From assembly GCA_030998015.1 (NCBI GenBank), contig JARWMV010000043.1, forward strand, positions 57,434 through 121,433: 64,000 nt of DNA. Reading direction: 5' to 3'. The notes under the pieces were generated by a model. It saw nothing but the letters and a program-made list of their open reading frames with translations, did not search any database and had not been told where the DNA came from. How positions within the stretch are numbered: position 1 is the first letter of the stretch; each line of letters starts with the position of its first letter. A program made the position numbers and the translations under genes. This stretch comes from Ceratorhiza oryzae-sativae. Lineage: Eukaryota > Basidiomycota > Agaricomycetes > Cantharellales > Ceratobasidiaceae. Positions 1 to 64,000 of the stretch are shown here, piece by piece.

Positions 1-266
1 GTGATTCAGGGGATGTTCCAGGCCAATAACCGAGATGTATTTCAACTCCAATGTGAAATTCCACAGTTCTGCAGTTGCTTCTACTGCTTCTATCTCTTAT
101 CAGTCATGACTCACTGTATGGACTTGTTTGTTATGATGTGGCTTGTACTATGTATATAAACCAGATCAAGTTTGCAGAGAACTCCTCAAGAACTTGACCT
201 CTCGTTGAATACAAGTTCTTTCTCTTCTTACTATTTTCCTCATTGCCTGACTTGTTGTCGTCAACA
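1..266 (+). repeat. 5' LTR (partial) of chromodomain Ty3/gypsy element A
   Basis: This stretch matches 7,922-8,188 almost base for base, so it is the 5' LTR of element A. The first ~108 bases lie before the window. It ends in ...TCAACA at 266. A TATA box at 153-160 marks the internal promoter. The differences from the 3' copy are mostly C/T and G/A changes, as expected from CpG decay after insertion. Confidence 0.85.
153..160 (+). promoter_or_regulatory. TATA box in 5' LTR of element A
   Basis: TATATAAA lies about 26-33 bases before the segment that is complementary to the primer site (186-200). That is the expected distance to a transcription start. The same box is kept in the 3' LTR. Confidence 0.6.
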
Positions 267-268
267 TC

Positions 269-283
269 AGGTCAAGTTCTTGA
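269..283 (+). other. Probable self-priming primer-binding site of element A
   Basis: AGGTCAAGTTCTTGA begins two bases after the LTR end. It is the exact reverse complement of TCAAGAACTTGACCT at 186-200 in the same LTR, just where transcription should start downstream of the TATA box. In the Tf1/sushi group of chromodomain gypsy elements, the 5' end of the mRNA folds back on the primer site and primes reverse transcription instead of a tRNA. The layout here fits that mechanism. The mechanism itself is inferred. Confidence 0.6.
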
Positions 284-680
284 CAATCATAAGTCTCAGT
301 GTCATCTGGGATATGTCTGGAACACTGTTGGCATTGTCTCAAGATAACTCCCTGTTGCCTTCCCCAATCCCACTCCACCTCTCTGCAGCCACAAGACATC
401 GTTGCCCTATATGTGCCTCTGTGAAACCTCACATACCTATATCAGTTGAAGCGCTATCTTCACAGACATGGCTGCTCACTGACCAAGGGTTGGGTCCCTC
501 ACACGTTGTAACAAGCTTTGGTTCTCTAATCTCTTTTGTTGACAAGAGGTGGGGTTGCTCATTGCCCTTAAGTAGTTGAGCAACAGAGGTCACCTTCCTA
601 TTCCAATAGACTCGGGAAAGGGTCTATTTTTCTTGTTCTACCTCACTCAAGTATGTCTCTGATGGAACACACAGCCCTCA
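284..680. other. Leader of element A, no gene seen
   Basis: This is about 400 bases between the primer site and the first ORF. Small ORFs exist (for example across 301-579), but none has a recognisable domain or a matching part in other copies here. It is treated as untranslated leader. Confidence 0.4.
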
Positions 681-1387
681 GTGGCACAAACCTTTACAGA
701 AGAACAGTGCTGCCATCTGTGCAGGTGGTTCAGACACCTATCCATCCACTGCTTCACCCTCAACTCAGTCAAAGACATCCTTGAACAGGCTGGGCACATT
801 GATTCTAACTGTGTCATAATTGTCAAAGTCTATCCCCAAAAAGTCAGACAAGCCCAACAAGCCTTTGTTACCAAGCTGGGTGCCCCCAAGTGCAAAATTT
901 GCCATTGAGCAAATGGAGCCACCTTCCCTGCACGCTGCCCCTACTGTCCTAAAAAGGACAAATTTCTATACTACTACACCATCCCCATAACCAGCTATAA
1001 GCTGGAGAACCTTGGCCAACAACTCCTTTGCCACCTGTTAAACACCATCAAAAACTTCCAAGACAGGTATCGTTATTACCAAAATAAGTATGAAGAAATC
1101 GTGAGAAACTTCATGAAGCTGAGGCCCATTGTGCATACCTAACTGAGCAGTTGTGCAAACAGCAGGAGGACTATCTATCCCTCCTCCAAGACCATCTCAG
1201 ACTAGAAGCAATAGTCCAAGAAACAACTGCACCCCACAAGTATGCCTTCCCTGTTTTCTCAACGCCGTCAGACCTCCCTCATCCTACCTTTTTAAGTGGC
1301 ACAGGCTTGCCAATTCAGGAAGAAGCACCCCTTCAGGCAGCCCAAGTCAATTCTCCCCAAGGAAGCCCTCCTTCAGGATCAAATTAA
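681..1387 (+). pseudogene. Decayed extra ORF between LTR and gag, Cys/His cluster plus coiled coil
   Basis: Translation is open from about 681 to 905, passes a TGA, and stays protein-like in the same frame to about 1,130. It then continues after a frame change to a TAA at 1,385-1,387. Visible parts are CCHLC near the start, CKICH followed by CPYC about 19 residues later, and then a charged, amphipathic stretch rich in Gln, Glu and Tyr that looks like a coiled coil. Ordinary gypsy elements have no ORF before gag. A CxxC pair followed by a coiled coil loosely resembles small RING/coiled-coil proteins, but the spacing is not diagnostic. It could be a captured host gene or an unknown element protein. 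Function is not assigned. Confidence 0.4.
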
Positions 1388-1598
1388 ACTGAAAAGGGTG
1401 GAATGGCCATATTGTTGTCAGGACACCAAAAGTTGGGATTTGGACAACACATGGTTGAGGTTTGGGGGAATCGAAAACTTAGAAATTTATAGACTAGTGT
1501 GAGGAACAGAAATATTCTACTATCAAAATAACTCTCAATTTCCTGTACTTCCTTATTGTCTCTGTCGCCTCTAGAATCCATCTGAGTCCTTTTTTGAA

Positions 1599-2990
1599 AT
1601 GGCATTGCCAACTCCTGCCCCTGCTTGGGCAAATATGTCTGACAGAGACAAAGTGGTCTACATGCTTCAGTCAATGGATGAACTGCAAGAACAAACCAAC
1701 AACCTCCAAAATGATATTGGGGATGTTGAACATAACAACAAGACCTACACAGACTTGCTCAAGGCAAAGCTCACAACAAACCAAGCAAAGATAGATGCTG
1801 ATGTGGCTGGGCTGGCCACCAATGTTAACAACCTAGTCGGCATGTTAGCAATCCTTCAAACCACCATTACGTGCATTGAAGTGCAAATACACACCTCCTC
1901 AGGCAGCACCAGTGTTGCCCAAGTACAACCTTCCTCAAGCACAACTCAGCTGCAACCAGCAGCTACTACTCCCTCCAGTGGGTTGATGGCAAAAGTTAAA
2001 ATGGCTGCTCCACAAAAATTCAATGGTACAAAGTGTGAAGACGCTATTTCATTCAGAATCGCATGTGCCCAATACATCAATACAAATATGAGTGGGCACT
2101 TGGCTGACCAAGTGGTTGCCTTGATCACATCCTATCTTGAGGGATCTGCCGCTGAATGGGTCAACCTGTATGAAGAATTTGAAATCTTAAACCCCGGAAC
2201 TGCAATCCCATGGCTTCATGATGCCAACTTGTTCTGGCAAGAATTTACTACCCATTATGGGGACTTGAACCACACCAAAAATAACTGCGACAAGTGGCAG
2301 AAACTGAAACAATCCAAGATGGTTCAGGATTATCTCACCCTATTCAACCTATATTCAACAGGGCTCAACTACAATGATGCAGCCATGCATGACCAGTTCT
2401 ACAATGGTCTATCATTGGATGTAACAGACAGCATGGTGCCCCAAAACTATGACCCCTGCACCAAAACCTTTGCCCAGCTCACTCAGCGAGCCTTGGAAAT
2501 CAACTGCCACCTCTTATCATTCAGTAGCAAAAGGATGTCTCATGGGGGTAACAAGTCCAGCAGCAACAATGCCTTGTCTAGCAGGCCAACAGCTACCTCC
2601 CAAAGCAACCCCCAAAAGGAGAAATTCAAGAGTGGGGAGCAGATATACAAGATCAAGGACAGCAGGGCAGTCAAGGGCCAGATTGTGGCCATCAGGCCCA
2701 ATGCCAAGGGCTTTACTGTCCCTACTGTTTGCTACAATGGTAGCAATTCCAATGTACAAGAATCCTTCAAGGACATAAAGAAGGACAATCATCCACTGGC
2801 AACCCCCAAAGCAAAAGATCCAGACGCAATGGACCTGGATAGTGCAGGAAAAGGGAAAGGAACGAATACCTGCTATAACTATGGAGGACACAGTCATATC
2901 ACCACCAAGTGCCCTTCAGCCAAGATGTCAGGTTACAAAGTGGTTGTGGAGGATGTAGAAACAACCAATGATGAGTTGGTAAAAGAATGA
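1599..2990 (+). CDS. Gag polyprotein of Ty3/gypsy element A
   Basis: This is an uninterrupted ORF of 463 codons; the ATG at 1,599 is the first in frame. The N-terminal ~100 residues are a helical, Gln/Asn-rich coiled coil. Residues ~135-310 form the retrotransposon gag (capsid) fold, with FNGT, AAEW and WQEF signatures. Residues ~320-390 are basic and Ser/Asn-rich. A CCHC zinc knuckle sits near residue 425. The knuckle reads CYNYGGHSHITTKC, so the second Cys is Tyr, consistent with one G-to-A change, and RNA binding is probably lost. Gag packages the element RNA in virus-like particles. Pol followed downstream before a solo LTR landed 22 bases past the stop. Confidence 0.85.
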   Translation: MALPTPAPAWANMSDRDKVVYMLQSMDELQEQTNNLQNDIGDVEHNNKTYTDLLKAKLTTNQAKIDADVAGLATNVNNLVGMLAILQTTITCIEVQIHTSSGSTSVAQVQPSSSTTQLQPAATTPSSGLMAKVKMAAPQKFNGTKCEDAISFRIACAQYINTNMSGHLADQVVALITSYLEGSAAEWVNLYEEFEILNPGTAIPWLHDANLFWQEFTTHYGDLNHTKNNCDKWQKLKQSKMVQDYLTLFNLYSTGLNYNDAAMHDQFYNGLSLDVTDSMVPQNYDPCTKTFAQLTQRALEINCHLLSFSSKRMSHGGNKSSSNNALSSRPTATSQSNPQKEKFKSGEQIYKIKDSRAVKGQIVAIRPNAKGFTVPTVCYNGSNSNVQESFKDIKKDNHPLATPKAKDPDAMDLDSAGKGKGTNTCYNYGGHSHITTKCPSAKMSGYKVVVEDVETTNDELVKE

Positions 2991-3012
2991 GCTCAAACCG
3001 TGCCAGGGGGGT

Positions 3013-4320
3013 TGTTACGGGTCAGGGTACACTTGAATATCTAGAGCTTAAGCAAATGTAGATATGTTAGTATACACTAATCGTACTCAATACTTCTTAG
3101 ACTAGGGTAAGAAGGCTCAAAGTAGTTGCAATGCGATCAAGTAACACTCAAGGTAGTCTTAATCTTTCACAGTGTAAACTGACTAATTTATAGGTATAAA
3201 GAGCAAGACTACTATGGTCAGGTTCCCTTAGATATCTTAAATGTAGTTCAGCCCTAGTCGCTCCGACTAACTGATACTAATCTTAATACTAGGCTTAAGC
3301 GATAGCTTATAGGATAGATGGTGGGCTGCCTAATGCGTGTACTTCCTCAGCTACAGGTACTTAGATTTCCTCTAATAGCTGGTACTTAATGTCACGCTCA
3401 ATCAGGCAATATTGTATCCTTATATATCTCTGTATATAAGATACAATGACTCAGACAGTATATAACTAATATGGTACTATATTCCTCAGTACTAGTTATA
3501 TAGGAAATCACACACAGACAAGAGAAATAGAAAGAGAAAAAGAAACCAATAACCGGTCTGGGTTGAGTAGTGAAGGGAGGTGGTCTGGAAGGGCCTCAGA
3601 GGAGGTCCTTTTATACCCTGAGGAGGGCATTCCAGAGCCAAATAGATACATGCATGCCAGTGCGATCATCAAAAGAGGGTACTGCTATACTTGGGGTACA
3701 CCCTAGCCCAGTATAGGATAAAAGAGTAAAGACAGGGTGTGGATCGAAGGCATTGATGCATCTGAGACCTGCTATTGGCTTGTAGATCATATTATCATAG
3801 TATATACATGTAATGAATGGAGGCTACATCTCAGTGAGTCATAAAGTGAGTCAGAGAAGCTTCTGGATCAATTTGGGAAGCTCTCCTGACTCACTGGAGT
3901 CTTTAGATCTTGATTGATGGTCCAGTAAGATTCTAATGATCTTCGGGCCATTCCGGCGCGAGGATCCGGTGGATCGCGACGATCTTCGGGCAGCAGATAC
4001 CGCCGAAGATTAGCTATCGATAGAGCACAAGATCGCTTTGATAGCGTAAGCGGTAGCCGAGATATGAGCGGTGTGATGTTGTAATCAATATCTCCTGATA
4101 AGAGGAAATATCGCAACCTCTGTATCTCTCTGAGATCTTATCGTAAAAACTTAATAAAATATGCGTTGGAGAGCGGGAAATTTGTACTATTTAATGGAAC
4201 GGACAATAGTACAATTTGGAGCGCATACAAATTCGAGTATTTCACAATTTAATTACAGAGGCATCGCTTGAGGTTGGCAGAGCAGACTAAAATAATAGAA
4301 AATGTTAGTGATCCATAACA
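3013..4320 (+). mobile_element. 1.3-kb solo LTR (family 1, copy 1) between gag and pol
   Basis: The copy begins TGTTACGGGTCAGG and ends GATCCATAACA (5-bp TGTTA...TAACA ends). It is flanked by an exact 5-bp duplication GGGGT (3,008-3,012 and 4,321-4,325), so it is an intact LTR insertion. No internal genes and no direct repeat are present, so a solo LTR is the simplest reading. It keeps many CpGs at about 3,950-4,080 while the host element around it has almost none, which marks it as young. Four further full-length copies lie at 32,127, 34,778, 39,040 and 45,630, with a fragment at 12,449. An 82-codon antisense ORF (3,868-4,116) is conserved among copies but has no known domain. Confidence 0.9.
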
Positions 4321-4325
4321 GGGGT

Positions 4326-7300
4326 GGTCTTGGGTGCTATGTTACAAAGTGCTCTGAAAATAAAAATATGGGAATGGAATGTATGTCATTAGGAAACCAA
4401 TCACAACTTCAGTTTTTCTTTCATGCATTCCTGCTGCGCACAACCCCTGAACACAAGTCTGCATATAATATGAAAAAATTCAATGGATGGGCCATGATTG
4501 ATTCAGGGGCCACATCAGTATTTATACATGAAGACCTTGTTAAACAATATCATATCCCTACTGTCTCCCTAAAAACACCAAAAAAACTATGAGTAATCAA
4601 TGGGAGGGAGATCAACTCAGGGTCTGTGACCCACTATTGCACCTTTGAGTTGTGCATTCAGGAGCACCAAGAAATTCTCAGTGCTTACATTGTGAATGTT
4701 GGCAAAAATGATTTAGTCCTGGGCATGTCATGGCTCAAATTCCATAACCCTGACATTGATTGGGATGGAAAGGACATGAAGTTCAACTCACCAATATGCT
4801 TGAAGCACTGCATCACAAAACCCTTACATGTGTGCACAAACAAACCCAAGGAGCTCCAGTTGGACTCCTTAGACTCCCTCCCAGCAAAATATAAAGAGTT
4901 CCAGAAAATATTTGCCAAAGAAGATGATGTCCAGCCATTACCACCCCATAGAAAGTGGGATATGGAGATAGATTTAAAGCCAGATGCCAAGCCAAGGCAT
5001 GGCCCCATATATAGTGTGGGCATCAAGGAAGATGCAGAATTGCACCAAACCTTGGACTGCCAACTGAAAGCAGGGCATATCAGACCCTCAAGGTCACCAA
5101 TGGCATCCCCAGTCATATTCGTTAAAAAGAAGAGTGGGAAGCTGTGCATGTGCATCGACTACTGGTGGCTAAATGAAATGACCATCTCTAATGTGTACCC
5201 ACTCCCACACATCAATGATATTGTGGAGACTTTGTGTGGGGCAAGGATATTCACCAAGTTTGATCTAAAATGGGGTTTCAACCTCATATGAATTTGGGAA
5301 GGAGACAAATGGAAGGCTGCCTTTAAGACCAAATATGGGCTGTACAAGCCCTTAGTCATGCAATTCAGCCAAAAGAACGCACCAGGAACCTTCATGGCCA
5401 TGATCTGGGAAGAGTTCCAAGACATTGAGGGCATTTATGTTGTAATCTATATGGACAACATATTAGTGTTCTCCAAAAACCAAGAAGAACATGATGAACA
5501 CGTCAAAGAAGTCTTGCGTCGCCTCCAAAAAGCAGGCCTATACTGAGCCCTGGAGAAATGTGTCTTTGATGTCACCAAAGTAGACTACCTGGGAATAGTA
5601 GTGACTCCCCAGGGAATTAAAGTAGACCCAGCCAAGGTCAAAAAGGCTGTTGAATGGCCAACCCCTACCAACCCAACTGAAGTCCTGGAAGGGCTGGGGT
5701 TTGCAAATTGGTTAAGGCACTTCATAAAGGACTTTTCGAAAATCACAAAATGCCTTTATGAACTTCTCAAAAAGGATGTGAAATGGGAATGGACAGAAGA
5801 AAGGGATCAGGCATGGAACTTGCTGAAGCAGAAATTAAAGGAAGCCCCCCTCCTAATTCAGCCAGAACCTAGCAAACCATTCATCCTGGAAACAGATGCC
5901 TCAGGCTATGCCACAGGCGCTGTACTATTGCAATATTGAGAAGATGGAATGTTACACCCAATCTCCTACTACTCTAAAGCTATGGTTCCAGCAGAAAGGA
6001 ACTATGACATCTACAACAAAGAAATGCTGGCAATTATAAAAGCCCTCAAACACTGGTGTCACTTGCTAGAAGGGGCCAAACACCCAGTAAACGTTGTTTG
6101 TGATCACAAAAATCTGGAGTATTGGAAGACAAATCAGCCACTGAATGGCCAAGTCACACAATGGCACAAGTTCCTGTCTAGGTTCAAGTTCAAGATCCTA
6201 TACATTGAAGGGGCAAAAAACAGCCAGGCAGACATACTCTCTAGGCTATCAAGGCACATCCCTAAAGAGGGGGGTGAGAGCCAAGCTCTGCTTGTGCAAA
6301 ACCAATTTTTGGAATTAAAATCATTGTGGCTACAAGCAATCACACCAGACCACGACCTGGAACAACTCATTAGGGACGCTATCCCGGGAGATGAGCACCT
6401 GTCAAAAGTGCTAAAAGCCCTAGATGACAATGAAAAGGTCAAAAATTGGGAATGGGACAAAGGACTTTTATGATACAAGGGCTGAATCTACGTCCCAAAT
6501 AACAAAGAACTTCGCAGGCTGATCATTGAAAGCTGTCATGACAACCCAGCTGCAGGACACCCAGGACAGTTCAGAACATATGAATTGCTAAACTGCAAAT
6601 ATACATGGTCATCAATGAGAAAATTGGTCAACAAATATGTCACACATTGCGACTCCTGTATTAGGAACAAGCACAGCAACCAGGTTCCCCCAGGTCTCCT
6701 AAACCCAATACCAGCACCAGAAAAACCTTGGGAGGAAATCACCTATGACCTGATCACTGGGTTACCCCTGTCAGAAGGGTTTGATGCCATATTTACAGTT
6801 GTCGACTGCCTGACAAAAATGGTCCACTTTATCCCATGCCAATCAGAATCCAGTGCTATGGATTGCACCAACTTGTTCCTAACATATGTATGGAAACTTC
6901 ATGGGTTACCATGGAAAACAATCTCAGACTGCAGCCCCAACTTTGCATCCAAATTCCTAAGGCACTTATACAAATGGCTGGATATAAAACCCTCCTACTC
7001 CACAGCATATCACCCCCAGACAGATGGCCAGTCTGAAAGAGCCAACCAAGTAGTAGAGGGGTACATCAGACATTATGTATCAGACCAGCAGGACGACTGG
7101 GTCTCACTCTTACTATTGGCTGAATTTGCCTACAATAATGGTATCAACGCCTTGACTGGCAAATCACCATTCTTCGCAAACTACAGTTTCCACCCAAGGC
7201 TGGCAGTTGGGGACAGGGAGGAACAAGAACTCCCCTTAGCAGACAACCATGCAGAATGGCTCCAAAAGGGCCACTATGAACTTAAGGCAGCTCTGGAAAT

Positions 7301-7859
7301 AGCAAACTAGAGGATCAAAGAATACTATGACCAGAAGCATCAGACCCCAGAAGCTATTAAGGTTGGAGACAAAGTCTGGCTTGATACCAAGAACATATGG
7401 ACACAACAGGCCTCCAGGAAACTGGCCCACAAAAGAGTTGGACCATTCAAGGTGGTAGCACAACATGGCACACATGCTTTCAAACTGGACCTACCAATAA
7501 CCATGAAAATACACCCAGTGTTTCATGTTTCACTCCTCACCAGATATAAAGACAACCCCTATGGCCATCAGGTTCCCCCACCACCACCTGTGGTAACTCC
7601 TGAAGGGGAAGAAGAATTTGAAGTGGAACAGATCATAAAGTCACAATACAACAAAAGGTCTAACGTCTTTGAATACTATGTCAAATGGCTTGGCTATGAC
7701 AAGCAACAATGGTTAACTTACAATGACCTGGTAAATGCACCAGAACTCATCACTGACTATGTCAAGTCACATCCAAAGGCACCCCATGAACCCTGTGCCT
7801 TGAAGGGGGGAAGTGTCACAAACAGACACACATATATCTGCTCTATAATATTTCCTTGA
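4326..7859 (+). pseudogene. Pol polyprotein of Ty3/gypsy element A (protease, RT, RNase H, integrase, chromodomain)
   Basis: Pol is one reading frame throughout, broken only by stop codons near 4,590, 5,289, 5,544, 5,937, 6,471 and 7,308; no frameshift is needed. Domains in order: aspartic protease (IDSGATS, ~4,498); reverse transcriptase (~4,960-5,600), whose active site reads YMDN rather than YxDD; RNase H (ETDASG ~5,890, NKEML, CDHKN); integrase HHCC zinc domain (~6,520-6,670) and core with ITYDL, SDCSPNF and a Glu in DGQSERANQ; and a C-terminal chromodomain (VEQIIKSQY, VKWLGY ~7,620-7,760). Several stops sit where CGA-to-TGA or TGG-to-TGA is the obvious change. The enzyme set is dead. The reading frame runs ~46 bases into the 3' LTR. 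Confidence 0.9.
7800..7813 (+). other. Polypurine tract of element A
   Basis: TTGAAGGGGGGAAG directly abuts the TGTCAC start of the 3' LTR, the position where plus-strand DNA synthesis is primed in LTR retrotransposons. Confidence 0.7.
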
Positions 7860-8188
7860 TTTATTACATTTTATGAGATCATCTTCAAAACATACTTGCC
7901 TTTTATGGTATATCTGTGTCATGTGATTCAGGGGATGTTCCGGGCCAATAACCAAGATGTATTTCAACTCTGATGTGAAATTCCGCAGTTCTGCAGTTGC
8001 TTCTACTGCTTCTATCTCTTATCAGTTGTGACTCACTGTATGGACTTGTTTGTTATGATGTGGCTTGTACTATGTATATAAATCAGGTCAAGTTTGCAGA
8101 GAACTCCTCAAGAACTTGACCTCTTGTCGAATACAAGTTCTTTCTCTTCTTACTATTTTCCTTGTTGCCTGACTTGTCATCATTGACA
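7814..8188 (+). repeat. 3' LTR of element A
   Basis: TGTCAC...GACA, about 375 bp. Its last ~267 bases match 1-266. It carries the TATA box and the CTCAAGAACTTGACCT segment. Related LTRs occur at 33,431 (truncated), 37,192-37,556 (minus) and 41,376. Confidence 0.85.
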
Positions 8189-8212
8189 TCTGCAATTTTT
8201 TCTATGGATGTA

Positions 8213-9487
8213 CTTGTGGTGACAACAAATGTGCAAAAGGCACATGTGACCTGCCCAATGTCCCTCCTCAAAACACATGCCAAGAGGGCACAGTTCATTC
8301 AATTGTTACAAAATCATACACATTTGTACAGAGTGTAAATATATGTCATTAGAACTGAGTCTGATAGCCTCTGGATTTCTTCACTGCCTTGACACAAGCA
8401 TCCATTTTGGATGTATAGTCTGCTACCTCCTCATTGGTAATTGACCCCCAGGCCTGCTGAGCAGCTTTCCAAAGGGCATCAAGGCTGTTACCTGATCCTG
8501 TGATGTCAGTGATGCACTTTTTGAACTTTAGCCACAATGGTTCAATAGGGTTTAGGTCAGGAGAAGAGGGAGGATGGGTAAGGGATACTATGCCAAGTTT
8601 GTCTTGTGCACCTTGTGTTGATTTCCATTGATGCAGACCTGATCCATCCTCCACCAATACATCCTCATGCCCTGCTTGACCTCAAGAGACTGATAGAATT
8701 TGATCAACAGTCCATTTAGAACCTGATTGACATAGTCTTTGCCAGTCATGCCACCAGTGCCTTGCCTCTTCTGCCCATTTGAGTCTGTGGTGGCTGGTAC
8801 AACATGAACCAAGGGTCCCCTTCACCCATGTGCAATAATGCCAGAAACCATAAGTGTTTTATGGCCACTTTGGAATGTAGGGATGATGGTGGAAGTTAAG
8901 TACTCCTCACCTGGGTGGTGGGTGACCATCTTCCCACCTGGGTGCTCACCAGTCTCAAGTGTGCATTCATCACTCCAAGCAACAGTGTTCCAGTCCCTTG
9001 TAGTGTTGTTCCAAGCCCATTTCAGGTGCTTGTTAGCCTGTACTTTGGTTAGGTAGGGCTTGTGGCAGGCAGATCAGTGATGATAGCCATTCCAGTGTGT
9101 TACAGCCTGGACTTGTGTGCAAGTTACATGGTTTCCCACCATCTCAGCAACTGTTCAGTAGGGCTCAAAACAGTTCTTACACATGGTACAAACAATTTCA
9201 TGCTCTGTTTGGGGTGATATTGCAACAGGATGGCCAGGATGGGGAGTAGGTTTATGGATATTATATTTTTTTTAGCACTGGAGAAATCCATAAACCCCAG
9301 ACACAGAGGCATCAAGTTCATGTCCAATTTGGGGATAGGAGAGTCCCTGACTATGCAAGGCAACCATACAGCCATGATTAAATTCAGAATACTGAGCACC
9401 ACCAGCAGGAGTCATAGTCAAGGGTAGACAGTACAAAATTTGGAATCTGTCACATGTGCCTTTTGCAAACTTGTTGTTACCACAAGT
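8213..9487 (-). mobile_element. Decayed Tc1/mariner-type transposon
   Basis: Inverted repeats of about 39 bp (8,212-8,250 and 9,449-9,487, ACTTGTGGT...CACATGTGAC) bound a transposase remnant. TA dinucleotides flank both ends (8,211-8,212 and 9,488-9,489), as expected of Tc1/mariner, though the outermost base is shifted by one, probably from decay. It sits just downstream of the gypsy 3' LTR. Confidence 0.75.
8349..9420 (-). pseudogene. Tc1-like DDE transposase remnant
   Basis: Read on the minus strand, the N-terminal helix-turn-helix lies near 9,270-9,410 (SYPQIGHELDAS). The first catalytic Asp follows in WSDECTLETG (~8,970), the second in EDGSGLH (~8,640) and the C-terminal acidic residue in [11 protein letters not shown] (~8,540). 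Stops and frame changes separate these blocks, so no complete protein is made. The enzyme would cut and join the ends of its own element at TA sites. Confidence 0.75.
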
Positions 9488-9491
9488 TAGA

Positions 9492-9604
9492 GATATCACC
9501 CAGGAAGAGCCTGGGTACCTGCAATTACAAAGTCTTACACAGACTTGGCAATCCATTTGCAACTGTTTGTAATGCAGGTACCCAGGCTCTTCCTGGGTGA
9601 CATC
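9492..9604. repeat. Small foldback (MITE-like hairpin)
   Basis: ATCACCCAGGAAGAGCCTGG (from 9,495) is repeated inverted and ends at about 9,603, including the inner ATTACAAA/TTTGTAAT pair. The element is about 110 bp and almost wholly self-complementary, and it lies right next to the Tc1-like end. It has no coding capacity. Confidence 0.65.
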
Positions 9605-9733
9605 ACTACCACAAGTACAGGAAGATATGCCAATCATTTTGGACTAGACTGGCTACAAGAAGCAGACCCAGACATCAACAGGAAGATGATAGATATTTCC
9701 TGGATAACAAAGGAAACCACAGGTAAAACAGCC

Positions 9734-9860
9734 TGTCACAACCAGGTCTCTAGGCCCTGAGGTGTACTCTTGAAATACAGTTAATGAGGATAATACCTCT
9801 GCTTATGGTCCTAATCACTGGCTTGGGTTCACCACTTGGTGTCACCCAGTTGTCTGCTAA
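9734..9860 (+). mobile_element. LTR-like fragment (family 5)
   Basis: TGTCACAACCAGGTCTCT at 9,734 and the next ~125 bases match the reverse complement of 40,348-40,473, which ends ...CCAGGTCATGACA. The shared TGTCA start suggests the 5' end of an LTR. How far it extends here is not clear; similar-looking sequence may run to ~10,455. Confidence 0.45.
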
Positions 9861-11165
9861 GGTGTCTGGTTAAGGCAGGGCTGATGTGTGACTCCCTGAA
9901 TAGGTTTGTCACACCACTTAGGTGTCACTAAGTGGGTCTCAAAGCAGAAATGATGTGTGTGTCACTCAAGTGCACAGCTTAGTGACTTGTGGCTAGATGT
10001 GCTAAGGCTGGCTCAGGCAGTCTCAAAGGGTTCACAAGGGACTCAGAGGTGAGACCCAGGAGTAGAAGGGGGGCCAACAAGTTTGAGAGCAAGCTGGTGT
10101 TCACCAGCTTTGTCTCAGCTGTATTTACACTGTAGCTGCATATGAGGCTGTACACTGGTTATGCACAGCCAAGCACAGAAGTACATAGTCAAGGCAACAG
10201 GAAGGGAGAGGAACAAAGGAAGGAAGTGGTAACTAACACACAGCCAAGCACTGTCTTGAGCCTGTGTTGCAATGCTGTAATAGGGTGACTTGGAGGCAGT
10301 GCTGGTCCTAATAATAGGCCAAGGTCTGGCTGGGCACAGCAAAGGCTAAAGTCTGGGACAAGGTCTGGCTGAGAAGAAAAGAGCAGGGAGAGAGGTTAAG
10401 GGTGGCTTTTGACAATTACCAAGGTAACCTTTGAGCTGTTCTACCAACAGTATATGTAACACCCCTTTGCTACCTGGCAATTGGCTCAATTAGCCAACTC
10501 CCCCAGAATCCTGGATGCAATCATATTGTTCACCCTGATGACAACAGCTCCTGTACAGGTTTTGCCTGCATGGCAAAACTTTGTATCATGTGTAGAATAG
10601 ACCTTTTCAATATGTGACTTGGAGCAGATGAGTTGGGCTGACCCCAGCAAGACACTGTGGTGGTGGGCCATCCCAGTGCCCCCAGCACCTTTGCTGACTG
10701 CATGTACACACTCTGAAATACTGTGTGTGGACATGTTGCACAGTGAGATAGCCAGCATATGTGTTGCCTGGATCCCAGAGAATATCTGGGCAACACTCTT
10801 GCTGTGCTTTACCACAGCTCTCTCTGCTTGGGGACAGGAGGATGCACACCCTCACTTGTCTGTGATTGCTAACCCTGCAATTCCTGCCCTGTTTTTACCA
10901 CTAACAGATGACTTTATGGACTCAGCTGATTGAGTCCTGAGGGGGAGGGGTAAGGGGAATGGTCACATGGCCACTTTTACTTCATATATGCAGCACAATC
11001 TTGATGTATACAACCCAGTCTTGTTTTTTGTTAGCACTACTGTGTCTCCCTCAAGTGAATATTAGACTTTGCATATGCTTTCTATCACTGCACAAAGCAA
11101 TTAAGTCATAAAGTACAAATTGATTGAAGGCACAGCCCTTACACACAGGGATCATGCACATGCAT
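9861..11165. other. No gene recognised (repeat-derived, CpG-poor)
   Basis: ORFs up to ~109 codons occur on both strands but overlap each other and show no domain. CACAGCCAAGCAC is present twice (near 10,166 and 10,242). The stretch is probably old LTR or leader sequence. Confidence 0.4.
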
Positions 11166-11169
11166 GAGC

Positions 11170-11266
11170 CAGCATACTGGCACACTGGCATCAAGGGAAA
11201 CTGAATTGATTTATCAGCTGATGCAATTCAGGTTCCATTAATTCCAGCATGCCAGTGTGCTGGCAA
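11170..11266. repeat. Imperfect foldback, related in style to 16,526-16,655
   Basis: GCCAGCATACTGGCACACTG at 11,170 pairs with CAGCATGCCAGTGTGCTGGC ending at 11,266. The arms are about 41 bases with several mismatches. No target duplication was found, so this is an older copy. Confidence 0.55.
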
Positions 11267-11844
11267 GACATCTCTAAGCACAACCAAGTTACTCACCAGG
11301 AGCCCTAGCCCCCTGTGCAGACTGGCTGTCCCCTTGCACATGTTGAGCACCAATTCAAGATGACAGTGAGTGATTTTTGGTAACATAGTATCAAGGCTGA
11401 TCCACCAAATCAAGAACCAAGGCCAAGAGTGCCAATTCAATGGGTGCTTCAAGCACAAAATCAAGCACAGGAGAACTGCCAGCTTTAGTGGGAACTGCAA
11501 TGAAAAAAAGCAAGGAGGAACAAGCAGCAATTGAGTAATTTTTTGCAGCTATCATTGCAGAATAGCTGCTGGCAACTTACCATGAAGCCATGGGTTGTGA
11601 GGACTCACCACAATTGCTAGAGGCAATGCTTCAGGAGCTCTGGTCCATAGATAAATTTGGCATATGGGCAGACATTGATCCACCCACTTGGGCAAATATT
11701 GTCAGATGTTGTTTGGTATATGAGCCACTTCAGTAAAATGTTTGTCTACTCATATATCTTAGATCCTTACAGGATTACTCATGCCATATCACCCATCACA
11801 GATGCACCAATTAATTGTATGGAGGTTTTTGAAGTGGTGTAGAG

Positions 11845-11990
11845 GTATTCATGAATATAGTCATGAGAGTACTCATAAGTGTACTCATGAACATCCTCTT
11901 GAGTAAACTGATCAATGTACTCATGAATATACTCATAAATGTACTCTTGTGTGTCCTCATGACTGTACTTAAGAGCATCTTAACACAGGT
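11845..11990. repeat. Degenerate 12-bp tandem repeat
   Basis: About 11-12 units of the type GTACTCATGAAT / ATACTCATAAAT / GTCCTCATGACT follow one another. On the minus strand this gives a 4-residue period (STFM, STLM and similar). It is simple-sequence DNA without a recognised role. Bases 11,267-11,844 and 11,991-12,448 show nothing recognisable apart from a doubled CACCTGCAGCCAGT motif (12,088 and 12,141). Confidence 0.6.
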
Positions 11991-12448
11991 GTGAATCAGT
12001 GTACATGTAATTATTCTTATGAATAAACCTTCAAGACCATTCAGAGCTGTACTTAGAGATGTTGCACAAGAAATTTGCAGGTAACCCACACCTGCAGCCA
12101 GTAACCAGCGTTCTGGAGGCCATACCTGGACCCAAACCTGCACCTGCAGCCAGTTTGCCAGTATACTGCTGTTAATTTGCATTTTGCCTGTGTTCCTGCA
12201 AATGCATGTATACCTGCTGCTGAAGGTCACTGCACAGCCATGTGCTAAATACCATTAAAAAGAGAGAATTAGCAGCTTTCAATGGATATATGACACATCA
12301 TGTAGAAAAAATTGTAGCTGCTGTCACTGGGTACAGAATGTTTCAATGAATGCCTTAAAGGGGAAGTGTTTGGGCAAATTTGTCAGAATTGTTAGCTTAA
12401 GTCCTCATAAATTGGGCAGAGATTCCAGCTTCTCAATGGTGCCATAAC

Positions 12449-12600
12449 TCTAGTGAGTCAGGAGAGCCTTCCTAATTGATCCAGAAGCTTCTCCAACTCA
12501 CTTTATGTCTCAATAAGATGTAGCCTCCATTTATTACATATATATACTATGATAATATGATCTACAAGCCAATAGCAGGTCTCAGATGCATCAATGCACA
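12449..12600 (-). mobile_element. Fragment of the 1.3-kb LTR family 1
   Basis: Matches the part of the minus-oriented copies around 35,200-35,350 (GAGTCAGGAGAGC..., then GCAGGTCTCAGATGCATC). Both ends are missing. Confidence 0.75.
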
Positions 12601-14176
12601 CCTGTAGCATCAGATGAGCATGTTATGGCTTGAGGGGATAGAAAGTGGAACTCAGAATATCAGCTTGATACAAAGATTCCCATCATGCTCATTCTTCCAC
12701 ACCTATCCAGGAATGAAGATTATGCATTGAGCAGGACAAGTGCAAGATAATGCAGACCCTCTATTGAGATACTTGTTCAGGTACCCTACTCAGACAACCC
12801 AGAAACAAGCCACCATGAACCCATCAAACCAGGAGAAGACACTTGTGTGCTCAAGAATACCTATGAGGAATTTGGAAAAGATTTTGCCAAGGACATAGAC
12901 AAATTGGTCTCCAAACAAGCCTTAGCCCATCTAGACAAGAACCCTCCTATGACAGAAATATGTAGGACACATCTAGAGGCTGAAGGATACCCAAGGCTCC
13001 AAGGAGATTACAATTTGGCTACCTCCCATCATCTCACTATCTCCATCCACCCTTTGGAGATAGCTGAGTTCACTCAAGCCTATCAGCAAGATAGTCATTT
13101 CCAAAAGGTTCTCTCATTATCAAGCTCTAGCAACATCAAGCCAGAATACCTGCAGCACCAGCTAGAAGAATCAGGCTTGATCTATTACAAGGAGAATCCA
13201 GGAAGATGTCTATGTGTGCCACAGGCCCTGGTATCAGCTGTCATTCAAGAAGTTCATGAGCTGGAAACTGAAAGTGCTCATGCAGGATATGCAAGAACTT
13301 ACAATTGGATCAGCACAACCTACTATTGGTCCACCATGGCAAGACAGATCAAGGACTTTGTCTCCTCATGTGACATCTGTCAAAAGATGAAACCTAGGCA
13401 TCATGGAAACCTAGGATACTTGTGGCCCATCCCCATTCCAGAAAACCATTTGAAGTTGTTACCTTAGACTTCATAATGGATTTGCCAGAAAACCAAGGAT
13501 AGAATGCCATTCTAGTTATAGTGGACAAGCTCACTCAATATGTGCATTTCTTGCCATGCACTACTGGCATCAATGAGGTTGAAACAGCAGAAATGTTCTG
13601 TATCCACATATGGTCACACTATGACCTGCCTTGACAAGTCACATCAGGTTGAGACTCTAGGTGGACTGGAGCCTTCTGGGATCACCTGACTTCAATACTG
13701 GGAATCAAGCAAGCACTTACCACAGCTCATCACCCACAGGCAGATGGACAAACTGAAGTCATGAATCAGACTCTGGAAATAATGATTCACACCTATGTCA
13801 AGAGTACCAAATCTAACTGGAATTGCCTACTACCAGCTTTAGCATTACCCTACAACACAGCAACACACTCAACCACCAAAGAAACACCAGCATTCCTTTT
13901 GCAAGGTTTCAAGCCTCTTCAGTTTTCAAACCTTCTATCTAGCATCAGCAGTCACATCCCTAGGATAGAAGGCTAGACAGCTGAAGAACTTGATAAATGA
14001 ACAGCAAACCAAGGATGCCATCTGCACCAGCCAAGTATACCAAGAGAGATCTTACAACAAAGGATGATACTTTGCCAAGTTCCAACCAAAGGATACTGTC
14101 CTAATCAATCTCAAGACTCTAAACTTGCTGAAAGGAAAGGACACCAAGCTTGATCAAATCTATGATGGACCATTTG

Positions 14177-14812
14177 TGTTGAGACCCCTCTGTCCCCTTG
14201 TCTCTGTTGATTCCTTAAGTAGGGGCTATGTTGTCAGTGTTAATTTGCAGTATATATTGATAGTATTTATGTAGTATGTATGGATGATCCCTGTGGTTGA
14301 CAAGATAAAGCAAGCTGGGGTCCACAGTCTTGCTTTTGATGAGTTATATACCCTTCAAGGTATGAGTCAGACTGTTCTGCAGTCCACAGTATCTTATGGG
14401 TATGTGTGGTGTAAACAAGTATTAAGTAAGTTGCTCTTAGGGTTGTTGTAGCTCCAAACCTTATAGAGCCACATGAGGTCTGAGGGTCACATGATTTAAG
14501 CACTGAGGTCACATGACAACTCACTCCTTGCTCCAAGTTACAATGGAGAGAATTGCAGGAGTGAGTTAGGTAACCACTGTAAGTGCCAAGGTCATGTGGC
14601 AGTCATAAGTGCCAGGATCACATGACAACTTGCTCCTCACTCCAAGTTACAATGGAGAGAATTGCAGGAGCAAGTTAGATAACCACTGTAAGCACCAGGA
14701 TAAGCACTGAGGTCAGATGACTATGTTTATAGCTTGTTTGACTCAGGAGAAATGCTATAAACTAAAGGATAATTCTCTTGTCACATTATGGCTGTCTGTG
14801 CAGGTCATAACA
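14177..14812 (+). mobile_element. Solo LTR family 3, inserted in element B
   Basis: TGTTGAGACCCC...GGTCATAACA, 636 bp, flanked by the exact duplication ATTTG (14,172-14,176 and 14,813-14,817). Removing it restores the pol frame. It contains internal repeats of the type ACAATGGAGAGAATTGCAGG. Relatives lie at 27,072-27,411 (fragment), 28,792-29,467 and 50,630-51,450. Confidence 0.9.
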
Positions 14813-14849
14813 ATTTGAAGTCATGGAAAAGCTCTCCCGAGTCACTTAC

Positions 14850-15374
14850 TGTCATGGCCTAGACCATGAGCATGAATTTATCCCAATTTACTATGATTCA
14901 TCCTATCTCTACTTTTTCCACTTCATGGACAAGTCCTGTTTATTCAGATATATGTGTAGAATTATCAACTGAGTCATGTGACCTTGTTGTTGTTGACTAT
15001 TGTTGATGTATTCTAGGAATATTCTGTTGACATGGCAGCACTTCTGTTATTGTACAATTCTGTCTAGATTCCTATTTCACATGTACTGCCTTACCTCTGA
15101 ATATATAAGGGAGAGTCTGTGAGCCTTAAGCCTCAGGACTTGACCTCCTGTTGAACATCACCTTCTCCCTGCATGGTCACCAAGCCAAGCAGCTTCTGCC
15201 CAGTCCTCTTTAGGACAAGTGCACTTCTCTACTCTCTGTGTGTCATTGCAAACCCCTTCCTCACTGCACATGTACCCCTAGACATTGCAGCCTTGACCCA
15301 TGGCATTATAGCCCTTGGGTCTGCCTTTGCCTCACCAACATTAGGCATTACTGTTCAGGTTGTTGGATCTGACA
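14850..15374 (+). mobile_element. Solo LTR family 2, inserted in element B
   Basis: TGTCATGGCCTAGACC...GGATCTGACA, 525 bp, with exact duplication CTTAC (14,845-14,849 and 15,375-15,379). It has a TATA-like stretch (ATATATAAGG, ~15,102) followed by CAGGACTTGACCTCCTG, the same layout as in the element A LTR. Relatives lie at 40,792 and, inverted, across 41,833-49,056. Confidence 0.9.
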
Positions 15375-15897
15375 CTTACCACATGTGACTACCAGAAAAT
15401 TACTCTATGCATCCAGTAATCAACATTGTTCATCCAGAGAAATATCAATCATCCTCTGAATTCAAGGATCATACGTTTACTCCACCAAAACTTGAAATGG
15501 ACCAAGATGATAACATATATGAAGTTGAAAGGATTATTGACCAAGGCTGGGAAAAGCATGGAAGAAAAAGTATCTGCCTCTATTGCATTAGATGGCAAGG
15601 ATATGGACCAGATGAAGATAGCTGGATTCCAGCCTCATGCCTACACAATGCCCCTGAAGTACTGAAGCAATGGAATCAACTAGCCACCCTCAATAAAGGA
15701 GCAGCCACTTGAAGCAAGCACCAATGCAGATAGCAGCCCATCACTTAGCTAAGTGCCCATCCATGCAGCTGGCACAGCTAAAGCTCCAGCAAGCACAGTC
15801 AATGTACAGTCTAAAGCACAGCTTACATGCAGTATATACACAGCCTATGCACAGTTTAGCACAGCCAGAACTGCAGTAATTGCCACAACACTCATAG

Positions 15898-15904
15898 TAT
15901 AAAG
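15898..15904 (+). promoter_or_regulatory. TATA box of unknown gene U1
   Basis: TATAAAG lies 63-69 bases before the first ATG of U1. The region 15,713-15,897 holds many CACAG motifs but no gene. Confidence 0.45.
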
Positions 15905-15966
15905 GCAGGAGGTGCAGCAACTGCAATTCTCACCTCCCCAGCCAGTTACAAGCCACCTACTTCACT

Positions 15967-16945
15967 ATGAACTCCACTGGCTGCCTTGAATCCTATTCTG
16001 TCTGCTTCCTGACTCTCTCCAACATCCCCCTGTCAGAGCTTTCAGTCAGCAAGGCCTCTGCTGGTATGGACCACATCTGTAAGGTCTACAAGACAAATGT
16101 CAGCTCCTACCATAATGAGCAAGACTATGGGATCAATTTCTGCTCCAATATCCTTTGTTGCCAATTCCACCTTGGCCCTGATATCATGATGGTCCAGCAT
16201 GATGGCATCAATCTGTTCTACATATGCTCCACTGTCTGAGGCACTCTTGCTGATGCCATGTACACTTGCTATACCCTTGCAGCAGACATTGTCAAGAAGG
16301 CAAATTGGATGAAGATATCCTACAACAATTACAGTGTCACCAACAAGCCAGATGTGTTCCAGCAACTTGAAAACCATGGTTACTGCAACCTTCAGCCCCA
16401 GTTTATGTAGCCCTATACAGCAATTACTCCATGGCATACTGTTCCTTGGGCAATGTCCTTGCTTTCATCAACACCACCCAATGCTGGGCTCTGTGTGTAA
16501 TGAACTGGCTTCAATACTTTGCCATAAGGATGTGATGCTGATATTCTGGCATTCTGGCATCAAGGGTAACTCAATTGCATCAGCTTATAAATCAGTGCTT
16601 CTACAATTCAGTTACCCTTGATGCCAGAATGCCAGAATATCAGCATCACATCCTTACTTTGCCATCCATGAAGAAGTCTATCAGGCTCCTCATTGCCTTT
16701 TCAAGTGTCCAAACCCTATCCATGACACTCCTACTCATGAGCTATACAGTCCTTCTACAGGTCACCCAGCTCTAGCTGCCCCTGCCCCATCTGCATCTAC
16801 TGTGGATGCCCAAGACAGGCCTGCCTCACCAGCAACTATGTCTAAGTCTGCTAAGATCAAGGCATGGCTCACAAGTATCCCTGCTCCCATTCCAGAATTT
16901 GATGCCATCTTTGCCAAGATCAACCACCCTGAATGCTGGGAACAT
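15967..16945 (+). pseudogene. Unknown gene U1, 5' part (split by MITE and by the DUF6589/RecQ transposon)
   Basis: An ATG-started ORF of 90 codons ends at a TGA. The protein-like reading then continues with frame changes to 16,945. It includes text open on both sides of the MITE at 16,526-16,655 (NWLQ before, YFAIHEEVYQAPH after) and the block KIKAWLTSIPAPIPEFDAI. The remainder of the gene lies at 22,673-23,106, after the transposon. The product would be ~480 residues, partly Pro/Ala/Ser-rich in the middle. I recognise no domain. It is the first of three co-oriented unknown genes, each with its own TATA box. Confidence 0.5.
16526..16655. mobile_element. 130-bp MITE with perfect inverted repeats and 10-bp duplication
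   Basis: AAGGATGTGATGCTGATATT is repeated inverted at the other end; the arms are about 45 bases without mismatch and then continue imperfectly. ACTTTGCCAT flanks it on both sides (16,516-16,525 and 16,656-16,665). A 9-11 bp duplication is typical of Mutator-like elements. Removing the insert and one duplication restores an open frame of U1. Confidence 0.85.
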
Positions 16946-17149
16946 CTAGACTCCTACCCAGTCTCTCCTTGTACATCATGTGCTTTTAAGGGTTGTTTAT
17001 GTGAGCACATTCATACTTGGATGACTGGCACCAATGTCATATTTGCATATGTTGTCAGAATCCACCACCTGTCACAACCTCCACTTTTGTCACCCAGAGA
17101 GTCACTTTTGCACAGTTCACATGATCTCCTCCAGTCATCTTCTGGTCAC
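16946..17149 (+). repeat. Left 204-bp terminal inverted repeat of the DUF6589/RecQ element
   Basis: Pairs with 22,202-22,405 along its whole length with no gap. Mismatches are almost all TG on one side against CA on the other, as left when the same CpG decays on opposite strands. Confidence 0.85.
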
Positions 17150-17170
17150 AGCAAGATCTTTGCCACATGC

Positions 17171-19897
17171 TAGAATGCTTTCAAGGGAAAAGATTGATTG
17201 TATCTCTGGTATACTGCAAGCAGAGCAAGTGGTACTCTTAGACTTAATATGTGCATACATCCAGGGTGCTTCCAATTTTATTCCATTTACTGGCTGTACA
17301 TACACTATTCAGGAAGAAATTTGCAGCACCACTGCTTTAATCAAAGTTCTATCATGCTTGACTTGCAATCCTGACACATCACCAATCATTGCTTGCATGG
17401 CTTGGAACATAACCCTTTGATCCTGTGTTCTGGAATTGAGCAAAATACTGTTGCTGTCAACAGGTTTCCACTTCAACAATGGACATGCTACTGCAGAACA
17501 ATTTCATCAATTCTCCACTCTCAAAATGGCAAAAATGTTTGAGAATACTTGCCCAACTCTTTGGAGTTTCTTTTGAATCTTGCTCAACATGGCAACAGTA
17601 AAGAATGTTGCCAAATCAATGAATAAAAATGGGGACTATTGGACCAAACTCACATACCAGGAAAGTCCTACACATATTGATCCTGAGCCACAAACATCTC
17701 AGACAACCTCTGATATCCCAGTGGATATGCCAGAGGAAGATTGGGGTGATGAATTACTTGAAGAGGTCTGGGTTGATATTGACAAAATCTATGGCAACAA
17801 GACAGAAAGCAACATACCAGGCACTTCAATTGATTTGTGTTGCAAGCAAAGGTGCATGGCTGGGTTTAAATGACAGATGGAAAGGACAAAACTTGTAAGT
17901 TGCTCAGACTAGCACTGTAGAATTGATTTACTTACATTATTCTCAAAGTGTCAAATTGCAATGTTCAATATCTGTATGAACAACAGTAATATGCACTGCA
18001 ATGCACTTCAAGTGGTTGTTGGCTTATTCATGCATTCATCTAACATACCTGAGAAAGTGGTGGAGCTCCTGGCACATATGGGCCTATGTGTCACCTGCTC
18101 TTCAATCAATTGAATGATTGAGCATATGTCAGGTGATGCTGAGAAAACACTCAAGGAGCGATTACCTACACTGCTTGTTGTGCTTGGACACAATAACCTG
18201 GAGATTTTGTTTGATACTGAACAGCCTACTGTGACAAATCCTGGCAAACTTGTCAGTTTGACAACAGTTGCATGCATACTGCTGTGCCCAGGAAGCGCCA
18301 AGGAGGACTTACAAGTGTTGAAAGAGCTTTGGGCACACTCACAATTTAATCCAGATAGAACAAAACCACCAATCCTCCCTTTGCATCAGCAATTGATGAG
18401 CTTGATGGCAAAATCAGGCTGCCCTCCTGATGATCTGTGCAGTGTTGAATCACTTTTTGCTTGGCATGTGCAACAAATGCTGCTCAGGAATAATGTCAAA
18501 ACCATTTCATTAGATCTCAAGGAAACTTTTAGAAAACAGTACCTTGGCTTACCCAAATTTCACAAACAAGTCCCCCACAAGAAAACCATAAAACAGCCAA
18601 TGTGTTTGATGAATATAAGTGTCTCAAGTACCTCCAGGAATGCTGCAGCAATTGATAACATGCTCAAACAAGGCAGGATCACTACTGAAGGCCTTGAGGA
18701 GCATGTGGTACTGCTAGATGGTGATTTAGGCACCAGCAAAAAGCTCAATAGCTTGCAAGAAAGCCAAGCGATAGAAAAAAATGCTCAAGATCACCTACAA
18801 TTATTAGTTTTTGTCATGTCATCAGATGGTTTCATACTCACATGGCAATGATCAACTCACTTTGGTGTTTCTGGATCCTACCTGAACAAACTTGTGCTGG
18901 CCATATAATACATCCTCAGTCCATCCTCCAACTTTGCACAATTTTGCAACCTAGAGATATAGGAAAGATCAGTTCAAACCCAGGTTTTCAAATGGCTCAC
19001 AGCTTAATCAAACATCTAGTGCTTGCTCTGGTGGCCAATGCTGGGTGCTTGCTTGTTAAACAAGAATATGGCATTGCACTCAGTGAATGGAATCCAACTT
19101 GGGAGCAAGTGAACAAAATGTTGAGGAAGCTGTTTGAAGACTTTATCACACCTATCATGTATTGCCCAGCTACCAGGAGCATGGCAGACAACATTCAAGA
19201 CCAAATGCAACTGTTTCTTCAAAACAGTATACATTACCTGGCAATTACTCAGGCATCTTGGTATGGCAATGTTGGCTGAATGGAGGAGCTTTTACCTGAG
19301 TGGGTTTATATCTGGAAACAAACTGGGAAACATAAGTGCACTGTTAACTACTCTTGATTCTTGGCAAACCTGGATAAGGGCTGGCCACCTAGATTTGCTG
19401 AGGTTGTTCAGCACAATTGGCTAGTGAACCCAACAGGCAAGGTCAATGGATTTCAAGGAGTCAACTGGTTAATATAGCAAAGTAATTACTTCACAAAATG
19501 TCTGTATTCAGGATTGGGATCAAATTGCACACTTCAAAACCTCATTAAACAGCTGGTTTTGATCAATGTGTTCCAGGCAACATATGGTATTATCAATAGA
19601 AACTTCTACCTTACAGGAAAAACAGTGTGGCATCCTCCACCTATTGTCAAGACTGGATTAGCAATGCTACAGCAATACATCAAGAATGAGGGAATGAACT
19701 CACATCACCAAGGTCAAACACTATCCACCACTCCAACAAATGCATACACCACTGCTGTAAAATCTGCACTCAGAAACCTGGACAAGTTTTGGGACATTGA
19801 AGAGGACAAGGGCAATGATGATGCAGAAGAGGTGGAGGGGGAAGCACAGGCAGAGGATGGCATGTTAAGCACCAAGGATTTGGGTGTTGACAAGTAG
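17171..19897 (+). pseudogene. DUF6589-like protein (decayed)
   Basis: Protein-like text starts ~20 bases inside the left terminal repeat and ends at TAG 19,895-19,897, about 900 codons, broken by stops and frame changes near 17,418, 17,577, 17,870, 18,110, 18,850 and 19,280. The best block is 18,114-18,851, with LGHNNLEILFDTEQPTVTNPG, TTVACILLCPG, FRKQYLGLPKFHKQ, NINVSST-like and HVVLLDGDLGT. It continues in WRLW/TCAGH-, SNPGFQMAHSLIKHLVLA- and TGKANGF-type stretches. From memory of the family this fits DUF6589, common in multicopy Agaricomycete genes; the role is unknown. The C-terminus is acidic. A Pfam search would settle the assignment. Confidence 0.6.
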
Positions 19898-19959
19898 AGA
19901 TTTTTGAGAGTTGGAAAATGTTGCAGAAGAAAAACTGGGTGCTGTTGTATGTGAAAGTG

Positions 19960-22156
19960 ATGCAATTTTTGCCTTGCATTTCCAGGATGCTCCTGTGCAG
20001 TATAATTGCACATAAGCTCATGAAGCTTATGCTCCAAATAAATAATGATGCACATACTTGTATGGCCCACCTTGTGACAGGCATTGCATTGTGGAGGAGC
20101 CTGTGGCTTTGTTTGACAGACAGTAAGCTGAGCAGTTGGCATAAGGTTGACAGAAGGTGGTGGGTGAGAACTGTGAACAATGGCAAGGACCTTGGCACCA
20201 TTCTTGGGCATGTACAACCACTTGAGCTCTTCCTCAAATTCTCCAATGGTGGGAATGAGCTGAAGACAAGCTAATTGAACAATACATTTGATTTGCTCAC
20301 CATCAATGATACCAAGGCCTCCAACTGGGTGATAAGGGCCCCATTTTGCAACTGCTGTATTATCTTGCTAGAGATACAGCACCTCTTCAAGCCTGTGATC
20401 TTTGTCAGTCAACTTGCTAGAATCTTCTTTGTTTACAAGGGTAGGGGCAGGTTGTCAGGGAGCTCATTTGGGCTTATCCATGTTGTGGTAGAGGAAGTTG
20501 GCTACAGAAGGGTTGCATATGTTGCAGCACTCTGCACAAGGTGTAGGAAGGGGGCAGCAATGAGAACAACAGTAATCTGAGTGATCATCTAAAAAAGGTG
20601 TGAGAATCAGACAACAACTGAAACTAATGTAACTGAAGCAGTGTACCTGTCAGGACTGCAGGGTTGGCAAAGAACAGGTTTCCTGCCTTGCATCAACACT
20701 TTGGACCATCAAAATGGAGACTGCCATTGACAAATAAGTCAATAACTGGCTCCAGATCATCAGCACACATTCTCCTTTGTTTCTTGAACTTTGATTTGTC
20801 AGTTTTGGTGGTAGAGGTTGTGGTTTGCTTAACATTGCCTGACTGACTTTCTTAGGAAGGTTCAGGAGTACCCTCTGATACACAGGGCTGCTTGGTGCTG
20901 TGTGCCAATGCTGCATCTGGGTCTTCTGGTGTGCATTTCTTGCTTGGCCCTATCTTCTTTTCCTTTTGTCAGAACCTAGATTCAAAGAAGACAATATCTT
21001 TGCCTCTCCTATGCTTGGCTCTTGCAGCTCATCCATTGCATTGACAAATGGTAGGATAATTTTGGGCTAATTGATATTTTATAACATAGTTGACATCTGG
21101 AATATCAATGCCCTGCTCATACATTAGAGATGTTAAACAAACCAACAAATAAACTCACCATTCCTGCAATGTCTGTGCAAACAATACCAAAAAGTTGACC
21201 ACTCTGGAGCCTTTCCATTGTGCTCTCATGAAACCCTCAAGTCATCTCAGCATGTACCCAAACAATCCAATCACATTCCTCTTGTGTGAGTCAGTCTCAA
21301 AGGAATTTTGCAGCCTGCTCACAGTTTTTCTTAGTTTGCATGAATAGCATAAATTTTGGTGGAGGGGGTGATCCAGGTGTACAATCAAGAGGAACCAGGA
21401 ATGCAATGTCATGTAGGGAGGCAAATGAGTGCTTCATAGCCTGAGCTATCAAAGTGACATTTGAGCAGTCATTTGATTGACAGAATACAACCATATCATA
21501 CAGGTTGAGTGCATGTTGAAGATCAACAACCATGTCTGGAGAGAGAGTTGCAGTGAGAGCAAGGAATGTGGCACCACAAAATAGATGTACAACATAGTGG
21601 AGCCTTTGATATGCTGGTTGAAAATTATCCCATTCCAGTACACAGTGAGCTTTGTCAAAAATGATTTGATCGATGAGATTCCAAAAACTTGGCACATCCC
21701 ACAAGTATTTTTGGAAACAAGGATCCTCATCAATATACTTGGGTGAAGCAATCACCAGCTGATACACTCCATTGGAGATGTCCTGTAGTATAAGGTTGTT
21801 AAATCCTGTAATATGAATCACAGATAAGAATTGCTAACCTTGAAGGACTGGTCAGATGCAGTTTTGGAAGTCAGGTTGATTGCCTGAATGCCAAGTTTCT
21901 TGAGTGCTGGATGAGCTGCATGCTGACTCCCAAGCAGCTGAAGTGGACTAATAAGAATACACACACCCAAGCGTTGCCAGATAAATGGCATCAAGAAGCT
22001 GAGAGTTTTCCCTGATCCAGTTGGAGACACAAGCACAGAGTGGACACCACAAAGCTGGAGAGAGCATATCTGAGTTTGGAATTTGCAAGGCCAATCTCCA
22101 AACACATCCTGCATTTTTTCAGCAATTTCAGCAGCAGAAAGAATGGACTCAGACAT
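19960..22156 (-). pseudogene. RecQ-like DEAD/H-box DNA helicase (decayed)
   Basis: The start ATG at 22,156 lies 46 bases inside the right terminal repeat. On the minus strand the order is motif I VSPTGSGKT (~22,010), motif Ia region ILISPLQLLG, motif II IIFDKAHCVLEW (DEAH changed to DKAH, ~21,660), motif III ALTATLSP (~21,540), then motifs V/VI FGIVCTDIAG and GIDIPDVNYVIKYQL (~21,090-21,200). A basic linker follows, then a Cys-rich tail (CCSHCCPLPTPCAECCNIC, ~20,545) and CNACHKVGHTSMC (~20,070). RecQ helicases unwind 3'-5' using ATP. Introns are likely near 21,820, 21,130 and 20,610. In-frame stops and the DKAH change show it is not functional here. Confidence 0.7.
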
Positions 22157-22201
22157 GAGTCTAGGGGATAAATTAATACAAAAAGTGATAGATACAAGAG
22201 A

Positions 22202-22405
22202 GTGACAAATGGATGATCAGAGGAGATCACATGAACTGTGCAAAAGTGACTCTCTGGGTGACAAAAGTGGAGATTCTGACAGGTGGCAGATTCTGACAAC
22301 ATATGCAAATATGACATTGGTGCCAGTTGTCTGAATATGAACATGCTCATATAAACAACCCTTAAAAGCATGTGATGTACAAGGAGAGACTGGGTAGGAG
22401 TCTAG
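22202..22405 (-). repeat. Right 204-bp terminal inverted repeat of the DUF6589/RecQ element
   Basis: Inverted copy of 16,946-17,149, ending GGAGTCTAG. It lies directly before the helicase start codon, so it must also hold that gene's promoter; the left copy would do the same for the DUF6589-like gene. Confidence 0.85.
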
Positions 22406-22411
22406 GAACAT

Positions 22412-22670
22412 CCAAATTTTTTGGATGCACAACATGGATGTTTTGACCATTTCCTACATTCTGTCTAGCTTGATTTTTTAAATGTTCTATCCCAATCACT
22501 CAAAAATTGGACAAAATGCACATTTTCAATATGTGTATATTGAGGTCATAATGGTATAGAATACATTTGTTTCACATAGTACAGCTCCTCTTAAGTATCT
22601 ATCAGCTGAAAGATCATCACAATCAGTCAAAATGGACATACTGTCCATTTTTTTTAACTTGTCCAAAAAC
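22412..22670. mobile_element. Possible small MITE
   Basis: CCAAATTTTTTGGA at the left faces TCCAAAAACATTGG at the right end. The ~260 bases between are A+T-rich without ORFs. The segment separates the transposon's duplication from the resumption of U1. The boundaries are approximate. Confidence 0.4.
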
Positions 22671-22672
22671 AT

Positions 22673-23106
22673 TGGATGTTTGGAGTGTGAAGAGCCAGAG
22701 TGACTTGATTGACAATATTCCCCTATCTGAGTTCCTTGGTGCACCTCTGGCACCTCCACCATCTTGGGTTGACACCCCTATCTTTGATTACAACAAGTGG
22801 TGTGCTTTAGGACCAGACCTCTTGGGAATTCCTCTTTCAGAATCCCCAGAACCACACCCTGCATCAATTGAGCTTCCCATCACCCTGGTTCCATGAGGTT
22901 CATCAGCCTCAAGCTCCAGCTCTGCCTCATGGCAATGGATCAACCCCCAGGATAAGCTGGTAGAGTTCTTGAAGGAATTATGGGATTCTTATCAGCCTCG
23001 AGGAGATAATGGCTTCTGCATGTTTTACAATCTTGTAATGGCTAAGCACCAGCCTTTGATTCAATGTTTCCTTGATAACATTACTGATATCTGCAAATCT
23101 TCCTGA
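22673..23106 (+). pseudogene. Unknown gene U1, 3' part
   Basis: The reading continues from ...PECWEH at 16,945 with VWSVKSQSDL, then PLSEFLGAPLAPPPSW, a TGA near 22,894, and a final WQWINPQDKLVEFLKELWDS block, ending at TGA 23,104-23,106. No domain is recognised. The junction supports U1 having been one gene before the transposon and MITE arrived. Confidence 0.5.
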
Positions 23107-23150
23107 TGTACTCCATGATAGTAGTTTCCTTCTTTGTATGACTGCACATG

Positions 23151-23156
23151 TATAAA
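23151..23156 (+). promoter_or_regulatory. TATA box of unknown gene U2
   Basis: TATAAA lies 106-111 bases before the U2 ATG and 45 bases after the U1 stop. The leader is T/C-rich. Confidence 0.4.
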
Positions 23157-23261
23157 GGATTTGGTTACCTTTGGTTTCAACTTGACACTTGTGTCTTAGC
23201 TACTGCTACCTGTCACTCAACCACTCTATAACTTTTCAAAATCCCTTCATCAATTTCAACA

Positions 23262-23924
23262 ATGCCTTCTTGTACCAGCTCTTCCTACTACCACACTGTT
23301 GCCAAGGGAGCCCCCAGGATGGTTTACCACCTGGTCTTCCTGACCACTTACTCCCCTTCTTAGCATCTCCCAAATGACTTTGCTATGCCAGAGATGCCAG
23401 ACCATGAGTGGTCTCTCCACCCATGCCTCCAGTATCTGCACAAGGATGGTCCAGGCACCAGCCATTGGTCCACCTACCAAGAAATCAGCACAATCTACCT
23501 TGATGACCAAGAACAGACCAACACCCCTGAACCATGGCTGGACTGAGCTGTCCAGACTGCAAAGCACCACTACTGCAACCAACACAACTGGCCAGTAGAA
23601 ATCTACCACACTCCCCCTCCTCTAACCAAGGTTCCAGATGACCAGGAGGACTTCAGAGTAGAAGCTGCAGTTGAAGACTATGGCACCTGGGAGGATTGGG
23701 GAATTACCTCAGGAACTTTCTGGGGACAAGGAGAGCTGCAGCTGGAGTCAGGATGGGACAACCAGATTGGAGAATGGGGATCAGCAGATCCAGAAGGAGG
23801 TTGATATGAGGATGGCTGGGAAGCCAATGTGGACTTGTCAGAATGGGCACCTGTAGAGCCCAAATGGGATTCAGACCAGGAGGAGGAATCCAATGTAGAG
23901 ATACCCTATGTACCAGAACAGTAA
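23262..23924 (+). pseudogene. Unknown gene U2, acidic Trp/Glu-rich product
   Basis: One frame from ATG 23,262 to TAA 23,922-23,924 (221 codons) with only three internal stops (near 23,361, 23,547 and 23,802), each explainable by a single C-to-T or G-to-A change. The N-terminal half has a hydrophobic start and a His/Trp-containing middle. The C-terminal half is strongly acidic with regularly placed Trp (EDYGTWEDWG, WDSDQEEES). No known domain. Confidence 0.5.
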
Positions 23925-24048
23925 TAGGATCTAGAAGCATTCCTGATCTCTCAGATAGGCATGACTTGCAAAAACTATCCACAGCATACATCCCACCAAT
24001 CCATCCACCAGATAAACTACCTCTTGGAGGATATGCAGCCAGATGATT

Positions 24049-24057
24049 ATATATAAA
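24049..24057 (+). promoter_or_regulatory. TATA box of unknown gene U3
   Basis: A TATATAAAA motif lies about 70 bases before the ATG at 24,126. The spacing mirrors U1 and resembles U2. Confidence 0.4.
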
Positions 24058-24125
24058 ACTCTGCCTGCTACCCATCACCAACCTGCCAAATGCTCCCAGG
24101 CATTGCATACTCAAAACCCACTTAC

Positions 24126-24601
24126 AATGCCATCTCTCTGTACCTTGCCATTTGACAGCCTCATTGCTCTGCAACTACCTGAATCCTTGCATCCATATGC
24201 AGAACAAGACCCAAACTGGCAGGAGAATGTCTGATTGGTCTGAACCCCATCCATGTGGGTAATCTGGACCTGAACTCCATAAGGCACATGGGAAGAAGCA
24301 TTTACTACTCCATCAGAGCTGGTTCCTGACCTGCCTCCTATTGATCCTACTCCCAAGGAATGCTGAAGGGACCCTGAAGATCCTTGCCCTTGCCTACTCA
24401 AACCCTATGTCTGGCAAGAAAACATCCACATGGGAAAAACACCAAACCACATTATTCTCTGAGCTCAGTACACTAGGCAAGGAGTTTATGAGCCATGCAA
24501 TATTATACCACACCAAGGCAAGAGCAATTGTTGAGACAAATTTCAGGAAAGGCTTTGCCTGGAACCTCAATATACTTCAACTGGTCACACAACTACACTA
24601 G
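24126..24601 (+). pseudogene. Unknown gene U3
   Basis: The ATG-started frame begins MPSLCTLPFDSL. It is broken by stops after ~36 codons and by a frame change near 24,360. The last ~75 codons (KILALAYSNPMSGKK..., ending TAG 24,599-24,601) look protein-like. Its 3' end lies 9 bases before the LTR at 24,610. The product cannot be identified. Confidence 0.35.
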
Positions 24602-24609
24602 AGGGGATA

Positions 24610-27071
24610 TGTGATATATGTGGAGAATATGTAGGAAACTACCAATTTAAGTAGTCAAGTGTCATCACACAACCTTGTAGTACAGTTAGCAACAAAACTG
24701 TATGAATGCAAGCTACTGTAAGCTTGCACAGGCTCTAACTGCAGGAATACAGCACCTTGATCTCTGCGTTTGTAACCGTTATGTAGATAAAGATCTAGTC
24801 TACCAAATAAAAGATGTTTGAAAAGATTTGGATGAAAAATGGTAGATATATGCCTGAAACAAAACCAAGGGGTCATTTGTACAGTTTTGTTACCAAAGAA
24901 AGTCCAAAGCCATGTACCACCTAGAACTTTCTGTCTGAGCAAGCTCAATCTTTGCCACTTAAGTTTTAGTATACATACTACTGTGGCTTACCATGGAGGT
25001 CATCATTGGGCTCCTCCCTATCTGAAATGGAGGGGTTCTCTTGAAAAAAGGAGCTAAAAAGGGGTTTGTGTCTCAAGCTACTACCACCTGCAGAGACATC
25101 AGCTGATGTGAAGCTGTATGTGACCATTCAATGTATAAAGGTGTCACAAGAGTCCTCAGATACTTTTTGGCATGAAAAAAGCTTGCATATGCAGGCTGTA
25201 TGCATACCAGATGTGCATACAGGGGTAGGAAAATGGACAAAATGGGCTGTTCCAGTTGACACAGAAACTGTAGCAAGAGGAGACAAAGAATATGTAAAAG
25301 AGACTAGTATAGTGCTACTAATGAGCAATAAACTAGAATCTAAGAGGCCCTGGACTGGGCTGAAATTGACTTCTCCTGAGCCCCTATATGCTATGAAGAA
25401 TCACTTGCCACAGAAACAGTGGAAAGAACTATATGAAATATCTGGTAGTTTTTTTTAATATAAATAGAATCTCAAAAAACCTTTTTGATCATTTTAAAAT
25501 TAGTTGTTGAGCAAAATGATGCAATAGGGGCTCAGGAGAAGTCAATTTCAGCCCAGTCCAGGGCCTCTTAGATTCTAGTTTAATGCTCATTAGTAGCAAT
25601 ATACTAGTCTCTTTTACATATTCTTTGTCTCCTCTTGCTACAGTTTCTGTGTCAACTGGAACAGCCCATTTTGTCCATTTTCCTACCCCTGTATGCACAT
25701 CTGGTATGCATACAGCCTGCATATGCAAGCTTTTTTCATGCCAAAAAGTATCTGAGGACTCTTGTGACACCTTTATACATTGAATGGTCACATACAGCTT
25801 CACATCAGCTGATGTCTCTGCAGGTGGTAGTAGCTTGAGACACAAACCCCTTTTTAGCTCCTTTTTTCAAGAGAACCCCTCCATTTCAGATAGGGAGGAG
25901 CCCAATGATGACCTCCATGGTAAGCCACAGTAGTATGTATACTAAAACTTAAGTGGCAAAGATTGAGCTTGCTCAGACACAAAGTTCTAGGTGGTACATG
26001 GCTTTGGACTTTCTTTGGTAACAAAACTGTACAAATGCCCCCTTGGTTGTGTTTCAGGCATATATCTACCATTCTTCATCCAAATCTTTTCAAACATCTT
26101 TTATTAGGTAGACTAGATCTGTATCTACATAACGGTTACAAACGCAGAGATCAAGGTGCTGTATTCCTGCAGTTAGAGCCTGTGCAAGCTTACAGTAGCT
26201 TGCATTCATACAGTTTTGTTGCTAACTGTAATATTCCTATATTTCTCCTTGTTTTCTGACTTTGCATATATCCACTCAAAACGGTTGGATTACGGTCTTG
26301 CTTGTACTCGTTGCCACCGCAGCAAGCCGCAGTACACAGCTGTGGAGTCCACGCAGTCCGCAGTGTACGTAGTCCAAGCTTAGCCTGCAGTTACTGCAAT
26401 GGGCAGCCTGCAGCACCTGAGCAGCAGTGTGTAGTCATTGTGCACAAAGTCCACAGTAACTGTGCAGCAGTCCACAGTGACTGTACAGCAGTCCATAGTC
26501 ACTGTGCAGCAGCATGTAGACCCTATGTTTGTTGTCTCCAAAACCTGTATAAGGAGGGCCTCACAGGCTGTTGAATATTATCTCCTCTTACCTTACCTTC
26601 ATCTCTTATATGCTTTGCCTAAGCAAGCCAGAGACATTGTTGAGCTCAGCTCCATCATTAGCCCATGCAGTTAGCTACTCTGTGCATCCTCCCATAGCAA
26701 CCACCTTATGCAGGTTTACCAGTCCATGTCACTAGGCCTGGTAAGTCCCAACAATGACCAGGTAGCCTGGCCATAGCATGCAAGATCTGCAAGACCAATA
26801 TGTAAGGGAGGCCAACACTTCAGAGATACTCCCACACCATACAACTCATAGGACTATACAATGGACATATGCCAGTAGATGTCTTGTATAAGGAAACCAT
26901 CTGCAATTACAATAGTAGAACCAGGAACAGAACTCACACCTATTGTACCTTTAACTAGGCTCACAATGGCTACTTGTTACATATACTTGCTACTCATGGC
27001 CACCAACTATGCAGTAGTCCTTGCTATTAATTACCTCCCTACACAACCAATACAAATGCATATATTTAACA
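24610..27071 (+). mobile_element. LTR family 6 (left copy), interrupted by a palindromic element
   Basis: TGTGATATATGTG...ATATTTAACA. Without the 1,546-bp insert at 24,683-26,228 it is ~916 bp and matches the inverted copy at 28,185-29,734. It includes CAGCAGTCC-type repeats (~26,460-26,510). No matching duplication was found (GGATA left, CTCTC right), so one flank has been rearranged or lost. Confidence 0.65.
24683..26228. mobile_element. 1,546-bp palindromic transposon with 705-bp arms
   Basis: CAGTTAGCAACAAAACTG...CAGTTTTGTTGCTAACTG. The left arm (24,683-25,387) and right arm (25,524-26,228) are near-identical inverted copies around a 136-base unique centre. TA flanks both ends (24,681-24,682 and 26,229-26,230). 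The related LTR at 28,185-29,734 shows the empty site with a single TA. A TA duplication points to Tc1/mariner-type mobilisation. Each arm holds the same open frame of ~105 codons (25,066-25,380 and its mirror), with WTKWAVPVDTETVARG in both. No domain is recognised. Confidence 0.85.
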
Positions 27072-27411
27072 CTCTCTCCTCTTTACAATAGTGAAATTTT
27101 ACAGGAGCAAGTTAGTAAGTGCCAAGATAAGTGCCAAGGTCATGTGATAACTTTCTGTATGCTCCACATTACTAGAGAGAGATCTTAGACAAGCAAGTTA
27201 GTAAGCCCCAAGATAAGCACCAGGGTCATGTGATAACTTCCTCCTTGCTCCTTATTACAGGGGAGAGATTTTATAGGAGCCAGTTGGTAAGCATCAGGAT
27301 AAGCACCAAGGTCATGTGACCATTTTTACAGCTGGTTTGTCTTGGGAGAAAATATGATCTTCAGTGGATTAACTCCCTTGTTCTGTTATGACTGCTGTGT
27401 AGGTCATGACA
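27072..27411 (+). mobile_element. Fragment of LTR family 3
   Basis: Repeated GGAGCAAGTTAGTAAG / GGTCATGTGATAAC motifs and the end GTGTAGGTCATGACA match the family 3 LTRs. The left part is missing at the junction with the family 6 LTR. Confidence 0.65.
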
Positions 27412-28184
27412 CAAGTATTTTGTTCACACCCATTGGTTTTGTCAATAGTTCTCCATACAATTCAATGCCATAGATGTGCACCTCTCCTGCCATGTCTGCT
27501 CTTGGTGATGATTTTCATGCACAAACTCAAATCTCAAAGTGCTGTCTGGCCTTTCTGATTCTTTTTCAGCCCTCTGGAACTACTAAATTTCTTTCCTCCT
27601 CATATGCTGGGGAAACCTGTCAACCAATCAATAGAGAAGTCTTAAACATGTTTTGTCCCTTACTGCATTTGTTGTAGCTTCTTCAATGTCTTCCTGCCTG
27701 GGTACTTCAATCCAGTTCCTTGTCCAGAACCTTGCCAGCTCTTCACTACCATTCTTCAAAGTTGGTTTTGCCTTGCAACACACCCTATTCTAATCCCTTA
27801 GGAAGTAACCTTGTCAATGTAAGAAATTCACCCTGTCAATTCTGTGTCCACAAGAACCTCAAGTGTGCCTTCAAGCAAATTGGCATCTACCCCATGCATG
27901 GTGCAAAACCAACCTCATCATTGCATTGTTTGCTCCCATCAATCCATCCCTCCCAGTGGCTATGTTTTGCCCCAACAATCTGATATTGCACACTTTTCTT
28001 ACTGTGTTCTCCAATGCTGGAGCCACTGCATTCAATTTCCTTGAGGCTGTGTTCATTGCTCAGTTTGCTTGCAAACTTTGGCTGATCCAGCCAGATACAC
28101 TGGAGCTGTTTCATAGAGGAGTTAAGGATATGATGTTGAATTCTGGCTGCAGGCACCTAAAATTCCAGTATTGCCACTGCCAGT
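27412..28184 (+). other. Unidentified stretch with broken protein-like text
   Basis: An ATG ORF at 27,496-27,675 and later pieces (CQFCVHKNLKC near 27,840; then a hydrophobic piece to ~28,140) look like a frame-shifted gene remnant. The Cys spacing is loosely zinc-cluster-like. No identification is possible. Confidence 0.3.
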
Positions 28185-29734
28185 TGTTAAATATATGTGT
28201 TTGTATCAGTTGTGTAGGGATGTAATTAATAGCAAGGACTACTGCATAGTTGGTGGCCATGAGTAACAAGTATATGTAACAAGTAGCCATTGTGAGCCTA
28301 GTTAAAGGTACAATAGGTGTGAGTTCTGTTCCTGGTTCTACTATTGTAATTGCAGATGGTTTCCTCATACAAGACATCTACTGGCATATGTCCATTGTAT
28401 AGTCCTATGAGTTGTATGGTGTGGGAGTATCTCTGAAGTGTTGGCCTCCCTTACATATTGGTCTTGCAGATCTTGCATGCTATGGCCAGGCTACCTGGTC
28501 ATTGTTGGGACTTACCAGGCCTAGTGACATGGACTGGCAAACCTGCATAAGGTGGTTGCTATGGGAGGATGCACAGAGTAGCTAACTGCATGGGCTAATG
28601 ACAGAGCTGAGATCAATGTAGCCAGAGTGGTGCTCAGCAATGTCTCTGGCTTGCTTGTGCAAAGAATATAAGAGATGAGGGAAAGAGAGGAAAGGATGAT
28701 ATTCAACAGCCTAGGAGGCCCTCCTTATATATGTTTTGGAGACAACAAATACAGGGTCTACATGCTGCTGCACAGTGACTATGGACTGCTGTGTTATGAC
28801 CTGCACAGACAGCCATAACATAACAAGAGAATTAGCCAATAATTTATAGCATTTTATCCTAAGTCAAACAAGCTATAAACAAGCTCAAGTGACCTTGGTG
28901 CTTAGCCTAGTGCTTATGGTGGTTATCTAACTTGCTCCTGCAATTCTCTCCATTGTAACTTGGAGTGAGGAGCAAGTTATAACATGACCCTGGCACTTAA
29001 CACATCACATGACCTTGGTGCTTACAGTGGTTACCTAACTTGCTCCTGCAATTCTCTCCATTGTAACTTGGAGCAAGGAGCAAGTTATCAGATGACCTCA
29101 GTGCTTAAATCACATGACCCTGGGGCCTTGCACAGCTCTATAAGATTTGCAGCTGCAACAACCCTAAGAGCAACTTACATAAGGGTTATAGACAATTACA
29201 TGAGGTATCCACACTGTTTACTCATGACCAGACTACTCACATGACTTGTAAACACTGTGGACTGTGGAAAGGTATGACTCACACCTTGTGGGATATATAA
29301 GAAATAAGGAGCAAGCTGGAGGACCTCAGCTTGCTTTATCTTGTCCACCACAGGGACCTTGACCATACACTGTAGAATAGAGACACACAATAGATAGAAA
29401 TAGACAATACAAACAATGTAGCCACTACTTAAGGAAGACCAAAGGATGGTAACAGGGGGTCTCAACATGCTGCACAGTTGCTGCAGGCTACCCATTGCAG
29501 TAACTGCAGGCTATGCTTGGACTGCATATGCTGCAGACTGCACAGACTCCATGGCTGCGTTCTGCGGCTTGCTATGGTGGGAACAAGTGCAAGCAAGACT
29601 GTTATCCAACTGTTTTGAGTGGGTATATGTGTAGTCAGAAAAATAGGAAAAATATAGGAATATTACTACAAGGTTGCACAATGACTTGACTACTTGAGTT
29701 GGTGGTTTCCTACATATTCTTCACATATATCACA
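28185..29734 (-). mobile_element. Solo LTR family 6 (right copy), interrupted by family 3 LTR
   Basis: Flanked by an exact duplication CCAGT (28,180-28,184 and 29,735-29,739). Without the inner LTR it is ~870 bp and forms an inverted pair with 24,610-27,071. Reading frames seen here on the minus strand (to 28,377) recur at 26,879-27,091 on the plus strand, purely because the LTR is repeated. Confidence 0.85.
28792..29467 (-). mobile_element. Solo LTR family 3 nested in family 6 LTR
   Basis: TGTTATGACC...GGTCTCAACA on the plus strand, 676 bp, with exact duplication TGCTG (28,787-28,791 and 29,468-29,472). It is the most recent insertion at this place. Confidence 0.9.
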
Positions 29735-29739
29735 CCAGT

Positions 29740-30718
29740 GCTGGTGCCTGAATTAGCCTCAAGATGCAAATTTCCACACAGAATGCTGCCAAGATTTTGG
29801 CATTTAAGCACCAGGATTTTTCTATATGCTACCAAGGGAATGCAAGAATAACTGCTATGGCAGTTGTTATGATTTTTCTGAAACTTATAATAATTGTTCA
29901 CTTGATACACCATTAACTGTGGAACATTCATAGCATTCTAGTGGCGTACTACAATCTTTCATAATTCTCTTTCCTGAGGTCATTGATGGCAAAATATGCT
30001 GCAGAAATATTCAGGGATAAGTGCAGCTGAACCCCTTGGTGGGTTACTGAGCAAAGACTCACATAAGTGGTACCATTCAACATGTTTAAGTGAGGAGATT
30101 CCAATGGAAGTATCAGCTAAATTTTATGTGTACTATTGGAGGAGCAATCAGTGACTCAGGGTGATGTAACCCCTGATCAACACCACAAGCACTAGTGAAT
30201 CCAGCCATGTAAACCTTGCTCCCCCTATGTATTAATGTGCAAAACCTATATCTGGTAATATGTACAAAAAATCAGCCCCATAGAAGCAGGATTACAAGAT
30301 GGAATCAAGGGGGGAACCCCCTGAAGGCCAAGATTGGTCAGGAGGCTGGTAGAGGGTGAACTGGGAGTTTAGAGCCAGTCCTAATGTAATGGACAACTTC
30401 AGAAGCACAGATAATCTTTGGACAGGTGGTCACTATTGTATAAAATGCATGGTAAATCTCTCAGAAGATTACTGACACTGTTTCAATTGGTGCATTGCAT
30501 TACATGGCTGCACTATGAATGATTCACCTTGTTGCAGGCCCCCTGTCTGAAAAGCCCAGAGCTATATGGGTATTTCTGAGATGCAGGAGTCCATTTGCCC
30601 TGCTGGATTTTCTATGAGTAGCCTCCAGTAGTGATTTCTAGGAGGTGCACATACAGTTACCCAAAAAACCATCTGCATAAACAATGGCTGCTAAAAGCAT
30701 CATCTATAGAAGCTAACT
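29740..30718. other. No gene recognised
   Basis: About 1 kb of CpG-poor DNA without a domain, an LTR end or a repeat that I can match elsewhere in the window. Confidence 0.4.
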
Positions 30719-32106
30719 CTGTATACTCAGCAAATCATGTTACATACTATATAGAATCCTAGCATCAAGGCAACAGATTGAGAGTATGTGCACACCAAAC
30801 AGCTGAGATCCTGCAGAGATCCCAATGACCCAAAACAGGGGGGTCATGCAACCAGTACTGTGGCAGATAATCAGATTCCATCCAAGTTGATGATATTTTG
30901 CCTAGATCTTTCTCACCTGGGAGGCTAGTAGGGAGCAGTAAGCATCAACAGATAGACAAAGAAATGATTGACAAAATGTGTAGGTACCAAGATGCCATCC
31001 ATACTAATCATGGAAAGGAGCCTCAAGAAAGGCAGTGGGTATGCTGTCCATGTTGCATGCAATATTTAGGCAGCTGAGAGAGTGGTTGCAGCCTGTTTGT
31101 ATTTAACAAACTTTATTTCTGTATTCATGCAAAGGCAAGAATTGCATCAATGACACAGTTGCATCTCATGCAGGAACACTGGACTGTTGATCAATGGTGC
31201 ATTTAGTTGACCTTATCAGTCCTCACTTGACCTACTACAAGTAGCATCCAGGTGCCTTTGGGACTGACCCAAGAGATGTGATTTACACCTTGCCAATGGA
31301 CCTCCTGTTGCACATCTCCAATTAGACAAGGTTTTGCCATTAGGAAGGCCAACTACAACACAGAGAATATATCTTTAGTTCTTGACAACCAAATGCTACA
31401 GTTTTATACTATATTCCTATAGCTTTGGTAACCTGTGTGAAATACACTAATGGGGGTCCATTGGCAAGGTATAAATCACATCTCTTGGGTCAGTCCCAAA
31501 GGCACCTGGATGCTACTTGTAGTAGGTCAAGTGAGGACTGATAAAGTCAACTAAATGCACCATTGATCAACAGTCTGGTGTTCCTGCATGAGATGCAACT
31601 GTGTCATTGATGCAATTCTTGCCTTTGCATGAATACAGAAATAAAGTTTGTTAAATACAAACAGGCTGCAACCACTCTCTCAGCTGTCTAAATATCTTGT
31701 ACACCTCAGTGCATATGCCAAAAGAAGTATTACATCCAATATATACACACTAAATGCATAGTAGGGCATGCAACATGGACAACATACCCACTGCCTTTCT
31801 TGAGGCTCCTTTCCATGATTAGTATGGATGGCATCTTGGTACCTACACATTTGTCAATTATTTCTTCCCCTATCTGTTGATGCTTACAGCTCCCTACTAG
31901 CCTCCCAGGTGAGAAAGATCTGGGCAAAATATTGTCAACTTGGATGGAATCTGATTATCTGCCACAGTACTGGTTGCATGACCCCCCTGTTTTGGGTCAT
32001 TGGTATCTCTGCAGGATCTTAGCTGTTTGGTGTGTATATACTCTCAATCTGTTGCCTTGATGCTAGGATTCTATACAGTATGTAACATGATTTGCTGAAT
32101 ATACAG
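30719..32106. repeat. Second large palindrome (foldback element), ~1.39 kb
   Basis: CTGTATACTCAGCAAATCATG at 30,719 mirrors CATGATTTGCTGAATATACAG ending at 32,106. The left arm is ~30,719-31,305 and the right arm ~31,457-32,106, around a ~150-base centre. The right arm carries ~60 bases (near 31,690-31,760) that the left arm lacks. No coding potential and no clear target duplication were seen. Confidence 0.75.
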
Positions 32107-32126
32107 TTTGGCACAAAACTGCTTGC

Positions 32127-33430
32127 TGTTACAGGTCAGGGTACACTTGAATATCTAGAGCTTAAGCAAATGTAGATATGTTAGTATACTCTAATCATAC
32201 TCAATACTTCTTAGACTAGAGTAAGAAGGCTCAAAGTAGTTGCAATGCGATCAAGTAACACTCAAGGTAGTCTTAATATTTCACAGTGTAAACCAACTAA
32301 TTTATAGGTATAAAGAGCAAGACTACTATGGTCAGGTTCCCTTAGATATCTTAAATGTAGTTCAGCCTGAGTTGCTTGGACTAACTGATACTAATATTAA
32401 TACTAGATGTAAGTGATAGCTTATAGGATAGATGGAGGGCTGCCTAATGTGTGTACTTCCTCAGCTACAGGTACTTAGATTTCCTCTAATAGCTGGTACT
32501 TAATGTCATGCTCAATCAGGCAATATTGTATCCTTATATATCTCTGTATATAAGATACAATGAATCAGACAGTATATAACTAATATGGTACTTTATTCCT
32601 CAGTACTAGTAATATAAGAAATCACACACAGACAAGAGAAATAGAAAGAGAAAAGAAACCAATAACCAGGCTGGGTTGAGTAAGAGTGGGGGGTCTGGAA
32701 GGGCCTCAGAGGAGGTCCTTTTATACCCTGAGGAGGGCATTCCAGAGCCAAATAGATGCATGCATGCCAGTGTGATCATCAAAAGAGGGTACTGCTATAG
32801 TTGGGGTAAACCCTACCCCATTATAGGATAAGAGAGTAAAGACAGGGTGTGGTTTGAAGGCATTGATGCATCTGAGACCTGCTATTGGCTTGTAGATCAT
32901 ATTATCATAGTATATACATGTAATGAATGGAGGCTACATCTCAGTGAGTCATAAAGTGAGTCAGAGAAGCTTCTGGATCAATTTGGAAGACTCTCCTGAC
33001 TCACTGGAGTCATTAGAACTTGATTGATGGTCCAGTAACATTCTAATGATCCTCAGACCATTCTGGCACAAGGATCCAGTGGATAGCAACAACCTTTGGG
33101 CAGAAGATACTGGCAAAAATTTGCTATCAATAGAGCATAAGATTGCTTTGGTAGTGTAAGCAGTTGCCAAGATATGAGCAGTGCAATGTTGCAATCATTA
33201 TTTCCTGATAAGAGGAAATATTGCACACTCTATATTTCTCTGAGATCTTATTGTAAAATCTTAATAAAATATGCTTGGGAAAGCAGAGAATTTGTACTAT
33301 TAAATGGAACACAAAGTAGTAAAATTTGGAGCACATCCAAATTCAAATATTTCACATTTTCATTACAGAGGCATGGATTGAGGTTGGCAGAACAGGCTAA
33401 AATAATAGAAAATGTTATTAATCCATAACA
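32127..33430 (+). mobile_element. 1.3-kb LTR family 1, copy 2 (old)
   Basis: TGTTACAGGTCAGG...TTAATCCATAACA. The region that is CpG-rich in copies 1, 4 and 5 is here converted to TpG/CpA (33,060-33,190). Flanks CTTGC and TCACA do not match, so it is not a clean solo insertion. Confidence 0.85.
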
Positions 33431-34777
33431 TCACACATATATTCACCATGCAATACTTTCTCAATTATCACAATTCTTAAGAACATTTTCAAAACACACT
33501 TTCCTTTTATGGGACAACTGTATCATGTGACTCATGGAATGTTCCAGACTGCTTACCAAGATGCATTTCAACTTTGATGTGAAACTCCACAGCTCTGCAG
33601 CAGCTTCTATCACTTAGTGATGTGACTCATAGGATAGTTCTGTTTGTTTTGATGTGGCTTGAAGATTGTATTTAAACCAGGTCAAGTTCAATGAGGTCTC
33701 CTCATGAACTTGACTTCCTTGTCTATACATGTCTTGTTCAATTCTTACTCTCTACCTTGTGACATGTCACCATTGCCCCTACCCCTTTATTCATTGTCAC
33801 CAAGTTGTCTACAGGATTTGCCCTGGTGATCCAAGGTGTCCATGATGTCAGTTGACTTATTGCCACTGATAGATGACATGGACCAGGACTCATCAGGAAA
33901 AGTTGAAGCACCAATCATATGCCATAATTAGAGAGGAAAGGGGCACATTGCTGCCAAATGCACATCACAAAATATGTCAGGATATGAAGTGAGGAGCTGG
34001 ATACCAGTGATGAAGATTCTTTTAAGGGCTAGGCTCAGGTGGTTCTTGGAAGATTGTCTTGGGCTCAATACTGAATAATGTACAAAGGTAAAATACATGT
34101 AAGGAATTCAAATGTATGTCCCCAGGAAACAAATCCCAAATCCAATTCTTTTTCCATGCATTCCCCCTAAGTACCACTTCTGAACAAAAATCAGCATACA
34201 TAATCAAGAAATTTACTGGGTGGGCCATGATCAATTCAGGTGGCACATCTTTTTTTGTACATTAACATCTAGTCAAGCAGTGCCAAATCCCAACTCAAAG
34301 ACTGAAAATACCAGGAAGGCTAAGAGTGATCAATGGCCAAAAACATCAACTCAGGACAAGTCAATATATATTGCACCTTTGAGCTGGTAGTACAAGGTCA
34401 CAAAGAAATACTGAGTGCCCATGTTGTAAATGTGGGAAAGAAATGATTTGGTCCTGAGCATGTTATGGCTCAAATACCACAATCCTCACACTGGCTGAGA
34501 GGAAAAAATGCTCAACTTCAACTCAGGATGTGACACTGATATTTTGCCAAAAACCAGGTCCTGCATACTGGAATTCATCATTATTTGGCAATTGCTGCCC
34601 CAGCACCAGTGCCAGAAAGCAGGAATGCAGACATTCAGCAAAATTCTGTCACATTAATACAACACATACACCATTAAATACAGAACATTCAGGGCTTTTG
34701 AATGATGTATAGCACTCTAGGCCAAAAGAAATTATAGGGCTTGTAGAAGCTCATTTTTTATCTGTGACAATGCCTTC
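33431..34777 (+). pseudogene. Remnant of an element-A-like gypsy: truncated LTR, gag knuckle, protease
   Basis: 33,431-33,770 matches the LTR type at 41,376 (TTTATGGGACAACTGTATC). The gag zinc-knuckle region follows (~33,870-34,020; a His and Cys pair remain but the second Cys is lost to a stop). Protease-region text around 34,220-34,500 aligns with 4,490-4,770 of element A. The internal deletion between LTR and knuckle is the same kind as in 36,081-37,191. Confidence 0.65.
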
Positions 34778-36080
34778 TGTTATGGATTAATAACATTTTC
34801 TATTATTTTAGCCTGTTCTGCCAACCTCAATCCATGCCTCTGTAATGAAAATGTGAAATATTTGAATTTGGATGTGCTCCAAATTTTACTACTTTGTGTT
34901 CCATTTAATAGTACAAATTCTCTGCTTTCCCAAGCATATTTTATTAAGATTTTACAATAAGATCTCAGAGAAATATAGAGTGTGCAATATTTCCTCTTAT
35001 CAGGAAATAATGATTGCAACATTGCACTGCTCATATCTTGGCAACTGCTTACACTACCAAAGCAATCTTATGCTCTATTGATAGCAAATTTTTGCCAGTA
35101 TCTTCTGCCCAAAGGTTGTTGCTATCCACTGGATCCTTGTGCCAGAATGGTCCTGAGGATCATTAGAATCTTACTGGACCATCAATCAAGATCTAATGAC
35201 TCCAGTGAGTCAGGAGAGCTTCCAAATTGATCCAGAAGCTTCTCTGACTCACTTTATGACTCACTGAGATGTAGCCTCCATTCATTACATGTATATACTA
35301 TGATAATATGATCTACAAGCCAATAGCAGGTCTCAGATGCATCAATGCCTTCATCCACACCCTGTCTTTACTCTCTTATCCTATACTGGGCTAGGGTGTA
35401 CCCCAAGTATAGCAGTACCCTCTTTTGATGATCACACTGGCATGCATGTATCTATTTGGCTCTGGAATGCCCTCCTCAGGGTATAAAAGGACCTCCTCTG
35501 AGGCCCTTCCAGACCACCCCCTCCTTACTCAACCCAGACTGGTTATTGGTTTTTTTTTTCTTTCTATTTCTCTTGTCTGTGTGTGATTTCTTATATAACT
35601 AGTACTGAGGAATAAAGTACCATATTAGTTATATACTGTCTGATTCATTGTATCTTATATACAGAGATATATAAGGATACAATATTGCCTGATTGAGCAT
35701 GACATTAAGTACCAGCTATTAGAGGAAATCTAAGTACCTGTAGCTGAGGAAGTACACACATTAGGCAGCCCACCATCTATCCTATAAGCTATCCTTAAGT
35801 CTAGTATTAAGATTAGTATCAGTTAGTCCAAGCAACTAGGGCTGAACTACATTTAAGATATCTAAGGGAACCTGACCATAGTAGTCTTGCTCTTTATACC
35901 TATAAATTAGTCAGTTTACACTGTGAAAGATTAAGACTACCTTGAGTGTTACTTGATTGCATTGCAACTACTTTGAGCCTTCTTACTCTAGTCTAAGAAG
36001 TATTGAGTATGATTAGAGTATACTAACATATCTACATTTGCTTAAGCTCTAGATATTCAAGTGTACCCTGACCTTTAACA
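34778..36080 (-). mobile_element. 1.3-kb LTR family 1, copy 3 (old, inverted to copy 2)
   Basis: TGTTATGGATTAATAAC...GACCTTTAACA. It shares private changes with copy 2 (for example ATACTCTAATCATACTC where the others have ACACTAATCGTACTC) and has an identical 84-codon ORF at 34,780-35,034 versus 33,174-33,428. Copies 2 and 3 therefore form a long inverted repeat around 33,431-34,777. No matching duplication. Confidence 0.85.
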
Positions 36081-37191
36081 GTGACCATTTTGTAGTTCTG
36101 CATCATCCTTAATCCCATGCTGTATACTGGGCCATGGCCAAATCTTTGCATCTGGTTTTAGGTCTACACCAAACTCCCATTCTCATTGGGGTGGCAGTGT
36201 TTGCTTGTCCTACTCTCCTATGAATATGTCTTTGAATTCACTGTATTTGTTGGGTAGGACTATGGTTTTGTTTAGTCCTGACAACTGATGGCCTTGTGGT
36301 TTGTTGGCCCTTGCATGGATTGGTTGTGAAAGGCAATGCTTGGAGCAGATTTACAAGTTGAAGTCCAGCACTGTCTCTTCCCAGTTGATATGGTGGTTGT
36401 GGTATTTGAGCCACAACATGCCTAACACAAGGTTACTTTTTCCCATATTAATGACATAGGTGCTGAGTACCTCTCAGTGCCCTTGCATGACTAGTTTGAA
36501 GGTGCAGTATGTGTTGACTTGTCCTGAGTCAATTTCCTGGCTGTTGATAACTCTTAGTTTCCTGATGTTTTTAGTTTTTGAGTGGGGATTTGGTATTGTT
36601 TGACATGGTTTTCACACATGAATATAGAGGTGACACCTGAATCAATCATTGCCCAGGGACGTGATTTATTTACATTCATTTTCATTTTGTACATAATTCA
36701 ATACTGAGCCCAAAACAGCCTTCCAAGAACTGCTTGAGCTTAGTCTTTTAAAGACTCTTTGTCAATAGTATCTGGTTCCTCTACTTCTGCCTTGTGACCT
36801 GATAGCTTCTGTGAGGGGCATTTCACAACAATATGTCCCTTCCCTCCACAGTTCTGACAAATAATTGGCCACTTTCCTTTTCCAGCTGAGTCTAGATCCA
36901 TTGTGTCTGGGTACTTGGCTTTAGGTGTAGTAGGTGGGTGGTTGTCCTTTTGGATTTCCTTGAATGACACTCAGATGTTGGATGCAGGGTTGTCCCATTT
37001 GACTGTAGGAACAGTTTGTCCCTTGGTGTTCTGTCCAATCAACACAACCTGTCCCTTCACTGCCTTGCCATCCTTGATGGTATAGATCCAGCCCCCCTTG
37101 GTGAATTGTTCATGTGCATTGCTTGCTGAAGCAGGGGTAGTGGTTTTGGCAGTAGTGGCTGTGGCTTTGGCAGCAGTATGTGTTCTCCTGC
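36081..37191 (-). pseudogene. Gag C-terminus and protease remnant of an element-A-like gypsy
   Basis: On the minus strand, 37,187-36,740 aligns with the gag end of element A, with an intact knuckle CQNCGGKGHIVVKC. 36,730-36,100 aligns with the protease and RT beginning, with IDSGVTS. It directly follows an LTR end at 37,192, so the leader and first two thirds of gag are missing. Confidence 0.7.
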
Positions 37192-37556
37192 TGTTGACAA
37201 TGACAAGTCAGGCAACAAGTAAAATAGAGTAGAAAGAAAGAACTTGTATTTGACAAGAAGTCAAGTTCTTGAGGAGTCCTCTGCAAACTTGACCCAGTTT
37301 ATATACATCCTACAAGCCACATCATAACAAACAAGTCTGTACAGTGAGTCACATCTGATAAGAGATAGAAGCTGCTGTGGAGCTGTGGAATTTCACATCA
37401 AAGTTGAGATACATCTCAGTCAGCAGTCTAGAACATTCCATGAGTCATGTGATACAGATATACCTAAAAGGCAAGTATGTTTTGAAAATGATGTTGTAAG
37501 ATATAATAAATCAAGAAAATATTATGGAGTGGATATATGCATGTCAGTTCATGACA
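37192..37556 (-). repeat. LTR of a minus-strand element-A-like gypsy
   Basis: Minus-strand TGTCATGAACTGACATG...TTGTCAACA, 365 bp, with TATA box and the CTCAAGAACTTGAC segment. It is preceded on the minus strand by a purine tract (CCTTGAAGGGGCGAAT), so it is the 3' LTR of the pol at 37,557-39,039. It is followed without gap by another gag piece. Confidence 0.8.
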
Positions 37557-39039
37557 ATTCGCCCCTTCAAGGCATGGGGGTCATGGGGTGCCTTTGGATG
37601 TGACTTGACATAGTCAGCTAAGACTTTGGGTGCATTCACCAGTTCATTGTATGTTAGCCACTGGTGTTTGTCATACCCCAGCCATTTAACATAATATTCA
37701 AAGGCATCAGACCTCTTGTTGTATCTTGATTTGATGATCTGTTCAACTTCAAATTCTTCTTCTCCTTCAGGAGTTACCACAGGCGGTGGTGGAGAAACCT
37801 GACATCTATATGGGTTGTCCTTGTACTTGGTTAAGAGAGATATATGAAATACTGGGTGTATTTTCATGGTCATAGGTAGGTCCAATTTGAAGGCATGGGT
37901 GCCATGCTGTGCTACCACCTTAAATGGCCCAACCTTCTTGTGGGCCAGCTCCCTGGAGGCCTGCTGTGCCTGAATGTTTCTGGTATCAAGCCAGACTTTG
38001 TCCCCAACTCTGATGTTTTCTGGTGCCTGGTGTTTCCTATCATAGTACTCCTTAACTTTCTGGTTTGTTACTTCCAGAGCAGCTTTAAGTTTGTCATGTC
38101 CTTTTTGGAGCAATTCTGCATGATTGTCCACCAGTGGGAATCCTTGTTCTTCCTTATCCCCCACTGTCATCCTGGGTGGAAACCATAGTTGGCAAAGAGG
38201 GGTGACTTCCCAGTTGAGGTGTTGACTCCATTATTATAAGCAAATTCTGCTAGTGGCAGTAAGGAAACCCAGTCATCTTGACAGTCTGACATGTAATGTC
38301 TAATGTACCCTTCTACCACTTGGTTTGCCCTTTCAGGCTGACCATCTGTTTGTGGGTGATATGCTGTGGAGTAGGAGGGTTATGTCCAGCTGTTTATAGA
38401 GATGTCATAAGAACTTTGACACAAAATTGGGGCTGCAATCTGAGATTGTTTTTTGCAGTTTCCCATGGAGTTTCCATACATATGTTAGGAACAAGTTTGC
38501 ACAGTCCATTGCACTGGCTTCTGACTGGCATGGAATGAAATGAACCATTTTGGTAAGATGGTCTACTACTGTGAATATAGCATCAAAGCCTTCTGAGAGG
38601 GGTAGTCCAGTAACAAGGTCATATGTGATTTCCTCCCAAGGTTTTCCTGGTGCTGGTATTGGGTTTAACAGACCTGGGGGAACCTGATTACTGTGTTTGT
38701 TCTGAATGCAGGATTCACAGTGCATGACATATTCATTAACCAACTTTTTCATGGATGACCATACATATTTGCAATTTAGCAGCTCATATGTCCTGAGCTG
38801 CCCTGGGTGCCCTGCTGCTGGGTTGTCATTATGACTTTCAATTACCAGCTTGTGGAGTTCTTTATTGTTTGGCACATAAATCCAACACTTATATCACAGT
38901 AGTCCTTCATCCCATTCCCAGTCTTTGACCTTTTTGTAGTCATCCAGGGCTTTTAAGACTTTTGTTAAGTGCTCATCCCCTGGGATGGCATCCTGGATTA
39001 ACTGTTTGAGGTCATGATCTGGTGTGATTGCTTGCACCC
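37557..39039 (-). pseudogene. Integrase and chromodomain of a minus-strand element-A-like gypsy
   Basis: 38,875-38,405 holds the HHCC zinc domain and the first half of the core (ITYDLVTGLP, SDCSPNF). After a frame change the core ends in [13 protein letters not shown]. 38,170-37,544 is open and carries the C-terminal integrase region and chromodomain (VEQIIKSRYNKRSD, VKWLGYDKHQ). It resembles element A closely and is interrupted at 39,039 by LTR copy 4. Confidence 0.8.
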
Positions 39040-40347
39040 TTTTATGGATCACTAACATTTTCTATTATTTTAGTCTGCTCTGCCAACCTCAAGCAATGCC
39101 TCTGTAATTAAATTGTGAAATACTTGGATTTGTATGCACTCCAAATTGTACTATTTTCCGTTCCATTAAATAGTACAAATTTCCCGCTCTCCAACGCATA
39201 TTTTATTAAGTTTTCACAATAAGATCTCAGAGAGATACAGAGGTTGCGATATTTCCTCTTGTCAGGAGATATTGATTACAACATCGCACCGCTCATATCT
39301 CGGCAACCGCTTACGCTATCAGAGCGATCTTATGCTCTATCGATAGCTAATCTTCGGCAGTATCTGCTGCACGAAGATCGTCGCGATCCACCGGATCCTC
39401 GCGCCGGAATGGCCCGAAGATCATTAGAATCTTACTGGACCATCAAGCAAGATCTAATGACTCCAGTGAGTCAGGAGAGCTTCCCAAATTGATCCAGAAG
39501 CTTCTCTGACTCACTTTATGACTCACTGAGATGTAGCCTCTGTTCATTACATGTATATACTATGATAATATGATCTACAAGCCAATAGCAGGTCTCAGAT
39601 GCATCAATGCCTTCAATCCACACCCTGTCTTTACTCTTTTATCCTATACTGGGCTAGGGTGTACCCCAAGTATAGCAGTACCCTCTTTTGATGATCGCAC
39701 TGGCATGCATATATCTATTTGGCTCTGGAATGCCCTCCTCAGGGTATAAAAGGACCTCCTCTGAGGCCCTTCCAGACACCTCCTTCACCTCTACTCAACC
39801 CAGACTGGTTATTGGTTTCCTTTTTCTCTTTCTATTTCTCTTGTCTGTGTGTGATTTCTTATATAACTAGTACTGAGGAATAATGTACCATATTAGTTAT
39901 ATACTGTCTGATTCATTGTATCTTATATACAGAGATATATAAGGATACAATATTGCCTGATTGAGCGTGACATTAAGTACCAGCTATTAGAGGAAATCTA
40001 AGTACCTGTAGCTGAGGAAGTACACACATTAGGCAGCCCTCCATCTATCCTATAAGCTATCACTTAAAGTCTAGTATTAAGATTAGTATCAGTTAGTCCA
40101 AGACTAGGGCTGAACTACATTTAAGATATCTAAGGGAACCTGACCATAGTAGTCTTGCTCTTATACCTATAAATTAGTCAGTTTACACTGTGAAAGATTA
40201 AGACTACCTTGAGTGTTACTTGATCACATTGCAACTACTTTGAGCCTTCTTACTCTAGTCTAAGAAGTATTGAGTACAATTAGTGTATACTAACATATCT
40301 ACATTTGCTTAAGCTCCAGATATTCAAGTGTACCCTGACCTGTAACA
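39040..40347 (-). mobile_element. 1.3-kb LTR family 1, copy 4
   Basis: The first base pair is worn (TTTTATGG for TGTTATGG); it ends ...GACCTGTAACA. CpGs of the core are kept (39,280-39,430), so it is young. The flanks CACCC and GCAGA differ, and gypsy pol on one side does not continue on the other. This suggests recombination between two insertions or a deletion. Confidence 0.85.
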
Positions 40348-40473
40348 GCAGACAACCAGGTGACACAAAGTGGTGAACCCAAGCCTGTGATTAGGTCACT
40401 AAATGGAGGTATTATCCTCATTAAACTGTACTTCAAGAATACACATCAGGGCATAGAGACCAGGTCATGACAC
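40348..40473 (-). mobile_element. Fragment of LTR-like family 5
   Basis: Reverse complement of 9,734-9,860, ending in ...CCAGGTCATGACA. Cut by LTR copy 4 on its left. The next ~320 bases (40,474-40,791) hold nothing recognisable. Confidence 0.5.
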
Positions 40474-40791
40474 TATCCATCCACATGACAAGTGATAAGA
40501 TAACATCAACAAGAGCTGATAAGATAAGCTTAAGTACATCCAGGGCAGGATAAGATTAGAGAATCCTAATAGTATTATTTGTCAATGATTACTGCCCACA
40601 ACTTTAAACAAGTATATTGAATTTTTTCTGGATATTACAACTGCTGCAATCATGGATATACACTTGCACTATTAGCCCCCAAAACTTTTCCTTCTTTCAG
40701 GCATTCAAACTCACAACAATAGTTGATTAGTGAATTTAAACTTACCCTTGACTTCCTGTGTATTACTTGGCAGCAGACCACTCCCTGTAGT

Positions 40792-41271
40792 TGTCATGGC
40801 CTAGACCATGACCACAAATTTATTCTGATTTATTTCAATTTTATCTCATTCCTATTTTCCTGTTTTTGGACAAATCCCATTTATTTAGATATATGTGTAG
40901 AATTATTAAATGAGTCATGTGATTGACCATTGTTGATGTGGTGCCATTTCTTTTATTGTACAATTTGGTCTAGCTTCTTATTTCATATGTACAGCCTTCT
41001 TTGTGAATATATAAGGGAGAGTCTGAGAGCCTTAAGCCTCAGAACTCAACCTCCTGTTGAACATCTACCTACTACCTGTGCAGTCACCAAGCTAAGCAGT
41101 TTCTGCCCAGTGCTCTTCAGCACAAGTGCACCTCTATACCTCCTGCATATTGTTGCAACCCCCTTCCTCACTGCACATCCTCTCTTAGACATTGCAGTCT
41201 TGATCCTCAGGATTACAGCCCTTGGATCTGCCTTTGCCTCACAAGAGTTAGGTGTTACTGTTCAGGTTGTC
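40792..41271 (+). mobile_element. LTR family 2, 3'-truncated copy
   Basis: TGTCATGGCCTAGACC...CAGGTTGTCA matches 14,850-15,370. The TATA-like ATATATAAGG (~41,007) and the CTCCTGTTGAACATC segment are kept. The last few bases of the family are missing. Confidence 0.7.
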
Positions 41272-41375
41272 AGGGTGGTGTTTCCTTTTTTTCTACAAGC
41301 TGAACTTTTTTGGTTGGTGAGATTATATACTACTACTTGTTCTTCTCACTGAGTTGCTGTCTTGATGAGCATGTG

Positions 41376-41800
41376 TCTGTCATGACCTGACATGCATATA
41401 TCCAACATATAATATTTTCTTGATTTATTACAATTTTTAAGAACATTTTCAAAACACACTTTCCTTTTATGGGACAACTGTATCATGTGACTCATGGAAT
41501 GTTCCAGACTGCTTACCAAAGGTGTATTTCAACTTTGATGTGAAATTCCACAGCTCTGCAGCAGCTTCTATTGCTTAACAATATGGCTCATAGTATAGTT
41601 GTGTTTGTTTTGATATGGCTTGAAGATTGTATATAAACTAGGTCAAGTTCAATGAGGTCTCCTAATGAACTTGACCTCCTTGTCAATACAAGTCTTGTTC
41701 TCTTTCTGCTCACTGTCTTGCAACATGTTGTCATTGCCCTTACCTCCCTTGTCATCACCACCAAGTCACTCCCAGGCTCTGCCTCCATGATCTAAGGCAT
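41376..41800 (+). mobile_element. LTR of the element-A type
   Basis: TGTCATGACCTGACATGC..., with ACTCATGGAATGTTCCAGAC and TATA at ~41,630. It matches 33,431-33,770 best. The right boundary is approximate. Confidence 0.6.
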
Positions 41801-42134
41801 CCACACCATCACCTGACTTGTTGCTGTGACAGTGTCAGAGCCAACAACCTGAACAGTAACACCTAACTCTTGTGAGGTGAAGACAGATCCAAAGGCTAAG
41901 ATGCCAAGGATCAAGGTCACAATGTCTAGGGGTGGGCATGCAGCAAGGAGAGGGGTTGTGACAACACAGAGGGGTTTTTAGAGATACACTTGTGCTCTTT
42001 AGCACTGGGCAGAAACTGCTTGGCTTGGTGACTGTGCAGGTAGAAGGTAGATGTCAACAGGAGGTTGAGTTCTGAGGCTTAAGGCTCTCAGACTCTCCCT
42101 TAAATATTCAAGGTTGATGCAGTACATGTGAAAT

Positions 42135-42327
42135 TGTTGTAAGGACAAATGATTGTGACTCAGTTACTATTGTACTGCATATAGCTTTGTCTCTTATCTA
42201 CCTAGTTACTATTATCACTGTCACTCCTTTGTATCTTTTGTCTTATTGTCTTATATTGCATATATGTGCTATGTTCTGTACATTGAATACAATCCTATTC
42301 CACTACCTCCACTGCCCACTTCCAACA
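42135..42327 (+). repeat. 5' LTR of the copia element
   Basis: 193 bp, matching 47,942-48,134 with about eight differences, most of them in CpG-derived dinucleotides. Confidence 0.9.
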
Positions 42328-42340
42328 GGTTATGAGCCCT
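42328..42340 (+). other. Primer-binding site complementary to the anticodon arm of initiator tRNA-Met
   Basis: GGTTATGAGCCCT directly follows the 5' LTR. Its complement AGGGCTCATAACC is the anticodon stem-loop of fungal initiator tRNA-Met. Drosophila copia and several fungal copia elements prime from a half-tRNA at this internal site rather than from the tRNA 3' end. Confidence 0.7.
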
Positions 42341-42408
42341 GGTGGACTATAACTTACTAGCTGAAATACTGATTATCCACTTTATCTATTGCATTGCTGC
42401 CTTACCAT

Positions 42409-44839
42409 GTCTCCATCCGATACTACAACGTCACTGCCCCCTGCTAGCTCTGAGACCCCCAAAATCTTGCTATCAGTCAGGTCTGGCATGTACAAAATTG
42501 ACAAACTCACTGGCCAAGACAATTATATCATCTGGCATATGTGAATGGTCAATATTCTGGTCAACTGCAGCCTATATGACTATGTCAACAGAACAAAACC
42601 CAACCTGGGATTGAGTGACACAAAATGGGTGTTGAGTGATTGAAAAGCACTTAGCACAATTCATTTATGCTGCTCTGATGCTATCTCCATCCAACTTGTC
42701 TGATTCAAATCATCTAAGGAGTGCTGGGACCACCTCAACTTGCTCTATAAATCATTGTCCCTTCTGGGTCTCCTATCTGCTTGAAATTGCTTCTATCGCA
42801 TGGCTATGCATGATGATCAGTTGCTTGAAGACCATATGCGCAAACCACGCATTGCAATGGATGAACTTACCATCCTCAGCAAGACCTTGAACAAGCTTGA
42901 TTGTGTGCTACAAGTTGTTGGATCACTGCCTGCTGGTTGGCAATCGTTTATAGGCACAATATCCTGGTGTGTAGATCAATCCAAGATGGAAGAACACGAT
43001 ACATATGCATCTGACTTACTAGCTCATCTGATGGATGAAGAACAATGCAAACAAGGCACCATGACCAGATCAGAGGTTGTGATGTACTCCAAGCCATCCT
43101 CTAATTGCTCGAGCTCAAGCAACAAAGACAGCAACATGTGCCACAACTGTAAAAAGAAGGGCCACAAGATCACAGAGTGCTGGGCTGAAGGGGGAGGTGC
43201 ATACAAGCCTGGAGGAAACTGTCAACAACGTGGAGGCTGAGCCAAAGGCAAGAGTGACAAATCACATGCAGTCATCAAGATGGTGTGCATGGCCTATACT
43301 GGATCCATCCCCACTGGCGCATGGCTACTCGACAGCAGATTGTCAATGCACATAGTGTCAGACAAAATGCTATTCTCAAACTACATTGCCACTCCAAACT
43401 CTCAGGTTGGTGGCATAGATGGTGAAGCCCAAATTGCCAGTCGAGGCAAAGGCATGGTGGAATTACTAGGATCTAAAGGCAAGTGTACAACACTGCGCCT
43501 CAAAGACATTGCCCATGTGCTGAGTGCACTGCACAATCTGCTCTCCAAGGGCTGGATGACAGATGCAGGCATGAAATTCAATATGGCCAGCAATGCATTG
43601 ATGATCTGCAACTCTAAGGGGGTGCAGATTGGGAAAGTGATCAAGCGACATGTTGGGGAAGGCTCCCTATATGTGGTTGGACTTGAAGTCAAACACCTGG
43701 TAGAGCCTAGACAAGAAGTCACCCTGGTAGCGCGAATGTGGGACAAGTGGCATCAAGCATTGGGACATACATCAATGGAGTTGCTCCAAGTGATGGTGAA
43801 GGAAGGAATGGTCAAGGGGATGGAGCTGAAGGGATCGGCACTGCAAGAACATTTCTGCAAGGCCTGTGTGCAAGGAAAGCACAAGGTCACTCCCTTCCTG
43901 GCCATGTCTGAAACCAAAGTGGAGAAGGTTGGCAATCTTACAGTCTTGGACGTCTGGGGACCCACCTCTGTTGCCGCTATCAGAGGATACAAGTACTACA
44001 TCTCATTCACAGACATAGCTACACGATTCATGACACTCTATTTTATGTGTGACAAGACTGAAGTCCAAGACCGATACAAGGACTACAAAGCTTTTATAGC
44101 TAACCTACAGAATCGAAAACTCTGCACAGTCCAATTCAATAATGGCCAAGAATACCTGAATGCACCCCTACTAGCCCATATCACCTCCCAGGGCACCTCC
44201 TTCAAAACTACCACCCCCCACTTGTCAGCCCAGAACAGAATTGCTGAACGCTTAAACTGAACCATAGTGGATTGAGGGTGCACCATGCAGCTTGCAGCCC
44301 AGCTCCCCAAATACCTATGGGTAGAAGCATTCTGCCATGCTTGTTATCTCAAAAACTGCACCTATACATGCTCTCTAGTCGAAAAGAAGACCCCCTACAA
44401 GCTTATGTACAGTGTAAAACCTGATGTCAGTACTCTATGTGAGTTTGGGTCACCATGCTGGGTCCTAGATCAGAGTGGGAAGAATATGAAACTGGATGCA
44501 AAATCATACAAATGTACCTTTGTTGGTATTGATGTTGGTGGGAAAGCCTGGTGCTATTGGAGCCATGAGCAGCAAACGGTGCTGGTGTCTAGAAATGTGA
44601 AGTTTCCACCTACACTGCAAGCCAAAGAGCTGGACAGTGACAAGCCAACTGCCTGTGTGCCTGTTGAGGGGGAGGAAGAACCAGAATCCAAACCCAAGTC
44701 CAAAGTGGAATCAGAGCCTGCGCCTGCTCCTGCAAAGGCAGAACTGACAGTCATTGTCAAATCAACACCAGAAACCCCTAGCGCACCTACCAAGGTTGCA
44801 GCACCACCATCCCTACCTGATATAGTCAAACACTGGTGA
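42409..44839 (+). pseudogene. Copia Gag, protease and integrase
   Basis: Gag begins with ATG 42,409 and has frame changes and stops near 42,550, 42,630 and 42,780. From 42,800 the gag helical domain is open, ending in the zinc knuckle CHNCKKKGHKITECW (~43,140). After a stop, the protease site reads WLLDSRLSMHIVSD (~43,320), with DSG changed to DSR. The pre-integrase zinc domain (WHQALGH ... CKACVQGKH) follows at 43,745-43,880. The core has LDVWGP, FNNGQEY (usually DNG) and NRIAERLN (~44,240). A stop near 44,260 precedes a further 184 open codons that end in a Pro/Glu/Lys-rich linker. Confidence 0.8.
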
Positions 44840-44941
44840 CAAAACCTCCCACCTGTCCTGTATGATCTAGTCACTAAACACAGCAAGACTGTGAACCCGA
44901 ACGCTTGATTTGACACTTATGGGCTGTATGTTAGTGATAGC

Positions 44942-47935
44942 TTGAAGCACGAAGCCTCAAACAAAACAATTGAGGATTATGCACATGTTGTTAGTGAGGA
45001 TGCGATGTTTGACAACGCATACAGCCTGCTTGTCATTATGGATTTGGCTTTTGAGGCCAGTACAGATGATCCAAACAACAAGCCTACATACCATGTGGCA
45101 ATGAAAGGTGTCAACCAGGAGTTATGGCACGAAGCAACCAAAATCGAAGTTGCTCAGCTGAAAGCTGCAGGAACATTTGTACTAGTTGACTTACTGGCTG
45201 GGAAGAAAGCCATCAAGTGTGGCTGGGTGCTGAATCACAAATGCAATGCTAATGGGAATGTTGTGCAACACAAGGCCTGGTTAGTGGCCAAGGGATACTC
45301 TCAAGTGGAGGGTATCAATTATCACCTCACCTTTGCACCAGTACTATGACTAGATGCTTTTTGCTGCCTTTGCGCAATTGCTGCCATCCTAGACTTGGAT
45401 ATGATGCAGCTAGACATCATTGGAGCATACCTAAATGGCAAGTTAGAGGAAGAAATATACATGGAGCAGATACCTGGCTTTAGCAATGGCACACCCAAGG
45501 TGCTGTGACTCCTCAAGATGCTATACAGTCTGAAGCAATCTGGGCAAGTCTGGAACCACCATTTGCACAAAGCACTGCTATCTCTTGGATATATGCACTT
45601 ATTTTCCAATTCTTGTGTCTATCACTGTCTGTTATGGGTCAGGGTACACTTGAATATCTAGAGCTTAAGCAAATGTAGATATGTTAGTATACACTAATCG
45701 TACTCAATACTTCTTAGACTAGAGTAAGAAGGCTCAAAGTAGTTGCTATGCGATCAAGTAACACTCAAGGTAGTCTTAATCTTTCACAGTGTAAACTGAC
45801 TAATTTATAGGTATAAAGAGCAAGACTACTATGGTCAGGTTCCCTTAGATATCTTAAATGTAGTTCAGCCCTAGTTGCTTGGACTAACTGATACTAATCT
45901 TAATACTAGACTTTAAGCGATAGCTTATAGGATAGATGGAGGGCTGCCTAATGCATGTACTTCCTCAGCTACAGGTACTTAGATTTCCTCTAATAGCTGG
46001 TACTTAATGTCACACTCAATCAGGCAATATTGTATCCTTATATATCTCTGTATATAAGATACAATGAATCAGACAGTATATAACTAATATGGTACTTTAT
46101 TCCTCAGTACTAGTTATATAAGAAATCACACACAGACAAAAGAAAATAGAAAGAGAAAAGAAAACCAATAACCGGTCTGGGTTGAGTAGAGGAGTGAGGG
46201 TGGTCTGGAAGGGCCTCAGAGGAGGTCCTTTTATACCCTGAGGAGGGCATTCCAGAGCCAAATAGATACATGCATGCCAGTGCAATCATCAAAAGAGGGT
46301 ACTGCTATACTTGGGGTACACCCTAGCCCAGTATAGGATAAAAGAGTAAAGACAGGGTGTGGATCGAAGGCATTGATGCATCTGAGACCTGCTATTGGCT
46401 TGTAGATCATATTATCATAGTATATACATGTAAAGAATGGAGGCTACATCTCAGTGAGTCATAAAGTGAGTCAGAGAAGCTTCTGGATCAATTTGGGAAG
46501 CTCTCCTGACTCACTGGAGTCATTAGATCTTGATTGATGGTCCAGTAAGATTCTAATGATCTTCGGGCCATTCCGGCGCGAGGATCCGGTGGATCGCGAC
46601 GATCTTCGGGCAGCAGATACTGCCGAAGATTGGCTATCGATAGAGCACAAGATCGCTTTGATAGCGTAAGCGGCTGCTGAGATATGAGCGGTGCAATGTT
46701 GTAATCAATATCTCCTGATAAGAGGAAATATTGCAACCTCTGTATCTCTCTGAGATCTTATTGTAAAAACTTAATAGAATATGCGTTGGAGAGCGGGAAA
46801 TTTGTACTATTTAATGAGACAGAAAATAGTACAATTCAGAGTGCATACAAATTCGAGTATTTCACAATTTAATTACAGAGGCATTGCTTGAGGTTGGCAG
46901 AGCAGACTAAAATAATAGAAAATGTTAGTGATCCATAACACTGTCTACAGTGTGAAAAGCTATCAATTCTAGCCTTCCATGTTGACGATGTTGCCATTTT
47001 TACCTCTAAAGGGTACTCTGTGCATGTCAAGGGGGACCTAATGGGCTTATTTGACATGTGCAACTTAGGTGAGCTGAACCACTTTGTGGGTTTCCAAATT
47101 ACAAGGAATTGATCCAAGCATACTGTCACACTTTCACAAGACACATACATCAAGTCAGTTGCAAAATGTGCAGGTATGGAAAACTGCCAAAATATAAATA
47201 CCCCCATGTCTTGTACTATGGTACTGGACCAATATACAGGCAAATCACTGGACTACAAGTACTCTACAATAATAGGTGCACTCATGTATGCTGCCTTAGG
47301 TACCTGACCAGATATTACATACGCCATCCAACATTTAGCTCAGTTTTTGACCTGCTATGGTCCTGAGCATATTACCATGCTCAAGCACGTTGTTTGCTAC
47401 ACTGTCAGCACAGCTGACTGATCTATTACCTACAATGGCCTAGCAGATGGTGGCAAGATAGCTGAAGTTGGCTACGTTGACACCAACTGGGGACTTGACA
47501 TACTTGACTGCTGATCAGTTTCTGGCATGGTCTTTCTACTTGCATCAGGTCTGATCACTTGGAGTTCAAAAAAGCAAGCGACTGTGTTGCTGTTGTCTAT
47601 GGAAGCTGAATATATGGCTATGTCTTATGGCATTTGACATGCACTATGGTTGTGCTCTTTTCTTGCCAAACTTGGATTTGAGCAAACACACACTACTCCA
47701 GTGCTTACCAACTCTCACTCTGCCATCGCCCTTGCTCAAGACTTGCAATTTCACAGTCGATCAAAACCCATTGATATTTGTCATCATTTTATTCAAGAAC
47801 ATATTGAAAACAAAGAGATTGTAATGCCCCAAGTTGCTGGCATTGATAACCTCACAGACAGCTTCACTAAGCCTCTCCCAGCTCCGGTTTTCTCCTGTAT
47901 CTTTTCTACTTTGATGACCTTGTCTTATGTTTGAG
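44942..47935 (+). pseudogene. Copia reverse transcriptase and RNase H (split by a solo LTR)
   Basis: 44,942-45,349 is the RT N-terminal part (LWHEATKIEV, KCGWVLNHKCN, KAWLVAKGYSQVEGINY). After a stop come LDMMQLDIIGAYLNG and LLKMLYSLKQSG (~45,395-45,545). The LTR insertion follows at 45,630-46,940. Beyond it the text is badly frame-shifted to ~47,520. RNase H appears as ITWSSKKQATV...SMEAEYMAMS (~47,550-47,620). The end is FTKPLP...LRGG-like, as in other copia elements. Confidence 0.8.
45630..46940 (+). mobile_element. 1.3-kb solo LTR family 1, copy 5
   Basis: TGTTATGGGTCAGG...GATCCATAACA, 1,311 bp, exact duplication CTGTC (45,625-45,629 and 46,941-46,945). The CpG-rich core is preserved (46,560-46,690). 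The antisense 82-codon ORF is at 46,488-46,736. It cuts the copia RT in two. Confidence 0.92.
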
Positions 47936-47941
47936 GGGGAG
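47930..47941 (+). other. Polypurine tract of the copia element
   Basis: TTGAGGGGGAGTG directly before the 3' LTR start. Confidence 0.65.
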
Positions 47942-48134
47942 TGTTGTAAGGACAAACGATTGTGACTTGGTTACTATTGTACTGCATATAGCTTTGTCTC
48001 TTATCTACCTAGTTACTATTATCACTGTTGCTCCTTTGTATCTTTTGTCTTATTGTCTTATATAGCATATATGCGCTATGTTCTGTACATTGAATACAAT
48101 CCTATTCCACTACCTCCACTGCCCACTTCCAACA
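47942..48134 (+). repeat. 3' LTR of the copia element
   Basis: Second copy of the 193-bp LTR, followed by the GAAAT duplication. Confidence 0.9.
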
Positions 48135-48201
48135 GAAATAGGTAGCTAGGTAAAATTGTACAATATGAGAAATGCTGCCACATCAAACAGAACATTCTGG
48201 A

Positions 48202-48889
48202 TGTCATGAGCCATGATCAAAGGTCTTGTGGCTAACCATCATTTTCTTCCTTTGTTTTCCACCTTTGTCTTGTGGCTTGACCACCTCCACTTCATGAGTA
48301 ATCACCTCCACCTGCTTACTGAGCCTTGTCCTATTATTAGTCACTTGCTTACTGATCACTGCCATTCACCTTACTCATGCTACTATTATTAGTTACTTGC
48401 TGACTGATGGACATACAATTATTAGTAACAGGCTGACTGATCACTGCCATTCATTCTTACTCATCCTGCATGTATGCTTAGTCGCTCCCTTGGTTAGAAT
48501 AGTATAAAAGCAAGGAGAGCAAGCTGGCCTACCCAGCTTGCTCTACCTCATCAATTCCCCTCTAAAGCACCTTGTGTGAGAACCAGTCCCTAGCTGACTT
48601 ATTAGCTTAAGTAGCAGCTAGAAGGCCCTTGAGTCAAGGCCATGTTGCAAGCCCCAGCCCTAAGCACCTGACTTAGCTGCTGTCCACAGTTGCTTACTCA
48701 GCAATGGGTGTCCATCAGCCACAAGCACATAGGTGCATATGGTGTCAAGCCACAAGACAGTAGACACACATAAAGCCTCAGGCCCAGACATGCCACACAT
48801 CAGCAGTAGTCAGGACATAGTCTAGACCCAGTAAGGGCATTAGCCACTTGTAAAGCAAAGTCCAACAACTGCTTTCAGAGGTTGTGACA
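48202..48889 (+). mobile_element. Solo LTR family 4
   Basis: TGTCATGAGCC...GGTTGTGACA, 688 bp, exact duplication CTGGA (48,197-48,201 and 48,890-48,894). It contains TATTATTAGT-type repeats and a TATAAAAGC box (~48,513). A second, inverted copy lies at 50,173-51,665. Confidence 0.9.
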
Positions 48890-49553
48890 CTGGAATAACA
48901 TCAACAGTGGTCAACAACAACAAGGTTGCATGACTCAGTCAATAATTCTACACATATATCTGAATAAACAGGACTTGTCCAAAAAGCAGAAAAATAGAGA
49001 TAAAATAAAGCATATAAAATCAGGATATATTCATGCTCATGGTCTAGGCCATGACAGCATGAGGACTCTGGAATGGGAGAGTGTTATACAATAGATTTTA
49101 TTGATGTGTGGTTCTTAGTCATGTTAAAATTACATATGTTCCTACAACAGGGTGTCACTGAACATCTCAAACATCATTCCAGACACATTCCTTTTACAGT
49201 ATGGGACAAAACCTTTCACATGTTTTGATCCCAGTGTTTAAAGCAGCTATAACTTTTGATCAAGGGCACGCCTCATAATGTAATTACTATCGATCAATAG
49301 AATATCATTGTGGCTACAAAACCAATATATATGCAACCTGTTTTGTGAATAAATGGCAGAGTTAAATGTGAAACAGTGTATGAGGATCACATGAAAGGTT
49401 TTGTCCCCTGTGTCAGATCCTTCAAACTCATTCCCCCGTATTAATACTAGTACTATATGTGTTTATATGCTACATGTATCATGATAGCCATTGAATGGAA
49501 GAGCTTGTAGCACTCTGTGAAGTAGCTCAAACCACCTCACTCCATATTTTATC

Positions 49554-50172
49554 ATGACTAGGTCTCTGTCTGAGTATCTTATTAACTCTGTGCTTGCTCT
49601 ACTAGACTCAGGCCACACATATCCACAGATTAAAGCTAGAATAGGGAATATATCTCTGGGCTCTATTTCTAAAATCTGTTCTGAGCACTGTCCAGGGAGG
49701 GAAAAGTCAACTGGTGGTCAACCTCACAAGCTGAACCCCTATGCTGTTTGCTATGCTGTCTGGCTTGTCACCAACCACAACTCTATCTCTACATGCCAAG
49801 CCACACAAACTATGTGTGAACTTACAGGGCAGACCATACATCCTAAAACTGTCAAACATGCTTTGAAAGCTGCTGGGCTAGTGCCTATAAAGAAGCTAAA
49901 AAAGCCAACTCTCAAGTGCCACCATTGTGATGAATGGATTGCCTTTGCAGAAGCTCACAGGCACTAGACAGTAGAGGAATGGAAATGGGTTCTGTGGTCA
50001 GATGAGACAAAGGTTAATATGCTAGGGTCAGATGGAATTCACTGGGCATGGAAACATCAAGGGGAGGGCCTTAGTGACTAGCTTATTGTTCCAAGTGGCA
50101 ACTTTGGTGGAGGCTCCATCATGTTTTGGGGGTGCATGGGCTGGGGTGGCATGCCACAACCTCTAAGGCAAT
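49554..50172 (+). pseudogene. Tc1-like transposase, N-terminal part
   Basis: ATG at 49,554. A bipartite helix-turn-helix DNA-binding domain (SGHTYPQIKARIG, then STCQATQTM) is open to 49,967, where a TAG replaces a sense codon in the HxDWT-type stretch. The first catalytic Asp follows in LWSDETKVN (~50,000) and the GGGSIMFWGC block at ~50,110. The LTR at 50,173 then splits the gene. The second half is at 51,666-52,089. Confidence 0.85.
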
Positions 50173-51665
50173 TGTCAGACTTTGCCTTACAAGTGGCTAA
50201 TGCCCTTAATGGATCTGGACTATGTCCTGACTACTACTGATGCATGGCTTGTGTTGGCTTAATGTCTTGTGTGTGTCTACTGTCTTGTGGCTTGACACTG
50301 TATGCACTTGTGTGCTCATGGCTGATGGACACCTGTTGCTGAGTAAGCAACTGTGGACAGCAGCTAAGTCAGGTGCTTAGGGCTGGGGTTTGCAATGTGG
50401 CCTTGACTCAAGGCCCTTCTAGCTGTTACTTAAGCTAATAAGTCAGCTAGGGACTGGTTCTCACACAAGGTGCTTTAGAGGGGAATTGACAAGGTAGAGC
50501 AAGCTGGGGTAGACTGGCTTGCTCTCCTTGCTTTTATACTATTCTAACCAAGGGAGCAACTAAGCATACATGCAGGATGAGTAAGAATGAATGGCAGTGA
50601 TCAGTCAGCCTGTTACTAATAATAGTATGTATCATGACCCACTCAGCAGTCATAACAAAACTAGGGAGTCAATCTACTATTAGTAGCATTACCTCCCAAG
50701 GCAAACAGATGGTAAACAAGCTCATGTGACCTCAGTGCTTATCTCAGTGCTTACCAAGTCACTCCTCTTAAATCTCTCCCTTGTAATGAGGAGCAAGGAG
50801 CAAGTTATCACATGACCTCAGTGCTTATCTTGGTGCTTACCAAGTCACTCCTCTTAAATCTCTCCTTTGTAATGAGGAGTGAGGAGCAAGTTGTCACATG
50901 ACCCAGGTGCTTAGCTGAATGCTTACTAAGTTGCTCCTCTTAAATCTCTCCTTCATAATGAGGAGTGAGGAGCAAGTTATCATGTGATCTTGGTGCATAT
51001 CTTGGTGCTTACTAAGTTGCTCCTCTTAAATCTCTCCTTTGTAATGAGGAGTGAGGAGCAAGTTATCACATGAACTCAGTGCTTAAATCATATGACCCTG
51101 GGACCTTGCATGGCTCTATAAGATTCAGAGCTGCAACAACCCTAAGAATAACTTACATAAGGGTTATAGACAATCACATGAGGTACCCATACTGTTTACT
51201 CATGACTGGACCACTCACATGACCTGTAAACACTGCAGACTGCAGAAAGGTATGACTCATGCCTTGTGGAATATATAAGAAATAGGGAGCAAGCTGGAGG
51301 ACCTCAGCTTGCTTTATCTCATCCACCACAGGGACCTTGACCATACACTGTAGAATAGAGACACACAATAGATAGAAATAGACAACACAACCAACATAGC
51401 CACTACTTAAGGAAGACCAAAGGATAGTAACAGGGGTCTCAACATTGACAGTATGTTCATCAGTCAGCAAGTAGCTAATAATAGTAGGATGAGCAAGGTG
51501 ACTGGCAGTGATCAGTAAGCAAGCAACTAATAATAGAACATGGCTCAGTAAGCAGGTGGAGGTGTTTACTCATGAAAGGAAGGTGGTCAAGCCACAAGAC
51601 AAAGGTGGTGAACAAAGGGAAGAAAATGATGGTTAGCCATGAGACCTTGATCATGGCTCATGACA
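50173..51665 (-). mobile_element. LTR family 4, inverted, interrupted by LTR family 3
   Basis: TGTCAGACTTTGCC...GGCTCATGACA on the plus strand; it matches 48,202-48,889 reversed, with a small deletion near its 3' end. It interrupts the transposase. The flanks GCAAT and CAGGA are not identical. Confidence 0.8.
50630..51450 (-). mobile_element. Solo LTR family 3 nested in family 4 LTR
   Basis: TATCATGACC...AACATTGACA, 821 bp, duplication GTATG (50,625-50,629 and 51,451-51,455). The uninterrupted family 4 copy has a single GTATG there. It holds four ~115-bp tandem units of the type TTGCTCCTCTTAAATCTCTC (50,755-51,070), which explains its extra length over other family 3 copies. Confidence 0.85.
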
Positions 51666-52089
51666 CAGGAATAGGGGGCAGGTTAGAGCACACATCAAAT
51701 AAGGAGCTTTACCTGGAGATTTTGGGGGACAAATTTTCACACAGCCTAGAGCATTTAGGGATCGAGCCAGGGGAGGTCATATTTGAGCAGGATAATGCCA
51801 GTTCTCATAAGGCAAAGATTTGCCTCAACTGGTTTGAGGACCATTGAATTGAGCTGCTTGAGTGGCCAGCCATGTCTCCAGATCTCAACCCCATTGAGAA
51901 TCTCTGGGCTGAGCTCAAGAGGCAGTTGGGAGAGTATGAGTCCCCCCAGGTGGTATTTTGGAGTTATGGAAGCAGGTGCAAGATGTTTGGAATGGTTTTG
52001 GTGAAGAGTACTGCCAGAAGCTGATAGAAGGCATGCCTAGACATATGGCTCAGGTTTTGGAGGCTGATGGTGGCCAAATTTCTCATTGA
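51666..52089 (+). pseudogene. Tc1-like transposase, C-terminal part
   Basis: The second catalytic Asp is in IFEQDNASSHKAK (~51,780). A TGA near 51,845 replaces a sense codon. The third acidic residue is in [15 protein letters not shown] (~51,880). A frame change lies near 51,950. The end is TGA 52,087-52,089. Together with 49,554-50,172 it gives a DD34E/D-type enzyme. Confidence 0.85.
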
Positions 52090-52329
52090 TTCACATAAAC
52101 AATTCTAGTTGTATGCAGGGGACAAAACCTTTCATGTGACCCATATGTACTATTTGACATGTAACTCCACTGTTTGTTGAACAAACAGATTGTATGTATA
52201 TTTATTTTGTAGCTACGATGATATGCTATTGATTGATAGTAATTACATTATGGGGCATGGCCTTGATCAAAAGTTGTAGGTGTTTTAAGTTATGGGGTCA
52301 AAACACTTGAAATGTTTTGTCCCATAATG

Positions 52330-52573
52330 TATTCTTAGTTCCTTGCACTGCTTGCTTCGAGATGCATCGGGGTCTCAATAATACACGGTTATGCTTATCA
52401 TTTTGTTCATACTACGTTACATTTCAGTGCAGCTTGAACAGAGAAATGTGAATCATGCCAGGATGCATACAGTAGTGTCTCGTGCTTCACGAGTAGGTCA
52501 TCTATATCAAGCCAATGCGAATTGCCGGAATGATTAGAGTTATACTTTGTCAATTCGAGACGGGCCACGGCGA
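52330..52573. other. Junction between transposon block and genic region
   Basis: CpG becomes frequent again within ~30 bases of the Tc1-like right end. No gene; it holds the 3' flank of the kinase gene. Confidence 0.5.
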
Positions 52574-55500
52574 CTAAAAAGCCAAAGTACGGGTCAGAAA
52601 CGGTCGGTTTATCCTGGCACCGTTAGAACGTACTCGATTAGACAGTGCCTGATGTATTAGCGAGGCTGTCGGTCGGGCGTCAGGGGTAGGATTCCAGCAG
52701 CTCACAAGCAGCGCCCATACATCATCCTGAGACAATAGTTCCTTTGGGCGCTTCGGTAGTAGCTGTTGAAACAGTGCTATTATGACGGCCGAATCGGCTC
52801 TGTATTCTGAATATGGCAATCTACCGGTAAGAATTTCCTATATTCACGGTCAGTGAATTGTTTCTCGAGTATGCAGACCAACGCACCAGAATGGTCTAAA
52901 TACAAAAAAGATAAGTACATGATCCTTCACTTGTTGCATAAACATACCATGCCAAGCGCATATATGTCCGTTTGCGTTGTCCTAAGGGCAACCAGAGTCG
53001 ATTCCTCCTCCTCGTCCGGTAAAAGTAGCTCTGGAGCCTTTTGGGAATGAGCTTAACAATCAATCGCTTCCGTTTTTCTTCACACTTACCATCCACCTTA
53101 GAGTCCCACCCCCCACGTTTGTGGTTTCCGTAAACGCAAGACTGTACTTGGATAAAAGCGAGTGATCAAAGTCACTGAGTTTCGGAATGCCGTTCTGGTC
53201 GACCAGGACGTTTCGCTACGCACTCTGTTATGATTTTATAGCCGGAAAATTAATGTGTTCTTACAGCTTTGAGATCTCCATGCACCTATATTGTATAGGT
53301 CAATTAAAAGAAACACGGGAACAAATGAAGCATGTACCATTCCGATGTCATGAAGATATGCAACGCCGTGAGCGACATGCGTGGACTGTTTGAAAATTCG
53401 AACAATCAGCTTGGTTTCCTAAGACCACGAGGTGTTATGAGCGAACCATTTCATGTCTGTTGACACCTGGGTTATTCTGTAGGTAGGTCTCCATGTTTCC
53501 ATTGGTCATCCACGATGATACCATGCCCAAACATCCTCGAAACATGATTATACCCATCAGCGGTTGGATGTTCTCGTGCTTCGCTTTTGACCAGATGTAT
53601 ATTTCACGCATTGCACGCTTCGTTAAATGCCATAAGCTTGTGGATTAGCATGTTGCTGATGGAAATATTTACCTTGAGAGCCTTAGGTGCTGTTTCTTCA
53701 ATCAACATGTGGTGTCTGAGAGCCTTGATCGCGACGACCGTCCCATCCAGGAGCTTTCCACAATACACATCGCCAAAGGCTCCCCCATAGATCGCGGAAT
53801 GAGACTGAGCCGCGGGATCTATCTGTGAAGTGAGATCTGCACATCCATGGGCTAAGAGGCGGTTGAACATTTCCCGAAGAGACTGACCGTGACATCAGTG
53901 TGAATAAACTAGAAGCGGTCTGTCATTGAGCTCACCATGCTACTGGACGCCATCTTGATCGACGCCTCGTCCAGCGGTTGCATACTCAACAAAGGCGACA
54001 TCCTAGTGAACTTTTCGCGAAGAATAGTCACCCGTTCTGGGGCTTCCTTGTACCCCTTTGCGGTAGCTTTTGTATACCATTCGATAGCTTCCTGGGGATC
54101 AGCTCGAACACCCACCCCCATCTCTGAGTAATATCCCATAGTAAACATTCCAAATGTCGAACCCCCATTCGCGGCTAGTCGCGCGAATCTCATGGCAAGC
54201 TCCATGTTCTTCTCGAATTGACCCTCGGCACCACTCAGGTACCACTTGGATAGGCCCATGTTTGCTTCAACTATACCCCTTTGACTGGCAGCCAAGTAGT
54301 ATTTCACCGATAGTTTTGGGTCGTAGTCGCAGCCCATTTCACCATGTCCGTGCGCCCGTCCCATCCTGTACAACGCTTGTCCGAATCCAAGGTAAGCGGA
54401 ACGCTCAATGTATCTCCGCGCTTCAGATAGTGGGGTTCGCAGGTGACTTGATGCAGGTTTAGATATAACCTGTTCTAATACCGAGAGCGGCAATGTTACT
54501 TGAGGGAATTCGTTCAGAAGGACGGTCCCAAAGACATGTGGCGGATGGGGGCACTCGAGTGTTGCGTGATCAGCAGCCTCCCGGAGTAACTCTAACCCTA
54601 ATGGTATATTGATAGGCAAACCCAGCTCTCCAAGAAGGTGAGCGTTCCCCAAGCGCTAGATAGTAAGTAAAAGTCCATTCATATGAGCGTATTGATGATA
54701 TGAGGAAATATGCTTACATAAAGACAGTTCGTTTCTTTGAGCTGGGCACCGTACTCATACAACCCCTTGGCGTTGTCTAGAGACCGGGAGTTCTCGGAAG
54801 CTTGACCAAGCCGAAACCATCCTGCTTTGTACCCTAGTTTCGCCGCTGCTTCAAAGTCGTCGAATGCAGCTCTTGCGTCATGTAGAACCTTTTCAGCAAA
54901 TGCGCCGCTTGCTCTAAGTGTCCCCCGCAAATATAACGCTTCGGCAACATAGACCGGAGCATGTGCTATGCTTTCAATTGACCACAGGGATGCAACTGTC
55001 GTAACGTGTCGAATAGCCACGTCTGCGAGATCTTGAAGTGAGGGATGTATAGCTGCCCCTGGATAACCAGATTCAGGATTGGGCTGAGTGCGATCGACAA
55101 GCGCAAACACTGATTTGCACCATGCAACAATGCGTGCTGAGCTAGTCAGTGTATTCTCCGCTGCGATCAGGCTTGAAAGTGTTGCCATTGGTGCCATAAT
55201 ATCAGAAAACCCCTGTTCGTCAAGCGTTGAAAGTGAGGTAGATGGCAGTAGATTAGATGTCCGACGTCGAGGTCGAAGACTGTCAGGTCCGAAAACTGGA
55301 GGTACGCCTACGCTTGGAGGTGTACGATTATCAAGCGGATTCGCCCGCGCTTTACCCTTGACTTCACAGGAGGTTTGGGTACTCCTTCCAGTTGCTAAAA
55401 CTCGTTCCGACTCTTCTGTCTTTCCTGACAAGGTCTGATTTTTGGCCTCTGATTTGGCACGACGGGTTGGATTAGAAGTGTGTTTCTGTGGAGTTGTAGC

Positions 55501-56263
55501 TTCAGACTGGGGAAGGAAAGACTGCAATGGCATGATAGAAGTTTGGGATCTATCCGAGCCGATGGTCCTTGGAGAATCTGGTAGTACTGGTGAAGAAGAC
55601 TCATCGCCAGAACCACCAGAGGGCGGGGAGGGCGTGCGATTGCTCCTAAAATCCTTTGACAATTCCGAAGCTCGCCGTTTCTACGATCAAGTTTGCATGC
55701 AGCGGAGCAGAGATATAGGGCACAACATACCGCATACATCCCCCTCTTTTCAATACGTGCTGTCTGCACCGGCTCTACACTTTCAAATACCGACAGTATC
55801 TCAAAAATTTGGCTGGCCAATAGGAACTTTTTAGCTGTAGACCGAGAAACCTGACCATTACGATCCTCTTCGTAGACCTGCCTGAATACCTAAAAACCAT
55901 TAATTAAGGACATCAGATACGCATAGATGCTTACCCGCTCAGCAAAGTTCTTGACATACAACCAGCCGACGCTTTTGTTGGTGATAGCTTCGTAGGTGCG
56001 AAGTGATTTCTTGGTGGCTTCGAGTGACCTCAAGAGCAAGGTCAAGTAAATTGTTGATTCGGTTTCACGTGGCCGAAGCTGCATTCCCATCTTGACCGCA
56101 TGGTATTCGCACCTGATTTATGAACATAATTTCTCCGTAATATGCCAATAGGCACGGGCACTGACCAGTATGAAATGATGAGATCCTGAGCTTTAAATTC
56201 ATCCGCTCTCCGTAGAAATGGCTCGATCGACTTGAGCTCCGCAGGAATCTGCGGTCGTGACAT
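52574..56263 (-). CDS. Vta1 N-domain / Sel1-repeat / protein-kinase fusion protein
   Basis: ATG at 56,263, stop TAG at 52,574-52,576, about 950 residues. Introns read by eye include 56,165-56,113, 55,934-55,890, 55,730-55,681, 54,717-54,656, 53,935-53,883 and 53,672-53,618, plus about five more in the kinase part. Residues 1-160 match the Vta1/LIP5 N-terminal domain (IPAELKSIEPFLRRADEF, EAITNKS, VKNFAERVF, MYAKRRASEL), which binds ESCRT-III at endosomes. A Ser/Pro-rich linker of ~140 residues follows. Sel1 repeats (AAKLGYKAGWFRLGQA; YYLAASQRGIVEANMGLSKW) follow from ~residue 350. The kinase ends the protein: YGGAFGDVYCG, VAIKAL, HGDLKARN, LSDFD (in place of DFG), APELLLP. The Vps4-binding C-terminus of Vta1 is absent. 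The linker exon (55,680-54,718) is open throughout and joins in phase, but transcripts could still be separate. Confidence 0.7.
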
Positions 56264-57911
56264 TGCGAGTATGGGTTGATAAGTGTCAGGGGCGATTGTG
56301 ATTCCTCCAGACTCAGCTACTCATACTAATATCAAAGCAGAGGAGGGGGGGAGGGGAGGGGGGGGGTTCAGGAGATTAACTTCACGACCCGAGCACTAGA
56401 GCACAACGCAGCCTCATGAGGCAGTGCCCTGCGTAAATGAAATCGGCTATCTGAGTCAGTGTGAGCGTCTGTAAATATGATATAGGCCGATCAGGGGCGG
56501 TTAGTACCATGGCATGGCAGTCAAAGCGTCAGTATCGATGATGCGAAAGACATTTGGTTTGGACACTCATTGACTTCGTTTGTCTTCTTTGGCGGCTATG
56601 AGGAGCACCAACATTAGCTTTGGCCAGTCAGCCGCATCCAGCAGTAGAGACCGGGCTCGGGGATCGCCAGCTCGTCGACTGACAAATACGGAAAGATAGA
56701 GCCAGATAGCACATGCATGGCAATCGATGGTCCGGTTCAATTTTTTCCGCGCAGGATTGCAATGCATTACGCGTCCATACATCATCTAATTTTGTTTGCC
56801 CCTTCCTAGCCTCGATTTTCCTCACACTGCCTTCAGAATGCACAGGGATAACCCTTTAGCCCATCCCAGCATTTGATGAGAAACAGAACACATTTTATTT
56901 TATTGATAATAATAATGCATATAACCTCTGGGAGCTATGGGTGTTTAAATCGTGATGGACACTGCCTGCACCAGTAGATCACATGGAGAGGTTTTGGCCA
57001 ATCGGATCGGTGGTGCAAGGGAGAATCATCGCATTTTCACTCGCGGTCACGTCTCAGTTCTGCACAAGCCACAGACCGCAGAACTCGCCAAGGCCAGATC
57101 TACGAAAAGAACACAGCATGCTGAAAATATTACTGTGCATGCGCTTCCTTACTGTCAGTAGCTGGGTATAAAATCTACACATCTAGACGTGAACTCAAGA
57201 ACCTTTGTATAGAGCGATGCAAGGACCAAGGGTGGAGCAATGACACGCAATACACTCTATTCGGGTTATTCTTTGCTGTGTGCATGCAGCGACCGCGGAA
57301 AGACGCCCAAAGACACGGAGAATCCCAAAGAGGCGCGTTTATATCCCTGAGTGCACTCGAAGCTGAAAAGGGGTTATTTTCTTGGGCATTATCATCAACT
57401 AAGAGTATCATATGCTGTAATACCGCTCGTCATATGACTAGCGGCCGATGATTTTGAACAAGCAAAACCGCTAACGTTGTGCAGGCTGCCTTCATCGCTA
57501 CTGGTACTGCGGTACGGATTCCTCAAGATGCTAGCATGCTGATTGAGTCTGGCACATGACTGTATCAGCATATGAATGAAGACGACCAGCTAGGTCGGTC
57601 TGACGAACCTACCCCGCGGCAATAGTTAGTCACGCTGACAATGAGGATATTACTCAGCTAATCACCGCCAACTGCATTTGGCGGCCACCTGTGCGTGGCA
57701 TGGCGTCGCCGACCACCAGATTGTGCCCCACCCGTCCTCTCAGGTTGGGGGCGCCCGGCTTGATTCGTATGTCGTTTGACCAGCACTGCACTCACGCGCA
57801 TTGCGAAACCCACAAGGTTACCATTACTAGCTGAGAACATTACGTCAATCACCCATAAATATGTATTCTCCTATCTGCACCGGGCATTTGGCTAGGCTGC
57901 CACAATTCACT
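56264..57911. other. Intergenic region with a G-rich tract
   Basis: Upstream of the fusion gene and downstream of the PhoD-like gene. ORFs of up to ~78 codons show no domain or intron-linked continuation. A purine/G tract (56,339-56,370) contains several G runs that could form a quadruplex on the plus strand. Confidence 0.45.
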
Positions 57912-60900
57912 CTACCGCTCAAGCCTCGGGATCGAGAACCCGTAAGCCTTGGTCTTTCCTTCCTCACTCTTCTTGTCCACCTCTAGACGCAACGAAATAT
58001 TCAACGCATCATGAGCTTTAGTGCCCGTCGCAGGCGCCAAAGCGGAGGCATCGTGTCCAACTTGTGCACCCTTGACCTCTTTCGCAATCGTACCCGTCCC
58101 ACCCGAGATCTCGCCCTTTTCTACACCCGCCTGAGGGTCTCCTTTGCCTCCGCTGCGCATTACTTTGCCCAGGAGGGAAACCTTGGCCTTTTCACCTTCG
58201 TTAGATTCTTGTTGCGCAGGATTGTCGCCGACCTCCTCGGCTGAGACCGCGTCGGGTCCAGCGTCTGGGTCGGCTCGGGTGATAACGCAATAATTCCGGG
58301 CCGGGTAGGTAGTTTTATTCACAAGGCGCCTGGAACCGTCAACCCCTTCTTCGAAGATGTTCACTAGACATGGCGTTCAGCATCTCAGCCCGTAAGTATG
58401 ATGGAATATATGCGCACTCAAGTTTTCGTGTGTGTGGTGATCTAGACGGTGAAGCTTATTTCGGGTGTTCAATACGTCGGCGACAGCTGGAAAAGTAAAT
58501 AAGTTATCAAATACGGAACTATTGGCTGAACATGTTACCATCCGGCGGTGGAGCATTTGTGATAGCCGAGCTAATCTAGACACCCACATACGATATATAA
58601 GCAAAGCCTTCGCATTCATACCAAACTCGAGCACTCACAATATTGACAATGTATCGGTGATCTTTCTCCTGCGGGACATTCAGTTTGGCTTTACTAAAGA
58701 ACCGCCCAATAGCCGCAAGATGAACGTCTCCGCTCAGGATCGTAATGCGGACTTGCTTGGAATAACTGAGTGTTTGGAGTCGTTGAATGAAGTGATTGCG
58801 CTCGGATTTGTGGACCGCAGCTGCCCAGTGGTCCTCGAGATCTACACCCGGATAGTCTCAGCGAGCCGAGCCGCATATGAACGATACGAACATACCATCC
58901 AATAATTCGGCCTTTCCGTCGAAACTGCAACCCGAAAGTAGGTTAAACCAAGGACCGAAACCACAGTAAAGAAGCTCACTCGTTGAAAAGGCCTGATAAA
59001 AGACCAAACATCTTGTTTAACAGCCGTAGCGGACCCATCAGTCGGCTCGTCATCAGCATCTCGGCCCAAACGAGCTGCGGATAGGCTGCAAAATATTTAC
59101 ATTTCAGCCATGCTTAGGGTTGCCGCAAAAAGGCAGGCGGGGCTTACCGATCGGAACACCCAGCAAAAGGAGCAGATGCTTTGTCTTGCCTGGAACAAGT
59201 TCCTTCTCAAGGCGATCAAACATGGCTTGATACGTGTTGGCGTAGCAGATTCGTTCCCGTGTCCGGTCCGTTCTACGCAAGGCGTATGTTGAACTTTGTC
59301 TAGTAGTTACAAGCTACGAACTCACCGGCAGTCGAGTCCATAAAACAACAGACCATCCCCAAGTGAGGTACAGATACTCAAGCCACGATGTTGTATATAT
59401 GGACCTTGTTGAGGGTGACGAATGTAAGAAGGGTCGAGCTCCTCTTCCTCTGCTTGGTGCTTTCCGTTGGCAGTTCCGTTTGACTTCCCGTTCGCCACGC
59501 CGTTTCCGTTTGCTACACCATTTCCGTTTGCTTGACTTGCGTTCTCTCCCTTGCTGCTCGCCTCTTTCTCCCTATCTGTTTGAGTCTTTGGCATATGTAG
59601 ATTATGCTTCTTGCTCCCTACGGGTGCCGGTTTATGTGCAGTCGAAGTAACTGGATGGAAACTATCGGGGTCATAGGTGAGTCCTGGAGTGGTTGTAGAA
59701 GGTGGGAGGTGATGTTGAAAGAGCGACATGCTAAAGTGCGTTGAATCAGGCGAGCCAAGGCAGAGGTATATCAATACATACTACTTCCATGCTATCTCAC
59801 CAATGCCCATGAATACTGGGGCACGCTGCCAGGCGTCTTTGTATGTTCCAAACCCATCTATAAAGTGGCTGTATTTAGACATTTCTGGATGCACGTCAAT
59901 CCTGGCAACTTACCAATGATGTCATGGTCATCTGTACGGCATAGATTATGAGAGGTTCGTAATCAAAGCCCAAGACTATGACGTACCCCAGATGTTAAGC
60001 TGAGGGATTTGAGAGTTTGCCTCGCGGAACGGGCTTGCGTTGAACCAGTCACAGTGGTGTTGGAAATACCAGTCATCTACTTTGTCCCTGAAGCCGATGT
60101 GAATACCAGCGGTGTTGAGTAAAGTGGAGATAGCAAACCTGAGTTCAAGCGGGAAAGGTACCTTCGCTCGTTTTCGAGGAGAAAGCTCCTGTCCCCACGG
60201 GTGAAGCGGAGCGTGTGGTTCCATTATGCCATCTGAATATATTTGGTCTCCGCCGCCAATCATTACGTGCAAAGGAGACTTTTCATGAACTATGAGACGA
60301 ATTAGCACCAGCCAAAGTGGACAATGTAGGACCGATCCTCACGCCGTAGTACGTCGTTCCATAACGCAAGTCCGTTGACTTGTTTCTCTGCTCCAGGAAC
60401 AAATCCATTGCAACTAGCCGCAGACATCAGTAGGATGATGTGAATTCGCTGATGATATGCGAACCTATGGAACATGATCCTAAATGTTTGCCCGATCTTC
60501 GGTACCCAGAAGCTCCGCTCGATTCTATCCTTGATGGTGAGGTAGCTCAACCGAGTATTTTACTTTTCGCTCATCGTTCCCCAGAGGGAAATCCATATCG
60601 AATCGCCAATACACCCGATCGCGTTCCGTAAACAAATGAACGGGTCTCGTGTTCGAGTCTGGTGCGTCGACAGATATTCTTGGCTCGTCCGGGTGTTTGG
60701 CAGACTCCTCGTCGGGTGCACGGAGGACGATCATGACGCTTCCATGCCACCTCTTATTCTCGTCGCTCAACCGCCAGTACTTGAGCATTGGGCCGCACAA
60801 CAACGGCCATCCGTTTCCGTTCTCGCCCTGGCCGGTGTTTTCTGCGGCTCGTTCTGGATCGACGACTTGCTCGATGTCTTTGCCCTCGTTGGTATGGGCC

Positions 60901-61019
60901 ACAGGCTGAGCGCGGTCCGGCTGGGGCGCATCTTTGGCCAGTTGGTCGGCAAGTTCTTGGTGCTGCTCAAACGAAGAGACGGACGACTGGGTGGAAAGAG
61001 GGACGCCAGGTTCGGCCAT
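57912..61019 (-). CDS. PhoD-like metallophosphatase
   Basis: ATG at 61,019, stop at 57,912-57,914, about ten introns. The N-terminal ~130 residues are acidic/polar, then GPMLKYWRL and a W-rich beta domain. Catalytic blocks: FHSCNGFVPG across the intron 60,464-60,414, IGGGDQIYSD (~60,255), WDDHDIIDGFG across introns at ~59,990-59,850, a variable Asn/Gly-rich insert (59,700-59,410), LDCRTDRTRERI, LLLLGVPI, HKSERNHF and LSGDVHLAAIG (~58,715). The last exon ends in SLRLEVDKKSEEGK. These Asp/His residues bind the metal pair of PhoD-type phosphodiesterases. The substrate is unknown. Near 60,550 the reading changes by one base (after VKYS) without a normal-sized intron, so there is either a very short intron or a frameshift. 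Confidence 0.8.
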
Positions 61020-62547
61020 AATAGCAGGAAGGGGGAGTTTCTGGTCTGACAACAAACATGGTTGGGATCTTATGTCTCTACCACATGACGTCATTGAACT
61101 CTCTGGCCAATTTCAATTGAGAAGTCAAATCAAAATAGTGATTCTTGGCAAAGGCGCTTAGCTCAATGATTCCGGTACGGCCTGCTTGCAACTTCTCCAG
61201 CAAATTGTTACAACAAACCATTCGTCTGATATATGGATGTTTCGGAATATTTTTGGGAAATCCCTTATTGACTTTTTGTCGCAAAAGCGCTCGTGTTTTG
61301 ATTTTGATTTGGTTTGTTGTTTGTGTCCGCCACTGTCGTCACACCTCGAGTCTAGATGTGCGCCCGTTACCAAATGGCGATTGGTATTCATATTTCATAG
61401 TGTTAATATCTCAAACTTTTAGGGGCACGAGTCGAACGCAAAGCAGACGTGCGCAAACCATAAAGTATCCATAGCGTACACAGGGAAACAGTCACCGTCC
61501 CAGCATAAACTGTACAGATAGATTGAATAATACATTATTCGAGTACAACCATGGCGTCAATTGGATCTACCCCTAACTTTCTTCTTTCTCATTAATCTCG
61601 GTTAGAGGGTGTTTTCGGGCTTAAGTAGCGTTATTCCAACCCCCCAGTGCGGAAGCTAAAGATACGAGCCAGGATGTGCCAAAGACCACTCCTTCATTAT
61701 CGAATGAGATCGCAGAGTCTCAAATTTCACCATGTACAACGCTAATGGCTCAATTTTAGTTGTGTATTCCCTCTGCGACTGTTCGGCCTGCCAATGCTCG
61801 GTATCACTAGGCTTTCCAAAGTCTGAATCGCCCCTCGGTCCCCAGAAGGTAGCATGAATGAGGGAACAAATTGTATGTACCAGGCGAGTCGCGAAGAGAA
61901 AAAAATCGGTATTTTCTTTAATTTATTTGACGTCTCGAGACTTGGGCACCTTGGAAGGCAGGCAGCTTCAGCCCACTATACTGTTTAGCCGCGCTGTGGG
62001 TAGATTAATACTACTATTTCGGCGAATCCTATCAATCACACGAGTGTCAGCGCGTTGATTTACCAGTTCGTGCTTAGTCGCATCGCAATAGGATATCAGG
62101 AATTCGCTCAGCATCAAATTTCATTATAGTCATATCCAGCAACCACGGGCAGGGATCAAGCATGTTTCATCTACTGCACATGCAGTATTCTCTCTTTTGT
62201 ATTGCCTCTATGTAAACCGACTCAGGTGAAACAGCTCAACTTGTGATACTATATAGACGTACTACGGAGGGGTATCTCCTTACATACCGAGTACGGTAAT
62301 GACAGGTCTCTGCATACATGAACGAATTATGTCTCGGTTTTGACTACATCGAGCATGAAGTTTAAGATCTTGTCGTGGTATCGAAGCTCTGGTCTTCTCG
62401 TCAAAAGGATCCGCGTAATTTTCTACTTTACAGTTGTATAAAACGAGCAGGAGCAAATACCATTTTGGTTGCATTTTATCTTGGAGATTGTGTGGCGCGC
62501 CGCATATGGAGCCCTCGCCCACACTAACCACAGTAAATATTCCGCAT
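61020..62547. other. Intergenic region, no gene recognised
   Basis: About 1.5 kb between the PhoD-like start codon and the reductase stop codon. It should contain the PhoD-like promoter. Short ORFs on both strands overlap and lack domains. Confidence 0.45.
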
Positions 62548-63854
62548 TCACTCCACACCTAATTCCTTCTCTAGCTGTATGAAACGATCAAACACATCTT
62601 TCAATGTGCTTTCAAGTGGAGTGTACTCGATCCCTAAGATCCTCTTCGATTTGCTGTTGTCCGAATAGTAAGTCCCTTCGGGGATTCGGTGTTTGGGCTC
62701 GCCTGTAAACAATTAGCAGAGGGTTATGCGCGGAGCAAAATAGTATCACTTTTAGGTATCTCTTTCGCCCGAGCGCGTTCCGGGTAGGTTTCCCAAATGA
62801 AATCGGATACTTGTGCGACATTGAAAGGGCCTTCGGAAATAAAGAACCGGTTGTTTCCAGCGTCGGGATTTTCCTGAAAAGTCGGCTTAGCTCCGGTTAA
62901 TATTGCTTTGATGGGATAAACTTACGACAGCCGCAAGCTGAGCTTTAGCAAGGTCTCGAACGTCTACCCATATTTTTATAAAGGGCTGTTGAAGCTCTTT
63001 GTCCTTTCCTGAGAAAATGGCGTAGAGCCCTTCACTGGAGTAATTCAGCTGGTTGATGCCTGTCACCTCCTGAAGAGCAGGTCCGTAGACCTTTATACAG
63101 GAATATTCAGTGGCTAGATAAAATCGCAGGTACTGGGTTTAACATACCATCGGGGGGCAAAGCGTGACAAGATCGAAGTCCGGTTTCTCGCTTTCAAGGA
63201 AGCACCAGGCTGCCTTTTCGGCCAATTTCTTAGAGGCCACATATCCTGATGCTGGGGATTCTTGGGCATCCTCCTCTGTCATCTATGAGAAAATTAGGAT
63301 TTTAGGTAGATACACCTGGTTCGCGTATATTCTCACTGGATTCCAGTCGTTTTCAGAATATGCATATCCTGGGCGGTCACCCTTCGATACGTCTATGATT
63401 GCGGCGAACGAAGAGAGGTTATAACGGCTCGCTTCACGCTTGAACCGTGTGCTTTAATTGAATGAAGCAGCCCTGTCGTGCCTTTGATTGCAGGCATCAA
63501 GATGTCGTTTGTGATATCAGTCCTTAAATTTAATCAATAATCGCACAACAGCCTGCATATAGTTATAGCAACCACTTACACGTCGAACACCACGGGGCTG
63601 CTTATATGCAAGACTACATCAAACTGGTTGTTTTGGATTACTTCGTCGAATGCTCCTGTTGCAGTAATATCCTTGACTATTGCGAATTGAAGTCGGCCCT
63701 CGTTCGCAGCCGTAGTGAACCTTTTACGCAGATGTGTGGTTTTGCTTTCAGAGCGCACAGTAGTGGTGATTTTATATCCGTGCTTCAGAAAGAGGTCGAT
63801 AACATGAATAGCAATAAAGCCGTTGCCACCAGTAAGAAGAATATGCCGCAACAT
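62548..63854 (-). CDS. NAD(P)-dependent extended SDR reductase (dihydroflavonol-4-reductase/Gre2-like)
   Basis: ATG at 63,854 (the upstream in-frame codons are not ATG), stop TGA 62,548-62,550, about 340 residues. Introns include ~63,577-63,527 and ~63,337-63,284, with more near 63,110, 62,920 and 62,740. The Rossmann nucleotide motif is LTGGNGFIAIHVID at residues 6-19. VLHISSPV follows, then the catalytic Ser block AVITSSFAAI and YVASK with catalytic Tyr and Lys. The C-terminal half has VYGP and WVDVRDLAKAQL, which are typical of the family. Such enzymes reduce carbonyls of small metabolites in the cytosol; the substrate cannot be told. Confidence 0.85.
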
Positions 63855-64000
63855 TCTAGAGTTCAGCAAGGAAGCTGCAACAATGGTAGAAGTGCATTAT
63901 ATAGCCTAAGAATACACCATTTGTCACCGCAAAACACCCCCCTGATCACCCTGCATTGTCCGGCTTTCGGCCAGATGACTCCACGATTCCAGTACACCTC
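63855..64000. other. Upstream region of the reductase gene
   Basis: TATATAGCC (~63,898) lies ~45 bases before the start codon on the minus strand and may be its TATA box (GGCTATATAATG on that strand). The window ends here. Confidence 0.4.

What the first reader, a model, noticed from the sequence alone, without database searches (positions are those of the whole stretch)
16946..22405. Undescribed two-gene transposon: DUF6589-like protein plus RecQ-like helicase inside 204-bp inverted repeats
The sequence shows exact ends (CTAGACTCC...GGAGTCTAG), two 204-base inverted repeats with no indel, and an exact 6-bp flanking repeat GAACAT. The element splits an otherwise continuous unknown gene. The two genes face inward, each starting just inside a terminal repeat. 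DUF6589-type proteins and RecQ-like helicases are both multicopy in Agaricomycetes without explanation; this layout suggests they are parts of one mobile element. No recognised transposase is present, so DUF6589 may be a new transposase or recombinase, with the helicase as partner. A 6-bp duplication is uncommon among DNA transposons.
Basis: partly seen in the sequence, partly recalled or inferred. Interest (0 to 1): 0.93.

Follow-up and report, generated by a model that had tools for sequence, protein, structure and literature searches.

The report
Decayed helicase-carrying fungal DNA transposon
A broken copy of a two-gene jumping DNA element in a mushroom-group fungus, whose protein of unknown function (DUF6589) looks by predicted shape and conserved residues like a cut-and-paste transposase travelling with a RecQ-like helicase, probably a relative of the AcademH transposons described in 2020.

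Summary
The element is real, but its edges and duplication need correcting. Comparison with 10 further copies in the same genome places it at 16947-22404, ends TAGACTCC...GGAGTCTA, with an 8-bp target duplication GGAACATC. The 6 bp came from CTAG-shaped ends. Of 11 copies with these ends, 10 have exact 8- or 9-bp duplications and one 8 bp with a mismatch. Empty sites exist for three copies, the window's included. The gene pairing holds: 22 of 26 DUF6589 loci in this genome have a related RecQ-like helicase within 10 kb (about 1.5% expected per locus), 9 convergent, 13 divergent. DUF6589 is most likely a DDE transposase: in two AlphaFold models the best structural neighbours are Hermes, P element, ISCth4, RAG1 and Transib; D, D and E are near-invariant; coding regions show purifying selection. 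The window copy is dead. Helicase-encoding DDE transposons of fungi are known (AcademH, KolobokH). KolobokH fails on duplication and ends; AcademH (9-10 bp duplications, helicase, Basidiomycota) fits best, but no AcademH sequence was available to prove it. New here: a likely identity for DUF6589 and its two gene layouts.

The parts
16939..16946 (.). left target-site duplication GGAACATC
   Evidence: exact 8-bp match with 22405-22412; uninterrupted sites read across it once
16947..17149 (+). left terminal inverted repeat, starting TAGACTCCTACCCAGTCT
   Evidence: arms 89% complementary; same ends in other copies
17175..19894 (+). DUF6589 (predicted DDE-fold transposase) pseudogene: one frame change near 18806-18818 and 8 in-frame stops in the alignment to P0014 (62-68% identity); an intron was not modelled and may hold some of the stops
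20053..22141 (-). RecQ-like DEAD/Helicase_C helicase pseudogene, in several frames, 6 in-frame stops in the pieces aligned to P0038; introns not modelled
22202..22404 (-). right terminal inverted repeat, ending GGAGTCTA
   Evidence: 23 differences from the left arm over 203 positions, 20 of them transitions
22405..22412 (.). right target-site duplication GGAACATC
16927..16946 (+). first 20 bp of the ~302-bp repeat (MITE-like) into which the element inserted
   Evidence: alignment with 5 other copies
22413..22694 (+). remaining 282 bp of that repeat

Best explanation
This is a dead copy of a cut-and-paste DNA transposon with two genes: a DDE (RNase-H-fold) transposase, DUF6589, and a RecQ-like helicase. 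Inferred mechanism: the transposase binds the ~200-bp inverted repeats, cuts at the TAGACTCC ends, and joins them to target DNA with an 8-9 bp stagger that host repair fills in. The helicase probably opens or processes the ends or helps repair the gap; its role is inference only. The element most likely belongs to, or is a close sister of, the AcademH lineage of helicase-encoding transposons. The window copy jumped into a MITE-like repeat and has since decayed, with loss of nearly all CpG sites.
Confidence: 0.74

Rival explanations
1. The same kind of two-gene DDE transposon, but not AcademH: a separate superfamily or sister lineage with 8-9 bp duplications that acquired a RecQ-like helicase on its own.
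For: Duplications of 8 bp in 5 of 11 TAGACTCC-type elements (one with a mismatch), outside the reported 9-10 bp; the fold neighbours hAT, P and IS256-type make 8-9 bp duplications (recalled; fold); two opposite gene layouts.
Against: Duplications of 9 bp in 6 of 11 and in 2 of 2 divergent-layout elements with both ends read overlap AcademH; AcademH is reported from Basidiomycota with DEAD and Helicase_C domains, as found here.
Confidence: 0.2
2. A KolobokH transposon (RecQ helicase, fungi).
For: KolobokH encodes a RecQ helicase and has been found only in fungi (PMC9587614).
Against: Kolobok duplicates TTAA and ends 5'-RR..YY-3'; here 0 of 13 duplications are TTAA and ends are 5'-TA or CA.
Confidence: 0.01
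3. A hAT- or P-superfamily transposon that picked up a helicase.
For: Hermes and P element transposases are among the closest solved folds; 8-bp duplications in some copies.
Against: Pfam reports only DUF6589 for the transposase of the C232 copy and for P0005; the conserved histidine between second D and E stands in GxxH in 26 of 30 rows with a letter, not C/DxxH (position matched by order only); 6 of 11 duplications are 9 bp.
Confidence: 0.04
4. Two unrelated host genes that happen to lie between inverted repeats.
For: Only that this single copy is broken.
Against: 10 elements with both genes, both ends and a duplication, empty sites, and 22 of 26 pairings against about 1.5% expected per locus.
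Confidence: 0.01

Closest known systems
AcademH lineage of Academ DNA transposons (Kojima 2020, Mob DNA 11:15; not held, known here from citing papers)
   Same: Helicase-encoding DDE transposon, found in fungi including Basidiomycota at low copy number, with long duplications (9-10 bp reported; 9 bp in 6 of 11 here).
   Different: 8-bp duplications in 5 of 11 copies here; relation of DUF6589 to the Academ transposase untested; gene layout and termini of AcademH not seen.
KolobokH
   Same: DDE transposon with a RecQ helicase in fungi.
   Different: TTAA duplications and 5'-RR ends there; 8-9 bp and TA/CA ends here.
hAT (Hermes) and P element transposases
   Same: RNase H fold with a large helical insertion before the last acidic residue (prediction); 8-bp duplications in part of the copies.
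   Different: No helicase gene in those families (recalled), no hAT or P domain reported here, GxxH instead of C/DxxH.
Pfam PF20231 (DUF6589)
   Same: The transposase gene is a member of this family of unknown function.
   Different: Pfam gives no function; no held paper names it.

Membership tests
AcademH (Academ superfamily) | Academ-type DDD/E transposase by sequence | not testable with these tools
   The defining paper and its sequences are not held; only fold and D, D, E residues could be examined.
AcademH (Academ superfamily) | encodes a helicase with DEAD and Helicase_C domains | tested here: met
   Helicase_C E 1e-15 and DEAD E 2.6e-11 in the full-length relative P0038; DEAD E 3.4e-7 in a piece of the window copy; solved relatives of the C79 reading are a DNA helicase (7a8r, E 3e-21) and RecQ1 (E 8e-21).
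AcademH (Academ superfamily) | target-site duplication of 9 or 10 bp | tested here: inconclusive
   TAGACTCC-type elements: 9 bp in 6 of 11, 8 bp in 5 of 11 (one with a mismatch); divergent-layout elements with both ends read: 9 bp in 2 of 2.
AcademH (Academ superfamily) | terminal sequence motif of the lineage | not tested
   No description of AcademH termini was found in the passages read.
KolobokH | TTAA target-site duplication | tested here: not met
   0 of 11 TAGACTCC-type and 0 of 2 divergent-layout elements.
KolobokH | termini 5'-RR and YY-3' | tested here: not met
   Termini are 5'-TA or CA; definition from PMC9587614.
KolobokH | RecQ helicase | tested here: met
hAT | 8-bp target-site duplication | tested here: inconclusive
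   8 bp in 5 of 11 only.
hAT | C/DxxH motif between second D and E | tested here: inconclusive
   A conserved H (29 of 30) stands in GxxH in 26 of 30 rows with a letter; that it is the same position was judged by order along the chain, not by superposition.
hAT | hAT family domain by Pfam | tested here: not met
   Pfam scans up to E 0.1 report only DUF6589 for P0005 and for the C232 copy.
DDE (RNase H-fold) transposase | RNase H-like fold | tested here: met
   By prediction only: two models; DDE transposases or RAG1 fill rows 1-33 and 1-31, followed in the latter by Prp8 RNase H-like domains.
DDE (RNase H-fold) transposase | three conserved acidic residues | tested here: met
   D 43/45, D 42/43, E 28/29 of rows with a letter; 18 of 47 rows have a gap at the E; geometry not measured.
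DDE (RNase H-fold) transposase | transposition activity | not testable with these tools
   Only insertion footprints (duplications, empty sites) were seen.

The most novel reading that the evidence does not exclude
DUF6589 elements are a transposase superfamily of their own, distinct from Academ: RNase H fold with GxxH in place of C/DxxH, 8-9 bp duplications, regularly paired with a RecQ-like helicase in two opposite gene layouts, spread through Agaricomycetes and filed so far only as proteins of unknown function.
Probability: 0.2. Interest if true: 0.65.

Novelty: new member of a known kind. Interest (0 to 1): 0.42.

Why it matters
It gives a probable function to a Pfam family of unknown function whose members are listed as ordinary hypothetical proteins in many Agaricomycete genomes: DUF6589 proteins and the RecQ-like helicases beside them would be transposon genes, so gene counts and 'multicopy RecQ' observations in these fungi need correcting. 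It also offers well-preserved copies (C83, C232, C7, inverted repeats 98-99% identical) for asking what a helicase does in cut-and-paste transposition.

Tried and rejected
6-bp duplication: rejected. Scans of viral contigs and of bacterial/archaeal genomes with a DUF6589 piece found no relative. Kojima 2020 was sought by DOI and by PMC id, a review by DOI: not held. End-pattern search with up to 3 mismatches: 126 matches against 131 for the control pattern, so no enrichment at that laxity; the listing is cut and gives no control for the 0-1 mismatch matches that I used. A first dN/dS script stopped with an error after its three transposase lines; the helicase lines were run. Several dS values are saturated, so pS and pN are quoted. 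L041 (C3:185150 locus): only a weak 74-nt inverted match and no match to the queries. L046 (C233:2513661 locus): no inverted repeats found. Of the 13 divergent-layout loci, nine were seen only as ~4-kb pieces or coordinates and their ends were not read; of the C235 copy L053 only one end was read. In one search the helicase places were taken with six added; other rows overlapping the same places were left out. Absence of a family from the structure lists is not used as evidence.
Full report
What is there. The window lies on contig C43 of a 48.8-Mb, 253-contig genome. The closest named proteins are from Ceratobasidium (84% identity), so the host is probably a Ceratobasidiaceae fungus (Cantharellales); this is inference. 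Arms 16946-17149 and 22202-22405 are 204 nt, ungapped, 89% complementary. Between them lie DUF6589 pieces on + (Pfam 4e-15, 3e-12) and DEAD-helicase pieces on - (3.4e-7, and 0.0017 below the cut-off). Against relatives, DUF6589 reads 17175-19894 with one frame change and 8 stops; the helicase reads 22141-20053 with 6 stops in the aligned pieces. Introns were not modelled, so some stops may lie in introns. The copy is broken.

Exact ends. The repeat, the end pattern and the two proteins led to other copies in the same genome. Ten elements have both genes and both ends (C43 window, C7, C3, C244, C241, C83, C232, C79, C9, C240; genes). In the pieces fetched, C51 shows only a left end and C11 one damaged end. 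With ends taken as TAGACTCC..GGAGTCTA (CAGACTCC..GGAGTCTG on C3), duplications are exact 8 bp in 4 (C43, C83, C232, C240), exact 9 bp in 5 (C7, C3, C244, C79, C9), and 8 bp with one mismatch in C241. A 1,624-bp deletion derivative on C233, with part of DUF6589 and no helicase match, has a 9-bp duplication. Random abutting positions gave exact 8 or 9 in 69 of 2,000,000. The self-comparison found inverted repeats of about 176-257 nt in seven of the elements, which are 5.5-6.2 kb long. C79, C9 and C240 are longer, apparently through other DNA inserted in them.

Empty sites. Right of the window element, 282 bp match 38 other places, whole or in part (40 of 54 candidates scored). Five copies were fetched and all five run uninterrupted across the insertion point. 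The duplicated octamer reads GGAACATC in three (C30, C244, C240); it differs by one base in two (C253 AGAACATC, C236 GGAACTTC). So the element sits 20 bp inside a ~302-bp repeat. The sequence around that repeat has a paralogue at C241:70780-71240 without repeat or element. The C240 element's joined flanks match an uninterrupted stretch on C233 at 104 of 110 bases, no gaps. The C241 element's flanks, compared by eye, equal a 27-bp stretch present four times, uninterrupted, in the window.

Two genes, one element. The 51 DUF6589 matches fall into 26 loci (merged by hand). An element-type helicase lies within 10 kb of 22 of 26. The exceptions: C9, where the helicase is 17 kb off but inside the same pair of ends; C55, near a contig start, where a divergent helicase would fall off the contig (inference); C51, truncated; C3:185150, a fragment. 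Expectation by chance is about 1.5% per locus. Nine pairs are convergent (the window's kind) and 13 divergent. Of 37 helicase clusters in the pooled list, 15 have no DUF6589 within 10 kb (C9's among them); some are probably cellular helicases or fragments, not checked. Three divergent-layout copies on C235 (two) and C10 are 99.7-99.9% alike; the two with both ends read have ends TAGTCTCT..AGAGACTA and 9-bp duplications GATCTCAAG and GGCAAAACT. Their helicase is only weakly recognised by Pfam (Helicase_C 1.2e-4, DEAD 0.0021, both below the cut-offs) but carries DEAH and QRIGR motifs. In other genomes, consecutive locus tags pair the two genes in Ceratobasidium sp. 395, sp. 414 and C. theobromae (noticed by eye); their ends were not available.

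Helicase. P0038 (598 aa) has Helicase_C E 1e-15 and DEAD E 2.6e-11. The C79 reading matches a DNA helicase (7a8r, E 3e-21) and RecQ1 (E 8e-21) best, RecQ5, WRN, RecQ and BLM less well. Pfam reported no RQC or RecQ zinc domain in the four helicases scanned.

How it works. Shown: ends, duplications, empty sites, gene pairing, selection. Inferred from predicted fold and residues: DDE chemistry. Inferred with less support: the helicase acts during transposition, for example opening ends or helping gap repair. A citing paper says that the difference in duplication length between AcademH and AcademX seems related to the helicase and the nuclease that they encode (passage in PMC10045372).

Known or new. 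Read as passages only: PMC10799480, PMC10045372, PMC12210899, PMC8290104, PMC12730594, PMC10294476, PMC9970103; of PMC9587614 passages and the Background section. Other papers were seen only in search listings. Kojima 2020 itself was not seen. AcademH: helicase, 9-10 bp duplications, Basidiomycota among hosts. KolobokH: RecQ, but TTAA. The element is filed as probably AcademH, without proof by sequence. No held paper contains DUF6589, in a library that lacks most subscription journals and the defining paper.

Decay. CpG observed/expected is 0.02 in the window element against 0.90, 0.91 and 0.96 in the C7, C83 and C232 copies; C241 (0.06), C3 (0.25) and C244 (0.59) are in between. The window from 8 to 40 kb is CpG-poor throughout (0.01-0.08 per 8-kb block), so the copy decayed with its neighbourhood, by CpG loss (methylation or a RIP-like process, inference).

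Changes at checking.

Noticed in passing
window 16526-16655: A 130-bp near-perfect hairpin (60-nt arms, 93%) flanked by an 11-nt direct repeat TACTTTGCCAT; absent from the C241 paralogue: a MITE with a ~10-bp duplication.
   Followed up: partly
window 16927-16946 and 22413-22694: A ~302-bp repeat matched at 38 other places in this genome, here with CCA on both sides; some fetched copies also show short flanking repeats by eye.
   Followed up: partly
window 8001-40000: CpG observed/expected 0.01-0.08 per 8-kb block, rising to 0.18, 0.50 and 0.96 in the last three blocks: a CpG-depleted zone grading into normal DNA.
   Followed up: partly
window 14535-14670 and 28935-29069: The same 27-bp stretch twice on + and twice on -, 14 kb apart: possibly the arms of a larger inverted repeat or element.
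   Followed up: no
window 15540-15700: Reads by eye like a chromodomain of a Ty3/gypsy-type element; not searched.
   Followed up: no
L054 2219-8921, L055 2286-8982, L053: A second, divergent-layout kind of DUF6589-helicase element, about 6.7 kb, ends TAGTCTCT..AGAGACTA, 9-bp duplications, copies 99.7-99.9% alike, so probably recently active.
   Followed up: partly
L062 35-1658 (C233:1117124-1118747): A 1,624-bp nonautonomous deletion derivative with a 9-bp duplication; an apparent second copy on C240 is interrupted by the C240 two-gene element, one family inserted in another.
   Followed up: partly
G000:C9:161814-183166: A two-gene element stretched to about 21 kb, apparently by DNA inserted between and within its genes.
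   Followed up: no
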